Assembly (NCBI RefSeq): GCF_025151385.1
Contig: NZ_CP102287.1
Location: 3,162,001 to 3,226,000, forward strand
Origin: Hoylesella buccalis ATCC 35310
Lineage (GTDB): Bacteria; Bacteroidota; Bacteroidia; Bacteroidales; Bacteroidaceae
Direction: 5' to 3'
DNA length: 64,000 bases
The notes under the pieces: generated by a model
What the model saw: only the letters and a program-made list of their open reading frames with translations
Database searches by the model: none
What the model was told of the DNA's origin: nothing
Shown: positions 1 to 64,000 of the stretch, piece by piece
How positions within the stretch are numbered: position 1 is the first letter of the stretch
Layout: each line of letters opens with the position of its first letter
Made by a program: the position numbers and the translations under genes

Positions 1-1
1 T

Positions 2-790
2 CCCGGTTACCCCGAGGGTGTCGACGGCAATCAAATGATGATGGATTTGCGTCAGCAGGCCGAACGCTACGGAACCGATATCCGAGACGGTGAGATTGTC
101 AAGGCTGACTTGACTAAAGCGCCTTACAAGCTGGTCACTGACAGTGGCGATGAGCTTCAGGCAGAGACCGTTATTATCGCCACAGGAGCATCTGCCAAGT
201 ATCTTGGCTTAGACGATGAGGAGAAATATAAGGGGCAAGGTGTGAGTGCCTGTGCCACTTGTGACGGATTTTTCTATCGCGGCAAGGTGGTGGCTGTCGT
301 GGGTGGTGGCGACACAGCTTGCGAAGAAGCAACCTATTTGGCTGGCCTTTGCAGTAAGGTGTACATGATTGTGCGCAAAGATTATCTGCGTGCCTCTGAT
401 GTGATGCAACAACGTGTGGAAGAGAACGAGAAGATAGAGATACTCTATAAGCACAACGCCACTGGCCTCTATGGTGAGAATGGCGTTGAGGGCGTACACC
501 TGGTTAAGCATCTGGGCGAGGAAAACGAGGAGCGTTACGACCTGCCTATCGATGGTTTCTTCTTAGCTATTGGGCACACTCCCAACTCGTCTGTGTTCAA
601 AGACTTCCTTGAAACCAATCAAGCGGGCTACATCAAGACCATCCCTGGTACGCCCAAGACTAAGATTCCCGGTGTGTATGCGGCTGGCGACGTGGCTGAT
701 CCCGTATATCGTCAGGCTGTCGTAGCTGCGGGAACAGGTTGTCAGGCTGCCCTTGAGGCAGAGCGATACCTTACTGAAATCAATAAATAA
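2..790 (+). CDS. trxB: Thioredoxin reductase, 5'-truncated by the window edge
   Basis: This is the flavoprotein that passes electrons from NADPH to thioredoxin in the cytoplasm. The reading frame is open from base 2, and its first residues (PGYPEGVDGNQ) are typical thioredoxin reductase sequence, so the ATG at 35 is internal and the true start lies upstream of the window. The redox motif CATC is visible at 272-283, followed by an NADPH-binding GGGDTACEEA stretch. A C-terminal AAGDVAD motif of the FAD domain lies near the end. About 60 N-terminal residues are missing compared with a usual length near 310. A hairpin terminator follows. Recognition is firm from motifs and domain order. Confidence 0.95.
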   Translation, partial: PGYPEGVDGNQMMMDLRQQAERYGTDIRDGEIVKADLTKAPYKLVTDSGDELQAETVIIATGASAKYLGLDDEEKYKGQGVSACATCDGFFYRGKVVAVVGGGDTACEEATYLAGLCSKVYMIVRKDYLRASDVMQQRVEENEKIEILYKHNATGLYGENGVEGVHLVKHLGEENEERYDLPIDGFFLAIGHTPNSSVFKDFLETNQAGYIKTIPGTPKTKIPGVYAAGDVADPVYRQAVVAAGTGCQAALEAERYLTEINK

Positions 791-900
791 TCTTGGACTT
801 GCGTTGGATTTAAGAGTATAAAACCTTACTTTCAGCATGCCGTAGGGATATGATTTTGTACGCTCAAACATGACGGCAGAGCTGACAAGATGGAAAAATA

Positions 901-943
901 AAAGCGGTCTATAGCACACGATGAGTGTTATAGACCGCTTTTT
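901..943. terminator. Bidirectional terminator between trxB and pepT
   Basis: A long hairpin (AAAGCGGTCTATAGCAC paired with GTGTTATAGACCGCTTT) has an A-run on one side and a T-run on the other. It sits between two convergent genes, so it can end transcripts from both sides. Confidence 0.8.
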
Positions 944-1018
944 GTCACATTGTTTTTATCTTTCTTCCAATAGAATCGTTTGATATGTCAAGCTGGATTG
1001 CAGCCTAAACGACGTTCG

Positions 1019-2242
1019 TTAGTCGTTGTATTGGGCCGTAATCTCGCAAATCTTCACAATAACTTCGACCGCCTTTTTCATGACCTGAATAGAGACAAAC
1101 TCGTAAGGGCCGTGGAAGTTAACGCCGCCAGCGAAGATGTTTGGGCAGGGTAAGCCCTTGAAACTGAGCTGTGCGCCATCGGTTCCACCACGGATAGGCT
1201 CCACTTTCGGGGCCACACCGGTTTCTTGCATGGCTTGCAAAACGATGTCAATGACGTGCATGTTCGGTTCAATTTTCTCCTTCATGTTGTAGTACTGATC
1301 CTTGATGACAATCTCAACCGTACCCTCACCATACTTTTCGTTCATCTTTTGCGCGCAGTCTTCCATAAAGTCTTTGCGGTCTTCAAACTTCTCACGGTCG
1401 TGATCCCGGATGAGATAACTCATCTTAGCCTCTTCCGTTCGGGTCTCCATGCCCAGCAGATGATAGAATCCTTGATAACCTTCTGTGTTCTCTGGGATGT
1501 CTGTGTCGGGAATCATGGCGTTGAATTCGCATGCTAACCGATTGGCATTGATCATCTTGTCCTTTGCATATCCTGTATGAACGCTCACCCCTTTGATTGT
1601 GATTTTGGCACTGGCAGCGTTGAAGTTCTCGTACTCCAGGTCGCCAATGTCACCTCCATCCATGGTGTAAGCCCAGCTGCATCCAAACTTTTCCACGTCA
1701 AAATGGTGCGCGCCAAGTCCTATTTCCTCATCAGGATTGAACCCCATGCGTATGTCACCATGCTCAATTTCATCGTGATCGCGCAGGTAGCACATGGCAT
1801 CTACAATCTCTGCGATGCCCGCTTTGTCGTCAGCACCCAGCAACGTGTGTCCATCTGTCACGATAAGATCCTCGCCGATGTGCGCCTTCAGCTCTGGAAA
1901 TTTCTCTGGAGAAGACACGATTCCCTCTGACAGGATAATGTCGCCGCCGTCATAATTATTCACAATGCGTGCCTTGATGTCAGCTCCGCTGGCATCAGGA
2001 CTTGTGTCATAATGTGAGATGAAGCCGATGGTGGGTATGTCTTTTTTGGTGTTTGCCTTCAGCGTGGCATAGATGTATCCTTTCTCATCCATCTCTACAT
2101 CCGAGAATCCTTCACGTTCCAACTCCTCTTTGAGGTACTTGGCGAAAACGAGTTGTTTTGATGTACTGGGGACTGTCTGCGAGTCTTCGGACGACTGGGT
2201 ATCAAACTTGGTATAGTTGATAAATCTCTCTGTAATGTCCAT
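1019..2242 (-). CDS. pepT: Peptidase T (tripeptide aminopeptidase)
   Basis: A cytoplasmic M20-family zinc exopeptidase that removes the N-terminal residue of tripeptides. The protein has 407 residues, the usual PepT length. The metal-site motif SHYDTSPD lies around residue 77, a [11 protein letters not shown] stretch around 135, and NPDEEIG around 170 carries the catalytic glutamate region. [10 protein letters not shown] motif lies near the C-terminus. The ATG at 2242 gives the canonical N-terminus. A tRNA-Arg gene ends 37 bases upstream on the same strand, so co-transcription with the tRNA is possible. Confidence 0.95.
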
Positions 2243-2279
2243 GTGTTTTTAGAATTAAGTGTGATTTCACTAGTAAGGG

Positions 2280-2353
2280 TGACTCCGGCGGGATTCAAAC
2301 CCGCGATCTCAGGAACCGGAATCCTGCATTCTATTCAGCTGAACTACGGAGCC
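2280..2353 (-). tRNA. tRNA-Arg (anticodon CCG)
   Basis: The minus strand folds as a cloverleaf. The acceptor GGCTCCG pairs with CGGAGTC with one G-U pair. The anticodon stem CAGGA/TCCTG encloses the loop TTCCGGT, giving anticodon CCG for arginine CGG codons. The T-arm is GCGGG-TTTGAAT-CCCGC. The discriminator base is A (2280) and the next bases are CCC, so CCA is not encoded and must be added after transcription. Confidence 0.93.
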
Positions 2354-2365
2354 ATAATGTGTGTG

Positions 2366-2396
2366 CAAATATAAAGAAAAAAGTTGATACCGACAA
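2366..2396 (-). promoter_or_regulatory. Bacteroidales-type promoter for tRNA-Arg (and perhaps pepT)
   Basis: On the minus strand a TTGT box (2396-2393) is followed after 19 bases by TATATTTG (2373-2366). This matches the Bacteroidetes primary sigma consensus (TTTG near -33, TAnnTTTG near -7). The tRNA begins about 13 bases downstream. Confidence 0.65.
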
Positions 2397-2504
2397 AACA
2401 TGCCTTCTTATTTTTCTTTTTTCCGTTTTGTAGCCACCGTGTGGTATGAGCACTCTTTCTGTCATATTTTACATTCCAGCCTTTCGTATTCATTATAAAA
2501 TCAA

Positions 2505-2512
2505 TACCTTTG
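2505..2512 (+). promoter_or_regulatory. Putative -7 box of the GH3 gene
   Basis: TACCTTTG matches the TAnnTTTG consensus and is preceded 19 bases upstream by TTTC (2482-2485), one base from TTTG. The predicted transcript start near 2519 leaves a leader of about 110 bases before the preferred ATG at 2629. Confidence 0.5.
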
Positions 2513-2628
2513 CAAAAGACAGGCTTCACCTCAGCATAAGACAGACTTACTACATCTATAAATAAGGTGAATAGATGCGGATGAAGGGAAGAAGTTTGTT
2601 GAATAATGACCTAAACCACCCAAATAAA

Positions 2629-4857
2629 ATGAGAAAAATTATTTTATCCTGCATCCTGTTGGGGATGACTTGTATGGCCAAGGCACAATCGTTGCCCGTG
2701 TATCTTGATCCAACCAAAAACGTGGAAGAGCGCATTGAAGATGCATTGCAACGCATGACGCTGGCCGAAAAGATTAGAGTGATTCACGCACAAAGCAAAT
2801 TTTCGTCGGCAGGCGTACCTCGTTTGGGGTTTCCTGACTTTTGGACAGACGATGGTCCTCATGGTGTCAGACCAGACGTACTGTGGGATGAGTGGGAACA
2901 GGCTGGGCAGACCAACGACTCGTGTGTGGCCTTTCCGGCGCTGACCTGTCTGACAGCTTCCTGGAATCCACAGTTGGGCATGCTCTATGGAAAGAGCTTA
3001 GGCGAGGAAGCCCGCTATAGAGGGAAGAACATGATACTCGGTCCTGGCGTGAATATCAACCGCACTCCGCTGAACGGACGTAACTTTGAGTACATGGGCG
3101 AAGACCCATTTCTGGCCTCCCGCATGGTTGTTCCCTATGTTCAAGGGCTGCAATCGATTGGCGTGGCAGCCTGTGTGAAGCACTATGCCCTGAACAATGA
3201 CGAGGAATACCGGCATCAGATCAACGTCGTTGTGGACGACAGAGCCTTGCATGAGATTTACCTTCCCGCCTTCAAAGCCGCCGTGCAGGAAGGAAAAGCA
3301 TGGGGCATCATGGGGGCATACAACCTGTATAAGAACCAGCACAACTGCCACAACCAGTATCTGCTCAACGACATCCTCAAGCGCGATTGGGGATTTGACG
3401 GTGTGGTGGTGAGCGACTGGGGCGGTGCGCACGATACCGAACAGGCCATAAAGAATGGTCTTGACATGGAATTTGGCACCTGGACCGATGGACTCACCAT
3501 GGGGGCCACCAATGCTTACGACAACTATTACCTGGCAAGACCTTATTTGAAGTTAATCCAAGAAGGAAAGTTCACGACCCGCGAACTGGATGAAAAGGTG
3601 CGCAGGGTGCTGCGTTTGTTTTATCGTACAACGATGGATCAGACGTACAAGCAAGGTTTCTTATGCTCTGACGCCCACTATGAGGCAGCCCAGAAGATTG
3701 CAGAAGAAGGCATCGTGCTATTGAAAAACCAAGGAAACGTGCTGCCCATTGACCTGCGTCAGGCCAAACGGGTGCTTGTAGTGGGCGAGAACGCCATTAA
3801 GATGATGACCGTTGGCGGAGGAAGCTCGTCCTTGAAAGTGCAACGCGAGATTTCTCCGCTCGATGGACTGAAGGCAAGATTGGCAGGAAAAGCAACCGTA
3901 GACTATGCCCGAGGCTATGTGGGTGATGTCACTGGTAATTACAATGGCGTAACAACGGGACAGGACTTGTCTGAAAAGAGGTCGGCTGACGAGCTGATTG
4001 CCGAAGCGGTTTCCAAGGCTAAAGCAGCCGACTATGTGATATTCTTCGGTGGCTTGAACAAGAGCGACTATCAAGACTGTGAGGGACACGACCGCAAATC
4101 ATACGGTTTGCCCTACCAGCAAGACCGCGTGATTACCGCCTTGGCCAAGGTCAACAAAAACTTTATCTATGTCAATATTTCTGGTAATGCCGTTGAAATG
4201 CCGTGGGTGAAGCAGGTTCCGGCCATCGTGCAGGGCTGGTTCATCGGCTCACAGGCTGGTGTGGCATTGGCTTCTGTACTCGTGGGTGACGCCAATCCGT
4301 CAGGCAAACTGCCATACACCTGGTTCAAGACCTTGAACGACGTGCCAGCTCATCGACTGAACACCTATCCCGGAACGTGGCGTGCTGACAAGAAGGTGAT
4401 AGACGAAACCTACAAGGAAGGCATTTTCGTTGGCTACAGGTGGGTTGACAAGGATAAGACGAAGCCGCTTTTCGCCTTCGGACATGGGCTGAGCTACACC
4501 TCTTTTGACCTTTCCAATTTGCGTTTGAGTCAGAAGAAGATAACGGAAAACGGCCAACTTACAGCCACCGTCACGGTAAAGAATACGGGCCACCGCGCAG
4601 GTGCTGAGGTGGTTCAACTGTATGTCAGCGACCTGAAATCGTCGTTGCCTCGCCCCCAAAAAGAACTCAAAGGCTTCAAGAAGGTGTATCTCGCTCCAGG
4701 AGAAACCAAGGATGTTGACATCACCATCGACCGTTCTGCCCTTAGTTTCTATCATGACAAACTTCAAAAGTGGGTGGCCGAGCCAGGTGATTTTGAGGTA
4801 TTGGTGGGCAACGCTTCCGACCATCTTCCGCTCAAAGCCAAGTTTACATTACAATAA
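2629..4857 (+). CDS. Secreted GH3 beta-glycosidase (beta-glucosidase/xylosidase type)
   Basis: A retaining exo-glycosidase of family 3, probably periplasmic. It would release terminal sugars from plant-type oligosaccharides. The preferred start at 2629 gives a clean signal peptide (MRKIILSCILLGMTCMAKAQ); an in-frame ATG at 2575 would only add a hydrophilic leader. The N-terminal (beta/alpha)8 domain contains TDGPHG-type substrate residues, the KHYALN motif, and the nucleophile aspartate in VVVSDWGG near residue 262. The C-terminal alpha/beta domain follows, and a fibronectin-III-like domain (VTVKNTGHRAGAEVVQLYV) closes the protein. About 742 residues is a normal length. The exact sugar specificity cannot be read from sequence. 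No SusCD pair is adjacent, so it appears to be a stand-alone gene with its own terminator. Confidence 0.9.
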   Translation: MRKIILSCILLGMTCMAKAQSLPVYLDPTKNVEERIEDALQRMTLAEKIRVIHAQSKFSSAGVPRLGFPDFWTDDGPHGVRPDVLWDEWEQAGQTNDSCVAFPALTCLTASWNPQLGMLYGKSLGEEARYRGKNMILGPGVNINRTPLNGRNFEYMGEDPFLASRMVVPYVQGLQSIGVAACVKHYALNNDEEYRHQINVVVDDRALHEIYLPAFKAAVQEGKAWGIMGAYNLYKNQHNCHNQYLLNDILKRDWGFDGVVVSDWGGAHDTEQAIKNGLDMEFGTWTDGLTMGATNAYDNYYLARPYLKLIQEGKFTTRELDEKVRRVLRLFYRTTMDQTYKQGFLCSDAHYEAAQKIAEEGIVLLKNQGNVLPIDLRQAKRVLVVGENAIKMMTVGGGSSSLKVQREISPLDGLKARLAGKATVDYARGYVGDVTGNYNGVTTGQDLSEKRSADELIAEAVSKAKAADYVIFFGGLNKSDYQDCEGHDRKSYGLPYQQDRVITALAKVNKNFIYVNISGNAVEMPWVKQVPAIVQGWFIGSQAGVALASVLVGDANPSGKLPYTWFKTLNDVPAHRLNTYPGTWRADKKVIDETYKEGIFVGYRWVDKDKTKPLFAFGHGLSYTSFDLSNLRLSQKKITENGQLTATVTVKNTGHRAGAEVVQLYVSDLKSSLPRPQKELKGFKKVYLAPGETKDVDITIDRSALSFYHDKLQKWVAEPGDFEVLVGNASDHLPLKAKFTLQ

Positions 4858-5169
4858 AGCAGCTTGTGTGTTGATGACACACATCAACGGAAACGGTTTT
4901 TGAATCAAGCAGATTACGTCACAGCAATTCAAACTGATTTGTTTGTTTTGGGCTTGCACTGTTTTATGCATCAAATCCTCCACGTTCACCTCCATGGAAA
5001 CGTGGAGGATTTTTGTGTGGGCACGGCACTCCAGTACCCTGAAAATCAGCGGAAGGCGGAACGGAATCAAATAGATATCAATATGAGGGAAGTACCACAA
5101 AACGTTGACTTTTTTTACCAAAAATCGTCCTTAAAACGGCTCTTACAAATGTTCAATCTAGAAAAAATC
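4858..5169. other. Intergenic stretch after the GH3 gene
   Basis: It holds a terminator hairpin (4975-5016) and the left flank of an IS256-type insertion, whose 8-bp target site is 5162-5169. Bases from about 5100 belong to a dispersed intergenic repeat that resumes after the IS. A 108-codon open frame here (4864-5190) runs into the IS end and shows no protein-like features. Confidence 0.6.
4975..5016 (+). terminator. Terminator of the GH3 gene
   Basis: ATCCTCCACGTT pairs with AACGTGGAGGAT, and a short T-run follows. It lies about 120 bases after the GH3 stop codon. Confidence 0.75.
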
Positions 5170-6238
5170 GGCGTAATGGACATTTGGTAGGCTGAAAAGC
5201 TCCAGATATCCTTTATTTATTACCTTTGTGCCATTTGAAAACCTATGAATAAAAAACATGTGTATTCTGTGGCAGCTCAAATGTTAAAAAGAACGGTCAT
5301 CGTCGGGGGATGCAAATGTATTTTTGCGGTGATTGCAAGAAGCAATTTCAAGGCGGTCGCCGCATTGACAGTACAACATTATGGCAAAGCTATCTGACAG
5401 AGAAACGAACCGTCAAAGAACTGTCAGTTATGCATAAATGTTCGGAGAGAACAATACGCAGAAAACTGAAGTTGGTAGCAGAGAGTTTTAACCCTTCCTT
5501 TCCTAAGGAAGCAACTGTCATAATTGATACAACATATTTCTCCAGAACATTTGGTGTAATGTTATTCCAAGATGCAACTTCGGGAAAGATCCTTTATCGC
5601 AAATTTGTTAAGAATGAAACCAACAAGGAGTATCTCTCTGGACTTGAAGATATAAAAGATGGAGGAACAAAGATAGTGGCGGTAGTCTGTGATGGACACA
5701 CAGGGCTTTTACAGGCTATAACCTCCTGCCCGGTACAAATGTGCCAGTTTCATCAATTGCAAATCATCAGAAGGCTTCTGACAAATAACCCTCATTTGCC
5801 TGCAAGCATAGAGTTGCTGGCATTGGCAAGGAAGATGTTTACCATTGGAAAGGAGCAGTTCTTAATGGAATTTGGTAAATGGTGTGCCCGGTGGGAGGAT
5901 TTTCTGAATGAAAGAACGACTCTTATTTCAGGCAAGACCACTTATACACACAGACGACTTAGGACTGCCAAAAGATCTTTAAAAACACATCTCAAGTGGC
6001 TCTTTACATATGAAGAACATACGGAGGTAAACATACCGAATACAACCAATATGTTGGAAGGCTACAACTCACAACTTAAAAGAGCTTTACTGAACCATAA
6101 CGGATTAAGCGATACCAACAAAAAGAAGTTTATTGATGGATTTCTGAATATAACAAAGTAGGCTGGAAATTGCCAGCCTACCATTTGTCCATTACAAACA
6201 TCTGGAGCTTTTTCAGCCTACCAAATGTCCATTACGCC
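5170..6238 (+). mobile_element. IS256-family insertion sequence with 8-bp target duplication
   Basis: The ends are near-perfect inverted repeats of about 37 bases. The left one starts GGCGTAATGGACATTTGGTA at 5170 and the right one is its complement ending at 6238; they differ by one A in an A-run. Both sides are flanked by the same 8 bases, AAAAAATC (5162-5169 and 6239-6246), a target duplication of the size IS256-type elements make. Removing the element and one duplication restores a continuous intergenic repeat similar to that near 31.7 kb. The identical duplications suggest a fairly recent insertion. Confidence 0.92.
5310..6161 (+). CDS. IS256-family transposase, zinc-binding variant; N-terminus out of frame with its ATG
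   Basis: A DDE-type transposase of the insertion sequence. Visible are a C-x2-C zinc-ribbon half (YFCGDCKKQF) at the start, a helix-turn-helix (VKELSVMHKCSERTIRRKL), and the acidic residues in VIIDTTYF, VVCDGHTGL and NMLEGYNSQLK. The frame continues upstream of 5310 without a stop to 5253 and encodes the missing half of the zinc ribbon (KTCVFCGSSNVKKNG), but it has no start codon of its own. An ATG at 5245 (ATGAATAAAAAACAT) lies one base out of phase. A single extra A in the A6 run, or a -1 slip on it, would join them into a complete protein of about 305 residues. It is either a frameshifted copy or one expressed by slippage. From the ATG at 5310 only half the zinc ribbon would be made. Confidence 0.85.
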   Translation: MQMYFCGDCKKQFQGGRRIDSTTLWQSYLTEKRTVKELSVMHKCSERTIRRKLKLVAESFNPSFPKEATVIIDTTYFSRTFGVMLFQDATSGKILYRKFVKNETNKEYLSGLEDIKDGGTKIVAVVCDGHTGLLQAITSCPVQMCQFHQLQIIRRLLTNNPHLPASIELLALARKMFTIGKEQFLMEFGKWCARWEDFLNERTTLISGKTTYTHRRLRTAKRSLKTHLKWLFTYEEHTEVNIPNTTNMLEGYNSQLKRALLNHNGLSDTNKKKFIDGFLNITK

Positions 6239-6246
6239 AAAAAATC

Positions 6247-6660
6247 AATAGGCAAGCAAGCGGCAAATAAGTGAAAACAGGGCAAGAAAAACTCAAATAT
6301 TATCCCAAAAGCTGCACTTTTCGTGCTTAAAAGCATCATTTTGGTGGACTATCTTCATGCTTTAGACGGTTAAAAGCATGCATATTTCATTCTTAAAGCA
6401 ATGCTTTTGGCTAAAAAACACTAAAATAATACACAGGTTGTGCTGTAAGGTACATGTAAATTATTGATTGTTAGTGAGATATAATGTTTGCCCATTTTGG
6501 CCGTATTTGCGACCGTGCGACTGGTTTGTTGAGAATAAACGAAATATGGAGCGGTAGGATGTCAAGAAAAATCATTTGTGGCAACCATCGTGCCCCTCAT
6601 CCTTTTGGTGTGTGCAAATAGTCATTAAAAATGCGTAAATAGTATCTTTTTGTGTTATTG
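6247..6660. repeat. Dispersed intergenic repeat, copy A (right part)
   Basis: With the flank before the IS, this stretch resembles 31670-32045 over roughly 400 bases. Shared blocks include GGAAAAAATCAATAGGCAA-like sequence, AAAAGCATC-type and CAATGCTTTTGGCT, ATTTGCGAC, and TGTCAAGAAAA. The order is conserved but the copies have diverged. No open frame is shared, so it looks like a non-coding repeat rather than a gene remnant. Confidence 0.6.
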
Positions 6661-6673
6661 TTGTCCTGAATAC

Positions 6674-6704
6674 TTGTGTATAATTGATATTACGTCTATC
6701 TTTG
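6674..6704 (+). promoter_or_regulatory. Promoter of asnA
   Basis: TTGT (6674-6677), 19 bases, then TATCTTTG (6697-6704) fit the Bacteroidetes consensus well. Transcription would start near 6711, leaving a leader of nearly 60 bases before the ATG at 6769. Confidence 0.7.
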
Positions 6705-6768
6705 CAGACACGTCAGCAATCAAGAGGTGGCGTGCTAAACCGAACATGATGTTTTAGAAAATACAACG

Positions 6769-7806
6769 ATGAGCAAATTAATAAAACCGTCCCACTATCA
6801 TGCTTTATTGGACATGAAGCAGACAGAGCGGGGCATCAAGCAGATAAAAGACTTTTTTCAACAAAACCTTTCCACCGAATTGCGCTTGCGTCGCGTCACC
6901 GCCCCCTTGTTCGTTCTCAAGGGACTGGGCATCAACGACGACCTCAATGGGGTGGAGCGGCCGGTTAGTTTTCCCATCAAGGATCTGGGTGACGCTGAAG
7001 CAGAGGTAGTACACTCGTTGGCTAAGTGGAAAAGACTGACGCTGGCTGAGTACAATATTCAGCCTGGCCATGGCATCTACACCGACATGAACGCCATCAG
7101 AGCCGACGAGGAGTTGGACAACCTGCATTCGTTGTACGTCGATCAGTGGGACTGGGAGGCGGTTATCACCCCCGAACAGCGCACGCTAACCTTCCTTAAA
7201 AATGTGGTTGAGCGCATCTATGCTGCGCTGCTTCGCACCGAATACCTCACTTGCGAGACCTACCCGCAGCTCAAACCTTTCCTCCCCGAGCAAATTCACT
7301 TCATCCATAGCGAGGACTTGTTGCGGCAATATCCCGACCTTTCACCCAAAGAGCGTGAAGATGCCATCTGTGAAAAGTATGGCGCAGTGTTTATCATTGG
7401 CATCGGAAGCACGCTCAGCAACGGCGAGAAACACGACGGGCGCGCCCCTGACTACGACGACTGGTCTACCGTGACCGATGGCGGTCAGGCGGGACTTAAT
7501 GGCGACATCCTCATCTGGTATCCTGTGTTGGAGCGTTCCATCGAACTCTCTTCCATGGGAATCCGCGTGGACAAGGAAAGTCTGCTGCGACAGCTACGGC
7601 TTTCGGGGCAGGAAGAGCGGCAGCAACTTTACTTCCACCAGCAGTTGCTCAACGACAAGTTGCCATTGAGTATTGGCGGCGGCATTGGGCAAAGCAGGTT
7701 GTGCATGGTGCTTTTGCAGAAAGCCCATATCGGCGAGATTCAGGCCAGCATTTGGCCCGATGACATGCGCGAGGCGTGTAACAAGCTGGACATGCGGCTC
7801 ATTTAG
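6769..7806 (+). CDS. asnA: Aspartate-ammonia ligase (asparagine synthetase A)
   Basis: This cytoplasmic enzyme makes asparagine from aspartate and free ammonia using ATP, through an aspartyl-adenylate. It is a class II tRNA-synthetase-like protein. At 345 residues it is close to the usual AsnA length of about 330-345. The family sequence is recognisable throughout, including LRLRRVTAPLFV, VERPVSFPIKD, the AEVVHSLAKWKR stretch and the C-terminal GGGIGQSRLCM motif of the ATP site. It is monocistronic, with its own promoter and a strong terminator. The same window carries an asparaginase/aspartase operon with the opposite chemistry. Confidence 0.95.
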   Translation: MSKLIKPSHYHALLDMKQTERGIKQIKDFFQQNLSTELRLRRVTAPLFVLKGLGINDDLNGVERPVSFPIKDLGDAEAEVVHSLAKWKRLTLAEYNIQPGHGIYTDMNAIRADEELDNLHSLYVDQWDWEAVITPEQRTLTFLKNVVERIYAALLRTEYLTCETYPQLKPFLPEQIHFIHSEDLLRQYPDLSPKEREDAICEKYGAVFIIGIGSTLSNGEKHDGRAPDYDDWSTVTDGGQAGLNGDILIWYPVLERSIELSSMGIRVDKESLLRQLRLSGQEERQQLYFHQQLLNDKLPLSIGGGIGQSRLCMVLLQKAHIGEIQASIWPDDMREACNKLDMRLI

Positions 7807-7846
7807 CAGTCCGCCAGTTGGGCTGCTCTACAGGCATGGATAAATG

Positions 7847-7885
7847 AAAAAAGCCAGCCATCGGCGACCGATGGCTGGCTTTTTA
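7847..7885. terminator. Terminator between asnA and the patatin gene
   Basis: AGCCAGCCATCGG pairs perfectly with CCGATGGCTGGCT around a CGA loop, with A-run and T-run on the two sides. It lies between convergent genes and can act in both directions. Confidence 0.88.
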
Positions 7886-7898
7886 AATCATACTGTGC

Positions 7899-10121
7899 TT
7901 AGAAAACAAATCCAAGATTGATGTAGTAATTGGGTGTCTTGGTCTTACTCGACCATCCTATCGAGCCTCCAATCGGCCCCAACACACTGTTATAGTAGTA
8001 AGCTGCCTGACAACCAATCTTTGGACCATGGTCAAACAGGTCATCGAACTTGTCGTCTGACAGATAACCCGATACCTTTGCGATGACATAGTTGTTGTCT
8101 AAGATGCGCTGCTGAAGCCTAAGTTGTGCCGCTACAAACTTATCTTTCACCTGTTCCAAGAAGGCCACGCCGGCAAACGGCATGTGTTGGTTGTCGGAAA
8201 AGTAGTGGAACCAATCGCCCCCGATGATGTTCTGCAAGATGTATGGCGCATTGTCATCCAGAATCAGTCGACCGTATGCCATCGGCTGCAGTGTGAGTCT
8301 GTTGTTCAGTGGGAACGAGATGCGCCACATGGCGTTTACGATGCTCAATCCGCTATGGTCGTCGTAGCCCACGAAATTGTCGGTATAATAACCGTAACCC
8401 GCCTCAAACTTGGCTCCCCTGGTGGGGAAATACCACTGATTTTCCGAGTTGTAGGTTATTTCGCCTTGGTAACTGATAAGGTGTAGGTTCTTCAACTCGT
8501 TATTCCAATGGACACGCTTCACATCTTGCAGTATAGAGTTTTGGTGGTAAAAGTCAAAGCGTCCGCCCAGGCGACAGTTGAAGTTTCGGATATTGAAGTC
8601 GAACGGAACCACGCTCACGGTGTGCTGGTTGTAGATTAGGTTAAAGTCTCTTGTTCCCTCGCTATAGATGTTGATGTCCTGATGACGGAATTGATAGGAT
8701 ACGTTAACTTTTCCCCAGGAGCTGGGATACAGTGCAAAGTCGGCTTTGGCCATGGTGCGTTTGCCCAATCGCAGGGTAAAGTTGGCTGCCATGGGAATGG
8801 CCTTGCTTCGCACAAACAGTCCCAGGTTGGCCTGTAGGGCCACCAGCTCTTCTGTGTCAAACCGCAGTCCCAGACTTGCTTTGGCGTCTTTCTGTCCCTT
8901 GGAGGCGATGTGCAGACGCTCGCCATTTTCCATTGGCGTGATGTAGCAGTCGGCATCGTTGTAGTACAGGTCGGCGCGCATCGTGTTGGCTATCTGGTCT
9001 AATAGGTTCACTTGTATGCTGTCACGCTTGTTCAGCTTGAACTTGTGTGCGATGTATCTTTGATCAGCTTCGTCGACATCCTCGTACACTATGTCGGCTA
9101 TTTTCACCTTGTCGGGCTGTCTGTCTACCTTGTTCTTGACCAGGTGTTCGGGTTTCTGTCCGGGTGCGATGCCCAATTCTTTTCTCAATTTCTCCAGCTT
9201 TGGCCATTGTTTCATGGCCGCTTCCTCGCCTCGCCTGATTAGGGTGTCGATGGCGGCGGTTGAGAATGAGGCCGCACCATAGCCTTTCGTGTCGGTGCTG
9301 ATGAGGATATCCGTCTTGGCAATGTTTTCATCATACTTATTCTTACAGTTGATGTCAACAATCTGTCCAATCACGCTGGCACCCTTGTCGAAGTCGCTTG
9401 CCGTCTTTGGAGGCTCCTGGACGGTGACGCCAATCACGATGTCGGCTCCCATTTCTCGGGCGATGTCTGCCGGGTAGTTGTTGCGCAGTCCGCCGTCAAC
9501 CAGCACCATGTCGCCCTTCCTGATGGGCGTGAACGCCCCTGGGATGGACATGCTGGCGCGCATGGCCTCGGTGAGTGAACCTCGGTGGAAAACGTATTCG
9601 GTGTTGTCTATGATGTTCGTGGCAACGCAGGCAAAGGGAATGGGCAGGTCGTTAAAATCAATGGAGTCGCGGTAGTTGAAGGCCAGCCGGGCAAACAGCT
9701 TTGAAAGATTCTTCCCTTGTATCAGACCTCCCTGACGTGTGCGCCTGTTCTTGCCAAGCCGGATGTCACGGCTCAGCATATAAGTATTTTCTTTTTTCCT
9801 TTTGTTCAGGTTGAGGTTTCTCACGTCAACCTTGTCCGACAGCACGAGTGACCAGTCTTGCAGCCTGACGATAGAGTCCATGCAATGTGCATCGTAGCCT
9901 ATGCAGTACAGCCCACCGATGATGCTTCCCATGGATGTTCCCGTCACAATGTCCACTGGGATGCCTGCTTCTTCTATCACTTTCAGGGCCCCGATGTGCG
10001 CCATGCCTTTGGCTCCGCCGCCACTCAGCACCACAGCCACCTTCTTGCGGGTGTGGTGGGGCTGGGCCTGTGCTACCAGACCGAAGAAGAGCAGCATACA
10101 GAGAATTAGTGTTTTCCTCAT
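7899..10121 (-). CDS. Patatin-like phospholipase with C-terminal outer-membrane barrel
   Basis: A predicted secreted or outer-membrane lipid acyl hydrolase. A signal peptide (MRKTLILCMLLFFGLVAQAQ) is followed by a patatin domain. It has the oxyanion loop GGGAKG at about residues 34-39, the nucleophile serine in GTSMGS near 63, and the catalytic aspartate in VDGG near 210. The middle (about 330-400) resembles a POTRA-like linker. The remaining 350 residues alternate like beta strands and end in a terminal phenylalanine (NLGFVF), as in Omp85-type barrels. This order matches type Vd autotransporters (PlpD-like), which is family knowledge rather than proof of secretion. The gene ends right at the asnA terminator. 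queF lies 22 bases upstream on the same strand, so the genes may share a transcript. Confidence 0.85.
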   Translation of the reverse strand: MRKTLILCMLLFFGLVAQAQPHHTRKKVAVVLSGGGAKGMAHIGALKVIEEAGIPVDIVTGTSMGSIIGGLYCIGYDAHCMDSIVRLQDWSLVLSDKVDVRNLNLNKRKKENTYMLSRDIRLGKNRRTRQGGLIQGKNLSKLFARLAFNYRDSIDFNDLPIPFACVATNIIDNTEYVFHRGSLTEAMRASMSIPGAFTPIRKGDMVLVDGGLRNNYPADIAREMGADIVIGVTVQEPPKTASDFDKGASVIGQIVDINCKNKYDENIAKTDILISTDTKGYGAASFSTAAIDTLIRRGEEAAMKQWPKLEKLRKELGIAPGQKPEHLVKNKVDRQPDKVKIADIVYEDVDEADQRYIAHKFKLNKRDSIQVNLLDQIANTMRADLYYNDADCYITPMENGERLHIASKGQKDAKASLGLRFDTEELVALQANLGLFVRSKAIPMAANFTLRLGKRTMAKADFALYPSSWGKVNVSYQFRHQDINIYSEGTRDFNLIYNQHTVSVVPFDFNIRNFNCRLGGRFDFYHQNSILQDVKRVHWNNELKNLHLISYQGEITYNSENQWYFPTRGAKFEAGYGYYTDNFVGYDDHSGLSIVNAMWRISFPLNNRLTLQPMAYGRLILDDNAPYILQNIIGGDWFHYFSDNQHMPFAGVAFLEQVKDKFVAAQLRLQQRILDNNYVIAKVSGYLSDDKFDDLFDHGPKIGCQAAYYYNSVLGPIGGSIGWSSKTKTPNYYINLGFVF

Positions 10122-10143
10122 AGCTGTATGTTTTTGGTGTTAT

Positions 10144-10602
10144 TTAATGGTTCGCAAAGCGTTGCTCGGCCAGGGCTTCGTACTTGGTTCCTGGTTGGCC
10201 ATAGTTGGCGTAGGGATAGATGCTGATGCCGCCACGAGGCGTGAAGAGGCCGGTTACCTCTATGTATTTGGGTTGCATCAGTTTGATGAGATCCTTCATG
10301 ATGATGTTCACGCAGTCTTCATGAAAGTCGCCATGGTTGCGAAAAGAGAATAGATACAGCTTCAGACTCTTGCTCTCCACCATGCGCTCGCCGGGGATGT
10401 AAGCGATGCGTATCTCGGCAAAGTCGGGCTGCCCGGTGATGGGACACAGCGATGTAAACTCGGGACAGTTGAACTGTACCCAATAATCGTTCATGGGATG
10501 CTTGTTCTGAAAGGTTTCCAACACCTCGGGTGCGTAATCCATTTGATACTTGGTTTTCGCTCCCAAAGCCTTTAAGCCATCCTCTGTTCTTGTACTTTCC
10601 AT
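10144..10602 (-). CDS. queF: NADPH-dependent preQ0 reductase (7-cyano-7-deazaguanine reductase)
   Basis: QueF reduces the nitrile preQ0 to the amine preQ1 in the cytoplasm, a step in making the tRNA base queuosine. The protein has 152 residues, the short unimodular YkvM-type size. The catalytic cysteine lies in [17 protein letters not shown], and the QueF signature ESKSLKLY follows, then [10 protein letters not shown]. It starts 20 bases downstream of a YhhQ-type transporter gene on the same strand and is presumably co-transcribed under the preQ1-type riboswitch ahead of that gene. The pairing fits salvage or synthesis of queuosine precursors. Confidence 0.95.
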
Positions 10603-10622
10603 AAGCCTATACCTTATTTATA

Positions 10623-11312
10623 TTATATGTTGAAGATGCGCAGCACATTGTAGTCTATGCCCTCATCGTATACGTCCTCGCCCTCGTGGGCCTTCAATTT
10701 GTGGACAACGCGGATGGTGACGGGCAATACCAGAATCTCGTAAGCAGTCTTGAACAATACTTGCCAGAACATCAAGGGTAAGATTGCCGCAGTAGGTATC
10801 ACCCCGAAAAAGGCCAAGGGGAAAAAGATGAGCGAGTCGACACTCTCACCAAAGACCGTGCTTAGGATGGCGCGGGCAGAGAAATTCTTACCCTTTGACG
10901 AGATTTTCATCTTGCTCATGACGTAAGCATTGACGAACGAACCGCACAAGAAGGCTATGAATGAGGCAAAAGCAATGCGCGGAGCCAGTCCGAAAATGTC
11001 GTGGAAGCTCTGTCCTAACGTCCAATAGCTGGCTCCGGGAATCAAGTCGCACAATGCTGCCATCATCACAAAGAAGAAGTTCATGGCAAACCCTGTCCAG
11101 ATGAGTAAGCGAGCTTTGCGATAACCCCATACCTCACATACGCAATCGTTGATGATGTACGAGATGGGAAAAACGATGAGGCCGCCGGTCAACGAGATGG
11201 GACCCACGGCGATTTGCTTGGTTTCCAACACGTTTGCCGTAATCAGGCAAACACAAAAAAGGATGCTGAAAAGCATGAATAGCACACTAACGTGCTGAGT
11301 TTTTTGTTCCAT
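10623..11312 (-). CDS. yhhQ: Queuosine precursor transporter (YhhQ/QPTR family)
   Basis: An inner-membrane protein of 229 residues with about six hydrophobic segments. YhhQ (formerly DUF165) proteins import preQ0/preQ1. Family hallmarks are the ITANVLETKQI segment near the N-terminus, the GGLIVFPISYIINDCVCEVWGYRKAR stretch in two adjacent pieces, and FGESVDSLIFFPLAF. The start at 11312 begins only four bases after the 3' strand of a predicted preQ1-I pseudoknot, so ligand binding could block ribosome access. It is the first gene of a yhhQ-queF operon. Confidence 0.92.
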   Translation of the reverse strand: MEQKTQHVSVLFMLFSILFCVCLITANVLETKQIAVGPISLTGGLIVFPISYIINDCVCEVWGYRKARLLIWTGFAMNFFFVMMAALCDLIPGASYWTLGQSFHDIFGLAPRIAFASFIAFLCGSFVNAYVMSKMKISSKGKNFSARAILSTVFGESVDSLIFFPLAFFGVIPTAAILPLMFWQVLFKTAYEILVLPVTIRVVHKLKAHEGEDVYDEGIDYNVLRIFNI

Positions 11313-11314
11313 TG

Positions 11315-11348
11315 TTCTTGTTTTTTAAGAGGTTTGTCAAGCACTCTA
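11315..11348 (-). promoter_or_regulatory. Predicted preQ1-I riboswitch
   Basis: Read on the minus strand, AGAG (11347-11344) pairs with CUCU (11331-11328) as P1. The loop bases CUUG (11341-11338) pair with CAAG (11320-11317) in the tail, forming an H-type pseudoknot. A run of six A's (11326-11321) lies between P1 and the tail. The base just before the P1 3' strand is C (11332), the position that pairs with ligand in known preQ1-I aptamers. The spacing closely resembles the Bacillus subtilis queC aptamer. The tail ends four bases before the ATG of a preQ1-family transporter gene, which supports translational control. It was identified by eye only. Confidence 0.68.
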
Positions 11349-11453
11349 TGATGAATAAAAATGTAATGTCCAAATGTCTTGAGCGCCCAAATCGTCCTTT
11401 ATCAGACCATCATCTGGTTCATTTGGAAACACTGAATTGTTGTTGAATTTCTG

Positions 11454-11461
11454 CAAAGTTA
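11454..11461 (-). promoter_or_regulatory. Putative -7 box of the yhhQ-queF operon
   Basis: On the minus strand TAACTTTG matches TAnnTTTG. A start near 11447 gives a leader of about 135 bases with the predicted aptamer at its 3' end. No clear TTTG box was seen upstream. Confidence 0.4.
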
Positions 11462-11540
11462 CATAATTTTACCGATATCGAGCCGTTTTTAAAGAAAAAA
11501 CGATTATTTTTGCCTCAAATAAACAATAGTATAAAACACA

Positions 11541-12626
11541 ATGAAAAAGTATTTATTCACAGCAGCAGTTGCTCTGTTAGCCACTGCCATGCAAGCCCAA
11601 AATGCGGAATATGTCATTACCGGAACTGCTCCGGCAAACGCAAAGATGGTTTATTATTACGACAATGGACAGTTCAGGAAAACTGACAGCGCAACAGTCA
11701 ACAACGGTAAATTTCAACTCAATGGAATAAAACCGCTGAACACCTTCATCACTGTGGCAACCGATGCAAGCCATAGCATCACCGTTATCAACGACCGCAC
11801 GCCCATCACGGTAAACTTGAACAACCAGGGCGTCACTGGATCGGCACAGAATGTGCAGTTTGTTGCCTTGCAAAAGCAACAGAGCAAACAGGATGAGAAA
11901 ATGATGGACATCTACAAGAAATATCAAGAGATAGCAGCAGACATGACCATTGAAGGACAGACCAAGAAGGCTACGCTTGAGAAACAGATGGAACAATTGC
12001 AGGAACAACAGGTGCAAGACATCTTGAAATTTACCAATACGCACAAAACCAGTGTGACTCCGGCATACTTCTTGGGACAGATGTTTTATTCGCTGTCGTA
12101 CAACGACCTGGTATCTGTACTCGACAATACCTGTGCTTATTACAACCATCCCATGATGGAAGGCGCTAAACGACAGCTCGTTTCGCTGGGTAAGCGTCGG
12201 CCGGGCTTGCAGTATACCGACCTGGCTATGCACGATACACAGGGCAAACCTGCCAAACTGAGCCAATGGGTGGGCAAGGGTAACTATGTGTTGGTTGACT
12301 TTTGGGCCAGCTGGTGTGGCCCATGCCGACAAGAGATGCCCAACGTGGTGGATGCCTACAAGCGCTATCATGCGGCAAAGGGATTTGACGTGGTGGGCGT
12401 GTCGTTCGATTCAAAGGCTGATGCGTGGAAGAAAGGCATCGCTGACTTGCAATTGCCTTGGCACAACATTTCTGACTTGAAAGGCTGGAAGTGTGCTGCC
12501 GCCCAGGTTTATGGTATCAATTCCATTCCTTCAAACATCCTGGTAGACCCGTCTGGACAAATTGTTGCACACGACTTGCGCGGTTCCAAGCTGGCCGACA
12601 AGCTGAAGGAAATCTTCGGATATTAA
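11541..12626 (+). CDS. Periplasmic TlpA/ResA-like thiol-disulfide oxidoreductase with DUF4369 N-domain
   Basis: A secreted thioredoxin-fold protein of 361 residues, common in Bacteroidales. The signal peptide is MKKYLFTAAVALLATAMQAQ. Residues about 22-115 form a DUF4369-type beta domain, and a charged helical segment rich in K, Q and E (about 115-160) follows. The C-terminal AhpC/TSA-TlpA fold carries the active site DFWASWCGPCRQEMP near residue 255 and the cis-proline region SIPSNILVDP. It probably reduces or isomerises disulfides of exported proteins; the substrate is unknown. A TATTTTTG box at 11505-11512 is a likely promoter, divergent from yhhQ. Confidence 0.88.
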   Translation: MKKYLFTAAVALLATAMQAQNAEYVITGTAPANAKMVYYYDNGQFRKTDSATVNNGKFQLNGIKPLNTFITVATDASHSITVINDRTPITVNLNNQGVTGSAQNVQFVALQKQQSKQDEKMMDIYKKYQEIAADMTIEGQTKKATLEKQMEQLQEQQVQDILKFTNTHKTSVTPAYFLGQMFYSLSYNDLVSVLDNTCAYYNHPMMEGAKRQLVSLGKRRPGLQYTDLAMHDTQGKPAKLSQWVGKGNYVLVDFWASWCGPCRQEMPNVVDAYKRYHAAKGFDVVGVSFDSKADAWKKGIADLQLPWHNISDLKGWKCAAAQVYGINSIPSNILVDPSGQIVAHDLRGSKLADKLKEIFGY

Positions 12627-12657
12627 GTTCTTTCAAACACACTCGGGACAGACTCAA

Positions 12658-12697
12658 AGCCAATTGGCAGCAGAGATTTCCTGCTGTCATTGGCTTT
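12658..12697 (+). terminator. Possible terminator of the TlpA-like gene
   Basis: AGCCAAT and CAGCAG pair with CTGCTG and ATTGGCT, giving a two-part stem with a small internal mismatch. Only a short T-stretch follows, so its strength is uncertain. Confidence 0.5.
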
Positions 12698-13231
12698 GAC
12701 CACCCAGACGCATTCGACTGGGAACAGCTTATCAGGTAGGTGTGCCTGTTAAGTGAGGTCAAGGCCATTGAGCTGTTCACCTATTTTTTATATAAAGTGC
12801 AGCGGTCTGCTGGAAACAGTCCATGCAGTGTGCTAAACCAGAGTCATCATCCAAGCTTTCATGCCTTTGCCTACCAAGCGTCTTGCCGATGTGAGGATTT
12901 TGTAAGCAAGTGAGAAATACAAGGTCGTTGATAGCTACAGCAAGTACGTGAAACGGATGGTGATGACCGTGTAGGATTGAGTGAATCGGATGTTGCCCGC
13001 CTCCGTGTGACACAAAATCAGGGCATTTCTAAATATCTTGGTTATAAAATAAGTTTTTCATTGTCTAACCATTTAGGCAATGAATACAATCATTCGTACA
13101 CGCATGATGTCGTGTAACGATGGATATCCGATACCGTGAAGCAAAGCTATAACCATTTGATCTGAAAACAACTAGCCTAATTTTAGTATTAATAATACTT
13201 ACATTATTTAACGAAAAACAAGTTTAATGAC
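12698..13231. other. Gene-free stretch upstream of the polysaccharide-utilisation locus
   Basis: Several short open frames occur on both strands, but none has a signal peptide, a recognisable domain or a convincing start. The last 200 bases are AT-rich and should hold the promoter of the GH109-susCD genes. I saw no clear TTTG/TAnnTTTG pair, which would be consistent with an ECF-type promoter. Confidence 0.5.
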
Positions 13232-14767
13232 ATGAAACATCTAAACACTATGATTGCAACCATTGTTCTTGGATGCCTAATGCTCTTGCCTGACTCTATG
13301 TCAGCACAGTTCAACTGGAAGTACAACATCGAAAATGGAAAGATTGTCACTGAAGTACCTCAGCGACCTGCAGGCCAACAGTCGGCTCTGTTGATGCGAA
13401 CACCAAAAATCAAGGCCGTGCGCGTGGCATTTGTGGGGCTGGGTGCGCGTGGCACCTTTGCCGTAGAGCGCTGGACACACATCCCCGGCATACAGGTCAT
13501 GGCACTTTGTGATTATGTGAAAGAAAAGGCAGAGAATTGCCAAAAATTCCTGAAGAAGGCCTCGATGCCAGCTGCTGATGTCTATTTCGGAGAGTATGGA
13601 TACAAGGAAATATGTAAACGCAAGGATATTGACCTTGTTTACATCGCCACCGACTGGATACATCACTTCCCCGTGGCCAAGTGCGCTATGGAGAACGGAA
13701 AGCATGTGGCTATCGAGGTACCGTCGGCCATGAACCTGCATGAGATATGGCAGCTCATCGACATGTCCGAAAAGTACAGGCTGCACTGTGTGATGTTGGA
13801 GAACTGCTGTTACGATTTCTTTGAGCTGAACTCACTGAACATGGCACAGAAAGGATTGTTTGGGGAGGTGATTTACGCACAGGGAGCATATAGACATTAC
13901 TTGTTCTCGTACTGGGATCAGTATTGGAAAAAGGACAAGAGCAATAAACTGGGCTGGCGACTGGACTACAACATGAAATACCGTGGCGACGTATATCCGA
14001 CCCATGGACTGGGACCTATTGCGCAAGTAATGAACATCCATCGCGGTGACAGAATGAAGACCCTGGTAGCAATGGATACCAAGTCGTTTAATGGGAAAAA
14101 GAATGTTGAGCAAATAAGCGGCGAGCCTTGTAACCAGTTTGCCAATGGCGATCATACCACAACTTTGATTAGCACTGAGAAAGGAAAGGTCATAGAGATT
14201 CATCACAACGTGATGACACCGCAGCCTTACAACAGAATGTACCAGCTAACGGGTACCGAGGGGTTTGCCAACAAATATCCCACCGAGGGCTATGCCCTGT
14301 CCTCGAAGAACATGAGACAAGGAGGCGTGATTCCATCTAGTGATAACCTCACTGCGCATGAATATCTTTCCAAGGAGGACAAGGAAGCCGTGGAGAAGGT
14401 TTACACAAATCCTATTGTGACGAAATATGGTAAAGTAGCCAAAGAGGTTGGCGGCCATGGCGGCATGGATTTTATCATGGACTGCCGCTTGGTTTATTGC
14501 CTACAAAATGGCCTACCAATGGATATTGATGTATACGATTTGGCGGAATGGTGCTGTTTGGCAGAGTTGGGCGCCATTGCCATGGACAATGGTAATCTTC
14601 CGGTTGAAGTGCCAGACTTCACAAGAGGTGGTTGGAATACGATCAAAGGCTACTCACATGCCTTTGCAACACCAGAGGATGAGGCCGCCAACGAAGCTCA
14701 GGCTAAAGCGTTCACTGCCAAATTGAAGGAAAAAGGCAAGCGCTATTGGGAGAAAAAAGACAAATAA
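13232..14767 (+). CDS. Secreted Gfo/Idh/MocA oxidoreductase, GH109-like
   Basis: A 511-residue exported NAD(P)-binding protein. The signal peptide (MKHLNTMIATIVLGCLMLLPDSMSA) is unusual for an oxidoreductase but typical of the GH109 group, which hydrolyses alpha-N-acetylgalactosamine with enzyme-bound NAD+. The Rossmann motif VAFVGLGARGTFAVE starts near residue 68. The block KHVAIEVPSAM near 160 and MLENCCYDFFELN near 190 match the GH109 pattern of Glu-Val-Pro and Glu-Asn-Cys. It is the first gene of the locus, 24 bases ahead of susC. Activity on GalNAc is not proven; it could be another redox-assisted glycosidase or a sugar dehydrogenase. Confidence 0.78.
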   Translation: MKHLNTMIATIVLGCLMLLPDSMSAQFNWKYNIENGKIVTEVPQRPAGQQSALLMRTPKIKAVRVAFVGLGARGTFAVERWTHIPGIQVMALCDYVKEKAENCQKFLKKASMPAADVYFGEYGYKEICKRKDIDLVYIATDWIHHFPVAKCAMENGKHVAIEVPSAMNLHEIWQLIDMSEKYRLHCVMLENCCYDFFELNSLNMAQKGLFGEVIYAQGAYRHYLFSYWDQYWKKDKSNKLGWRLDYNMKYRGDVYPTHGLGPIAQVMNIHRGDRMKTLVAMDTKSFNGKKNVEQISGEPCNQFANGDHTTTLISTEKGKVIEIHHNVMTPQPYNRMYQLTGTEGFANKYPTEGYALSSKNMRQGGVIPSSDNLTAHEYLSKEDKEAVEKVYTNPIVTKYGKVAKEVGGHGGMDFIMDCRLVYCLQNGLPMDIDVYDLAEWCCLAELGAIAMDNGNLPVEVPDFTRGGWNTIKGYSHAFATPEDEAANEAQAKAFTAKLKEKGKRYWEKKDK

Positions 14768-14791
14768 ATGAAAACCTAACCTAAATATACT

Positions 14792-17700
14792 ATGTGTGGA
14801 TTCATTAACTCAAAAATGTTGGCTTGTGTATTTGCCGGTGCTTTATTGGGAGTGCCGCTGCAGATGACCGCCCAACAGCAGAAAGTGTCGCTCAAGCTCA
14901 ACCAAGCAAGCTTGAAGAAGACATTAAGTGAGATTGAAAAGAGAACTCAGTACAAATTCAGTTACCGTGATGTGACGTTGGATGGCTGCGAGCCGGTCAC
15001 AATTCAGAAGAAGGATGTGACCGTGGCAGCCTTGCTGTCTGAGATTCTCGGTGCGCGAGGGTTGGAGTACAAGTGGGTTCAACCCTCAACAATTATTGTT
15101 TCTGCCAAGGTGACAGTGCGGCAGAAAAATAGGAAAGAATCGAAGGTAACTGGTGTGGTTGTCGACACGCAAGGTAACCCAGTGATTGGTGCTACGGTGC
15201 AAGTGCCGGGCAAGAACGTTGGTACAACAACCGATTTGTATGGCAGATTCATGCTGACTGTGGATGAAAACGATCAGCTGGAGATCAGCTATATAGGTTA
15301 TCAAACGGTTCGTACCCGTGCCAGAAGCAACATGAGCATTACGTTGAAAGATGATTTAGAGTCGCTCGACGAGGTGGTGGTTGTAGGCTATGGTACGCAA
15401 CGCAAGCGCGACTTGACGGGTTCTATTGCCCGACTGAATGGCGATGATCTGAAGTTTGACGGCGTGTCATCGGTATCGCAAGCGTTGGGTGGCAAGGCGG
15501 CCGGTCTGTATGTTCGTCAAAACAGTGCCCAGCCTGGTGGTGGCATCGATATTCTAGTGCGTGGCGCTGGTAGCGTCAATGCGGGCAACGATCCGCTCTA
15601 CATTGTTGACGGATTCCCCATTGCCAAACTCGACCAGCCCAATGGTGGTGATAAAAAGATGGATCCTGGCACACAGAGCATTCTCAACTTCCTTAATCCG
15701 AACGACATCGAGTCAATCGAGGTGTTAAAAGATGCCTCTGCCACCTCCATCTATGGAGCGCGGGCAGCCAATGGCGTGGTCATCATCACGACCAAGCGAG
15801 GAAAGACTGGCAGTGCCAAGGTGTCTTATTCTTACGACTTCTCGTACCAGAAATATGCCGACATCTATGACATCCTCTCATTGAGAGAATGGATGCAGGT
15901 GCGCAACGATATGACGTTGGAACTCTATATGTGGAACAACCAGGTGACACCTTATGGCAAGAAAACCATGGCCGAGGCAGATGCCAATCCCTACAACGGT
16001 GTGAAACTGGCCTATCCGTACACGGCCAGTCAGATTGCGACAGCTGGTGAGGGTACTGATTGGCTGGGACTTATCACGCGCAACGGCTGCATCAATGAGC
16101 ACAATGTCAACCTGCAGGGCGGTAGTGACAAGACACAGTATATGCTGTCGTTCAACTATTTCGACCAGAAAGGTATTGTGCGAAATTCAGGACTGACGCG
16201 CTATACGCTGAAATCCAATATCGACCAGAGCTTCTTGAATATCTTCAAGACGGGCCTGAACCTGACACTCACCCGTATTGAGAATGACAACACGCAGTTG
16301 GGGGCTGCCGAGTTTGAGAACTCTGGTATCATCCGGTCGGCCATTCAAATGAGTCCAGAGGTTAAGGCATACGATGCCAAGACAGGCACTTATCCCGTCA
16401 ATCCTTTATTGCCGAAACTACCCAACCCATACTCATTGCTTACCAACACCGACCGTGGGCGAACTAACCGCCTGATAGGAAACGTGTATCTCGAGGCCCG
16501 TCCCTTGGACGGACTGCTGCTTCGCGGTGCATTGGGTGTGGATCATGCGCAGTTAGACCGCAAAACCTATCAACCACGAACCACGGTGAATGGCAATGCT
16601 AATGGTGGCGTGGCCTATATCTACAACACCAACAACGACCAATATTTAGCCGAAGCCACGGCTACCTACCACAAAACCTTGGCCGATATCCACAACGTCA
16701 ACTTCATGGTAGGTGCCTCATACGAGGAGTTTAATCATGACATTTCGGAGCTTGGCAACAACAACTTCCTTACCGATGCCTTCCTTTACAACAATCTGGA
16801 TGCCGGAACGGGAACGAAGATAGTCAAGTCGAATGCCACAAAGAACAAGATGGAGTCTTACTTCATGCGTGCCTCCTATGTACTCATGGATCGCTATCTC
16901 TTTACCGGAACCATGCGTGCCGACGGTGCCAGTGTGTTTGCCAAGAACAAAAAGTGGGGCTATTTCCCCTCAGCTTCCGTTGGCTGGCTGATCAGTGAGG
17001 AACAATTCTTGAAGCAAACTACATGGCTCTCCAATTTGAAGTTACGCCTTAGCTGGGGACAAACGGGCAATGCGGACATCGGTACGAACGCTTTCGCCAG
17101 TTTCATGGCTGAGAATGCTTACGTCAACAGTGACTACAAAACTGAGGTTGGCGTGAGAAAGGGAAAGATAGAGAACCCTGACCTTAAATGGGAAACAACC
17201 ACAGAATGGAACTTTGGTCTTGATTTTGGCTTCCTGAAAGGGCGTATCAGTGGCTCTGTCGACATCTACCAGCGTACCATCTCTGACCTGCTCAACTACC
17301 GTTTGTTGAATTCCTACCAGGAACTTCCAAAGGTAATGTCGAACGTTGGCAAGACGCAAGGCCGTGGTATCGAGTTCGCACTCAACACTCGGAATATCCA
17401 GACGAAGGATTTCAGTTGGTCTACCGACTTTACTTTCACCAAGTATAAAGACCGCTGGAAAGAGCGTACGCCTGACTGGAAACCTGCTATTTATGAACGT
17501 GTAGACGACCCCATCCGGCCCATCTATTCGCGCTTGTACGATCATATTCTCCAGGCAGGAGAGCCTGTTCCAGCAGCACAGCCCGACTTGCGGCCCGGTC
17601 AGATTGTCATCAAGGATGTTGACGGCTACCAGCGTGATGCCGCTGGCAATCCAGTGACCGATGCTGATGGACGCTTCATGTTGACCGGTGCGCCAGATGG

Positions 17701-18232
17701 CAAGATTGATGACGCCGATACCAAGCTCATTGGATCGCTTGACCCAGGTTGGTTAGCCGGCCTGAACAACGTGTTTAGGTATAAAGGGTTTGAGTTGTCT
17801 TTCATGTTCAATGGTATGTTTGACCGCAAGATAGAGAATCCGACGATGGCAGCTTATGGTATCAATTGTAGTGGCGCGATAGGAGGTGGGAATGGCTTAA
17901 GAACCAATTTAGAGCGCTGGACACCGACCAATCCTTCGACCAAGTATCCCAGTGCGTTCTTTAGTATGGGTCGTGGCAATTATTATACCTGGGGCGACTT
18001 TTTCTATCAAGACGCATGGTTCATCCGTCTGCAAAACGTGTCGCTGAGCTATCAGCTACCGCAAGCATGGTTGTCCAAGATTGGGTTCATCAGCGGTTTA
18101 CGTCTGCATGCTTCGGCCAACAACCTGTTCGTCATAACTCCATACGACGGTTTGGATCCAGAGACTGACGCTTACGTGGCAGCTTATCCTAACGCAAGGA
18201 CTTACAGCTTTGGTGTGAATATATCCTTTTAA
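14792..18232 (+). CDS. SusC/RagA TonB-linked outer-membrane receptor with STN domain
   Basis: A 1146-residue energy-coupled outer-membrane importer for glycans. In order: a signal peptide ending TAQQQ; a secretin/TonB short N-terminal (STN) domain at about 30-105; a carboxypeptidase-regulatory-like domain at about 117-190 (VTGVVVDTQGNPVIGATV); the TonB-box/plug region (DEVVVVGYGTQRKRDLTGS) near 200; and a large beta barrel ending in aromatic SFGVNISF. The STN domain marks receptors that signal across the membrane to a FecR anti-sigma and ECF sigma, and such a pair lies 3 kb downstream. It forms an operon with the GH109-like gene (24 bases) and susD (18 bases). Confidence 0.95.
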   Translation: MCGFINSKMLACVFAGALLGVPLQMTAQQQKVSLKLNQASLKKTLSEIEKRTQYKFSYRDVTLDGCEPVTIQKKDVTVAALLSEILGARGLEYKWVQPSTIIVSAKVTVRQKNRKESKVTGVVVDTQGNPVIGATVQVPGKNVGTTTDLYGRFMLTVDENDQLEISYIGYQTVRTRARSNMSITLKDDLESLDEVVVVGYGTQRKRDLTGSIARLNGDDLKFDGVSSVSQALGGKAAGLYVRQNSAQPGGGIDILVRGAGSVNAGNDPLYIVDGFPIAKLDQPNGGDKKMDPGTQSILNFLNPNDIESIEVLKDASATSIYGARAANGVVIITTKRGKTGSAKVSYSYDFSYQKYADIYDILSLREWMQVRNDMTLELYMWNNQVTPYGKKTMAEADANPYNGVKLAYPYTASQIATAGEGTDWLGLITRNGCINEHNVNLQGGSDKTQYMLSFNYFDQKGIVRNSGLTRYTLKSNIDQSFLNIFKTGLNLTLTRIENDNTQLGAAEFENSGIIRSAIQMSPEVKAYDAKTGTYPVNPLLPKLPNPYSLLTNTDRGRTNRLIGNVYLEARPLDGLLLRGALGVDHAQLDRKTYQPRTTVNGNANGGVAYIYNTNNDQYLAEATATYHKTLADIHNVNFMVGASYEEFNHDISELGNNNFLTDAFLYNNLDAGTGTKIVKSNATKNKMESYFMRASYVLMDRYLFTGTMRADGASVFAKNKKWGYFPSASVGWLISEEQFLKQTTWLSNLKLRLSWGQTGNADIGTNAFASFMAENAYVNSDYKTEVGVRKGKIENPDLKWETTTEWNFGLDFGFLKGRISGSVDIYQRTISDLLNYRLLNSYQELPKVMSNVGKTQGRGIEFALNTRNIQTKDFSWSTDFTFTKYKDRWKERTPDWKPAIYERVDDPIRPIYSRLYDHILQAGEPVPAAQPDLRPGQIVIKDVDGYQRDAAGNPVTDADGRFMLTGAPDGKIDDADTKLIGSLDPGWLAGLNNVFRYKGFELSFMFNGMFDRKIENPTMAAYGINCSGAIGGGNGLRTNLERWTPTNPSTKYPSAFFSMGRGNYYTWGDFFYQDAWFIRLQNVSLSYQLPQAWLSKIGFISGLRLHASANNLFVITPYDGLDPETDAYVAAYPNARTYSFGVNISF

Positions 18233-18250
18233 TTCTAACAATAAAAGTCT

Positions 18251-19810
18251 ATGAAACGTTTCAATCAATTCAAATATAAGGTGAGCATTGTGACCTTAGT
18301 TGCGTGTGTCACCGCATTGACAGGCTGTTCCGACTTGGATCCTGTAGACTACTCGGAAATGAACAGCAATCTGTTTCCGAAGACAGAAAGTGACTATGGT
18401 GCGCTGGTCAACGAATGTTACCGCTCGATTCGCGCAAACTGGTTCGATGGTCTGTTTTCTATGGATGAAAGGGGTTGTATGGCCATTAATGATGCAACGA
18501 CCGAGATTCTGACCCACCGTGTCCATTCGTTCAAGAATCTGCATGACCTGAACTGGAACTCTACTGACGATTATCTGGTGGGATTTTATTATACGGATAA
18601 AGATGGCTTCCGTGACGGATTTGCCAATGACATCAGTCGCTGTACGTCTAACTTGGCTTACATCGAGAAAGCCGCCACATTGAGTGATGGGGTGAAGAAG
18701 AAATTGATGGCAGAGGTGCGGTGTGCTCGCGCCTTTGTCTCCTACACGCTTTATGATATGTTTGGCCCGCTGGTTGTGGCACCCCAGGACTTGCTGGAGA
18801 ATCCGCAAAATGACAAGCCACTGGCACGCATGTCACGTGAGGAGATGGTGAAGTTCATTGAAAGCGACTTGCTCTATGCCGTCGAGAACCTACCATCGCC
18901 CACTGCGGCTGAGTATGGACGATTCAGTAGCGGACTGGCCAAAATGCTGCTTATACGACTTTATCTGCATGAGACAAAGATAGACAAAAGCTATTATGAT
19001 AAGGTAGAGAAACTGGCTCGCGAATTGATGCAGCCAGCCAACGGTTATCAGTTGCAGCCGAGCTACACCAAGATGTTTGAGTTGGGAGGACAAGGCAAGC
19101 CAAATAAGGAAATCATCTTTGCCATACCTGTCAATACCGAGATGGTGAGCTGGAATAATTGGCATATGTTTGTGTTGCCAGCTGATTTTGGCAGCAAGGG
19201 AATGAGTGGTGGCTATAAATGCTTGACAAGCACATGGCATTTCTACGACAGCTTTGAGCCTAATGACGTGCGCCGTACCTATCTTTTGGCTGAATATACC
19301 AGTAAAAAGACCGGCAAACTTGTCAAGCGTGGTGAGTATCCTAATCTTGATATCGGTCCTATTCCCATGAAGTTTGGTTACGATGCCGATCTGTTCAAAA
19401 ACAGCGGTCGCAGTATGATCGATCCGATAATCTATCGCTATGCTGACGTTTATCTGTCCTTGGCTGAGGCACTGTATCGAAAGCCAGGTTCTTCGGCTTC
19501 CGACAAACAAGAGGCTTTGCGGTATATCAATGCCGTCCGTGAACGTGCGGGTATTACTGCGCTGGATGCATCGGCCATTGACACGGACGCGAAGTTCGTG
19601 GCGGCGTTGCTCAAGGAACGGTGTCATGAGTTTTGGTGCGAGAATGGACAGTATCGTGCCGATCTCATTCGGCTGGACAAGTTCGTGGAATATGCCAAGA
19701 CCATCAATGGGTCTCCTTATGCCGACAAGACGAAAGAGCTGTATCCGCTACCTAAGAGCGTGATTATTGACGGCAAGGGCGTAGTGATCCAGAATGCTGG
19801 TTATGATTAA
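18251..19810 (+). CDS. SusD/RagB glycan-binding lipoprotein
   Basis: The 519-residue partner of the preceding SusC. It is a surface lipoprotein with a lipobox LTGC (Cys26) after a hydrophobic leader. It has the TPR-rich SusD fold, with blocks such as DLDPVDYSEM after the cysteine, AEVRCARAFVSYTLYDMFGPL (given here as the diagnostic early helix region), and RYADVYLSLAEAL plus YINAVRERAG in the C-terminal half. It would hold the glycan over the SusC channel. Its gene is 18 bases after susC, so the two are translated from one transcript. Confidence 0.94.
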   Translation: MKRFNQFKYKVSIVTLVACVTALTGCSDLDPVDYSEMNSNLFPKTESDYGALVNECYRSIRANWFDGLFSMDERGCMAINDATTEILTHRVHSFKNLHDLNWNSTDDYLVGFYYTDKDGFRDGFANDISRCTSNLAYIEKAATLSDGVKKKLMAEVRCARAFVSYTLYDMFGPLVVAPQDLLENPQNDKPLARMSREEMVKFIESDLLYAVENLPSPTAAEYGRFSSGLAKMLLIRLYLHETKIDKSYYDKVEKLARELMQPANGYQLQPSYTKMFELGGQGKPNKEIIFAIPVNTEMVSWNNWHMFVLPADFGSKGMSGGYKCLTSTWHFYDSFEPNDVRRTYLLAEYTSKKTGKLVKRGEYPNLDIGPIPMKFGYDADLFKNSGRSMIDPIIYRYADVYLSLAEALYRKPGSSASDKQEALRYINAVRERAGITALDASAIDTDAKFVAALLKERCHEFWCENGQYRADLIRLDKFVEYAKTINGSPYADKTKELYPLPKSVIIDGKGVVIQNAGYD

Positions 19811-19875
19811 GGAAAAATGTGTGATGGGTCGCCTTACGCTGGTGTCCCATCTACACACACACAAATATTTTGATG

Positions 19876-19916
19876 ATTACCAGATGACGGCATGACTATT
19901 ACCTTCATCTGGTAAT
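19876..19916. terminator. Inverted repeat between susD and the GH10 gene
   Basis: ATTACCAGATGA (19876-19887) pairs perfectly with TCATCTGGTAAT (19905-19916). There is no T-run, so it may be a transcript-processing or attenuating hairpin rather than a full terminator. It lies in the 186-base gap before the GH10 gene. Confidence 0.5.
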
Positions 19917-19996
19917 GCTCTCATGCATAGGTGGATTTTACACTCTTCTGTCAAGATAAAATATCGCAGGTTACACATTCTTAAAATTTTACATCG

Positions 19997-21331
19997 ATGA
20001 GACACACAATATTGATTTTGCTTTTCTGTTTTTCCAATTGCTTTTCCTGGGCGCAGGTGCCTCATCGGAAAGCGGCTGACGTGCGTCATGTGATGGCAGA
20101 TGCCTACTGGGACATGTGGAACGACTCTCTTCAGGAGGCCATTGACCACAACATTGACCGATACAGGAAAGCCAACGCAACCATCAAGCTGCCCAATGTC
20201 AAACCCGGAACCATGATTCGCGTGGAGCAGCAGACCCACTCGTTCATCTTTGGTGGCAACATCTTTGTCTACGGCCAGTTGTCTACGCCCGAGATGAACC
20301 GAAGATACGAGCAGACTTTCGGCACGCTGTTCAATGCGGCAACCATTCCATTTTATTGGAAAACTCTCGAACCCGAACAGGGGAAGCCACGCTTCGAGGC
20401 AAGCAGTCCGTATGTTTTCCGTCGTCCACCCACCGACCCTATTGTTGATTTCTGCCAACAAAAGGGCATCATGACCAAGGGACATGCCATTATCTATGGC
20501 TTGCGGTTACATGGTCATCCTGTGTGGATGCCCGAGAACCGGGATGTGATGGACAGCCTGTTCCAGGCACATATCCGCACGCTGGCACTGCGCTATAGTG
20601 ACAAAGTAAAGCTTTGGGATGTGGTGAACGAACCCATTGACCAAGCTAACAGGGGACTTATGCCAGATGACTACACCTTCAAATGCTTCCAGTGGGCACG
20701 CCATTACTTCCCGTCTTCCGTACAGTTGAACATCAACGATGTTGACCTGCACAGTGGTGTGGATCTCCACAGACGCTATGCAGAACTGACCCGTAACCTG
20801 CTTTACCGAGGGGCAAAGATTGACCACATCGGCATTGAGATGCATATATTCGACCCCATGGAGGCTGCCGACATTGCACAGGGAAAGGATCCCTACATCT
20901 CTCCAGCTCTGCTGCAAGACAAGTTAGACTGTCTGAAGACTACCGATCTTCCTATTCATGTTAGTGAGGTGACGGTTTGCGCTCCCGACACAACGGAAAA
21001 TGGTAAGCTGGTTCAGGCTGTGATAGCCCGCAACCTTTACAGATTTTGGTTTGGTTATCCTACAGTAGAGGGTATTACTTGGTGGAATGTGGTTGACGGT
21101 GGTGGCGCATTGGGCGAACCATCTTATTCGGGTATCTATGACAGAAACATGAATGAAAAACCCGTCTATGCTGTTCTGGACGAACTGATTAACAAAGAAT
21201 GGAAGACATCGTTCGCTACACGCCTGGGTAAAGACAGAACCCTAACGTTCCGAGGCTTTCGAGGAAAGTATCTTTTGACCTGGAAAGAGCGTCAGGGTAG
21301 GGAGCGGCACAGGGAGTTCAATCTTGAATGA
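19997..21331 (+). CDS. Divergent GH10 glycoside hydrolase (endo-beta-1,4-xylanase family)
   Basis: A 444-residue exported (beta/alpha)8-barrel enzyme with a signal peptide (MRHTILILLFCFSNCFSWAQ) and an N-terminal extension of about 50 residues. The acid/base glutamate is in KLWDVVNEP, and the nucleophile is probably the glutamate in IHVSEVTV. The EGITWWNVVDGG block matches the late-barrel WW/W-D region of GH10. The usual GHTLVWHSQ-type loop is replaced by GHPVWMPE, so this is a remote GH10 member. Its substrate may not be plain xylan. It lies downstream of susCD on the same strand and belongs to the same locus by position. Confidence 0.82.
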   Translation: MRHTILILLFCFSNCFSWAQVPHRKAADVRHVMADAYWDMWNDSLQEAIDHNIDRYRKANATIKLPNVKPGTMIRVEQQTHSFIFGGNIFVYGQLSTPEMNRRYEQTFGTLFNAATIPFYWKTLEPEQGKPRFEASSPYVFRRPPTDPIVDFCQQKGIMTKGHAIIYGLRLHGHPVWMPENRDVMDSLFQAHIRTLALRYSDKVKLWDVVNEPIDQANRGLMPDDYTFKCFQWARHYFPSSVQLNINDVDLHSGVDLHRRYAELTRNLLYRGAKIDHIGIEMHIFDPMEAADIAQGKDPYISPALLQDKLDCLKTTDLPIHVSEVTVCAPDTTENGKLVQAVIARNLYRFWFGYPTVEGITWWNVVDGGGALGEPSYSGIYDRNMNEKPVYAVLDELINKEWKTSFATRLGKDRTLTFRGFRGKYLLTWKERQGRERHREFNLE

Positions 21332-21431
21332 GCAAATCTGTAGGGCTGTGAAAAACGTTGACGCCTAGGTAGAGGATGGGTGCGATGCCGTTAGTGGTCA
21401 CCCGTAATTGCCTTGCCTTTGGCGTTTCCTG

Positions 21432-22418
21432 TCAGCGTGACTTTTTAGTGAGGGTTACGCCATGCTCGTTGGTGTTTACTTGGCAGTTGTATAATTTGGA
21501 CAAGACAATCATACACTGTGTTAAGTCCGAGGTTGGCAAGGTTCCGGTAAAGCGGTCGTTTTCATCGATGTTTTGCAGTTGGATATCAATGTCATAGATG
21601 ACACTGATTCTGTCAATTACTTGCTTTAAAGGCGTACTATGGAATACCATTTCGCGATGGTGCAAGGCTGTGTAGTAAGCTGTGTCCTCCTCACTAATTG
21701 GTTTTATCTTAAAACGACTGGATGCCTTGTCAAACGAGCAAAGTTCATAAGGTCTTACTTTTATTTGTTCTGAAGTCTTGGCAGAACATATCGTCACCGC
21801 TCCTTCAAGTAGGCAGAGTGTGACGGTGGGCGCTTCAGGATAACTGCTCAGATGAAACTTGGTTCCAGTCACCGTTACATTGATGTCCGTTCCATGAATC
21901 GTAAAAGCGTGTCGTTGGTCATGATGTACTTCAAAATAGGCTTCTCCTTTGAAATCTATTTCCCGATGCTGGTTGGAGAAGCTGTTGGGCTGATAGGAAA
22001 GTTTTGAAGATTCATTCAAATGTGCCTGCGTGCCGTCAGGCAGACAAATGTTTACTTGTTCGCCAAGACCAGTCGAGAAGACCAGTGTGTTATTATAGGT
22101 CCTATACTGGCGGTAACCCAGATAGCCTAAGGCTATCAGGCAGATGGGCAACAGTATTACTGAAGCTTGTTGTAGACGTTTCCATATCCTTCTCTGTAGT
22201 GTTGGTGCATGTGTTTGTGCAATGTGCGCATGAACGTTATTCCTAATTGCATCAATAGCCTTGTCCTGAACTCCTGAAATATCAATTTCCTCCTGCCAGT
22301 GTGCATGCATCTCTGTCGCCACCTCGTCATCCGAAGCCAAGTTTACTTGCATGCGGAGTTGTTGCAATTCTTCCTTTGTCAGTTTTAATTGCCTGTATTT
22401 TTCTACTATATTGTTCAT
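21432..22418 (-). CDS. FecR-family anti-sigma factor
   Basis: A 328-residue single-pass inner-membrane regulator. The cytoplasmic N-terminal part (1-84) would bind the sigma factor. A membrane segment spans about residues 85-101 (ASVILLPICLIALGYL). The periplasmic FecR domain follows (about 115-215, with NSFSNQHREIDFKGEAYFEV), then a C-terminal DUF4974 domain (about 255-325) that would contact the STN domain of SusC. It lies 67 bases downstream of the sigma gene remnant on the same strand and faces the GH10 gene. With the sigma gene split by an IS, its partner is probably non-functional. Confidence 0.92.
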   Translation of the reverse strand: MNNIVEKYRQLKLTKEELQQLRMQVNLASDDEVATEMHAHWQEEIDISGVQDKAIDAIRNNVHAHIAQTHAPTLQRRIWKRLQQASVILLPICLIALGYLGYRQYRTYNNTLVFSTGLGEQVNICLPDGTQAHLNESSKLSYQPNSFSNQHREIDFKGEAYFEVHHDQRHAFTIHGTDINVTVTGTKFHLSSYPEAPTVTLCLLEGAVTICSAKTSEQIKVRPYELCSFDKASSRFKIKPISEEDTAYYTALHHREMVFHSTPLKQVIDRISVIYDIDIQLQNIDENDRFTGTLPTSDLTQCMIVLSKLYNCQVNTNEHGVTLTKKSR

Positions 22419-22990
22419 AACCTAATATCCTCTTCTACTTGTAAAGACACAGAAAATGCTGAAATATACTACATTTTACGATTCGTTAAGGAATCAGCAA
22501 TGCGAGCAGTACACTGTAGCCCGACCTGCTGATTAGGCTCATCAGCTGTTTCAGTCCCAGTGACAGTTGGTTTCGTACGCTTTGTTCCTTCATGTTCAGC
22601 GACGCCGCAATCTCCTTGATGCTTTTTTGTTCTAAGCGCGACAGTCTGATGACCCGTTGCTGGGTAGGTGGCAGTTGTTTCAGTCCCTGTTCTATGATTC
22701 GTACAAATTCGTCGTACTCCAGTTGTGAGTCTACATGTTCAGTGCCAAGGCGGTTGCTGTATTCCACATAATCTTCAAATCGAGGACTGTTTACCGTTGC
22801 CCTATAGGCATTAATGAGCAGATGTCGGGTTTTGATAAATATAAGGTTGAACAGTGTCTTTTCCTGTTTGATGTCGTGTCGGTGGTTCCATATCCAGATA
22901 AAAGTGTCTTGCACAATCTCTTCTGCTGTTTCGTGTTGGTGACAATATTCCATGGCAAAGGCCAGAAGCCTGTGCGCATATAATTGATAA

Positions 22991-24348
22991 CACTACTGTC
23001 CACGAAAATCTTTTAATAATCTCTTGAAACGCCTATAAATACAAGCTTGTAGGAGATAAAATAGACTCCCTACTTTTGAAAAGAGTATCTTTGCCACAAA
23101 TTACAATTTGAAAGCAGATACTTATGAACAAAGGTCGATACGTATTTTCACAGCTGTGCGACTTTCTGCCGACAGACCATTTCAAATGGTTGATAAAAAA
23201 GTATGAAGGTAATAAATATGTGAAGAGTTTCACTTGTTGGAATCATCTGATGGTTCTTCTATTTGGTCAGTTGTCTAATCGTGAGGGATTACGAGACCTT
23301 ATTGTAACCATCACTCCGTTCAAGTCAGCGTTCCACCATCTTGGTTTTGGAAAGAATGTCAGTAGAAGCAATTTGAGCAAGGCCAATGAAATACGCGAAG
23401 TCAAGATATTCCAAGAGTTTGCAGACAAGATGGTTTCCATAGCAAGAGAGAAACGAGGAGTCGTCAAGGACTTCTTCATATCGAACAATGTCTATGCGTT
23501 TGACTCCTCAACAATATCATTGTGCCTTTCTGTATACTGGTGGACTAAACTGCATCATGGGAAAGGAGGAGTGAAATTGCATGAACTGTATGACGTGAAG
23601 ACAGACATTCCGACATTTTCTGTCATTACAGACGCTTCAGTTCACGATTCTCAAGTGATGGAGCTAATTCCCTATGAGAAAGAGAGTTTCTATATATTTG
23701 ACAGAGCGTATATGGCAACTAGGAAACTTTATATAATAGAAGGAGCAGAAGCTTACTTTGTCGTGAGAGAGAAGCATAAAATGCCGTTTGAGGTCATAGA
23801 GGATAAAGAATACAACAACCCTTCATCTGGAATTATGGCTGACCAAATTATACGTTTCAAGGGATACAAGACTAAGAAGCAATATCCAAATAAACTTCGA
23901 CGAGTGGTATTCTATGACTATGATGGTAATAGGACATTTGTATTTTACACGAACAATTTTGAAATTACAGCGGAACAGGTTGCTATGCTTTACAAATACA
24001 GATGGAGAGTAGAACTGTTCTTCAAATGGCTGAAGCAACATCTGCGCATCAAAGAGTTTTATGGAACCTCGGAGAATGCTGTAAAAATACAAATCTATGC
24101 AGCTATCATTGCATATTGTCTTGTCGTTATCGTACAAGAATGTATGGGGCTAAAGCTTCAAACCTATGATGTTCTAAGAATTTTAAGCACGGCATTGTTG
24201 ACAAAAATGCCATTGTGTGACTTGCTCATTGAACAGAAAGAGGAAGAATTTACTGAAGGAAAAAACCTGCAGCTCTGCCTCAATTTTGATGGGTAACTAT
24301 CAATTTGTTACTTTTTGAAATGTTAAAGGGTTTTCGTGGACAGTAGTG
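22991..24348 (+). mobile_element. IS4-family insertion sequence with 9-bp target duplication
   Basis: The ends are perfect 18-base inverted repeats: CACTACTGTCCACGAAAA at 22991 and its complement ending at 24348. The same 9 bases AATTGATAA flank both sides (22982-22990 and 24349-24357). The single gene inside fills the element. The perfect repeats and intact transposase point to a recent, possibly still active insertion into the sigma factor gene. Confidence 0.95.
23124..24296 (+). CDS. IS4-family transposase (DUF4372 type)
   Basis: A 390-residue DDE transposase that appears intact. The N-terminal DUF4372-like part (NKGRYVFSQLCDFLPTDHF) binds the ends by family analogy. The catalytic core shows aspartates in VYAFDSSTISLCLSV and in FYIFDRAYMA, and the glutamate of the YREK-like signature in YRWRVELFFKWLKQHL. 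A TTGT box (23047-23050), 20 bases, and TACTTTTG (23071-23078) form a plausible promoter inside the element. Confidence 0.93.
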   Translation: MNKGRYVFSQLCDFLPTDHFKWLIKKYEGNKYVKSFTCWNHLMVLLFGQLSNREGLRDLIVTITPFKSAFHHLGFGKNVSRSNLSKANEIREVKIFQEFADKMVSIAREKRGVVKDFFISNNVYAFDSSTISLCLSVYWWTKLHHGKGGVKLHELYDVKTDIPTFSVITDASVHDSQVMELIPYEKESFYIFDRAYMATRKLYIIEGAEAYFVVREKHKMPFEVIEDKEYNNPSSGIMADQIIRFKGYKTKKQYPNKLRRVVFYDYDGNRTFVFYTNNFEITAEQVAMLYKYRWRVELFFKWLKQHLRIKEFYGTSENAVKIQIYAAIIAYCLVVIVQECMGLKLQTYDVLRILSTALLTKMPLCDLLIEQKEEEFTEGKNLQLCLNFDG

Positions 24349-24558
24349 AATTGATAAAGGTGATTGAATGCCCACTGGGAATCTTGCTTGAGCAATCTAA
24401 TCAGAGCCTCTTCCTTTGTCGAGATTGCTTTCATGTGACACGAACGATGGTGTTTTATTTCATTTTGGTAATAGGATAAAGTTGTAAACTCAACAGCCGG
24501 TGCTGATTCGATTTATTGGGACCAGCACCGGTTGTCGCTATATGTGTATCGTTGGGTT

Positions 24559-25557
24559 CTAAATAATGCTGGTACGCTTGGTGAACTCGATAATCTCAGG
24601 GATATAGCCGAAAGCCAAGCCCGTAACGGTGTCGGCACAACCATAGTAAACGGCTACGCGACCCGTGGCGGGGTCATGTACCTCGGCACAGGGGAAGCAA
24701 ACGTTAGGCACGTCGCCAGTCAGTTCATACTGCATTTGTGGCGAGATGAGATATGGTCCCGAACGATAGATGGGCTTCCATGGCTGTTCTAAGTCGAGTA
24801 GGGCAGAACCAAAGCTATACACGTAGCCGTTGCACGAACGCAACACGCCATGATAGAACATCAGCCAACCCTCAGATGTCTCAATGGGGATGGGGCCGGC
24901 GCCTATCTTCATGCACTGCCATGCGCTTACTTCAAAGGCGGCAGGCGACATCACATGGCGATGCTTGCCCCAATATACCAAGTCAGGCGATTCACTATAG
25001 AAGATGTCTCCGAAGGGGGTATGTCCCGTGTCGCTTGGGCGACTGAGCATGGCGAAATTGCCATTAATCTTCTTGGGGAACATCACACCGTTGCGGTTGT
25101 AGGGCAAGAAAGCATTTTCTAATTGGTGGAAAGTCTTGAAATCAAACGTGTATGCCACGCCAATGGTAGGTCCATGATAGCCGTTACACCAGGTGACATA
25201 GTAGCGGTCGTCGATAAAGCACACGCGTGGGTCGTAACCGTACACCCATTCACCAATCTCCTCGTTGTCACATTCAAAGCGTAGCGGCTGTTCGTTGATG
25301 TTCCATTTCACACCGTCATCGCTGAAACCGACGTGCAATACCATTCTGCGGTTGGTGTCGTCGCAGCGGAACACACCAGCGTACCCATCTTTGAAAGGTA
25401 CAACGGCACTATTGAAAATACTGTTGGAGGTGGGTAGCAAATTCCTTGGAATAATGGGATTCGCCGAGCAACGCCACATGACTTCTTTACAATCTGCCGC
25501 ACGGTCTTCCCACGGCATGTTGGGCAAAGGTTGCCCTTGAATGATTAATTTGGACAT
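24559..25557 (-). CDS. GH130 beta-mannoside phosphorylase
   Basis: A cytoplasmic enzyme that splits beta-1,4-mannosidic links with phosphate and releases mannose-1-phosphate. The preferred start at 25557 ([17 protein letters not shown]) matches the family. The in-frame extension upstream to 25608 is translation of a G/C-rich repeat. Family blocks include NPIIPR, the SDDGVKW and [15 protein letters not shown] blades of the five-bladed propeller, [19 protein letters not shown], and [21 protein letters not shown]. The set best resembles the mannosylglucose/mannooligosaccharide phosphorylase branch, but the exact acceptor cannot be told. An MFS transporter gene lies just upstream on the same strand and probably supplies the disaccharide. 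Confidence 0.88.
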
Positions 25558-25568
25558 AGGTTGATAAT

Positions 25569-25618
25569 TTAGCCTCCCCCGGCCCCTCCAAAGGAGGGGA
25601 GAAGCCAAAAGGGAGGGG
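25569..25618. repeat. C/G-rich REP-like repeat, copy 1
   Basis: CCTCCCCCGGCCCCTCC followed by AAAGGAGGGGAGAAG and AAAAGGGAGGGG forms short C-run/G-run palindromes. A related copy in opposite arrangement lies at 25736-25772. Such elements are interspersed in Bacteroidales genomes. Confidence 0.65.
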
Positions 25619-25732
25619 AAGTGAAGAGTTGAGTACTTTGAGGTTTGAACTTTGAATATTGAACTTTATGTTTAGACAAGCTATCAACTCGTGAACTTGT
25701 AAACTAAAAACTTGTGAACTAAAAAAGTCTAT

Positions 25733-27052
25733 CTACTCCCCTCCCTTTTGGGGAGGGGTAGGGGGAGAGGCCGTTGTTTGCTCGGCTCCAAACGGCACAA
25801 ACCAAGTGATGAGTAAGGCGGGAATGGTGCATAGCAACACGAATACAAAGAAGTGTCGGTAGCCCAATGCGTCGCTCACGGCACCACTCATCATGCCTGG
25901 CAGCATCACGCCAAGGTTCATAATGCCACTAGCAAAGGCATAGTGTGACATCTTATGCTTGCCTGGCGCGATTTGTTGCATCATGAAGAGCGTCAGTCCC
26001 ACGAATCCAAAGCCATAACCAAAGTATTCCAGTCCAATGGCACTGCCTATGAAGACAAGGTCTTGTGGTTGGTAAATGGCCAACAGGTTATATGCCACAA
26101 ACGGTACGTTGAACACCAAGGCCAATGAAAACAGACTCTTCTTCAAACCACGATGAGCGATATAGTAGCCGCCCAAGATAGAACCAATCACGAAGGCGGC
26201 AGCACCCACGGTGCCATAGCACAGGCCAATCTGTTGTTCTGTCATGCCTAATCCTTGCTCCGAAACCGGTGCTTTGAGGAAGAGCGGCACAATCTTCATC
26301 ACAAACCCTTCGGCAAACCGATAGAGGATGATGAAGCATATATAATAGGTAATATGTTTCTTTTGGAAGAACTCCGCGAACACCGCCCACAGCTCCGTCC
26401 ATACTTCACGGGCACTCTTCTTGTGCTGGGCTGCTTTGCCGTCGGTTGGAAGAATGAAAAAGTGATAGCATCCCAAAGCCAGCATGGTCACGCCGACGAT
26501 GAGCATGATGAACATCCACGCCTTGGTCACGCCATAGCTCTTGATGAATATTCCCGCCAGGTACACCAGTCCGCCCGTGGCAAATATCTTCGCCACGTTG
26601 TAGAAGGCACCTTGCCAGCCTATCCAGCGTGCTTGCTCTTCGGTAGAAAGTACCGACATATACGTTCCGTCGGCGGCGATGTCGTGTGTGGCACCGCTCA
26701 TGGCAATCACGGCTAAGATGCCAATGGTGATGGCAAAGAAGTCGGAGAGGTTCAAGGCGAATGCCAATAAGGCAAACATCACGCCGCAAAGCAGCTGGGT
26801 AAGCACCACAAAAAACTTCTTGGTCTTGTAGATTTCAAGGAACGGACTCCAGATAGGCTTCAACGTCCACGGCAACATAATCAATCCTGTCCAAAAGGTG
26901 ATTTGCGTGTCAGAGATACCCATGCCTTTGTACATCAGCGACGTCACCATGTTAAGTACCACAAAGGGCATCCCCATGGCGAAATAAAGTGTAGGCACCC
27001 ATGCAATGGGACTTGTCTTTCTCGGGTGATGGTAGTTTGGTTTTTCTTTCAT
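25733..27052 (-). CDS. MFS transporter, AmpG/SLC45-like, probable oligosaccharide importer
   Basis: A 439-residue inner-membrane protein with about 12 hydrophobic segments. The MFS-type loop after the second helix (WTLKPIWSPFLEIYKTKKF) and the motif SGATHDIAADGTYMSVLS in helix 4 are typical of the AmpG/acetyl-CoA transporter-like branch. Similar carriers sit beside GH130 genes in Bacteroidales, which suggests uptake of a mannose-containing disaccharide. That is inference from context. The last residues (ASPPTPPQKGGE) are translated from a REP-like repeat, so the native stop was probably lost or moved by the repeat. Confidence 0.82.
   Translation of the reverse strand: MKEKPNYHHPRKTSPIAWVPTLYFAMGMPFVVLNMVTSLMYKGMGISDTQITFWTGLIMLPWTLKPIWSPFLEIYKTKKFFVVLTQLLCGVMFALLAFALNLSDFFAITIGILAVIAMSGATHDIAADGTYMSVLSTEEQARWIGWQGAFYNVAKIFATGGLVYLAGIFIKSYGVTKAWMFIMLIVGVTMLALGCYHFFILPTDGKAAQHKKSAREVWTELWAVFAEFFQKKHITYYICFIILYRFAEGFVMKIVPLFLKAPVSEQGLGMTEQQIGLCYGTVGAAAFVIGSILGGYYIAHRGLKKSLFSLALVFNVPFVAYNLLAIYQPQDLVFIGSAIGLEYFGYGFGFVGLTLFMMQQIAPGKHKMSHYAFASGIMNLGVMLPGMMSGAVSDALGYRHFFVFVLLCTIPALLITWFVPFGAEQTTASPPTPPQKGGE
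25736..25772. repeat. C/G-rich REP-like repeat, copy 2, overlapping the MFS gene end
   Basis: CCCCTCCCTTTTGGGGAGGGG is a palindrome followed by TAGGGGGAGAGG. It overlaps the last codons and stop of the MFS gene. It pairs with the copy at 25569-25618. Confidence 0.65.
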
Positions 27053-27114
27053 TTTTTAATACAACAACATGTGCTTTTTAATACAACAGCAGGTGTACTC
27101 GTATAATGGATGCC

Positions 27115-27825
27115 TTATAAGTTTGTTTGTTCAGCATCGGTTGGCAATGCTGGTTTGTCCATGGAGGCGGCTGTTTCATCAACAGATTCACCAGATTCTA
27201 CAGGCTCGACCGTTGTGTCAACAGCATCTGTCGCTGTGGAGTTTGTGGGTGCTTGTTTGTATTTTCGGTTCACCGACATCACCTTAAAGGCATCGATGCA
27301 CTCGATGACACCATACAACACGAGCGTCCAGCCAATGACGAAGAGCGGTGCTTGTGCTATCCATTGGGGTTTTATGATGGCGATGCCACCGATGAAAAGC
27401 ACCACGCAGGGCAGCAGCCAGAAGATGATGTGCACGCGGATGATGCGGTTGATGGCGGCCAACACCACAAACTGATTGATGGCACCCAGAATCAGTACGG
27501 CGGCGATGATGTACACCAGTCCGGTTGTAAAGACGGTAGGCATCAGAGCCAGTACAGCACCCAGCACCATACTGCCGATGCCCACAATGGGGAAGGTGGG
27601 GCGGAAGCCGGATATTTGCCGACCATTGGCGTCAAACACCACGGTATCATCGCGGTGCTTGCGGTCGATGAGGTAGGTGATGCACGATATGAGTCCGGTG
27701 ATGAAGAATAGCACACCAATGAGAATGGTGATCCATGTAACGGTTTCTTCGCGGTAACGGATAAGTAACGCGCCAATGATAATGGACACCAGCGCACGGA
27801 TGAATGTGTTTTGTACTGTTTTCAT
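27115..27825 (-). CDS. DUF308 (HdeD-like) membrane protein
   Basis: An inner-membrane protein of about 236 residues with six predicted hydrophobic segments in pairs, for example ALVSIIIGALLIRY, TILIGVLFFITGLISCI and IIAAVLILGAINQFV. This is the tandem DUF308 pattern of HdeD-type proteins, whose E. coli relative is linked to acid stress; the function here is unknown. The start at 27825 is preferred because the promoter-like sites lie just upstream; the ATG at 27867 would be inside the promoter. The C-terminal 45 residues are a soluble tail rich in T, E, D and V. Confidence 0.75.
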   Translation of the reverse strand: MKTVQNTFIRALVSIIIGALLIRYREETVTWITILIGVLFFITGLISCITYLIDRKHRDDTVVFDANGRQISGFRPTFPIVGIGSMVLGAVLALMPTVFTTGLVYIIAAVLILGAINQFVVLAAINRIIRVHIIFWLLPCVVLFIGGIAIIKPQWIAQAPLFVIGWTLVLYGVIECIDAFKVMSVNRKYKQAPTNSTATDAVDTTVEPVESGESVDETAASMDKPALPTDAEQTNL

Positions 27826-27844
27826 ACGATTTGTAATATGTTTA

Positions 27845-27875
27845 CAAATGTACGAACTATCTCCCATAAATGCAA
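27845..27875 (-). promoter_or_regulatory. Promoter of the DUF308 gene
   Basis: On the minus strand TTGC (27875-27872), 19 bases, then TACATTTG (27852-27845) fit the consensus. A divergent TATTTTTG at 27885-27892 may serve the phosphatase gene on the other strand. Confidence 0.6.
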
Positions 27876-27911
27876 TACTTTTCGTATTTTTGTATCCTAA
27901 TATTCCATTCT

Positions 27912-28421
27912 ATGACAACATTATATTTGGTCAGACATGGTGAAACGGTGGACAATGCCGCCCACCTCATGCAGGGACAGACGCAGGGCAGACTCAATGC
28001 GGTTGGCCTCAGACAGGCTGAACAACTGCGCGAACGGTTCCGCCAGCTGCACGTTGATGCGTTTGTGTCCAGTGATTTATATCGGGCTCTCGAGACATGT
28101 GAGGTGATAGCCGCACCGCACGGCATCAAGGTGCAGACAACACCGCTGCTGCGCGAGCGTGACTGGGGCGACTTTACGGGAAGATACATTCCCGATTTGA
28201 AAGACTTACCCTTTCCCGAGAATGTAGAGTCGTTGGAAGAGATGAAGCATCGCGCCCGACAGTTTCTCGAAGAGATGAGCAGCCGTTACCCCCATCAAAC
28301 GGTGTTGGCCGTGGGACATGGCATCATCAACAAGGCGATACAGAGCGCGTTCCATCATCAACCCATGAGTGAAATCAAGAAAATGGAAAACGCTGAGGTG
28401 AGAGTGCTGAACCTTCAATAA
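27912..28421 (+). CDS. Histidine phosphatase superfamily protein (phosphoglycerate mutase-like)
   Basis: A 169-residue cytoplasmic phosphatase. The catalytic RHG motif is at the very start (LYLVRHGETVDNA) when the ATG at 27912 is used. The second histidine is in VLAVGHGIINKAI near residue 140. SSDLYRALETCEVIA is the usual conserved helix. The family covers broad phosphomonoesterases, alpha-ribazole phosphatase and others, so the substrate is not known. It is divergent from the DUF308 gene. Confidence 0.85.
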   Translation: MTTLYLVRHGETVDNAAHLMQGQTQGRLNAVGLRQAEQLRERFRQLHVDAFVSSDLYRALETCEVIAAPHGIKVQTTPLLRERDWGDFTGRYIPDLKDLPFPENVESLEEMKHRARQFLEEMSSRYPHQTVLAVGHGIINKAIQSAFHHQPMSEIKKMENAEVRVLNLQ

Positions 28422-28465
28422 GTAAGAGCCCAGCGAATAATCACGCCCTTATGGAAAAGAAATAA

Positions 28466-29605
28466 TCACCTACGGCCTCCAAAACTTCTGCCGCCACCTT
28501 GTGTTCCCCTCGAATTGCCGCCTGATCTTGATGGCGAACTATAGCTTCTGGATGGCGAGCTGTAAGACCTGCTGGGTGCCGAATAGCTCCTTGATGGTGA
28601 GCTGTAAGAGCGGCTGGGTGCCGAATAGCTCCTGGATGGTGAACTATAGCTTCTCGATGGCGAACTATACGAACGGCTTGGTGAAGAGCTCCTGGATGGT
28701 GAACTGTATGATCGGCTGGGGGAAGAACTCCTTGACGGTGGACTATAGCTTCTGGATGGTGAGCTATAGGAACGGCTTGGTGAGGAACTTCTGGATGGCG
28801 AGGAAGGGTCGGGTGTGAACGTACGGTTCGGTACGGTCGACCTAACGCCTGTCGACTCGTCACGGCCAAAGCTGCCCCCGCTTCGGCTGCCGTTACCGAA
28901 CGAACCCGGTTGGGTAACGGTGGTACGCGTGCTGCTCTGTCGGTTGCCAAAGCTGCTACTGCTGCGGTTGGGTGCAGCGTTGTAGCGGCGACTACCACTC
29001 GAGCCGTAGCTTCTTGACGAATTGTCGTAGGTGGAGATGATGCGACGGGGGCCGTTGCCGAACGAGCGGCTGCCGTTGTTATAATACCCACGATTGTATC
29101 CATCACGCATGCCTATCCCATCATAACCTCGTCTGGGACCGTAGTCGCGACCATAATACCACGATCGGTTGCCGTTGCGGTGCCAGCTGTGGCCTCCACG
29201 GTACACGGCGTAAAAGTGAGGTGTACCGAAATAGAAGTAGTCACGGTATGGATAGCGGGCGTACACACCGAAGTGCCAATAGCCTGCATTCCAATAAAGC
29301 GGGCGATAGAAATAGGTGGCATCGCGGTACATGCGGTACTGCCAATCAAGCAGAATGTAACTCAAGTCCAGATTGCGGCGCTCCCAGTAGAGTCCGAACA
29401 GGTCGTCATAGTTGTCGATGCTCATCAGGTAGTCGAGGTTAATCTCGTATGCAGCCTCATATTGGTCATCGGTGAGGTTCAGCTCGTAAGCCATCTTGTC
29501 CGTCAGGAACAGGGCCTGCCGACGCGCTTGGTTGTAACTCATGGCGTTGGCTGACACCGTGAGAGCAAGCAGTGAAATCAGGGAAATAATCAGCTTTTTC
29601 ATCAT
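28466..29605 (-). CDS. Secreted protein with Tyr-rich core and Ser-Pro-Ser-Arg repeat tail
   Basis: An exported protein of about 379 residues, with start at 29605 or 29602 followed by a signal peptide (KKLIISLISLLALTVSANA). Residues about 20-75 form a small helical domain (MSYNQARRQALFLTDKMAYE, ELNLTDDQYEAAYEI). The middle is rich in Y, W, R and G. The last 120 residues are repeats of SSPSRSYS and APSRSYS type, ending in a Gly/Arg-rich tail (GGGRSFGGRR). The repeats are also visible as DNA repeats of about 24 bases. The strongly basic, low-complexity tail could bind nucleic acid or surface polymers, but no function can be assigned. Confidence 0.72.
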   Translation of the reverse strand: MMKKLIISLISLLALTVSANAMSYNQARRQALFLTDKMAYELNLTDDQYEAAYEINLDYLMSIDNYDDLFGLYWERRNLDLSYILLDWQYRMYRDATYFYRPLYWNAGYWHFGVYARYPYRDYFYFGTPHFYAVYRGGHSWHRNGNRSWYYGRDYGPRRGYDGIGMRDGYNRGYYNNGSRSFGNGPRRIISTYDNSSRSYGSSGSRRYNAAPNRSSSSFGNRQSSTRTTVTQPGSFGNGSRSGGSFGRDESTGVRSTVPNRTFTPDPSSPSRSSSPSRSYSSPSRSYSPPSRSSSPSRSYSSPSRSSSPSRSYSSPSRSYSSPSRSYSAPSRSYSSPSRSYSAPSRSYSSPSRSYSSPSRSGGNSRGTQGGGRSFGGRR

Positions 29606-29879
29606 GAAATATTTTAATATTGTGAATATATACGTCCTTGTGATGTCCTTGTGGATAACAGACCAGCAACGATGCGTTGTTTCCATTCATCCGTTTCTTG
29701 TTCTTCATCACATCGCAAATGTAACGATTATCACGCATGCATAAAAAGGTTTTTCCCTAAACCGTGAGGGGAAAATCCCTATCACTGCTCTCTCACGAAT
29801 CTGTTTAAGAACCCTTTGGCAGTTCTTTTATCCCTGCAAGCAATTCCTGATAACCCATGTCTTTGCTTATATCATTCAT

Positions 29880-30090
29880 GAACCGCCCTTTAGGGCGGTT
29901 CTATAAATTACCACCGTAAAGTTTTATTTATGTTTGACGGTTTACGTTTTGTCATCTTGTGGTCTTTTTTTGGTTCAATTCGCTTGTTCGTTCAGTCGTA
30001 TAGCTCGCTATACTCTTTCACTCACAAACAAATTGACCACCAAAAATAGTCTCACAATCTGTCAAAGCTAATTTATAGAACCGCCCTTTA
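29880..30090. repeat. Inverted-repeat element (MITE-like) after the ATPase gene
   Basis: The left end is a palindrome GAACCGCCCTTTAGGGCGGTTC (29880-29901, given as two arms GAACCGCCC and GGGCGGTTC) followed by TATAAATTA. The right end carries the inverted copy TAATTTATAGAACCGCCC ending at 30086. The element is about 210 bases, encodes nothing, and its right end touches the stop codon of the ATPase gene. It could act as a terminator in both directions. Confidence 0.55.
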
Positions 30091-31380
30091 ATCTTTCAAA
30101 CAAGCAAGCGGTATTACTTTTACTCCGTCTGGGCGTGTGTAAGCCATACTGCCACCTGTCATGATAATCATCAAGTCGGGTTCGCGCAACGGCACCTGTT
30201 TTTCTGTTTTATTATACGCTTGAACGAGACGTTTTATTTCCAAAAGATGTTTGGCTCCTTCTTCTATTTCACGGCTGCCAAGCTTACATTCTATCAGCGC
30301 ATAGCGTCCATCGTCGAGATGAAGCACAAGGTCGGCTTCCAGTCCGTAGCGGTCACGATAGTATGACAAATGATTGCCAAAGCCTGGTGTGTAAGCCCGA
30401 AGATCTCTCGCACACATCTGTTCAAAGATGAAACCAAAAGTTTTGAGCTGAGTCATTAATGCTTCAGGAGAAAGTCCTAAAGCTGCAATTGTAATGGAAG
30501 GGTCTACGAAAGCCCGCTTGATACCACTTCGAATTGCTGTCTTGCTCCTAACGGCAGGGCACCACGCATCAATGTCGTCAATAACAAACAATTTATTCAG
30601 GGATGCTACATAATCTAAGAACGTACTCATCGTGAGTGACACTTCCCCAGAAGACGTTACATCAGCTAATAAAGCAGTGTTTTTTGCCAATGTAGATATG
30701 TTACGAGCGTATGAACGTAATATGGCACGAGTAGTCCGTTCGTCTCTTTGTACGCCGTCCACTCTTGAGATATCGTCTCTACAGATAGCATCCACATAGT
30801 TGCGTGCAATCAGCAATTTCGCCTTATCACTCTTCATATTAAGAAATGCAGGCCATCCGCCACGACACGCAGCGTAAATAAGGTCTTCTATCTTCATGCC
30901 AGAAGTAATGCCATCTATGTCCAAGTCTTGATTGTCGAACAATTCTTTAAGAGAGATTTTTCCGTTCGACTCTCCCGATTCCCATAGACTCATTGGCAAC
31001 ATCTTCATTCGTGATATCCTACCCGTACCAGAATGATGAATCTTACTTCTGTCAACAATGGTAGATCCGGTAAGAATAAACTGTCCTGGAACCTGACGCT
31101 CGTCCACCATTGTGCGCACAGCATCCCAAAGTATAGGAGCGTCCTGCCACTCATCTATAAGGCGAGGTGTTTCACCCAACAACAGCAAGGATGGTTTTGA
31201 AGCGGCAGTTGCAGCGTATTCTTCCTGCATCTCCGGATCCTGCATTTTTACGACGCTTTTACTCATTTGTTCTGCAGTTGTTGTCTTCCCGCACCACTTA
31301 GGACCCTCTATTAGTACTGCCCCAAAAGCCTCAAGATGCTCTGCCAGTTGAAGGTCTGCAATTCTATGTGAATAACTCAT
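30088..31380 (-). CDS. AAA ATPase with DUF4143 domain
   Basis: A 430-residue cytoplasmic protein of the widespread AAA_14/DUF4143 type. The Walker A motif is GPKWCGKTT near residues 26-34. Walker B-like LLLLGETPRLIDEWQDAP follows near 75, and the sensor-like FILTGSTI near 105. The C-terminal DUF4143 part has a nuclease-like fold hint in YGLEADLVLHLDDGRYALIECKLG (D-x(n)-E-x-K), as in restriction-like domains. The function of the family is unclear; roles in mobile-element or toxin biology have been proposed. It stands alone in a repeat-rich region. Confidence 0.85.
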   Translation of the reverse strand: MSYSHRIADLQLAEHLEAFGAVLIEGPKWCGKTTTAEQMSKSVVKMQDPEMQEEYAATAASKPSLLLLGETPRLIDEWQDAPILWDAVRTMVDERQVPGQFILTGSTIVDRSKIHHSGTGRISRMKMLPMSLWESGESNGKISLKELFDNQDLDIDGITSGMKIEDLIYAACRGGWPAFLNMKSDKAKLLIARNYVDAICRDDISRVDGVQRDERTTRAILRSYARNISTLAKNTALLADVTSSGEVSLTMSTFLDYVASLNKLFVIDDIDAWCPAVRSKTAIRSGIKRAFVDPSITIAALGLSPEALMTQLKTFGFIFEQMCARDLRAYTPGFGNHLSYYRDRYGLEADLVLHLDDGRYALIECKLGSREIEEGAKHLLEIKRLVQAYNKTEKQVPLREPDLMIIMTGGSMAYTRPDGVKVIPLACLKD

Positions 31381-31482
31381 ATTGTAACCGTAATTGATGA
31401 TGTATGCAAAGTTATTGATATTCAGTTATATTTGCAAGAAAAAACTAATATTTTTGGATGCATAAAACGATGAATTGCGCTG

Positions 31483-31574
31483 TTTCATCATAAGCTTTTG
31501 TGGTGTTTTGTCATAATCTTTTGTGGTGTTTCATCATCAGCTTTTGTGGCATTTCATCATAAACTTTTGTGGTA
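31483..31574. repeat. Four tandem 23-base repeats
   Basis: Units start at 31483, 31506, 31529 and 31552 and follow the pattern TTTCATCATAA-CTTTTGTGGTG with one to five changes each. There are no spacers between them, so this is a minisatellite and not a CRISPR array. It lies about 100 bases upstream of the ATPase start. Confidence 0.88.
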
Positions 31575-31669
31575 AATCATTTGATGTTTTTTGTTGCTTT
31601 CGCGTTTTTCGTTGTTGAAAAACGCTGCTTTGCAGTTGGAAATTTGTTCAATATTTTATCCGTTTGATG

Positions 31670-32045
31670 CCCCTAAAACGGCACTTGAAAATGTGCAATC
31701 TGGAAAAAATCAATAGGCAAACAGGGAGCAAGCAGGAGGTTTTTGAACCCGAAAACTCGAGTTTTACCAAGAAAACATCGACTTTTCTCGTTGTAGAAGC
31801 ATCGTTTTGATGGGCAATTTACATGGGTTAAGCATGCAAAGGCATACAGATTTCACTTTTATAACAATGCTTTTGGCTCAAAAAGGCTCGAAAAGCAGGT
31901 TCTTGATGCAAAGTTGTGTACATAAAGAATTAATAATCAGTTGTATATGAAAACTGTCTTATTTTGGGCGAATTTGCGACGATTGGTCTCTTTGTTGGCG
32001 AATAAGCCAAATATGATGCACCTTGTTGTCAAGAAAATTCACAGC
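31670..32045. repeat. Dispersed intergenic repeat, copy B
   Basis: It is similar in order and sequence to the region around the IS256-type element (5130-5169 joined to 6247-6600). Shared blocks are CTAAAACGGC/TTAAAACGGC, GGAAAAAATCAATAGGCAA, CAATGCTTTTGGCT, TTTGCGAC and TGTCAAGAAAA. This copy is uninterrupted at the site where the IS sits in copy A. Confidence 0.6.
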
Positions 32046-32182
32046 TAATGTTCCTAATGCTTCTCATTTCGTCCACGTCTATGCCCCTTTTATTTCATGG
32101 CAACGGATTTACACGGAGGCACACGGATGAGCCGTGTAAATCCGGTTGGTTCCGTTTGGAATGCTGCGCAACGAGGTTGTAC

Positions 32183-32850
32183 GCCCCGCAGGGGCAATAG
32201 CTTATAGCCCAGGGCATCGCCCTGGGTAAATGTCAACGCAAGGTAATGACGCCCCGAAGGGGCAAAAGCAAATGTGGCACAGTATTAATTAATGGCTTTT
32301 GCCCTTACAGGGCGTACGCCTACTCATGCGCATACCCAGGGCGATGCCCTGGGCTATGTGCTTTTGGGCTTTCAGCCCGTAATTACCTTGAACTTCATTT
32401 TCGTTAGATGGCTTTGTTGTGTTCTTTTGGGCTTTCAGCCCGTAAACACTTTGAACATCATTCCCGTTAAGATGATTTTGTTATAACATACGAGAAAGAT
32501 TTTTCGTCTACAAACACTCTTTTTCTGTCATGGAGGCGTGGTCATCAACCATGATATATAATAATGTTTAACATTTCTCGTTATCAAAGTAACAACCATC
32601 CTGCAATTGAAATCGAATGGTACTAATTACTCTAAATCGGGCTGAAAGCCCAAAAGCATATAGCCCAGGGCAATGCCCTGGGGAAGGTGTGCAGAGAATG
32701 CGACGCCCTGAAAGGGCAAAAGCAAGTATGGCGAATAGGATGAAAGATGCTTTTGCCCTTACAGGGCGTTATCCCTCACCGTATGCCATCCCAGGGTGTT
32801 ACCCCGGGCTAAACGCTTTTGCCCCTACGGGGCGTAACCCACAAACAGAC
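32183..32850. repeat. Cluster of REP-like palindromes
   Basis: At least ten short palindromes of three kinds recur: CGCCCCGAAGGGGC-like, GCCCAGGGCGATGCCCTGGGC-like (two arms around a 4-base loop), and GGGCTTTCAGCCC-like. They are often joined by AAAAGCA or its complement. Two sub-clusters lie at about 32183-32460 and 32636-32850. They would fold as serial hairpins in RNA. Confidence 0.8.
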
Positions 32851-32983
32851 TGTGTGCCAAGAGATTCAGTATATTTATTGTTGCAAAAGGGAAATCATAT
32901 TTGTTAGATAGCAGCGGAAAGTGAACAAGTGTTTATTTCCGCAGCATAGTAACTTATCGTTAAAAAGCACGATTCTATAAAGC

Positions 32984-34552
32984 ATGAAACGTCATATATT
33001 ACTGTCTGTTCTACTGGTCGCAACTGGAGTGGGGCATGCCCAGGCCGATTTCGATGCAGTAAACGCATCGTCGTGGAACATCGGTGAGAACACTCATTAT
33101 CAGGTAGAGTTGCAAAGTTCGTTCGCTGACGGCAAAACGCCCTTGTGGCTCCATTCCAACCGGCATGGCTTGAGTTCGTTGGAAAAGAACAACGGTTATC
33201 TGCGTGCGGCCTTAATCAGACCCTTGCGTACCGACTCGGCACGCAAATGGGGGATTGGCTATGGCCTGGATGTGGCGGCGGGTGTCAATCATACCAGTAA
33301 GATGATGGTTCAACAGGCCTTTGTTGAGCTGCGGTGGTTGCATGGCGCGCTCTCTGTAGGGAGTAAGGAATACCCCATGGAGCTGAAGAATAACCAGTTG
33401 AGCAGCGGTTCTCAAACGTTAGGTATCAATGCCCGACCCGTTCCCCAGGTGCGTTTGGCCTTGCCCGATTACTGGATGTTGCCCTTTGGCAACAGGTGGT
33501 TGCACGTGAAAGGACACATCGCCTACGGCAAGATGACGGACGACAACTGGCAGCACAGCTTTACCCAGCGCCAGTCTAAGTATGCCGACAATGTGCTGTT
33601 TCACAGCAAGGCCGGCTATCTGAAGATAGGCAATGAAGACCGCTTCTGTCTGTTTTCAATCGAAATGGGGTTGGAGATGGCCACGCTTTTTGGTGGAACG
33701 GGCTATCAACCCAAGTCTGATGGAACGGTCAACGTGATTCGCAGTCAAACGGGGTTCAGGGCTTTTTGGAATGCTTTCATGCCTGGTGGCTACGACGCAC
33801 CTGAGGAGGACATCGTTTATCAGAATGTGGAAGGCGACCAACTGGGCAGCTGGCTCATACGGATGAACTATGATGCGGACACCTGGCGCATAGGTCTGTA
33901 TGGTGAAAAGTTTTTCGAGGACCACTCGTCCATGTTCCAACTCGATTACGACGGGTACGGAACGGGTGATGAATGGAACGTCAAGAAGAAAAGAAAGTTC
34001 TTTGTCTACGACTTTAAGGACATGATGCTGGGCGTAGAACTCAATCTGAAATACAACGACCTGGTGCGCAACGTGGTGTTTGAATATCTGTACACCAAGT
34101 ATCAGAGTGGTCCCGTGTATCACGACCACACGCAGAACATGAGTCACCATATCTCGGGCATCGACGATTTTTACAATCACTACATTTACACCGGGTGGCA
34201 GCATTGGGGTGAAGTGATGGGCAACCCGCTGTATCGCTCGCCACTCTACAACGAGGATGGCCGTATCAACGTTCAGAACAATCGATTCAAGGCCTTCCAC
34301 CTGGGCGTGTCGGGCGAGCCATGGAACGGCGTGAGCTATCGTTTGTTGACCACTTGGCAGGAGGGATTGGGAACCTATAAAATGCCCTTCGCAGCCAAAC
34401 AGCACAACGTAAGTGTGATGCTGGAAGTTGGCTGTCGCCTCAAACATGGCTGGAATGTCCGAGGAAGTTATGGGGGCGATTTCGGAGATATTTTGGGCAA
34501 CAACCAAGGCGTACAGCTCACCATCGGCAAACATGGATTGTTCAACCTGTAA
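32984..34552 (+). CDS. Wzi-family capsule assembly outer-membrane protein
   Basis: A 522-residue exported protein predicted to be an outer-membrane beta barrel. The signal peptide is MKRHILLSVLLVATGVGHAQ. The body has the alternating beta pattern and the sequence style of capsule assembly Wzi proteins (TPLWLHSNRHGLSSLEKNNG; ELRWLHGALSVGSKEYP; the GIDDFYNHYIYTGWQHWGEVMGNPL region). Wzi helps anchor capsule at the cell surface. The gene lies 13 kb from the polysaccharide operon in this window, so a functional link is plausible but inferred. It is followed after 13 bases by a small lipoprotein gene. Confidence 0.8.
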   Translation: MKRHILLSVLLVATGVGHAQADFDAVNASSWNIGENTHYQVELQSSFADGKTPLWLHSNRHGLSSLEKNNGYLRAALIRPLRTDSARKWGIGYGLDVAAGVNHTSKMMVQQAFVELRWLHGALSVGSKEYPMELKNNQLSSGSQTLGINARPVPQVRLALPDYWMLPFGNRWLHVKGHIAYGKMTDDNWQHSFTQRQSKYADNVLFHSKAGYLKIGNEDRFCLFSIEMGLEMATLFGGTGYQPKSDGTVNVIRSQTGFRAFWNAFMPGGYDAPEEDIVYQNVEGDQLGSWLIRMNYDADTWRIGLYGEKFFEDHSSMFQLDYDGYGTGDEWNVKKKRKFFVYDFKDMMLGVELNLKYNDLVRNVVFEYLYTKYQSGPVYHDHTQNMSHHISGIDDFYNHYIYTGWQHWGEVMGNPLYRSPLYNEDGRINVQNNRFKAFHLGVSGEPWNGVSYRLLTTWQEGLGTYKMPFAAKQHNVSVMLEVGCRLKHGWNVRGSYGGDFGDILGNNQGVQLTIGKHGLFNL

Positions 34553-34565
34553 ACGGATTATTGAA

Positions 34566-35006
34566 ATGAAAAAAGTATCTTATATCTTCCTCATTCTCCT
34601 GATGCTCGCAACATGGACCTCGTGCGAGCTGGAAACATCTAACAATGGGGCCTTAGACGGTTATTGGCGTTTGCAACAAGTAGACACCTTGCAAACCAAG
34701 GGAACGACCGACCTCTCTGCGCAACGATTGTTTTGGTCGGTTCAAGGCAAGATTCTCATGCTCAACGATTTGGATTACCGCTATCCCGAGTGTGTGATGG
34801 AGTTTGAACACCGTGACCAGCGTCTGACGTTGCACAGGCCATTGCTTTCTGAGAGAACGAAGGGCGACCCCGTGATAGACGATGTGAAGATTCTCTATCC
34901 ATACGGCATTCGGCGGCTGGACGAGCAGTTTGAGGTGGAACGGTTAGATGGTTCGCGTATGATATTGCGCAGTGAGCAGCTTCGATTGGTGTTCACCAAA
35001 TTTTAA
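34566..35006 (+). CDS. Small lipoprotein, DUF4847-like
   Basis: A 146-residue lipoprotein. The ATG at 34566 gives a signal peptide with a lipobox-like end (LATWTSC, Cys20). An in-frame extension upstream overlaps the Wzi-like gene and is not credible. The mature part (LDGYWRLQQVDTL; FWSVQGKILMLND; LRLVFTKF) resembles lipocalin-like DUF4847 proteins that often follow Wzi genes in Bacteroidales. It probably sits in the periplasm or outer membrane as a partner of the upstream protein. Function unknown. Confidence 0.75.
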   Translation: MKKVSYIFLILLMLATWTSCELETSNNGALDGYWRLQQVDTLQTKGTTDLSAQRLFWSVQGKILMLNDLDYRYPECVMEFEHRDQRLTLHRPLLSERTKGDPVIDDVKILYPYGIRRLDEQFEVERLDGSRMILRSEQLRLVFTKF

Positions 35007-35480
35007 GAGCATCGGATGGCTCTTTCACAACAAAAGTTGGTTTGTCGTCAACCTTATTTTTTGTTTTAACAACGAATTTAACGAATTTAACGAATCCGAT
35101 TGTTGGAATCAATGAACGCCAGCGTTCGCCAAATGAAACGAATTTAGCACAGATATGGACGTGTTGCTGTCGTTAGATTTGTTCCATTCGCAGAACGCTT
35201 GCGTTCATGGTCTTGCTTAGTGAATTCGTGTAATTTGTTAAATTTGTTGTTAACAATATTTCCCTTCAATAAAAGAGCCGTGTTGCTCCGTGCCATTCCG
35301 TTGTTACTATAACATTTTCGTTAAATGTGTGTAAAAAACATGCGTTGTATTTTTTACAACCAATGCTTTTGTGTATCTTTGCATCGAATTACGGAATTTT
35401 ATGAATGAGGTATTCATCAATTCTTTTCAGGAGTAACAGTCCAACGACATAAAACAACAATTAAATATCATTTTGAATTT
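35007..35480. other. Intergenic stretch with hairpin repeat and promoter
   Basis: It contains a long hairpin-forming repeat (35055-35303) and, before the BspA-like gene, TATCTTTG at 35374-35381 as a probable -7 box. No gene is visible. Confidence 0.6.
35055..35303. repeat. Long hairpin-forming repeat, copy 1
   Basis: AACAACGAATTTAACGAATT at the left pairs imperfectly with AATTTGTTAAATTTGTTGTT at the right. The inner arms TGAACGCCAGCGTTCG and CGCAGAACGCTTGCGTTCA also pair. The same 250 bases recur at about 39877-40123 with only a few changes, and a shorter relative lies at 39747-39865. Confidence 0.8.
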
Positions 35481-36107
35481 ATGAAAGAAAATTACAACAA
35501 CAAGACAAAGCTTCGCAGCGCATGGTTAGCGCTTGTGTTGCTGATGATAACGGCTCTGCCTATCACCGCACAGACCGCGGGCGAAAAGTTCCAAGTCGGA
35601 CAACTGTATTATGAGGTGGTGGATGCCACGAACCATACCGTGAAAGTGACATACGCAAACACAGATGCGACAAAGCCAGAAGCAAGGCAGCAGGAGTTAA
35701 TTGATGAAACTACAAACATCCCTGACCAGTGGAAAGGCTACAGCGGTACGCTGAAGACAAATGCAGTGGACAAGAATGGCAAAAAAGTTGAAACAATGGA
35801 AGACGAACTTGCGTATGAATTGGCTACTGGACAGATTTACACCATTACTATTCCAGATAAGGTCAACTATAATGGCAAGGACTGGACAGTCACAGCCATC
35901 GGCTCCTATGCATTCATCAATGAAAGAAGAATCAGAAAAATAGAACTTCCTAAAACGATAGAAGCCATTGAAGATGCTGCCTTTTATCAATGCAGTGTCA
36001 CATTGTTGAATTTTCCGAAAAATCTGAAGTACATAGGCTGGCGCGCCTTCTATAAGAGCAATTTGGCACCTTTCTACCTTAACAATAGTTCGTTAAAATT
36101 TGAGTAT

Positions 36108-37469
36108 ATGGCTACGCAGCCTTAGGCTGCCAGCCAATGAGTTCTTTGACAATCTTACTAATTAAAGTTCGGTTCGGTCGGCATCGGGACATGTCGAAAA
36201 TTAATTTCGTATAGTTCGCATTGAACATCAACGACTTAACTTTTGCCATGGAATTGTCCATGCCATTGTCTTTTATGAAGACCTTGGCGGCATTCAGTGA
36301 GGCGAACGATGCGTTGAACGCAAAGTCCAGCTGGCTCTTGTGTCTTGCCTGACAATCCATAAGTCCCGTAAATTGCTTGCTGTCGCGATAGCAGAACTCT
36401 ATCTGGAAACGAGTGCGGTATGTCTTCAATACTTCCTCACCCGTCATTGAGAGTTTTGTCGAGAAGAACAACTTGCACTTTCCACCGGGCATTCGCCAGA
36501 TGACAAGTCGCACCCTCTTCTTCAGAGCCTTGGCATAAGCCTCGAGGGTGTACGCCTTTCCGTCCAGTCCATCAATGTGCAGTTCTTCCATGCATGAGAG
36601 GTTGAGGTTTGCCAAGTCAATCTTGTCTCCCTTGACTCTTGGTCGTCCACGCCTCTTTTCCCTCTTGGGAATGTAATGCAGGCAAGCGTTGTCACGGAAG
36701 CGGCTGACCAGATAGAAGCCAAGCTCCGATATGCCCTTCTCGAACGTGGATGTGGAGAAGAATGCGTCAGCCACTACTATATCAGTGATACTCAGCAGTT
36801 TCTTTGAATACCGCTTCATAACACTGATGTAATATTCAACGAGTGTCTTGTTCCTCATCTTCAGCGCGGAGTTCCCTATTGTCTGATGGGCACGCAGCAT
36901 CATGCACTTGTTGTTGGCAACATCCAGCAAGCCGACGCCCATGATTTCAAGTCCGTGCTTCACCGCCCCTGCACATCCCGACCAGAACCGTCCGATATGA
37001 GGAGTCTTCTTCCCAGCCTTGCTGATATAGCATGGGTCTATGGCAATGGCAAGTAAGCCATCCATGTCCAACACACGCCTTGCAAGAGACAGGTTCAACA
37101 GAAGCCAATCGATGCAGTCTTTCTTCTTGCGGTTGAAATTCTGACGATAGGTCTGCTCGCCATGCTTGCCGTAGCGAGCCATCTGTGTGAAGTTTATCTT
37201 TCTGGGTAGAATCATATATAAAGTTAGTATCTCGATGAGCAGAGTCTGGAAAGTTTTTGCTAACTTTGCACCAGATTCTTTTATTGATGTACGGATTGCA
37301 TCCTTGAGGATCTCCTCATATTGGCTAAGTGGCTCTGAAATCATCATACTTTTAAAGTCTTGTATCAACTATAAAGGTACTGAAAATCAGACACTTAGCC
37401 AAATTTATTTAGTTATGTTTTGTTAATCAACTCGCTCATTTTCAAACAATTATGTGATTATTAACAGAG
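36108..37469 (-). mobile_element. IS4-type insertion sequence inside the BspA-like gene (ends approximate)
   Basis: The left end is within a few bases of 36108-36110 because the transposase stop codon is at 36112. The right end is near 37466-37469, where the host reading frame resumes. GAGTAT occurs at both borders (36102-36107 and 37467-37472), but only a TAT duplication restores the frame. I could not find convincing terminal inverted repeats; GGCTA at 36110 and TAGCC at 37396-37400 are the best but leave 69 unexplained bases. Confidence 0.75.
36112..37347 (-). CDS. IS4-type DDE transposase
   Basis: An apparently intact transposase of about 411 residues. Catalytic-type residues are seen in LLAIAIDPCYISKAGKKTP, in IVVADAFFSTSTFEKG and in the YRTRFQIEFCYRDSKQF block, the Y-(2)-R-(3)-E-(6)-K pattern of IS4-like enzymes. 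The ATG at 37347 is preferred over 37368 because TTGG (37402-37399), 19 bases, and TACCTTTA (37379-37372) place transcription start near 37365. The gene ends only a few bases from the left border of the element. Confidence 0.85.
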   Translation of the reverse strand: MMISEPLSQYEEILKDAIRTSIKESGAKLAKTFQTLLIEILTLYMILPRKINFTQMARYGKHGEQTYRQNFNRKKKDCIDWLLLNLSLARRVLDMDGLLAIAIDPCYISKAGKKTPHIGRFWSGCAGAVKHGLEIMGVGLLDVANNKCMMLRAHQTIGNSALKMRNKTLVEYYISVMKRYSKKLLSITDIVVADAFFSTSTFEKGISELGFYLVSRFRDNACLHYIPKREKRRGRPRVKGDKIDLANLNLSCMEELHIDGLDGKAYTLEAYAKALKKRVRLVIWRMPGGKCKLFFSTKLSMTGEEVLKTYRTRFQIEFCYRDSKQFTGLMDCQARHKSQLDFAFNASFASLNAAKVFIKDNGMDNSMAKVKSLMFNANYTKLIFDMSRCRPNRTLISKIVKELIGWQPKAA

Positions 37470-39323
37470 TATTGACCTTAAAGAATATAAAGGTAGAAAC
37501 CCCGCCAAAGAAGGGACATGGGAGAGAAAACCTGGTACAGCGGTTGATATTCCAGGCTCAACTGCCATAGGTCCCCAAGCCTTTGAGGGAAGCTTTTCAA
37601 CGTCAAAGTTTAAGTGCCCGAATATAACATTCGTGGGGTATCAGGCTTTCAAGGGTGCCAAAATTGATATAACAACAGCCATCCCTGCAACAGCGAAGAT
37701 TGGCGAACTGCCCGAAGATAACAAAATTAAGGCGATGTATAACAACCTGCCCGCAGGCACTGACCAGCGGTCGGGCGTGGAATCCTTTGCGGAATTCAGC
37801 GGCAGTGTAAGTTTGGCTGAAGGTCCAACAACCATCCCTACAGGCATGTTTGAAAAAGCCTTTACCAACTTATCTCATTTTCTCATTCCCTTTTCTGTGG
37901 TGAATTCCATAGACGAAAGAGCTTTCTCAAATGCTGGTATTCTTAGTTTCAACGCCTTGTCTGAAGTAAAGAGGATTGGTGCAAGGGCTTTCGAAAATGG
38001 CGTTATGTCAGGTGATTTTGTAATTGGAGACCAAGTTGAGGAAGTAGGCGATGGTGCCTTTGCGGGAAATACCAAATTGGAAGCATTTATCTTGAAGGGT
38101 AGTGCTAACTGCAAGATTGGTGTAGAAATTCTTGAAGGTTGCCCCAACTTGGAATTTGTAGACTTGCGCAATGTAAAAAATGAAGATTTTAAAAAGAACC
38201 TGAAGAATTTGTCGCGCGAATTTAATTCGCATACAATCACATCAGGTTTGCCTACCCACACTCTCGTGTTTCTTCCGGAAGCAACGGACATCACCATTGC
38301 GGATGGTCAGGACGTGAACTTTGTCAAGAGCGACGGTACATGTACCAAGCTGAGCTTGCAGGATGGCATGGAATACGAGTTTCTTTGTGACATCAAAGCC
38401 AATCAAGCAGTTTACAACAGATGCAACATGACCATTAACAAGACAACCATAGATCGTGGTTACAACACCCCATTAGAAGTTGCTCATTATGAAGGAGATA
38501 ATTCTCTAACCTCCTACCGCGAATTTTCTAAGTTTGCTGATGGCAAGCACTGTTTCACTATCTTTTTACCGTACGCCGTGACATTGCCAGAAGGCATACG
38601 CGCATACGAGTTGAGATATAAGAACAAGAAAGAGTATTTCACAGATGGTATTAAAGATGATGAGTTTCCTCAATACCCTAACGGTTATCCATTAGGTGAA
38701 ACACAATTCTATGTCTTCAATTCAATACCTGACGGCAGCACGCTCGAGGCGAGCAGGCCATATCTCCTGCGTATCACTGATGGAAACAATCACACCTCCG
38801 AGAAATTTACGGCCAACAATGTGGAAATAGCTAAGTCACCTGAAAAGTTTGGCATAGTCGATGGAGGACGCTTAAAGCCCGTTGGCTTCCCCGCCACGTC
38901 GTCTGAGCAGTCTTACAGCTTCCAAGGCAGTACCGAAAAGATTCCTGCTGAGGCTTATGGTCATGATAGGCCTTATGTGCTGAACATAGTGAAGAAGCAT
39001 ACCATTGAAGGACTAAATAAGGAAATCGATGTGTGGAGGCAAATGAAATATGAAAATAAGGGATCAAATATACAAAATCCCAGCATACCGCCATTCCGTG
39101 GTTTTGTAAATCTTTTGCCGGGTGCTTCAAGCGCCAAGCAATTCATGGTACTCTCGGAAGGGGAGACGACGGGCATTAGCAGTGTGACAGAAAATGCCGA
39201 CGCACAGCAAGGCGCACAGCGCATTTACACCATTGACGGACGCTATGTTGGCACCAACTTCGACAGTCTGCCATCGGGCATGTATATCATGAAGGGTAAG
39301 AAAACATTAAAGACGAAATAAAG

Positions 39324-39560
39324 ATGAACACTAAAGATAAAAATATAAACAGCACAGCTGGCGACAGGCGCACCTACTTGTCGCCATGCGTCCAAATCAT
39401 CAAAATGGAAACAACTAACCCCTTAGCGGAAAGTCTCGAAATACCAATAGACACTCCCGGTGCCACTGATGCCAATGGAAAGCAGTGGCAGGGCGACGAC
39501 TTGGACTCATGGGACGAAGAGGATGGCAACAATGAAAACAACTGGGGAAGCGGGTGGTAA
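39324..39560 (+). CDS. Small acidic protein paired with the BspA-like gene
   Basis: A 78-residue protein whose ATG lies two bases after the stop codon of the BspA-like gene, so translation is probably coupled. It has no signal peptide. The central YLSPCVQIIKMETTNPLAES resembles a motif of small Prevotella proteins encoded after surface-protein genes. The C-terminal half is strongly acidic and rich in D, E, N, G and W. Its role is unknown. It should still be translatable if the 3' part of the BspA gene is transcribed. Confidence 0.65.
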   Translation: MNTKDKNINSTAGDRRTYLSPCVQIIKMETTNPLAESLEIPIDTPGATDANGKQWQGDDLDSWDEEDGNNENNWGSGW

Positions 39561-39746
39561 CCCTCGGCATGCGTGCCGAGAATAGCCATGCTACCAGTGA
39601 TGACATGGAATAGAGTGGGAGGGAACCAATGGTTTCTCTCCCACTTCGTGTTTGATAGCCGCTCACCAGGTTGTAACCTCCAACATCATCCTGCTGGTGG
39701 TGTGGAACAACTCTTTCATATAGAAAGTATGTTGCCAACAACAATC

Positions 39747-40187
39747 ATTTTTTTGTTTTAACAACGAATTGAACCAATTAAACAAATTCGATTGTTGGAA
39801 ATCAATGAATTATTCATGGTCCTGTTTAGTTGATTCGTATCATTTGTTTAATTTGTAGTTCAACATTAATCATTTTCTTTTGTTTTAACAACGAATTTAA
39901 CGAATAACACAAATTCGATTGTTGGAATCAATGAACGCCAGCGTTCGCCAAATGAAACGAATTTAGCACAGTTATGGACGTGTTGCTGTCGTTAGATTTG
40001 TTCCATTCGCAGAACGCTTGCGTTCATGGTCTTGTTTACTTGATTCGTTTCATTGGTTTCATTCGTTGTTCAACAATAGTTCCCTACAATAAAAGAGCCG
40101 TGTCGTTCCGTGCCATTCCGTTGCACCTAACACCGCCTGCCATGCGATTCGTTGCATTGGTTCGATTCGTTGTTAAAACAAAAAGAA
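39747..40187. repeat. Composite hairpin repeat, copies 2 and 3, with terminal inverted repeats
   Basis: A partial copy (39747-39865) and a full copy (39877-40123) of the repeat seen at 35055-35303 lie in tandem. The outer ends are inverted copies of each other over 29 bases with one mismatch: TTTTTGTTTTAACAACGAAT from 39750 and its complement ending at 40184. The arrangement suggests nested insertion or duplication of a small non-coding element. Confidence 0.75.
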
Positions 40188-40220
40188 AAGGGGGTGCATC
40201 AAAATGATGATGCATCCCCT
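40184..40220 (-). terminator. Terminator of the dcuB-ansB-porin-aspA operon
   Basis: GGGGTGCATCA (40191-40201) pairs with TGATGCATCCCC (40208-40219). On the minus strand it is followed by a T-rich tract (CCCTTTTCTTTTTG), as expected for a terminator after aspA. Confidence 0.8.
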
Positions 40221-40250
40221 TATCATGTTATCAGGGCTTTCGCCCTATGC

Positions 40251-41660
40251 CTATAGGTTGTGTGATTGCAACATGGCCTTTGGGTCGAGAATCTTGTCAA
40301 CCTCTTCGGCACTCATGAGCTTCTTCTCCACCACAATCTCGTGTAGGCTCTTACCGGTCTCCAGTGCTTCCTTGGCTACCTTGGTGCTGTTTTTGTACCC
40401 AATGTATGGGTTCAGCGCCGTGACAATGCCGATGGAATGTTTCACCATGTCGAGGTTGTGCTTCTCGTTCAAGGTAATGCCGCTCACGCATTTCTCCCTG
40501 AAGGTGTTCATGACGTTGGTCATCCAGGTGATGCTTTCAAACATGCACTCTACGATGACAGGCTCCATGACGTTGAGTTGCAGCTGTCCGGCTTCGGCAG
40601 CCATGGTGATGGTCATGTCGTTACCGATGACTTTGAAGCACACTTGGTTGGTCACCTCGGGTATGACGGGGTTCACCTTACCCGGCATGATGGAAGACCC
40701 CGGCGCCATAGCTGGCAGATTGATTTCGTACAAGCCGCAACGAGGACCTGAAGCCATGAGACGGAGGTCGTTGCAAATCTTGGATAACTTGACCGCCAAT
40801 CGCTTCAATGCTCCTGAGTAGCTTACATAATCGCTGGTGTCTGGTGTGGCCGCAATCATGTCTTTGGCCTTCACAAACTTGTCGCCGGTGAACTTGGTGA
40901 GATACTCGGTCACCAAATCAGCATAGCCTGGAACTGCGTTCAGACCTGTGCCAATGGCTGTGGCACCCATGTTGATGGTGAGCATTTTCTTCGCATTGTA
41001 TTCGATGTACTCCAGCTCATCTTCCAATGTGTTGGCAAAAGCGGCGAACTCTTGTCCCGATGTCATGGGCACAGCGTCTTGCAATTGGGTGCGACCCATC
41101 TTCACTGCGTCTTTAAACTCGTCGGCCTTGGTGCGCAAGCAGTCTACGAGTGCTTTCAGGCTCTTCAACAAGTCTTTGTTCATGCGGTAGGCCGCATAGC
41201 GTAAAGCTGTAGGGTAAGCGTCGTTGGTAGACTGTCCGCAGTTGACATGGTCGTTGGGGTAGCAGTGCACATAGTCACCTTTCTCAAATCCCATCAACTC
41301 CAGTGCGCGGTTGGCAATCACCTCGTTGGCGTTCATGTTCACGGATGTGCCGGCTCCACCTTGCATCATGTCAATGCAGAAGTTGTCCCACAGCTTACCT
41401 CCGATGATATCATCGGCAGCTTGACAGATGTGATCTGCAATGTTTTTGTCAAGGGCACCCAGCTCAGCGTTGGCTGCGGCAGCGGCCTTCTTGACGTAGG
41501 CGATGGCCATGATAAACTGGGGATAATCGCACATCTTGGTGTTGGAAATGCGATAATTGTTGATGGCGCGCTGCGTTTGAACACCATAATAAGCGTCTGC
41601 TGGCACTTGTAATTCGCCCAAGAGATCAGACTCTACTCTGTATTTTTCGTTTGTTTCCAT
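40251..41660 (-). CDS. aspA: Aspartate ammonia-lyase (aspartase)
   Basis: A cytoplasmic enzyme that deaminates aspartate to fumarate and ammonia. The 469-residue length is standard. The fumarase/aspartase signature GSSIMPGKVNPVIPEV lies near residue 320, with its mobile-loop serine. The substrate-binding block MQGGAGTSVNMNANEVIANRA near 97 and MGRTQLQDAVPMTSGQEF near 185 are clear. As the last gene of the operon after dcuB, ansB and a porin, it would feed fumarate to anaerobic respiration. A gap of 116 bases separates it from the porin gene. Confidence 0.94.
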   Translation of the reverse strand: METNEKYRVESDLLGELQVPADAYYGVQTQRAINNYRISNTKMCDYPQFIMAIAYVKKAAAAANAELGALDKNIADHICQAADDIIGGKLWDNFCIDMMQGGAGTSVNMNANEVIANRALELMGFEKGDYVHCYPNDHVNCGQSTNDAYPTALRYAAYRMNKDLLKSLKALVDCLRTKADEFKDAVKMGRTQLQDAVPMTSGQEFAAFANTLEDELEYIEYNAKKMLTINMGATAIGTGLNAVPGYADLVTEYLTKFTGDKFVKAKDMIAATPDTSDYVSYSGALKRLAVKLSKICNDLRLMASGPRCGLYEINLPAMAPGSSIMPGKVNPVIPEVTNQVCFKVIGNDMTITMAAEAGQLQLNVMEPVIVECMFESITWMTNVMNTFREKCVSGITLNEKHNLDMVKHSIGIVTALNPYIGYKNSTKVAKEALETGKSLHEIVVEKKLMSAEEVDKILDPKAMLQSHNL

Positions 41661-41776
41661 TGTATTTACTATTTATTTTTGTAGTTGTTTTTTTAGTGTT
41701 TATCATGGTTCGTCATAACAGACGAACGTGGACACGAGGGGTGTCTCACGTTCATCTTGCTGTTAAAGGGCTGTTG

Positions 41777-42976
41777 TTAGAATGCCTTGATTCTGTACAT
41801 GAAGCCCAATTCGATGCGACTGGTGTTGTAGTCAGCCAGTTTGCTCTTATCGGTGAACTTGTAGTTGCGGCCGATGTATGACAAGAATACGCGGCAGTCT
41901 TGTGACTTGACAGGATAATATTCCAAGCTGGCAAAGTAACCAAAGGACTTACGATAGTTCTTGAGTTCTTCGATCTTGCTGACACTTGCCGTCTCGTACA
42001 TGCCTTTGAGCATCAGGTTCCACTGTGGAACGAACTGCCAATTAACTTTGGTTATGAACGAGTTGTAGTTCACCTTGCCGTAGCGCACGTTGCCTTTTCC
42101 GCGGAATGCAGACAAGTCGCTGGTGGCAATGCCCAGACGGTCTACGTCGTCAAAGGCCCCCATGTAGTCGAAATACCACTGGAAGGTGGGCAAGTTGAGC
42201 TTTTGACCGAGCATCACCATCTGGCTGCTCTGATCCTTGGCCTGTGTCTGTGTGCCCACTGACCAACGCGTTTGTAGCTTATCGCCAAAGAAATTACCAT
42301 TCCACAAGAAGATATAGGTCAATGGATGTTTGGCAGCTTCCACAGCTTCAGTCTTTCCATTCTCTTTCATCACCTTGAGGTCAGCCCCGTATTCTTGAGT
42401 CAACTTGTTGTTGTAAGCATTGGTGATGTTCAGGTTGAACTCCTGAGATTCCACGGGTTTGAATGCGAAGTTTACGCCGGCCATGAAGTTATCCATGTTG
42501 TCAACCATGTCAGAGTATTGGTAGATGTACATGGGGTTTTCGTCAAATTCGAATCCACCCCAGTTTTGACACATCTTACCACCCGTGATACCGAGCTTGT
42601 CGGTGACCTGATAACCAACCGAAAGAATGTCGGTAGCCTTAGCAAAGTTGTCCTCGCCCTGCGCACCATTGGCTTTATTCAAGCGGTGACGGAAACGGTA
42701 AGAGAGTTTGCCGAAGGAACCTTTGATTTCCAATCGGGCTTGCTTGTTCTTGAAGGACGAACCCCAGTCGTTGCCATCGTAGGCCTCTTGGAAGGAAGAC
42801 GCATAGTTGAAGTATACATTGAATGCGTCGCTTTTCTTCTCCAATTTGGACAGACGACTTGCTAATGACTCGTAATTGCCATCTTCGCCACCCATGCCTG
42901 TATTGTTACCTTGTGCGCTTGCGCCCAGTGCCAAAGACATCATAGCGCAAATCATCATTATTTTTTTCATGTTCAT
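41777..42976 (-). CDS. Outer-membrane porin (OprO/OprP-like)
   Basis: An exported beta-barrel of about 400 residues. The start at 42976 (or 42970) gives the signal peptide MNMKKIMMICAMMSLALGASAQ. A short coiled stretch (YESLASRLSKLEKKSDAF) precedes the barrel, as in trimeric porins with periplasmic helices. The barrel has strand patterns such as LSYRFRHRLNKAN and FNLNITNAYNN and ends with phenylalanine (LGFMYRIKAF). Its place between ansB and aspA suggests that it lets asparagine, aspartate or dicarboxylates across the outer membrane. That specificity is inference. Confidence 0.75.
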   Translation of the reverse strand: MNMKKIMMICAMMSLALGASAQGNNTGMGGEDGNYESLASRLSKLEKKSDAFNVYFNYASSFQEAYDGNDWGSSFKNKQARLEIKGSFGKLSYRFRHRLNKANGAQGEDNFAKATDILSVGYQVTDKLGITGGKMCQNWGGFEFDENPMYIYQYSDMVDNMDNFMAGVNFAFKPVESQEFNLNITNAYNNKLTQEYGADLKVMKENGKTEAVEAAKHPLTYIFLWNGNFFGDKLQTRWSVGTQTQAKDQSSQMVMLGQKLNLPTFQWYFDYMGAFDDVDRLGIATSDLSAFRGKGNVRYGKVNYNSFITKVNWQFVPQWNLMLKGMYETASVSKIEELKNYRKSFGYFASLEYYPVKSQDCRVFLSYIGRNYKFTDKSKLADYNTSRIELGFMYRIKAF

Positions 42977-43006
42977 TATGTTTATTCCTGTTATCAATGA
43001 TAGGAA

Positions 43007-44059
43007 TTAATATTCTTGGTAGTATTTCTGAATTTGCTGCCAGTCGTGTGTTTTCGTCAAAGCCAGCATCAACAATACGCGTGCTTTCTGAGGATTGAGG
43101 TTGAGAGATGCCACGAAATGATATTTGTTGTCATCTACCTCAGCATTCAAGTTGGTAGGACCTGTGGGAACACGGCTTGAACGAACGATTTGGATGCCGC
43201 TGTTCTGTGCTTTGATAGCCACGTCGAAAACGTCTTTGTAGAAGTTGCCGTCGCCAACACCTGCCAATACAATGCCATCGTACTTGGCATCAACGAATGC
43301 CTTGATAGGAAGGTCAGAGCAGTTGGAGTAACCGTAGATGATGCCCACCTGTGGCAACTTGTCGAGGTTGTCCACGTTGAATACTGATTCTGTTCCGCGC
43401 TTGTAGGCTGGTGTTTGCAGATAGTAAGCCTTGCCATTGAACACGTTACCAATTTGACCATAGATGCCACCCTTGAACGTACCGCAGTCGGTGGTGTGTG
43501 TCTTGATGACCGATTTGGCGTCAAACAGTTGGTCGTTCATGCAAACCATCACGCCCTTGTCGCGCGATTCGGGTGTAGCAATGGCAGCCACTGCATTGTA
43601 CAGGTTGGCGGGTCCGTCAGCAGAGATGGCTGTGGCCGAACGCATGGCACCTACCAAGATGACAGGCTTGTTGCTGTGTACGGTGAGGCTCAAGAAGTAA
43701 GCAGTCTCTTCCATGGTGTCGGTTCCATGAGTGATCAGCACGCCGTCGTAACCTTCTTGGTTGAGCAGCTGGTTGATTCGTTTGGCCAGTTTCAGCCACA
43801 CTTGGTCGTTCATGTCCTGACTACCGATGTTGCAAATTTGCTCACCCGATACATCAGCGATGTCTTTAATCTGCGGAACGGCAGCAATCAAGGTTTCTAC
43901 ACCCAGTTGGCCGGCATTGTAAGCCGATGAGGTAGAACTTGTGGATACACCAGCAATGGTGCCACCTGTTGCCAAGATGCGAACCTTAGGTTTGGCACAT
44001 AGACCAACGGTAACGAACAATGCAACAATCACCAGGATGTTGATACGTAAATGTTTCAT
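43007..44059 (-). CDS. ansB: Type II (periplasmic) L-asparaginase
   Basis: It hydrolyses asparagine to aspartate and ammonia in the periplasm. A signal peptide (MKHLRINILVIVALFVTVGLCA) precedes a typical 330-residue asparaginase. The first catalytic threonine is in ILATGGTIAGVS near residue 34. The second active-site motif GVLITHGTDTMEETAYFL is near 110, and the AMRSATAISADGP block follows. Spacing to dcuB upstream is 32 bases and to the porin gene downstream 30 bases, so the genes are co-transcribed. Confidence 0.93.
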   Translation of the reverse strand: MKHLRINILVIVALFVTVGLCAKPKVRILATGGTIAGVSTSSTSSAYNAGQLGVETLIAAVPQIKDIADVSGEQICNIGSQDMNDQVWLKLAKRINQLLNQEGYDGVLITHGTDTMEETAYFLSLTVHSNKPVILVGAMRSATAISADGPANLYNAVAAIATPESRDKGVMVCMNDQLFDAKSVIKTHTTDCGTFKGGIYGQIGNVFNGKAYYLQTPAYKRGTESVFNVDNLDKLPQVGIIYGYSNCSDLPIKAFVDAKYDGIVLAGVGDGNFYKDVFDVAIKAQNSGIQIVRSSRVPTGPTNLNAEVDDNKYHFVASLNLNPQKARVLLMLALTKTHDWQQIQKYYQEY

Positions 44060-44091
44060 AATAAATTGTTTTTAAGTGATTAAATATGATA

Positions 44092-45438
44092 TCAATAAAA
44101 TATTTGCGTGATCAAGAAAGCCAGTCCGATGGACACGATGGTCGTGATGAATCCTGACAACTGGAAACTGTGGTTGATGACGTACCGACCGATTCGTGTG
44201 GTGCCGGTTCGGTCAAAATTGATGGCTGCCACCTCGGTGGGGTAGTTGGGCATGAAGAAATAACCGTTGCAGGCGGGGAACATCGCCAGCAGGTACAGCG
44301 GGTTGATGCCCAGCAACACACCCAGTGGATAGATGGTGCGCACGGTGGCTGCCTGTGAGAACAGCATGATGCTCATGATGAAGAGAATGACGGCGAACAA
44401 GAAGGGAGCCGCTTGTACCCAATCGGCCAGGTGAGTGACGAAGAAGTCTTTGTTGCCATTGAAGAAGGTGTCGCCCATCCAGGCAATACCGAAGATGCTC
44501 ACCATGGCGTTCATGCCGGCAGCGAAGACAGTTCCCTTGGCAGCTGTGGCCACATTGCCCTTGCCCACAAGGAGAATCAACGCAGCCGCTGACATCATCA
44601 CAATCTCGATCATCTCGGAGGTGGCTATTGGCGTCATCACGCCGTCAACCATGTGATGGGGCTTCAGTTGAGGGAACAGACCAAATGTTACCACCAGCGC
44701 AACGCCCAGCAAGAAGGCGTACACGGAGTATTTTGCGCGTGGGTTGGGGTTGGCGTTTATTTGCTGCATGCGTTTCTGTTCTTCTTCCGGATTGATTTCA
44801 CCCGACGCCACCTTGGCTTGGTAGATGGGGTCGTCTTCCAACTCTTTACCTATCCGGTTCTGTACAAACGCTGCCACGAGGATGGCTACGAAAGAGGCCG
44901 GAATGCACACAATCATTACATCGGCCAGGTCGATGCCTTTCATGCCCAGGATATCAGTACTGATGATGGCTGCCGTAGCGGCACTCACGGGACTACCGGT
45001 GATGCCCAGCGACGCAGCAATGACACTGACGCTTAATGGTCTTTCGGGTCTAATTTTGTTTGCCTGGGCTATCTCAGAAATGATGGGGAGCAGTGAATAA
45101 CAGGTGTGCGCCGTTCCTGCCAACAGGCAAAACATCCAGCATGCCAACGGACCGTAATAGGTGATTTGACTGGGATGCTTGCGCAGGAACTTGCCCGTGA
45201 CACCCACCAGATAGTCTAAACCGCCAGTGGCTTGTAGGGATGCGGCTGCTACAATAACCGAAACAATGATCATCATCACATCAATGGGTGCTTTTCCCGG
45301 TGCCAGACCGAAGACAAAGACCAATAAGAAAGTACCTACCATACCGTAGATACCCATGCCGATGCCGCCTACGCGGGCACCAATGAAGATGAACCCAAAT
45401 ACAATGAGTAATTGTAAGATGATGAGTGTAGTAGCCAT
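44092..45438 (-). CDS. dcuB: Anaerobic C4-dicarboxylate transporter (DcuA/DcuB family)
   Basis: An inner-membrane antiporter of 448 residues with 10 or more hydrophobic segments. Dcu proteins exchange aspartate, fumarate or malate for succinate under anaerobic conditions. Family sequence includes GARVGGIGMGIYGMVGTFLL at the N-terminus, GLAPGKAPIDVMMIIVSVI, LLAGTAHTCYSLLPII and SLGITGSPVSAATAAIIS. It is the first gene of the operon and so sets the theme: aspartate in, fumarate respired, succinate out. DcuA and DcuB cannot be separated by eye; the symbol follows the usual Bacteroidales naming. Confidence 0.9.
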   Translation of the reverse strand: MATTLIILQLLIVFGFIFIGARVGGIGMGIYGMVGTFLLVFVFGLAPGKAPIDVMMIIVSVIVAAASLQATGGLDYLVGVTGKFLRKHPSQITYYGPLACWMFCLLAGTAHTCYSLLPIISEIAQANKIRPERPLSVSVIAASLGITGSPVSAATAAIISTDILGMKGIDLADVMIVCIPASFVAILVAAFVQNRIGKELEDDPIYQAKVASGEINPEEEQKRMQQINANPNPRAKYSVYAFLLGVALVVTFGLFPQLKPHHMVDGVMTPIATSEMIEIVMMSAAALILLVGKGNVATAAKGTVFAAGMNAMVSIFGIAWMGDTFFNGNKDFFVTHLADWVQAAPFLFAVILFIMSIMLFSQAATVRTIYPLGVLLGINPLYLLAMFPACNGYFFMPNYPTEVAAINFDRTGTTRIGRYVINHSFQLSGFITTIVSIGLAFLITQIFY

Positions 45439-45765
45439 TTGTTTTTACTTACAGTTTTTAAAATGCGACCGCAAAGTAAAGGAATCTACCCTGATTTTTG
45501 TTAGTTTTTACGTTAATTAATGTAACTGTTAACACTAATTAACTCGCGTAGAGGACGTGATGTTTCTTTTTGTTACTCCCGTTGTGTTGCGTTCGTGAAA
45601 TGTCCGTATGCCATCTGCTATCAACAAGAATAAATTCGATATCAACAATCGTATCATCCTTTGCCATCAAGCATGGTATAATATGGTGGTGGATGTTGTC
45701 TGGGTAGTTAGACTTTAGATTGGGAAGCCTGTTCTCTCTATGTGAAAGGTTTGAATGGGTTAAGG
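45439..45765. other. Intergenic stretch between dcuB and the polysaccharide operon
   Basis: It must hold the promoter of the dcuB operon. A TTACTTTG on the minus strand (about 45472-45479) is close to but not at consensus. I see no gene, no strong terminator and no repeat in the rest. Confidence 0.4.
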
Positions 45766-46446
45766 TTAGAAAATTTTACCGAATGCGATGTTAATGAAAG
45801 TCTTGGTTAGTATTTTCATATCGAACCACCATGACCGATGTTCCAGGTAATACAAGTCGAGATCCAGTCGTTTCAGCATCTTCTCCATGGTATCTGTGTA
45901 ACCATTGTACAAGGTCGCATACGAGGTGACACCAGGACGGATTTGGTAAAGATAGGCGTACCTGGAATCCCGTTGCATGATTTGGTCGATGTAGAACTTT
46001 CGTTCCGGTCGTGGTCCGATGAAGGCCATGTCCCCTTTGATCACATTCCACAGTTGTGGCAGTTCGTCCAAGTGGTGTGTGCGCAGGTATCTGCCTATTT
46101 TGGTCATGCGCTTGTCGTGTTGGTGTCTGTAAAGTTGCGGTCCATCTTTCTCCGCATCGATGCACATGCTGCGAAATTTGTAAATGGTGAAAGGTCGGCC
46201 GAAGCGTCCGATTCGTTCCTGTTTGAAGATTACGGGTCCGCCGTCTTCACGCTTCACCAAGCAGTAGCAAAGCAGAAACAAGGGTGAGAAAACTATCAGT
46301 GCAAGGGTGGCTATCAAGAAATCGGCAGTTCGCTTGATGTTACGCTCCAACTCGTTCATACCGTCGGGAATGAACCGAGGGTTCTTGATGTCGTCATTGT
46401 ATTTGATGTAGGGCGGGATTGTCTTCACCATGTGCACTTTTATCAT
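45766..46446 (-). CDS. Undecaprenyl-phosphate sugar phosphotransferase (initiating sugar transferase)
   Basis: This membrane enzyme puts the first sugar-1-phosphate on undecaprenyl phosphate to start a surface polysaccharide repeat. The 226-residue protein is the short form without the four-helix N-domain. One hydrophobic hairpin (FLIATLALIVFSPLFLLCYC) is followed by the catalytic core: GPVIFKQERIGRFGRPFTIYKF with FRSM, then RTHHLDELPQLWNVIKGDM and IGPRPE. It is the last gene of the operon on the minus strand, about 200 bases after the LicD-like gene. Confidence 0.92.
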   Translation of the reverse strand: MIKVHMVKTIPPYIKYNDDIKNPRFIPDGMNELERNIKRTADFLIATLALIVFSPLFLLCYCLVKREDGGPVIFKQERIGRFGRPFTIYKFRSMCIDAEKDGPQLYRHQHDKRMTKIGRYLRTHHLDELPQLWNVIKGDMAFIGPRPERKFYIDQIMQRDSRYAYLYQIRPGVTSYATLYNGYTDTMEKMLKRLDLDLYYLEHRSWWFDMKILTKTFINIAFGKIF

Positions 46447-46650
46447 ATAACGCAGCTTTGCTTGGCTTATTATGTGCGATGCTTCATATTTTTGAATGAG
46501 GTGAATTCCAACAAGTAAACGTACTACGATGAAACTGTAATGACATTCAATCAGCTAACAAGCTACTGATACTTCATCTTATTTCTTTCGGCAGACAAGT
46601 TGCGTTCTTTCAAACAAACCCCTATCGAGCGTATTTTTGTTTCCTTTTCG

Positions 46651-47514
46651 TTACATTCTTTTGCCAAACATCTTGTCTATAATCTCCTTTCGAGAGTATC
46701 TTTTGTCTAAATCTATAAAATATCGGTAGTGTTGTGATTGGCGCTGTGTGGCTGGCGGAGGAGTCATGTAGTCACCATAATATGTTTTCAAAACGTTGTC
46801 ATAGTTTGAGGGTACAGTTATTTCCAAATTCTCAAAAGGTAATATTATTCCATCTCCGAACCAGTCTTTAGAAAATACCACACTCAGACTGCTTTTTACG
46901 TCATAAGTCCATATCCTATTTGTTTCTGGAATAGAAAGCAAAACACCTTGTATCTTCTTAATACCCATCTTGGCAATACCCCTAAACGGTTTAAGAATGT
47001 TGTAAAACAGCAACTTTGGCAAAAAGCTAATTTCACCTTTCTTAAGATGTGTGCGTATCTCGATTGAAGAATAGGTTCTGTAACTCCGCCCATACACAAG
47101 CCACAGTATCCTATATATCCAATTTATTCTTTTCAGAAACTTTCCTTTATGGTTATCGTAATTATCCAAAGGGAAAATATCTAAATATAATCCCATTAAT
47201 GCCTCGCCCTCACGCTCTATGATAGTAGAGTTGCGGTCGCAAAATTTGGCAAAGTATAAGTAATATCCCTTATCTTTAATATCTATTATTTCATAGTTTG
47301 TTCCATTTAAATGGCTTCTAAGAGATAACAGTTTATCGTAATCCTTTCGTGGCATCCATACGTCTATATCATCATCCCAAGGTATCATACCTTGATGTCT
47401 TACGGCTCCCAGTGCCGTACCGTATGCGGCATAATAAGTAAGGTGATGTTCATGACAAAAAGCTATAAACGCCTTGAAAAGGGTAAGTAAGCTATTGTTT
47501 AATTGAGAATCCAT
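46651..47514 (-). CDS. LicD-family phosphotransferase
   Basis: A 287-residue protein of the LicD/fukutin nucleotidyltransferase-fold family. These transfer phosphocholine or other phospho-groups to surface glycans. The motif YYAAYGTALGAVRHQGMIPW, followed directly by DDDIDVWMPRKDY, carries the metal-binding aspartates near residues 40-50. A second family block (DIFPLDNYD) follows at about 117. A choline or other donor pathway is not visible in this window. It is 18 bases downstream of a glycosyltransferase gene, in operon order. Confidence 0.88.
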   Translation of the reverse strand: MDSQLNNSLLTLFKAFIAFCHEHHLTYYAAYGTALGAVRHQGMIPWDDDIDVWMPRKDYDKLLSLRSHLNGTNYEIIDIKDKGYYLYFAKFCDRNSTIIEREGEALMGLYLDIFPLDNYDNHKGKFLKRINWIYRILWLVYGRSYRTYSSIEIRTHLKKGEISFLPKLLFYNILKPFRGIAKMGIKKIQGVLLSIPETNRIWTYDVKSSLSVVFSKDWFGDGIILPFENLEITVPSNYDNVLKTYYGDYMTPPPATQRQSQHYRYFIDLDKRYSRKEIIDKMFGKRM

Positions 47515-47532
47515 ACTTAAATATATTAAAAA

Positions 47533-48288
47533 TTAGATTAGAAACTTAACGAATGCTCTATATGCGTAATGTATATAATAATACATTGAAGAAATTAAGC
47601 CTAATTGTTCATGGTGTCTGTATATATACCATTGCCATGTACATAGTTTTAACTTATTGGCTGTTATAGAATTAGAATGTATGCGGTAGGCAGCAGTTAC
47701 AGTATTTGTATTGAGAGCTGTCCAACCATGTCTTAAAATATCCAGCCATAACACATAGTCTTCATGGTGAATGTTCTTCTGCATCACTTTTCCCACCTTT
47801 TGAGTGTCGTAAATGCCTGTAAGATTTCCTATTGTGTTCCCTTTAAGGTACTTGGCGTACGTAAGGCTTTGAGGCGCATGTACAATCCTGTTGTTTCGTT
47901 TGCCTTGTGCATCCATTTTTTCATAATCAGAATATACGATAGCTACATGTTTGTTATCAAATAATGGTATTTGATCGGTTAGCTTGTTGGGAAGCCATTT
48001 GTCATCACTGTCACAAAAGGCGATGTATCGTCCTTTAGCATGTTTTATCGAGTTATTGCGTGCTGCAGCTGGACCTTTGTTTCCATCTAAAAAAAATACG
48101 TTGATACGTTTGTCACATTGTTCTATTTGTTGTAAGAGTTTAATTGTTGATATATCAGTAGACCCATCATCTGTAATCAAAATCTCAAAATTTTGATACG
48201 TTTGTTGTAAGATACTATCTACACACTCTTTTATGTAAATACCAGAGTTATAACAGGGGATGATGACAGAAACTAAATCGGTGCTCAT
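47533..48288 (-). CDS. Glycosyltransferase family 2
   Basis: A 251-residue GT-A enzyme that would add one sugar to the lipid-linked repeat. The N-terminal VSVIIPCYNSGIYIKECVDSI and the metal-binding region LITDDGST and FCDSDDKWLPN are typical. The N-terminal sequence and the bases just upstream are nearly the same as those of the next gene upstream (MNTDLISVIIPTY), so the two starts look duplicated. Sugar and linkage cannot be predicted. Confidence 0.9.
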   Translation of the reverse strand: MSTDLVSVIIPCYNSGIYIKECVDSILQQTYQNFEILITDDGSTDISTIKLLQQIEQCDKRINVFFLDGNKGPAAARNNSIKHAKGRYIAFCDSDDKWLPNKLTDQIPLFDNKHVAIVYSDYEKMDAQGKRNNRIVHAPQSLTYAKYLKGNTIGNLTGIYDTQKVGKVMQKNIHHEDYVLWLDILRHGWTALNTNTVTAAYRIHSNSITANKLKLCTWQWYIYRHHEQLGLISSMYYYIHYAYRAFVKFLI

Positions 48289-48361
48289 AAGTGGTTTATT
48301 CTATAATTCCAACGGGTTGTCATTGCACAGGCAATCATAAATACTCGTTTGCGGTATACTT

Positions 48362-49177
48362 TTAAATTATCCCAATCAAATTCATAACGGTTGCTACGAT
48401 ACGCGAGATAAAAAGCAATGGATTATATTTACTTATATGAGGAAGATAAACGTGGTGGTATGCGCTTATTAATTTCCTTGCGATTTCTAATCGTTGTTTG
48501 AAATTCCTTTTCGTATAGGTTGCAGAATTATCACGCTTTACTCTATAATAGATAACGTCTGATTTTGCAAAGGAGAATCCATTAATCTTATCTGAAATAA
48601 GAAACATAAAGAAAGCGTCTTCTCCAATTGAAAGCTGATTATTAAATCGTCTGTTTTCAATAATTGCTTTTGGTATCAACTTTACACAAGCTGTAGACAA
48701 AAAACTACGCACCTTAAATTTTGATACATGGTTGATGTCTTTTAAATTTAGATAAGTAGCATGAAGATAGTAGGGTAGTTGCTTTTGGGTCTTCTCTTCT
48801 ATTTGTATTACGTTAGAAATCATTATATAGTCGGGATTTGCTACTTCTAATAGTCCTTTTAGATAATTATGCGACACCCAATCGTCGTCATCAATAAAAG
48901 TGATGTATTCTCCCTGTGCATTGTCCAAGCCTATGTTGCGAGCATTAGATACGCCTGCAACGGCAGTTTGCAAAAGCAGGGTTTTGATACCCTGAAACTT
49001 TTGCTGCAAAAATAACTTTATGTCAGTGTAATAAGGTTCGTTGCAACCATTAAGAACTATAATGACCTCGAATCTTTGCTTGCTAATATCCTGTCTGGCA
49101 ACACTCTCCAAGCATCTGTAAATATAGTTGGCTGGTTTGTAGGTGGGTATGATGACAGATATTAAATCGGTGTTCAT
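48362..49177 (-). CDS. Glycosyltransferase family 2
   Basis: A 271-residue GT-A transferase. The preferred start at 49177 (MNTDLISVIIPTYKPANYI) matches its neighbour; an in-frame ATG at 49201 adds eight residues. The donor-site and metal motifs are INVLNGCNE-like VIIVLNGCNE and ITFIDDDDWVSHNYL. NQLSIGEDAFFMFLISDKI is the usual acceptor-side region. It lies in the operon between the WbsX-type gene and the other GT2 gene, with a 190-base AT-rich gap upstream. Confidence 0.88.
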   Translation of the reverse strand: MNTDLISVIIPTYKPANYIYRCLESVARQDISKQRFEVIIVLNGCNEPYYTDIKLFLQQKFQGIKTLLLQTAVAGVSNARNIGLDNAQGEYITFIDDDDWVSHNYLKGLLEVANPDYIMISNVIQIEEKTQKQLPYYLHATYLNLKDINHVSKFKVRSFLSTACVKLIPKAIIENRRFNNQLSIGEDAFFMFLISDKINGFSFAKSDVIYYRVKRDNSATYTKRNFKQRLEIARKLISAYHHVYLPHISKYNPLLFISRIVATVMNLIGII

Positions 49178-49394
49178 AAGTGGTTTATTTAATAATTCCA
49201 ATGAGTTGTCTTTATTTGTACACCTCTAAATTTTGTAACGCTATCAGTTATGACAAATGTTTATTGCGTGCTATTGTTTACTTTATCTGTTTAGCTAATT
49301 ATATTTTTCTTATTACAAAGATAATTATAATTTTTTGATTATGGATAGTATTTATTCTAATATGCTGTACAGATACATGCAGCCAGCTTTCGAA

Positions 49395-50540
49395 TTACAC
49401 AATAGTTTCTTTGATGGCATCTAAAAAGCCATGCCCATACTTAAGGTCGGGTTCAACATAGTTGCCTTCTCCCCATTCGTTCCATGCTCGAAGAAAGAGT
49501 ATTCGATGTTCCATGTCTTTATTTTCAATGACGTTCAGTGCGTCTTCAACGTGCTTTTTAAAGGTGGTGGGAGTGGCGTTCACATATACCCCCTCGCTGT
49601 TGCCCGCGCGCGGTGTTCTGTCCCATTGGGGGAATATTGAGGGATATACGTTTTGCCAGCTGTCCTCCGGGGCGAAGAAGTGTTGCGTTATCTTCTCGTA
49701 ATTGATGCGATGCGTGGGCAGGAATGGTAAGTACTGATGCAGCAGCTTTTTGGCGATGCGCGCGTATTTTCCCATGTAGAGCATTTCAGCACGCGACTTC
49801 CCGAACGAATTGATGCCATCGAACCCTAAGTTGAGTAAATCCTTATACACCCTTTCACTTGACTGCAAATTAGGGGCAACACGCTTTAGAGTGCCGTCTG
49901 CATTGCGCTGTAACGTTGATGTAGAGTTGCTCATGGCGATGAAGTAAATGCCCTTCAACCCATTCTCTTTGGCCAAACGCTGCCATGTCTTGATAAAGTT
50001 AGACACATCGCGAAAGTTATAGGGGTCGAAAATGGCAAACAGCGGTTTGCCTTCAATGGTTATATAGCGTTTATCCCTAAAGGCGGGCAATACTTCTTGA
50101 AAGTGCAGGGTGTAATCTTCTTCACCAAGATAACGCTGCTCCACAATCATGCGGTCTTTTCCTCCATTCTCCCATGTAGACGTTTTCCATGAATGGTTTG
50201 CCCATGCCAGGCAAAAGGGGAAGTCGGGTTTTCCGCTTTGCAACACTTCGTTGAAAGGACGCTGCAGCAGTCTCTTGCCGTTGCCAAACCAGTAGTGCCA
50301 ATAGCAAAAGCCCTCTATGCCGGCTTCGCGAGCCATTTGCGCTTGTTGCTCTCGCACCTCTGGCAGGCGTAGGTCATAAAAACCTAAATCTGCTGGTATG
50401 CGTGGTTGATAATGCCCCTTAAACAGTGGTTTCGCCTTTGCCACATTCGTCCACTCGGTGAACCCCTTTCCCCAATACTTGTCATTTTCGGGAATGGGAT
50501 GAAACTGTGGAAGATAGTATGCGATTACTCTCGCTTTCAT
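49395..50540 (-). CDS. WbsX-type glycan-processing protein (GH99-like domain)
   Basis: A 381-residue protein of the WbsX family, common in O-antigen and capsule loci. The start at 50540 (MKARVIAYYLPQFHPIPEND) matches the family. The further ATG at 50600 overlaps the upstream gene. Characteristic blocks are YWGKGFTEWTNVAKAKPLF, GIEGFCYWHYWF, PFCLAWANHSW and LFLRAWNEWGEGNYVEPD. WbsX domains resemble family 99 glycosidases and are predicted to process or transfer sugars; the reaction is not established. Confidence 0.85.
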   Translation of the reverse strand: MKARVIAYYLPQFHPIPENDKYWGKGFTEWTNVAKAKPLFKGHYQPRIPADLGFYDLRLPEVREQQAQMAREAGIEGFCYWHYWFGNGKRLLQRPFNEVLQSGKPDFPFCLAWANHSWKTSTWENGGKDRMIVEQRYLGEEDYTLHFQEVLPAFRDKRYITIEGKPLFAIFDPYNFRDVSNFIKTWQRLAKENGLKGIYFIAMSNSTSTLQRNADGTLKRVAPNLQSSERVYKDLLNLGFDGINSFGKSRAEMLYMGKYARIAKKLLHQYLPFLPTHRINYEKITQHFFAPEDSWQNVYPSIFPQWDRTPRAGNSEGVYVNATPTTFKKHVEDALNVIENKDMEHRILFLRAWNEWGEGNYVEPDLKYGHGFLDAIKETIV

Positions 50541-50562
50541 TGTTTGTTTATTTTTATTGTTC

Positions 50563-51372
50563 TTAATTTTGTTGCAATACATACTGAATAGGAATGCCAC
50601 CTAATTCCGCCGCTATTTGTGAGTATGAGGAATAATAACTCCCCAAAATCTTAGATGTTTTGCTCAGTGCGAAAAGTTCTGAAACAGCCATTTTCATGCC
50701 TGATAAGGAAGAACGAGACAATTCTATGTTTGAAAATAGCACCCTATGAGAAAATTTGTTTCGCATGAACTCTTTTACTTCGTTGTCATCCGAAGCGATG
50801 TAAAAAGTTGCTTTCGCATCTTTCTCAATTTCTCTTTCCATAAATTCGACAAAACTGCTTATAGGTGATTCTCGTATAGACATCGTGTTATCTGTTCGTC
50901 TGATATGAATACCGACGGTGTGGCTTGTAAATTGTCTTGTCATTTCGTCAATCATACCTTGTATTTCGGGTGTTGGTATGAAAATTTGTCGTAATGGATA
51001 CATTTCAGACATGTCAAAACAAGAGATAAGCAGCAAGTCTCCTCGTTTGTTTTTTATCTTGCTGAAAATGTTTTCCTCATTTCGTACGCTGATGTTGTAC
51101 AAGACCTGCGCATAGTTCATGAGAAATATTCTCCGCAGCAGATAATCTTCCCTGTAATTAATGCAGTACTTCCATTTTTGGGTATCTTCAACGAAAGTAT
51201 TTTCAACAGGTATGGGCTGGAACAAATCGGAGAATTTTGCATTCAGCCCTTCATATTGATTCCAAAATATGCGTAAGGGACGATTTAGCTCCTTAGCTAT
51301 GTGTATGGCAGATGCAATAGAGCGCATCCGATTGCATAGCCCTGCTGTTGGAATAAGATGTACTTGGTTCAT
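50563..51372 (-). CDS. Putative fucosyltransferase-like glycosyltransferase
   Basis: A 269-residue protein. The motif VGIHIRRTDNTMSIRESPIS near residue 150 matches the HxRR-D pattern that binds GDP-fucose in NodZ/O-fucosyltransferase and GT11 enzymes. The N-terminal HLIPTAGLCNRMRSIASAI matches the start of such enzymes. The C-terminal FALSKTSKILGSYYSSYSQIAAEL is the usual donor-site helix region. It overlaps neither neighbour: it starts one base after the acetyltransferase gene ends and is separated by 22 bases from the WbsX gene. The donor sugar is inferred, not shown. Confidence 0.72.
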   Translation of the reverse strand: MNQVHLIPTAGLCNRMRSIASAIHIAKELNRPLRIFWNQYEGLNAKFSDLFQPIPVENTFVEDTQKWKYCINYREDYLLRRIFLMNYAQVLYNISVRNEENIFSKIKNKRGDLLLISCFDMSEMYPLRQIFIPTPEIQGMIDEMTRQFTSHTVGIHIRRTDNTMSIRESPISSFVEFMEREIEKDAKATFYIASDDNEVKEFMRNKFSHRVLFSNIELSRSSLSGMKMAVSELFALSKTSKILGSYYSSYSQIAAELGGIPIQYVLQQN

Positions 51373-51373
51373 T

Positions 51374-51997
51374 TTATGTTGTTTTATTTATTTTTATTAT
51401 TCTCGCTGGTATCCCTGCTGCTATTGCATAACTTGGAATATTATGAGTAACCACACTATTGGCACCAATTACCACACAATCGCCAATTGTAACGTTGGAC
51501 AGTATGCATACATTGTTACCCAGCCATACATTATTACCTATTTTAACGTGTCCTTTACTAAAAATGGGGCGTTCTACTGGAGGAATATTTAATGTTTTAT
51601 TATCCGTGTCTCCATGGGAATTGTCTGTAATTAAAATATTCGTTCCAGTTAAGAGATTATCTCCGATTACGATACTATTTGCAGCACTAATGTGGGCTCC
51701 TCTGCGTATCAAACATCTATTGCCTATATGTATTCTTCCTCCCCATGATGTTAGTTGAAGGTCTTTTTCGAGTGTCGTATTATTTCCTATCTCTATATTT
51801 TTGCAACCATATAAAAATAATGGTTTATAAGAAATGACTGAGTTACCTATTTTTTTGAATTTATGTCTAATATAACCTGTGTATATCCTGTTGAGAACGG
51901 ATGATGCATTTATAAAACTTATAGCAAAAGGTATGTGTGATAGAAGTTGTCCTATCATATCTAAAACTTTTATAATTGTTTTTTTCATTTGTTTCAT
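51374..51997 (-). CDS. Hexapeptide-repeat acetyltransferase
   Basis: A 207-residue left-handed beta-helix protein that would O-acetylate a sugar of the surface glycan. The six-residue repeats appear as IEIGNNTTLE, IHIGNRCLI, VKIGNNVWLGNNVCILSNVTIG and DCVVIGANSVVTHNIPSYAI. NVWLGNNVCI and ITDNSHG hold the catalytic-type histidine region. It lies within the operon with very short gaps to both neighbours (7 bases and 1 base). Confidence 0.88.
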   Translation of the reverse strand: MKQMKKTIIKVLDMIGQLLSHIPFAISFINASSVLNRIYTGYIRHKFKKIGNSVISYKPLFLYGCKNIEIGNNTTLEKDLQLTSWGGRIHIGNRCLIRRGAHISAANSIVIGDNLLTGTNILITDNSHGDTDNKTLNIPPVERPIFSKGHVKIGNNVWLGNNVCILSNVTIGDCVVIGANSVVTHNIPSYAIAAGIPARIIKINKTT

Positions 51998-52004
51998 TTA
52001 ATAA

Positions 52005-53066
52005 TTATACTTTCCAAAATAAAGTAAGTCCGATTTCTGGAAGTGAATAGTTTAAATACAACAAACCGATTATGGCTGTAATACTAACAGCAACCCATTT
52101 TGGGCGTATGGTGTAATAAATGTTGGCAAATAAAATAATACTAACGGTTTTATATAACATACTGACCCTTTGTCCAAAAACAGGAAGGAATGAAAATGAA
52201 GCAAAAAAGAAGAAACCTAAAGAAAAAACTTTTATCAGTAGTGGTAGATATTTGTTGTGCTTACTAATAGTATCGTAAAAGTATAAAATGTATAAATACA
52301 GAAATAATCCAAACAAATAAATTGGTCCAAAAACATTTGTTGAAGCTGATATCTTTCCTAATTCCGTTCCCTTTTGGTATAATGCCAATTTGTTACCTAT
52401 ATATGGCAAATTTGTACCAAAATTAACAAAAAAAGACTGCCCCATGATGAATATAAGGTATGAGGCAAAAACAAGGGTAAGCCATTTCGTTCTTTGTTTC
52501 TTGTTCATCTCTTTATTTGATAAGAATAAAATGGGAAGAAGAATAAGGGCTGAATAATGAAAGAAAAAACCAATTAGCAAAATCACAGCGGCTACTTTTC
52601 TGTTTCCATCTCCTATTTTCGTAAGTGCAACAAGTAGGAGTCCTGATAATACGCCAGTTCGTATTTGCATACACTCATGCATGATATAATAATTACTTAT
52701 ATATAGAGCCAAAAAAAGAAACCAAGTGGAAGAGTATTTTCTAAATGCATACATTTTTATTCCTACTCCTAAAAGCGCATAGAATAAAAATAGCACATGA
52801 ACATCATTGGTAAAAAAGTTGATGATTTGTGAAAAAAGGATGTATGAGTATTCTACGTTATCAGAAGCATTAGGAGAGGTGTAATTCAGAAATGTATTTT
52901 CATAATTAAGAGAATCGGGATCTATACCCACAGGTCTGAGTCCAGCAACAAGTACTAATAAAAAGCCTAAACTTATATAAATAGCAGTTCTATATTGCTT
53001 TATTCGTTCTTCGAATAAAGCAAAAAAGCAACATATCACGTATATGACAATAACAATATAAGCCAT
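52005..53066 (-). CDS. EpsG-family polysaccharide polymerase (Wzy function)
   Basis: A 353-residue polytopic inner-membrane protein with about 10 hydrophobic segments. The N-terminal block FLLVLVAGLRPVGIDPDSLNY and the HECMQIRTGVLSGLLLVAL region are typical of EpsG-type polymerases. It would join repeat units at the periplasmic face after flipping by the next gene upstream (Wzx). The base composition is AT-rich, unlike the metabolic genes nearby, as is common for exchangeable polysaccharide genes. Confidence 0.82.
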   Translation of the reverse strand: MAYIVIVIYVICCFFALFEERIKQYRTAIYISLGFLLVLVAGLRPVGIDPDSLNYENTFLNYTSPNASDNVEYSYILFSQIINFFTNDVHVLFLFYALLGVGIKMYAFRKYSSTWFLFLALYISNYYIMHECMQIRTGVLSGLLLVALTKIGDGNRKVAAVILLIGFFFHYSALILLPILFLSNKEMNKKQRTKWLTLVFASYLIFIMGQSFFVNFGTNLPYIGNKLALYQKGTELGKISASTNVFGPIYLFGLFLYLYILYFYDTISKHNKYLPLLIKVFSLGFFFFASFSFLPVFGQRVSMLYKTVSIILFANIYYTIRPKWVAVSITAIIGLLYLNYSLPEIGLTLFWKV

Positions 53067-53068
53067 CT

Positions 53069-54619
53069 CTATTTTGATTTATACTTAAGAATCAGATGAG
53101 CAAGATGTTGCTTCTCCTCATTGTTTAATCCGAAAGAATACAACAGCAAACTGACAACTATAAAAGAGCCTAAGCTGACAAGGCATAATCTAAGAAAAGG
53201 CTGTTCGACTGTTTGATGAACGCATAAAGCTGCTACATAACTTCCTGTTGTAATGAAACAAGCGGGAATGAGAAACGAACACAAATAGGATGATAGCTCA
53301 AATGCGTGGTATACTGTTTTAAGAACCCATAAACGCAAAGCATGACCAACGATGCTAAGGATAGTTAATGCTATGAAAAGCATGTATGGAGCTGCACCCA
53401 TTTTATAAGATATCCATGATAGGGGTAAGCATAATAACATTGTGCTTTCTACGATGATGCAATATTGCTTAATATTTCCTGTTGCATGCACAATAGCCGT
53501 AATGGGATTATGAAGAGACATACATACCGTATAAACAAGATAAAGCCGTGCGAAGAGTACTGTGTTCGGGGTTACGGCTTGTTGTCCTAACCAAAAGGTC
53601 AGTAATGTGTTCATTTCAAAAAATACAGGTATGGCTACAAGTAATAACATGTAGTAAATAACCTTATTGCTTAATGAAAATATCTTATTTAAGTATGGTA
53701 TGTTACCTTCCGCATACGATTTTATCATGACGGGGCGAAAAGCTATAAACACCGTAGCAACCAACATGTTCAACGCATTATATATTTGGTTGGCTATGGC
53801 ATAATCGGAGTTGACGCGAGGAGAGAAGAACGTGTTGAGTAATATTGCACTACCTTGTATAACCGCTGCGCCTGCTATGGTACCAAAGAGTGTCCAGCCC
53901 GAGAAAACAGCGAACTCACGGTAGATGTTTTTTTCTTTTACAAGCACATAGCGACAGTTTTTATATCTTTTGAGGGAGAAGAAAAGATATTGAAGTAGCG
54001 AGAGAAAGGTAATGGCAGACAAGCCGATGCCATACATCTGTAAATGGTCAGCCATCATTTTTCCTACAAATATGGCAAGAAGCAGTTTTAACACGCATTC
54101 TATCATGGATATAAGCGCATAAATCCACATATCTTCTTGGGCATACACTAAACCCATGAAAGGAATCTGCGCAAAACTGAGTACAAAGGAGAGAATAGAA
54201 AAATGAAAAACCCACAAGGCAGTATTTAGCCGATGTGTAGGTATGGTCATTTGCGTGGAGATGAAATGAGGTCCCACAAGTTCTAAAACAACAATGATGA
54301 GGACGGAAAGAATCAGCACAAGGTTTAACGAAACAGAAAATATTTTAGCAACCTTATCCTCTTTTTTCTCACCCAATGCGAACGAGTAAAACCTCTGTGT
54401 GGTCATGGCTAACACCCCACTAACACTTGCTCCTAAAAGAACAATGCCTGCCACAGCATTGAATATGCCATAGTCTACAACCCCCAAACTTTTCAAAACC
54501 CACCTTATAGCGTAAAGATTAATGAGAGAGATGATGAGCATACGAATAAAAAGAATAATGCTGTTGTACGCTATTCTTTTAGTCTTTGTCTGGTTGCTCA
54601 TCAAACAATCCATCTTCAT
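53069..54619 (-). CDS. Polysaccharide flippase (Wzx, MATE/PST-like)
   Basis: A 516-residue inner-membrane protein with about 12 to 14 hydrophobic segments. It would move the lipid-linked repeat unit across the inner membrane. The early IAYNSIILFIRMLIISLINL and the LGVVDYGIFNAVAGIVLLGA block match O-antigen flippases of Bacteroidales. The start could be at 54619 or, more likely, 54601 (MSNQTKTKRIAYN). It lies between Wzz (2 bases) and the EpsG polymerase gene (2 bases). Confidence 0.87.
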   Translation of the reverse strand: MKMDCLMSNQTKTKRIAYNSIILFIRMLIISLINLYAIRWVLKSLGVVDYGIFNAVAGIVLLGASVSGVLAMTTQRFYSFALGEKKEDKVAKIFSVSLNLVLILSVLIIVVLELVGPHFISTQMTIPTHRLNTALWVFHFSILSFVLSFAQIPFMGLVYAQEDMWIYALISMIECVLKLLLAIFVGKMMADHLQMYGIGLSAITFLSLLQYLFFSLKRYKNCRYVLVKEKNIYREFAVFSGWTLFGTIAGAAVIQGSAILLNTFFSPRVNSDYAIANQIYNALNMLVATVFIAFRPVMIKSYAEGNIPYLNKIFSLSNKVIYYMLLLVAIPVFFEMNTLLTFWLGQQAVTPNTVLFARLYLVYTVCMSLHNPITAIVHATGNIKQYCIIVESTMLLCLPLSWISYKMGAAPYMLFIALTILSIVGHALRLWVLKTVYHAFELSSYLCSFLIPACFITTGSYVAALCVHQTVEQPFLRLCLVSLGSFIVVSLLLYSFGLNNEEKQHLAHLILKYKSK

Positions 54620-54621
54620 AT

Positions 54622-55671
54622 TTATTCTTCGGTGAATATCATGCTGCGCAAAGCGTACAATGTGATAACGACAAAAGCTAAAAACGTCATTCCTAAAACA
54701 AAGAGCATGCGTTTAGGTCCTGCTGGCTTGAGAGGTACAGAAGCATTTTGGAGCGTTGTGAAAGCTGGTGTTTGTTCCATGACTTTAGCTCTTGCAACTT
54801 CTAATTTGTTTTGCAATGCAGTGTAATTGTTGTAATATAATTGCATTTCGTTTTCAAGATCGTTTTGTTTGAGGCGAAAACTTTCTAATACAACATCTTG
54901 ATTGGCATCAGAGTAAGCTCCGTATTGACGTCTCTTTTGTTCATACTTACTTTTAACGTCTTCTACTAATTGTTTGATATGGTTATAATCGTTAATAGCT
55001 TTTTTTGTTCGATAGGCTGTGATGAAATTTTGTAAATGCACTCTTACTGTATCTGCAATAGTAGCGGCAATTAGTGGGTCTTGGTCTTCCACTGTTATGG
55101 AAATGACATAATTTTTTTTGTCAACACTACATTTTACTTTTCCCGAGATAGCTTTTGCTACCAAATCTTCTTTTTTAGTTAACATGAAAGGATTTACTTT
55201 CTGTGATTTATTGACAGATGCCTCTTTCTTTGAAAACATGCTTTTTAAGCTATATAAAGCTTTGTTCCACCATGCACTTTTTTGATATTTAGACAAATAA
55301 TTAAAATATGTGGTTTTGAGATTCCCTTCTTTGGTAACTACTTTAATGTTAAAGAGATTGACAATAAAATCGTTAGAGCTTATCACGTCTGGATAAAGTT
55401 CAGGAAATATAGCATCTCCGTTTTTCGCTGAGCCTCCTATATCAAAACCGAATGAAGATGCGAGATCAGATAATGAGTTAGAATTTAGGCTTGCTAATTC
55501 AGGTGCAAGTTTGACAGTTGAGGTATAATAGCGTGGAATACAAATGATCAACAAGCAAGACAGAACAAAGACAATAGGTAGTGTAACGATGTACTCCTTT
55601 TTGTACGGTTTTATCTGTTTTATAATCTTGTTAAAGTCAATTTGTTTTATATTTTCATTGTTTCCTGTCAT
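54622..55671 (-). CDS. Polysaccharide chain-length determinant (Wzz)
   Basis: A 349-residue inner-membrane protein with two membrane helices: YIVTLPIVFVLSCLLIICI near residue 30 and MLFVLGMTFLAFVVITLYAL near the end. A long periplasmic coiled domain lies between them. The proline-rich motif PLKPAGPKR before the second helix is the Wzz signature. No tyrosine kinase domain is fused, so it is a Wzz, not a Wzc. It is 27 bases downstream of the Wza-like gene. Confidence 0.9.
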   Translation of the reverse strand: MTGNNENIKQIDFNKIIKQIKPYKKEYIVTLPIVFVLSCLLIICIPRYYTSTVKLAPELASLNSNSLSDLASSFGFDIGGSAKNGDAIFPELYPDVISSNDFIVNLFNIKVVTKEGNLKTTYFNYLSKYQKSAWWNKALYSLKSMFSKKEASVNKSQKVNPFMLTKKEDLVAKAISGKVKCSVDKKNYVISITVEDQDPLIAATIADTVRVHLQNFITAYRTKKAINDYNHIKQLVEDVKSKYEQKRRQYGAYSDANQDVVLESFRLKQNDLENEMQLYYNNYTALQNKLEVARAKVMEQTPAFTTLQNASVPLKPAGPKRMLFVLGMTFLAFVVITLYALRSMIFTEE

Positions 55672-55698
55672 ATTTCTATGTGTTTTGTTTATCTCCCC

Positions 55699-58311
55699 TT
55701 ATTTCACCATATTCGCTATCGTGGCTATCATGGCGGCGATGCTGGTGATGCCGCTGCCTAAGCTTATGGTCTCGGCGATGCTCATCTTGCGCGACAGCTT
55801 GGTGGGCACCACTATCTCGCAGCCAGGATTAACTTTGGCACCCTCGCTAACTTTACCTACCATGCCGTTCATGTAGATGATGTAGGCGTTGCTCTTACGA
55901 GCGTTTTGTGCAAATCCACCGGCAGCATTGATGTAATACTTGGCTTTCTTTCCTTTTTTGTAGGCCACGGTGTTGGGATACATCACGGCTCCGTTAATCT
56001 TGACGGTAGCGGTGTATTGTGGCAGGATGAGGCGGTCGCCTTCACGCAACACAATGTTCGCGTCGCTACTGGGATCGGCGATGGCTTTATCCAGTTCGAT
56101 ACCTACGGGAAATGTGGCGGGAATCTCAAATTTCTTCAATTGGGCAGTCGACGTATTTTGTCCCAACTGCTGTATGGCGCCAGCGTTGTTGCTGCTGGCA
56201 GCCATCTGCAACAGTTGGCGTTGCATCTCTTCTTGCTGCATCTTCAGGGCAGTCTCCATTCTTGACCTTTCTATAGCATTGGGTACGCGCTCCAACCGTG
56301 CGCCCTTGATGTATGCTAAGTCGGTCACGCCACCAGCAGCTTGCAGTAGGTCGGTGAGCCGCATGTTGCGCTTGGACATGGTGTAGGTGCCACCAAACAT
56401 TACCTCGCCCTCTACGCTTACATTCTTCTGAGTGCTGTAACCTGGACTCTTGCGTACATACACTTCGTCGTAGGGTTTAAGCACAAAGCCGGGTTCGCCG
56501 TCAATCACAAAGCCGTCTTTCAAGGCAAAGGTATATGTCTTCGCGATGAGTGAGTCGGTGGTGAGGGCTTTGGAGTTGACGATGCGACGTGCCACATCCA
56601 CTTTTACGGTAGATGCAGTTTCTTTAAGTCCGCCCGCTTGCAACACGAAGTCCTCCAAGGTCTCGTTGTCTGCATATTTGTACACGCCGGGATATTGTAC
56701 CTCACCATGGATGGTGATGGTTTGCTGCTGCATCATCTCACGTTTCGTGGGGATGAAGAGCACGTCGTTCTCCTTCAAGGGAATGTCGGCCACAGTGCCG
56801 TTCATGATGCCCGCCACGTCAACCGCCACCACTTCCAGGGTGCGATCTTCCTTCATGCGATGAATGACACCACGGGAGGTGAAGGCTTCTTCCTTCAATC
56901 CTTCGGCATGTTGTACCAAGGTGCGCACGCTGTTGATGTCGTTGCCCAGTTGGTACAAGCCCGGACGGAATACGGCTCCTTTGATTTCTACCGTATTGTT
57001 ATAGCGTTGGATAATCGAGTCGACCGAAACCGAGTCGCCGTCGGCAATGTGAAAGGTGTTCATGTCGAATTCGGAAACATTGAATACCGCAAATTCACGA
57101 CCGGTCTTACGCACCAAGCGTACCGCCTTTTTGTATGCGTCGCCCGTGAAGCCTCCTGCGTATTTCAGCAGTGTACCCACGCTCTCATTGCTCTTCATCT
57201 CGTAGAACATGGGGCGTTTCACCTTACCTGTGATGTTCACCAGGCAGTTGTACGGTCCCACATAAATTACGTCGCCATCTGTCAGGCGCACGTTGCCTGT
57301 CATCTTGCCGTTAAGAATATAGTCGTAAACATCGGCTTGAGAGATGAGGCGGTTGTTGCGATAAATCTTGATTTCGCGCAGCGTTCCCAAGTCGTTGGTT
57401 CCTCCAGCCATGTACAGGGCATGGAAAACAGATGCGAAAGCAGAAATGGTATAAGTGCCAGGTGCCCGCACTTCGCCCATCACGTTGACGGTGATGGTTC
57501 GGCTCTGTCCCAGGGTGAGGCGTACTTTGCTGCTGCTGTATCGTGCGCCCAATTGCGCTCGTAGTCGTTGATTGGCTTGTGCAATGGTCAAGCCGCTCAC
57601 CTGTATGGGGCCAAAGCCTTCGATATTGATGTCACCGTCGGGTGATACCGTCGACTGGATGGACTTTTGTGACGCGCCATAGATATCAACAAACACGGCG
57701 TCGCCCGGTCCCAGTCGATAGCTTTGCGGCGTGGCGATGTTCATGCTGGGTTCAAAGGTCAGATCCTTGTTGTTGAAGATGTCCCTGCCGAAAACTTTCT
57801 TTTTGTCCTCAGCTTGCTTCTTGAGTATCTGCTTGAGCCATTTAATGGAGTCGGTTGGCGTGAGGTAGTTCAGTTCTTGTTGCATCAGCTTAAACTCTTC
57901 GCTGTCTTCATCATATTGGTCCTGCCACTGAATCTGTGGTTGCAGTCTGTTGGTGGAAACTTGCTTCGCGTCTCTCTTTTGCTCCTTGATGGTGTTGTAC
58001 TTCGCCCTTGCCTCTTTCGAATTGCCATTGGCCTGACGCATGCGTGTTTCTGTCTGGTCTACGGTCTGGTCGGCTATGTTTCCCAGTCCTTTGCGCTTGG
58101 TCTGTCGTTCGTATTTATCCCTTATTCTTCTGATTTGTTGAATGTTCACGCCGCGCTGCATCAGCTTGGTCACAATTTGAGCCTGTGAGGTGCCTGCGGC
58201 ATTCTCTTTCATGACGAATTCAAGAACCTGTTCGTCTGACATGGAAGATTGTGCCGTGATGGTCAGCGGGCACAGCATGAGTAGCAGAATATATAGAATG
58301 ACTTTTTTCAT
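55699..58311 (-). CDS. Polysaccharide export protein (Wza-like, with multiple SLBB domains)
   Basis: A secreted, membrane-associated exporter of about 870 residues, the first gene of the polysaccharide operon. The start at 58311 gives the signal peptide MKKVILYILLLMLCPLTITAQ; the ATG at 58374 lies in the promoter. A charged helical segment (about 25-130) is followed by the polysaccharide export domain (YRLGPGDAVFVDIYGASQKS near 195). Several SLBB repeats follow (VNVMGEVRAPGTYTIS; VEIKGAVFRPGLYQLG; ITIHGEVQYPGVYKYA; VSVEGEVMFGGTYTMS; VKINGAVMYPNTVAYK). A hydrophobic C-terminal helix ends the protein. No lipobox is seen. Confidence 0.9.
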   Translation of the reverse strand: MKKVILYILLLMLCPLTITAQSSMSDEQVLEFVMKENAAGTSQAQIVTKLMQRGVNIQQIRRIRDKYERQTKRKGLGNIADQTVDQTETRMRQANGNSKEARAKYNTIKEQKRDAKQVSTNRLQPQIQWQDQYDEDSEEFKLMQQELNYLTPTDSIKWLKQILKKQAEDKKKVFGRDIFNNKDLTFEPSMNIATPQSYRLGPGDAVFVDIYGASQKSIQSTVSPDGDINIEGFGPIQVSGLTIAQANQRLRAQLGARYSSSKVRLTLGQSRTITVNVMGEVRAPGTYTISAFASVFHALYMAGGTNDLGTLREIKIYRNNRLISQADVYDYILNGKMTGNVRLTDGDVIYVGPYNCLVNITGKVKRPMFYEMKSNESVGTLLKYAGGFTGDAYKKAVRLVRKTGREFAVFNVSEFDMNTFHIADGDSVSVDSIIQRYNNTVEIKGAVFRPGLYQLGNDINSVRTLVQHAEGLKEEAFTSRGVIHRMKEDRTLEVVAVDVAGIMNGTVADIPLKENDVLFIPTKREMMQQQTITIHGEVQYPGVYKYADNETLEDFVLQAGGLKETASTVKVDVARRIVNSKALTTDSLIAKTYTFALKDGFVIDGEPGFVLKPYDEVYVRKSPGYSTQKNVSVEGEVMFGGTYTMSKRNMRLTDLLQAAGGVTDLAYIKGARLERVPNAIERSRMETALKMQQEEMQRQLLQMAASSNNAGAIQQLGQNTSTAQLKKFEIPATFPVGIELDKAIADPSSDANIVLREGDRLILPQYTATVKINGAVMYPNTVAYKKGKKAKYYINAAGGFAQNARKSNAYIIYMNGMVGKVSEGAKVNPGCEIVVPTKLSRKMSIAETISLGSGITSIAAMIATIANMVK

Positions 58312-58371
58312 ATTGTGGGTAAAATCTCTTTTTCTCTTTCTTTTATTAACTCGTTTTTCGTTAATTTGTTG

Positions 58372-58379
58372 CAAAGATA
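58372..58379 (-). promoter_or_regulatory. Putative -7 box of the polysaccharide operon
   Basis: TATCTTTG on the minus strand matches TAnnTTTG. Transcription would start near 58365, about 55 bases ahead of the preferred wza-like start at 58311. No TTTG box was found at the usual distance. Confidence 0.45.
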
Positions 58380-59235
58380 GCGATATTTATTTTTGTATGG
58401 TTATATTCTCCGACTATTTATCTACCATGCAGCTGTTGCTTTGTTGTTGCAAGCACACGGATCTTTTGTTTAAGAATGATGCTTTTCGGTTGTAGATCAA
58501 ACCGAACATTTTTCAATGAAATATCTTCTGTCGCAACATCTTTTTAACACAAATGCTGGACGTTTTTTCAACCAACTTGTTCATGCGTCGTAAATATGCT
58601 CGTTATGAGAGGGGTTTGTTATCTGTTTGTTTATTAATGACTTATGAGATTTTAAAGAGAAAGGAGAAATCAAAAACAATGTGTTTGGGGCTGAAAATCC
58701 CCTTTTTTGGTGCAAAATCACCTTCAATATGATGTAAATAGAGCGGTAAAGGCATGTACATTGGACTGTAAAAGCTTGCTAATTGCACCTTAACTCCATG
58801 TTAATTGCGTACAAGATGATGATTTGATGGCTTTGAACACCTAAAATATTCCCTCTGTTTTGTCTATTTCTCGATTTTATTTTGTCAAAGAAAACGAATC
58901 GATTTAACAAATGAAAGGTTTGTTAACAAGCTCTAATAACGTTGTTGTCATTCAACACGATTTATGCATCGTGTTGTAAGTGGTAGTTGCATTCATTACG
59001 CTCGTTGTTAATATAGATGGATATGATAGTTTCATTTACAACGAACAACCTTTCTTCAATGTAAGAACAGAGTTGTAAGATTCATGCAGCGAGGTAGCGA
59101 TGCATGAGGTCTTGTGGTTCCTATTCCGCCCATGCTGGCTTGCTCATGTCTTTGTGCTGTTATCGTTAGCAGTAACAGGAAAGGTGATGCTCAATTTGAC
59201 TTCGATAGTGCTGGCACCATCCTGTATAAAAAACA
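58380..59235. other. Gene-free AT-rich stretch upstream of the polysaccharide operon
   Basis: No credible gene. Around 58690-58820 there is a series of alternating motifs (GTGCAAAATCACC, GTAAAGGCATG, TGTAAAAGCTTGCTAATTGCACC) that resembles, without clear alignment, the dispersed intergenic repeat at 6.3 and 31.8 kb. CATCGTGTTG and CAACACGAT lie around 58955-58977 as a short inverted repeat. Confidence 0.5.
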
Positions 59236-59268
59236 TCCCAACACTATCCTGAAATAGCATTGGGATGA
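59236..59268 (-). terminator. Terminator-like hairpin after the secreted protein gene
   Basis: CATCCCAA pairs with TTGGGATG, with further TAT/ATA pairing around the loop. It lies about 20 bases after the stop codon of the minus-strand gene at 59289-60455. Confidence 0.55.
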
Positions 59269-59288
59269 TAAGAATCAGTCTATATGGC

Positions 59289-60455
59289 TCATGGCTTCAC
59301 CATAGTCTTTCCGTTCGAGATAACAATTCCCTTATAATCTTTACCCACTCGCTGACCAGCTAAGTTGTATAGATAATGATTTGTCTGTTTATCGTTGCCT
59401 TTCATGCCATAAATGCCACTTGTTGTTGAAGGTATTAACTCTGTGGGGTAGAGTTGTACTTTGTAATCGTGCAGTGTTACGATTCCACGCACGGTGTACG
59501 TTCCATCCTCAATAGCCTCCATGTCCAATTGCAGCTTGTTGTATAGCTGTATTCGCCGACCATTGTTCACGATGAAGAAATTGTTATCTTCCACTACTAC
59601 GTTCATGTCTTTTAGTTCAACTAAATTAGAGAGGTATTTTTTGGTTAACAATTCGTCAAAGGTTATCTTGATCGGCTGTGCAGCCTCTTCACTATGTTCG
59701 ATTTGTAACTTATCTGCCTTGGTCGTCATAAAGTTTCCTTTGATTTCCGGAGTACCTTTGTAGTTTTGAAAATCGGCTCTGAATGTGCCATTCACCACGT
59801 CATTTGTCTGATAGTCTATTCCTGTGAGGTACAACATAATGGCATCTTCTCCTTGACGTATCCAAGCATTCGTATAGAAACAATAGAGCACTTTCGCATC
59901 GGTGAGTTTAATCTCTACATCAGTCAGCTCTTCTTTAGTTTGGCACAAATCGTGAAGGGTATAAACCTTTTGTTCACCAGGTGTGTTTTCGACGTCGCCA
60001 TATTTCACCGTGAGCTTCTGAATTCTTGTGTTAGAGGCGATGCTGATTTCTACGGTTTTGTTATCGCCAACCCAATGTCCTCTGGTCAATTTGCCGTTGT
60101 TAGCCGTATTGCGATCCCCCCATTTGTCATGATTCAACTCCATAACCAGCTCCTTGATGGGTTTGGGGGCTTTTACAATGAGCTTGCCACCAAAAAGTCT
60201 CAATGAGTTGGTCCACATCTTGTTTGGAAAATCTTTGTTCAGATTGGGTAGAACCGTGATAGAAACATCGTTTATCTTTGCTGTCTTCTCCTCGGTGATG
60301 TCACCACCGTGAGAAGAATTACTTGAGGGTTCAGTAAAGCCAAAAAGTTTACAGCTCAGGTAGTTGGAAAGGTCGAAGACAACCTCGTCTGCCCAAGTAA
60401 TGTGAGCAAATAACATAAAAAACAACAATGTCCAAGTTCGTAATTTTAAAATCAT
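59289..60455 (-). CDS. Secreted protein with OB-like domain and sorting-type C-terminus
   Basis: A 388-residue exported protein with a signal peptide (LRTWTLLFFMLFAHITWADE). The first half (about 20-165) is beta-rich, with VFDLSNYLSCKLFGFTEP. The second half has two OB-fold-like units (VYTLHDLCQTKEELTDVEIK; ITFDELLTKKYLSNLVELKD). The end, YLYNLAGQRVGKDYKG with VISNGKTMVKP, matches the tail of many Prevotella surface proteins and the tail of the BspA-like protein in this window. That tail is probably a secretion or anchoring signal. The molecular function is not recognised. Confidence 0.68.
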   Translation of the reverse strand: MILKLRTWTLLFFMLFAHITWADEVVFDLSNYLSCKLFGFTEPSSNSSHGGDITEEKTAKINDVSITVLPNLNKDFPNKMWTNSLRLFGGKLIVKAPKPIKELVMELNHDKWGDRNTANNGKLTRGHWVGDNKTVEISIASNTRIQKLTVKYGDVENTPGEQKVYTLHDLCQTKEELTDVEIKLTDAKVLYCFYTNAWIRQGEDAIMLYLTGIDYQTNDVVNGTFRADFQNYKGTPEIKGNFMTTKADKLQIEHSEEAAQPIKITFDELLTKKYLSNLVELKDMNVVVEDNNFFIVNNGRRIQLYNKLQLDMEAIEDGTYTVRGIVTLHDYKVQLYPTELIPSTTSGIYGMKGNDKQTNHYLYNLAGQRVGKDYKGIVISNGKTMVKP

Positions 60456-60660
60456 GATGTAATAAAATTAATAAGTGAAAATATTGATATAAACTATAAT
60501 GTGAAAATGTTGATGTTCAAAAATGGCAAAAAGTATGTTTTGAAGCAGGTCGCTACAAGCGGTTTAATATAGTATGGTTTAATATGCTTGCCTTCTTTGT
60601 GATTCTTTATTCCGTGATGATGTGAAATAAGTCACGACATCATCGCAGGAACCACCTATT

Positions 60661-61845
60661 TCAGCGTGCTGAATAGGTTTTGTGGAAAGTGGTGTTTCCG
60701 TTCAAGTCAAGAACCTTGACATCCAGTTGTCCATTCTTTGTTTGGGCTGTCACGCTGCTGTTGTTTGAATTGACGAGAATGGGGTAGTCGTGGCTGTCAT
60801 TGGGTTCAATGTATTGGTGTTCGTGCATGTGTCCGCAAATCATCAGGTTGATGCCAGCCTTGTTCAAAGGAGGCAACAACTTTTTCGTTACCTCTCGCTG
60901 CCCATGCCATGCGTCCTGGGTGTCAGCGGGAGGCATGTGGGCAATCACCACTCGGTATTTCGCTTCCTTGAACTCGTTGGATGCCACTATCTCTTTGAGC
61001 CATCTCGCTTGTTCTGTTCGATAATTGTCATAATCGGTGATGCCCGCATATTCGATATCAGTATCAGCTTTATCCTCCCCTGTGTCCAAACAGATGAAAA
61101 GTATCGGCCCCTGACGCACGGTGAAGTACAGATGCGGTTGTTGAGTGCAGAAGTATTCATGGAATCGGTTGGCCCATTCGCCACGCGTTTCGTGGTTTCC
61201 GCGTACATAGTACCATGACTTTTGTTGCGCGAAAAGTTTGATGCTCGTGTCCATGAACCCCTTGAAGACCGTGGTGTCATGGGTGAAGTGCGAAATCATG
61301 TCGCCCACATAGAAAATCATGTCTTTGTCTTTATACGAACTGTTTTTTAACAATTTTTCCAAGACGTCGTTGCGTTCGTGAATGTCGTTGAGTACCAAAA
61401 ACGATGTTTCCGTCTGTCGTCTGTCGTTGGTCTGGAAGCACAGCGGCTTCTTGTTGAACACGTCGGTCGCCACAACATCGCCGTATCGTACTTCCGCTCC
61501 CTTGTGGCTCAGCACTTCTTGGGCGTATACGCGGTAGCGGTATCGAGTGCCTGGCTTTAGGTTGGTCAACTTCACAGAATGGATTAGACTTGTGCGTTTG
61601 ATGCCGATGTTTGTGTCGTGGAACCTGGGACGTGCCACCGAATAGAAGTCAGTGCCGTCGTCGGGTGCCACTTCTACCCATCCTACAGAGGGTTTGTCTG
61701 CCACCCAAACAATGGTGGCGTTGTCTTCCTGCACCATGTCCAGATAGGGACCATGTAGGAGTTTGATGCCTTCAGCCCAACCAAGCGTTGGACAGAGCAT
61801 GAGTGTCATGAAAAGGATGGCTGGATGAATGATATGTTTTGTCAT
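60661..61845 (-). CDS. Secreted metallophosphoesterase (purple acid phosphatase-like)
   Basis: An exported phosphoesterase of about 394 residues. The start at 61845 gives a signal peptide (MTKHIIHPAILFMTLMLCPT); the ATG at 61905 lies upstream of a TACCTTTG box (61890-61883 on the minus strand). The N-terminal fibronectin-III-like domain (ATIVWVADKPSVGWVEV; NLKPGTRYRYRVYA) precedes the calcineurin-type core. The metal-binding residues are in LVLNDIHER, FYVGDMISH, YVRGNHETRGEW, VVIAHMPP and ICGHMHEHQY, so the D-H, GD, GNHE, H and GHxH set is complete. It would release phosphate from an unknown periplasmic ester. Confidence 0.88.
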   Translation of the reverse strand: MTKHIIHPAILFMTLMLCPTLGWAEGIKLLHGPYLDMVQEDNATIVWVADKPSVGWVEVAPDDGTDFYSVARPRFHDTNIGIKRTSLIHSVKLTNLKPGTRYRYRVYAQEVLSHKGAEVRYGDVVATDVFNKKPLCFQTNDRRQTETSFLVLNDIHERNDVLEKLLKNSSYKDKDMIFYVGDMISHFTHDTTVFKGFMDTSIKLFAQQKSWYYVRGNHETRGEWANRFHEYFCTQQPHLYFTVRQGPILFICLDTGEDKADTDIEYAGITDYDNYRTEQARWLKEIVASNEFKEAKYRVVIAHMPPADTQDAWHGQREVTKKLLPPLNKAGINLMICGHMHEHQYIEPNDSHDYPILVNSNNSSVTAQTKNGQLDVKVLDLNGNTTFHKTYSAR

Positions 61846-61905
61846 GATGATGTTTGTATTTCTCATTTGAATGAACTTTTTGCAAAGGTAGAAAATCCTT
61901 CTCAA

Positions 61906-62365
61906 TCCATCTGCATCAAAGGTAAAAAACGTGAGCGTCAGTCACATTTTTTTAAACTGCACGGCTGAAACTTCAGAATATTCTTAAATGGAATAGTTAT
62001 GTTGAACTCGGAAGGAAACGACCAAAATGTTTGGTAGCGTAGAGAATTAATCGTATTTTTGCAACCACGCATGATAAGAATAATATCTGTTTGAAGATAC
62101 TAAACTAGATGATTAACTCATGGTTTTTTGGGAGAAGACATGTTTAATGACATGGCTGTTATGTTCTTAGCCCGATGACTTGATGTTGTCTTGAAAACCT
62201 TAGATGTACAAGTGAATTTTTCATAAATAAAGGTAAACAGGAGTTTCGAAATAGAAATGTTTCGGAACAAGGTATAATGCGTAACGTAAAAACCTAATAA
62301 CTTTTACTTAAGAGAGATACAGAAATTTTTAATAACTATAAATAGTAATTAACTTTAGAACAAAG
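61906..62365. other. Promoter and long leader of the second susC
   Basis: This 460-base stretch holds a promoter (62030-62061) and a leader of about 300 bases. A hairpin, GTTTCGAAA paired with TTTCGGAAC, lies at about 62243-62268. No small gene was found. Confidence 0.55.
62030..62061 (+). promoter_or_regulatory. Promoter of the second susC
   Basis: TTTG (62030-62033), 20 bases, then TATTTTTG (62054-62061) match the Bacteroidetes consensus. Transcription would begin near 62068, some 300 bases before the ATG. Confidence 0.65.
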
Positions 62366-64000
62366 ATGATGAAGCAACTATTGGTAATGCTTTTTGCGTT
62401 TTTATCCCTTCAGGTGAGTGCGCAAAATGTAACGATTACCGGTAAAGTGGTCGATCAGGATCAGGAACCACTTATCGGTGTTAGCGTGGTCATTAAAGGT
62501 ACTACAACTGGAGTATCAACAGACCTTGATGGCAATTTTAGTTTACAAGGAAAAGAGGGCTCTGTGCTTTCGTTTTCTTATATAGGTATGACCTCTAAGG
62601 AGGTTACTTTTACCGGAACACCGTTGAAGGTGGTTTTGGAAGATGATGCCAAGATGATTGAGGACGTGGTAGTCATTGGTTATCAGACGGTGAAGAAAGC
62701 CGACTTGACAGGCGCTGTTTCTGTTGTAAAATCAGAAGATATGGGTAAAGGTGGCTCAAACACACTCACTGGACAATTGCAAGGATTGGCCACAGGTGTA
62801 AACGTTCGGAACACCGGTCGTGCCGATGGCGATGCCATTATCCAGATTCGTGGTGTCGGTTCGTTGAGCAATAACAGTCCGCTTTGGGTGGTAGACGGCA
62901 TGATTACCAATCCGTCTAACGATTTCAACCCTGCCGACATCGAGTCTATACAGATTTTAAAAGATGCATCAGCAGCCGCCATCTATGGTTCTCGAGCTGC
63001 CAACGGTGTGATTATTGTTACCACCAAGAAAGGTAAAAAAGGCCCGATGAAAGTCAATGTTTCGGTGAAAGAAACCATTGAGTGGAGTCCAAAGTATGAT
63101 TTAATGAATGCAGAGAATTATAAATATTATAATGACATTGCTTATGAGGAGGCCATCAAAAACGAAATTGGAGCCGTTAAAACCAAGCAACTGCATTCTG
63201 ATTTTGATACCGATTGGCAACGTGAAGTGTTGAAGACTGCCCTGGTACAAGATTACAACGTATCTCTCTCGGGTGGAGGCGAAGGCGGAAGCTATTATGT
63301 TTCAGGTGGATACCTCAATAATGATGGTGTTTCTTATGGCAACACTTTCGAACGTTTTAACATTCGTGTAAACACTGAGGGACGCAAAGGTATGTTCTCT
63401 TTTGGCGAGAATTTATCCCTTTCCATGTTTAATGCAGATCCTAACCAAACCAACACTTATAATGACTTGCTGCGCATGCTGCCTACCATTCCTGTTTACG
63501 ATGAGAATAATCCTGGTGGTTATGGCTATGGAGATGCTGCAAAATATAACACGTTTGGTGTCAATCCTATCGCTCGTGAAAACTTAGAGTATAGGAGAAA
63601 TCGCCAAAGCAGAGCTAATGGGGCCATCTGGTTAGAGTTTAAACCGCTATCTTGGTTGTCTTATAAGCTCAATGCTGGTATCGATTTCTACTTTTGGGAG
63701 CATACTTGGTTCCGCCGGGAAGGCAATTGGACGCAGAATCAAGAGCACCGCGACCCAGAAGGAAGCAAGGCTCGTGACAATACTTACAACACCTTGATAG
63801 AGCATACCTTGAATTTTAATAAAGATTTTGATAAGCATCATGTGGATGCTGTCTTGGGTATGACCTATCAGCATGATAAATGGCAAGGACTGTCAGGCTC
63901 TCGTCTTAACTTTCCTTTTGTCAATGGAGATTACTTGATGGTGTTAGATGCCGGGCAAAGCAATATGACCAATGCCAACAGCATTCGCGAAAGTGCCATG
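62366..64000 (+). CDS. SusC/RagA TonB-linked outer-membrane receptor, 3'-truncated by the window edge
   Basis: The first 545 codons of a second glycan importer. A signal peptide (MMKQLLVMLFAFLSLQVSAQ) leads directly into the carboxypeptidase-regulatory-like domain (VTITGKVVDQDQEPLIGVSV). The TonB-linked plug follows (EDVVVIGYQTVKKADLTGAV; GVGSLSNNSPLWVVDGM; ILKDASAAAIYGSRAANGVI). The barrel begins near residue 220 and is open at the window end. Unlike the susC at 14.8 kb there is no STN domain, so it is not expected to signal through a FecR/sigma pair. A susD gene should follow outside the window. Confidence 0.95.
   Translation, partial: MMKQLLVMLFAFLSLQVSAQNVTITGKVVDQDQEPLIGVSVVIKGTTTGVSTDLDGNFSLQGKEGSVLSFSYIGMTSKEVTFTGTPLKVVLEDDAKMIEDVVVIGYQTVKKADLTGAVSVVKSEDMGKGGSNTLTGQLQGLATGVNVRNTGRADGDAIIQIRGVGSLSNNSPLWVVDGMITNPSNDFNPADIESIQILKDASAAAIYGSRAANGVIIVTTKKGKKGPMKVNVSVKETIEWSPKYDLMNAENYKYYNDIAYEEAIKNEIGAVKTKQLHSDFDTDWQREVLKTALVQDYNVSLSGGGEGGSYYVSGGYLNNDGVSYGNTFERFNIRVNTEGRKGMFSFGENLSLSMFNADPNQTNTYNDLLRMLPTIPVYDENNPGGYGYGDAAKYNTFGVNPIARENLEYRRNRQSRANGAIWLEFKPLSWLSYKLNAGIDFYFWEHTWFRREGNWTQNQEHRDPEGSKARDNTYNTLIEHTLNFNKDFDKHHVDAVLGMTYQHDKWQGLSGSRLNFPFVNGDYLMVLDAGQSNMTNANSIRESAM

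Follow-up and report, generated by a model that had tools for sequence, protein, structure and literature searches.

A probable preQ1-I type II riboswitch adjoining the yhhQ start codon in Hoylesella buccalis and its relatives in the Bacteroidales

The 5' leader of yhhQ, a queuosine precursor transporter gene of Hoylesella buccalis ATCC 35310, carries a compact pseudoknot that is very probably a preQ1-I type II riboswitch controlling yhhQ at the level of translation, and probably queF with it, by switching expression off at high preQ1 without a Shine-Dalgarno sequence. The stretch of DNA analysed (the window) comprises 64,000 nucleotides of contig NZ_CP102287.1 (positions 3,162,001 to 3,226,000, forward strand), and all coordinates given for the locus are window positions. 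An earlier note on this DNA had described, at 11315-11348 on the minus strand, AGAG/CUCU as helix P1 and CUUG/CAAG as the pseudoknot helix P2, with six A's between the P1 and P2 strands, a C just 5' of the P1 3' strand and a tail ending four bases before an AUG; the observation is confirmed in each of these respects. That the ligand is preQ1 and not preQ0, that the direction is OFF and that the ribosome is blocked are points that we infer.

Read from the sequence, the minus strand from 11347 to 11317 runs AGAG-UG-CUUG-ACAAAC-CUCU-UAAAAAA-CAAG, followed by AACA and the yhhQ start codon AUG (11310-11312). The 31-nt aptamer (11317-11347, minus strand, as are all of its parts) is supported by this sequence, by covariation and by its recurrence in 81 of 81 leaders, namely those of the window and of the best 80 of 283 confirmed relatives, which were taken as close loci. 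The 5' strand of P1 (AGAG, 11344-11347) pairs with the 3' strand (CUCU, 11328-11331), with AU/CG/GU and AU/UA/GC exchanges in relatives. The U directly 3' of the first strand (11343), invariant in the 62 rows of alignment A2 and followed by a G (11342), is presumably the ligand-contacting U, by analogy with the structure from Thermoanaerobacter tengcongensis (Tte), where a U stands at the same place after P1. The 5' strand of P2 (CUUG, 11338-11341) pairs with CAAG (11317-11320), and AUUG/CAAU and CCUG/CAGG variants of this helix occur in relatives. A loop of ACAAA (11333-11337) leads to the specificity C (11332), also invariant in A2, which together with the A before it gives the AC signature of type II (PMC11625349). 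The A-rich L3, UAAAAAA (11321-11327), has four A positions that are invariant in A2 and would be expected to dock in the minor groove of P1 (PMC11625349).

The earlier note's reading of the downstream genes, a YhhQ-type gene with queF next, holds for both. The product of yhhQ (10623-11312, minus strand, 229 aa) matches TIGR00697 with 106.6 bits (cut-off 50.95) and also Vut_1, and that of queF (10144-10602, minus strand, 152 aa), a preQ0 reductase of the QueF-II type, matches TIGR03139 with 170.6 bits (cut-off 86.9). A QueF motif lies downstream of yhhQ in 76 of the 78 evaluable close relatives. The host genome has one aptamer site only. Tgt and QueA are present in this genome and QueC was not found in it, by a search whose control was positive in 12 of 14 genomes; with Tgt and QueA and without QueC, the host therefore probably depends on imported preQ0 or preQ1, which its gene content suggests that it salvages.

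The assignment to the preQ1-I class, also made in the earlier note, stands up on compensatory changes, gene association and position at the start codon. The element is an H-type pseudoknot with compensatory change in both P1 and P2, has an A-rich L3 and, adjoining the 3' strand of P1 on its 5' side, the specificity C (C11332), and lies 5' of queuosine genes (yhhQ-queF here; queC, queD and queF in relatives). What defines type II is an AC ahead of the second P1 strand (PMC11625349), and the window reads AAAC-CUCU at this point. Type I was rejected, as its signature is UC ahead of that strand and UU following the first one, where the window has AC and UG. Type III was rejected as well, with its UU flanking P1, pyrimidine-rich loop and AAGG Shine-Dalgarno sequence, against UG, ACAAAC and the tail CAAGAACA in the window. 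The element shares with the Tte and Bacillus subtilis type II riboswitches the H-type pseudoknot, the AC, the A-rich L3 and a G-C pair at the pocket floor; it differs from Tte in its 4-bp P1, its 7-nt L3, a tail without a Shine-Dalgarno sequence and a score below the Rfam cut-off, and its P2 is fully Watson-Crick, whereas two of the four P2 pairs of Tte are canonical. Relatives with GGGG/CCCCU have a 5-bp P1 and a 9-nt L3, as does Tte. With Escherichia coli type III the element shares control of yhhQ and a P2 strand in the ribosome-binding region (PMC10622847), but the E. coli riboswitch buries AAGG, a true Shine-Dalgarno sequence, and has UU at P1 and a pyrimidine-rich loop, none of which is present in the window. 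The Carnobacterium type I riboswitch, which holds two stacked ligands, has the same fold class and gene theme; since the window has AC and UG instead of the UC and UU of type I, a single ligand is expected from its sequence. Type I has been reported in Bacteroidota and type II has a similar distribution (PMC11625349), so the class is already reported in this phylum and the window element adds to it a compact member, with a 4-bp P1, that Rfam misses. Our literature search found no paper joining 'preQ1-I riboswitch' and 'Prevotella'; the sequences of McCown 2014 lay outside the comparison.

In the mechanism that we propose, scarcity of preQ1 would leave the tail UAAAAAA-CAAG-AACA-AUG single-stranded and the transporter would be made, the A-rich unstructured start region serving the ribosomes of this phylum in place of a Shine-Dalgarno sequence. 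When abundant, preQ1 would pair with C11332, CAAG would close onto CUUG and the A-rich loop would pack along P1, so that the region from about -35 to -5 would fold into a tight pseudoknot and obstruct the 30S subunit. The earlier note's statement that a strong Shine-Dalgarno sequence is lacking in most of this group seems to hold locally: GGAG, GAGG or AGGA occurs at -20 to -4 in 3 of the 43 long ORFs of the window, whose starts were set at their first ATG, while 8.2% of random 17-mers contain one of these motifs. In Flavobacterium johnsoniae, which has no Shine-Dalgarno sequences, initiation is favoured by A at -3, -6, -12 and -13 and by low structure from -20 to +20 (PMC6847099). The window leader offers a start region rich in A of this kind from L3 up to the AUG. 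As the phylum initiates without Shine-Dalgarno pairing, the element offers a clean test of a translational riboswitch that has no such sequence to hide.

The strongest rival accepts the preQ1-I fold and holds that what it naturally responds to is preQ0, or both compounds, so that it reports the imported substrate before QueF acts on it. The operon, which combines a preQ0/preQ1 transporter and QueF in a genome lacking QueC, fits this reading, as do the preference of YhhQ for preQ0 import and the affinity of Tte type II, which is just 17-fold weaker for preQ0 (PMC10622847). Set against it, Tte type II and E. coli type III both prefer preQ1 (PMC10622847), and the letters of the pocket in the window match type II as far as can be judged from sequence; preQ0 as the signal is unlikely on this balance. 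For type I, ligand preference is described as undocumented (PMC11625349).

A second rival places the action of the pseudoknot at mRNA stability or transcription instead of translation initiation. It draws on the B. subtilis preQ1-I type II riboswitch, which terminates transcription (PMC11625349), and on three of the eight queC sites found in relatives, where a long distance separates aptamer and AUG and which the start-codon mechanism does not cover. In the window a terminator has no room, the gap between aptamer and AUG being just 4 nt. The motif lies immediately 5' of the AUG in 80 of the 80 best loci (in 11 of them the protein match was extended upstream to the nearest in-frame ATG, which was taken as the start), and the spacing over the 81 leaders is 3 nt in 43, 4 nt in 20, 2 nt in 16 and 1 nt and 6 nt in one each. 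A terminator hairpin cannot fit into such a gap and was rejected for the close yhhQ relatives, though not for the three queC sites, and the rival as a whole is improbable. A candidate promoter -7 box, TAACTTTG, of the consensus TAnnTTTG (PMC7366714), lies at 11454-11461 (minus strand). Such a box was found within 260 nt upstream in 72 of the 81 leaders, against 7 of 80 coding controls; it is 149 nt before the AUG in the window and 45-70 nt before it in 50 of the 72, and in many relatives the aptamer would therefore make up most of the leader.

Covariation in aligned yhhQ leaders, which the earlier note had proposed as a check on both helices, was followed in three alignments. Names of Prevotella-type genera or of Prevotellaceae account for 78 of the best 80 loci, the other two being Bacteroidales bacterium KA00344 and Phocaeicola oris; L002, itself Hoylesella buccalis with a YhhQ 97% identical, is among the nearest named relatives. 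Alignment A1 holds 54 distinct leaders of the 80, L055 having been dropped at a contig edge and the window, whose sequence is identical, standing in for L002, and A2 (62 rows) and A3 (29 rows) were hand-picked from fetched loci. In A2 the helices are paired at 99.6% overall and P1 at 99.2%, with 52 P1 cells changed on both sides, although the 5-bp GGGG rows of A1 and A2 sit one base off the best P1 register. The covariation score of A2 was 0.294 against 0.071 in shuffles, was reached in none of 500 shuffles and was at most 0.176 with the partner slid (2 columns). P2 is invariant in A1 and A2; in A3 four pairs are changed on both sides, with 13 cells in P1 and 4 in P2. A3 excludes the UCYAG/CARGA group (L158-L160, L167, L171, L207, L216) as well as L161, L187, L189, L191 and L208, and two of its 29 rows (L202, L203) are misaligned at P2 and counted as unpaired. 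P1 thus covaries strongly, through many compensatory changes, whereas P2 does so in few sequences and has the thinner support of 4 cells. Among 83 rows, including two hand-added ones, a 4-bp P1 goes with a 7-nt L3 in 49 and a 5-bp P1 with a 9-nt L3 in 22; a general tracking of P1 length by L3 length was rejected at a correlation of just 0.30, held down by some rows of ambiguous P1 register.

The same comparison bears on a third rival, a conserved leader bound by a protein or the ribosome that senses no ligand and resembles preQ1-I by convergence. The nearly fixed letters of P2 are what a protein site might show, and the thermodynamic stability is ordinary (folding energy z 0.59 for the aptamer alone and 0.09 with flanks). 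Both helices carry compensatory changes, the pocket letters are invariant and the loci examined all lie before queuosine genes, bar one nucleoside hydrolase, all of which makes convergence very improbable.

The Rfam model RF00522, which the earlier note had suggested for a scan, aligned end to end with the window element (model positions 1-45 of 45), but the score of 13.6 bits fell short of the cut-off of 39; the whole-window Rfam scan gave no preQ1 match at cut-off and none of 20 relatives passed at the same threshold, and on relaxing it to E 10 the aptamer became visible in 1 of 8 relatives. The absence of a covariance-model hit, which the earlier note had named as refuting, came close to applying. 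As the comparative test was passed, we weigh this shortfall as a lineage limit of the model, and the element is filed under the structural class preQ1-I and not as an RF00522 match. A strict grammar was also applied (a 4-bp P1 closed by G-C with U after it, a 4-bp P2 ending in G-C, a C before the P1 3' strand, an A-rich L3, and the element 0-8 nt from the AUG). Loss of the paired bases in close relatives, which the earlier note had raised as an objection, did not appear. Chance resemblance in an A-rich leader, for which helices of just 4 bp each and the unmet Rfam threshold might speak, is rejected as vanishingly improbable, the grammar being satisfied in all 81 leaders, in none of 16,200 dinucleotide shuffles of them and in 2 of 20,000 shuffles of the window leader.

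The preQ1-I fold was then sought across the order by selection on protein alone, to avoid RNA-model bias. YhhQ was found in 65 of 295 Bacteroidales genomes at 67 places, one of which (L211) is cut by a contig end. The aptamer core, with P2 not required, was present at 50 of the 53 evaluable yhhQ places of at least 45% identity, and the grammar with a 4-bp P1 and P2 at 39 of the 53, L167 being left out as a spurious match. The three places without a scored core are L164, whose YhhQ is 62% identical yet whose leader has no trace of an aptamer, L208, which is degenerate, and L210, where a core with an L3 insertion can be seen by eye. Below 45% identity there were 13 places, nine with nothing and four with an element inside the reading frame, described below. 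These counts support the view that the fold has been kept before yhhQ across the Bacteroidales, where most sampled YhhQ genes of at least 45% identity appear to carry an aptamer that standard Rfam misses.

Pairing of P2 is retained through AUUG/CAAU in L194, L202, L203 and L205 and, by eye, through CUAG/CUAG in L187, while L189 and L191 keep three P2 pairs. L158-L160, L167, L171, L207 and L216 have UCYAG/CARGA with an A.A mismatch, and L171 a C.A as well; this mismatched P2 recalls the part-canonical P2 of Tte. The tail in L158-L160, L167 and L207 reads CAGGA, and the Shine-Dalgarno-like AGGAG is seen in L158 and L160, although such signals are said to be absent from the phylum. In the leaders of L157 and L210 the aptamer appears to be interrupted within L3 by some tens of inserted bases, which by eye could form a hairpin, with the A-rich stretch and CAAG still in place. 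Among 17 genomes picked as RNA-negative, 11 had no YhhQ match, and the six with a match all show a fold variant or the in-frame element (a long L3 insertion in L157, UCYAG in L158-L160, a longer P1 and L3 in L161, the in-frame element in L162).

Two RNA models gave matches, R1 in 22 of 198 genomes within the order and R2 in 146 of 301 within the family; R2 also matched 2 of 296 genomes in a sample of the phylum, both of them Bacteroidales. Large searches apply stricter filters, by which weak matches can be lost. YhhQ was found at E 1e-20 in 8 genomes of the same phylum sample, and in the five of these outside the order (L226-L230) no aptamer core was seen near the start, a reading that is uncertain for L229 and L230.

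Target genes were surveyed in 75 loci fetched with the RNA models (L082-L156), with Pfam applied to L107, L137, L140 and L145 only. The fold scanner missed three of the 75, L144 and L153 with the outer P1 base unpaired and L156 with a less A-rich L3. In addition to its place before yhhQ, the aptamer precedes queC in eight loci (L096, with an SGGLDST motif, L100, L104-L107, L119 and L130), queD in L137, where a radical SAM gene, queE by context, comes next, and queF alone in L145. At three of the queC sites it lies far from the AUG, counted from P1 (97 nt in L100, 97 nt in L105 and 180 nt in L106), and these may have another mechanism or another start. In L140 (minus strand), by eye, 4 nt separate the aptamer from the AUG of a short reading frame and 43 nt from the start of a hydrolase gene. 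The product of this gene, an inosine-uridine nucleoside hydrolase of lipoprotein type (PF01156, 202 bits), is by analogy with QueK (PMC11130926) a candidate for a queuosine hydrolase.

Some relatives carry the aptamer in series before yhhQ. Three copies that follow the strict grammar are present in L016 (2902-2997), L017 (2903-2997), L142 (898-989) and L234, and two in L059 (2938-2998); L121 has two copies with pairing by eye, L133, L135, L136, L152 and L236 have three copies with one imperfect helix each, and in L235 one copy is intact, two others being degenerate. All belong to one genus (g163) except L016, L017 and L059. The first copy has the compensated P2 CCUG/CAGG in L121, L133, L135, L136, L142, L234 and L236, several copies abut with 0-nt linkers, and the P1 helices differ in some. 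A junction pattern matched 7 of 399 genomes of the family (four arrays, L235 and two chance matches) against at least 5 in the reversed control, and misses CAGG junctions, so that the count is a lower bound; the matches in L231 and L237 were rejected by eye as coding sequence for a biotin carrier. One class in series recalls the glycine, c-di-GMP-I, SAM-I and glutamine tandem riboswitches, and two or three aptamers would give a steeper response. In the 2022 survey of PMC9481103, Table 3 lists preQ1-I, -II and -III among the classes not found in tandem, and our literature search found no paper with 'tandem preQ1'; the arrays, if confirmed by binding, would be an architecture listed there as absent for preQ1-I.

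The in-frame element belongs to a second YhhQ-family gene. In five of five such genes (L162, near 1462, plus strand; L241, near 1601, plus strand; L244, near 915, plus strand; L242 and L243, minus strand), codons 3-12 contain AAGG-UA-UCGG-AAAAC-CCUU-UAAAAAA-CCGA or a close variant, with the geometry of the leader aptamer, a 4-bp/4-bp pseudoknot with loops of 2, 5 and 7 nt. The five proteins are 63-72% identical to one another and 29-33% to the window YhhQ, and L242 matches TIGR00697 with 123.2 bits. Where two of the proteins share a residue, the codons agree in 90 of 98 pairs within codons 2-12 against 472 of 1313 beyond them, while 20 leader-type yhhQ genes show no difference (341 of 870 and 10,266 of 26,338), which suggests strong synonymous constraint on codons 3-12. 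The in-frame grammar was satisfied by 1,682 of 100,000 synonymous recodings and has a false-positive rate of about 1e-5 per nt (11 in 1,029,354). Against the element count its absence from R2 matches with filters off and E up to 10, the lack of a PreQ1 match in Rfam at this place, and a P1 that is invariant among the five with a P2 that varies only to a U.G wobble (L243). Ligand binding within codons 3-12 would stop the ribosome shortly past the AUG; if confirmed by binding, this would be a coding-region aptamer, of which none was described in the literature searched. Whether preQ1-I in the Bacteroidales is a translation switch free of Shine-Dalgarno sequences that comes in two architectures we did not find described, arrays and a coding-sequence aptamer, is in our judgement evenly poised. 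The gene after the in-frame one in L242, and by an overlapping frame in L162 and L243, encodes a CxxxCxxC protein, perhaps a deazaguanine salvage enzyme; that of L242 has no Pfam match and a weak match to RaSEA, the archaeosine radical SAM enzyme (26 bits against a cut-off of 212).

Elsewhere in the window, a tRNA-Arg with anticodon ccg lies at 2277-2354 on the minus strand (ARAGORN and Rfam), and an ORF at 5310-6161 on the plus strand resembles an insertion-sequence transposase, by impression from its sequence.
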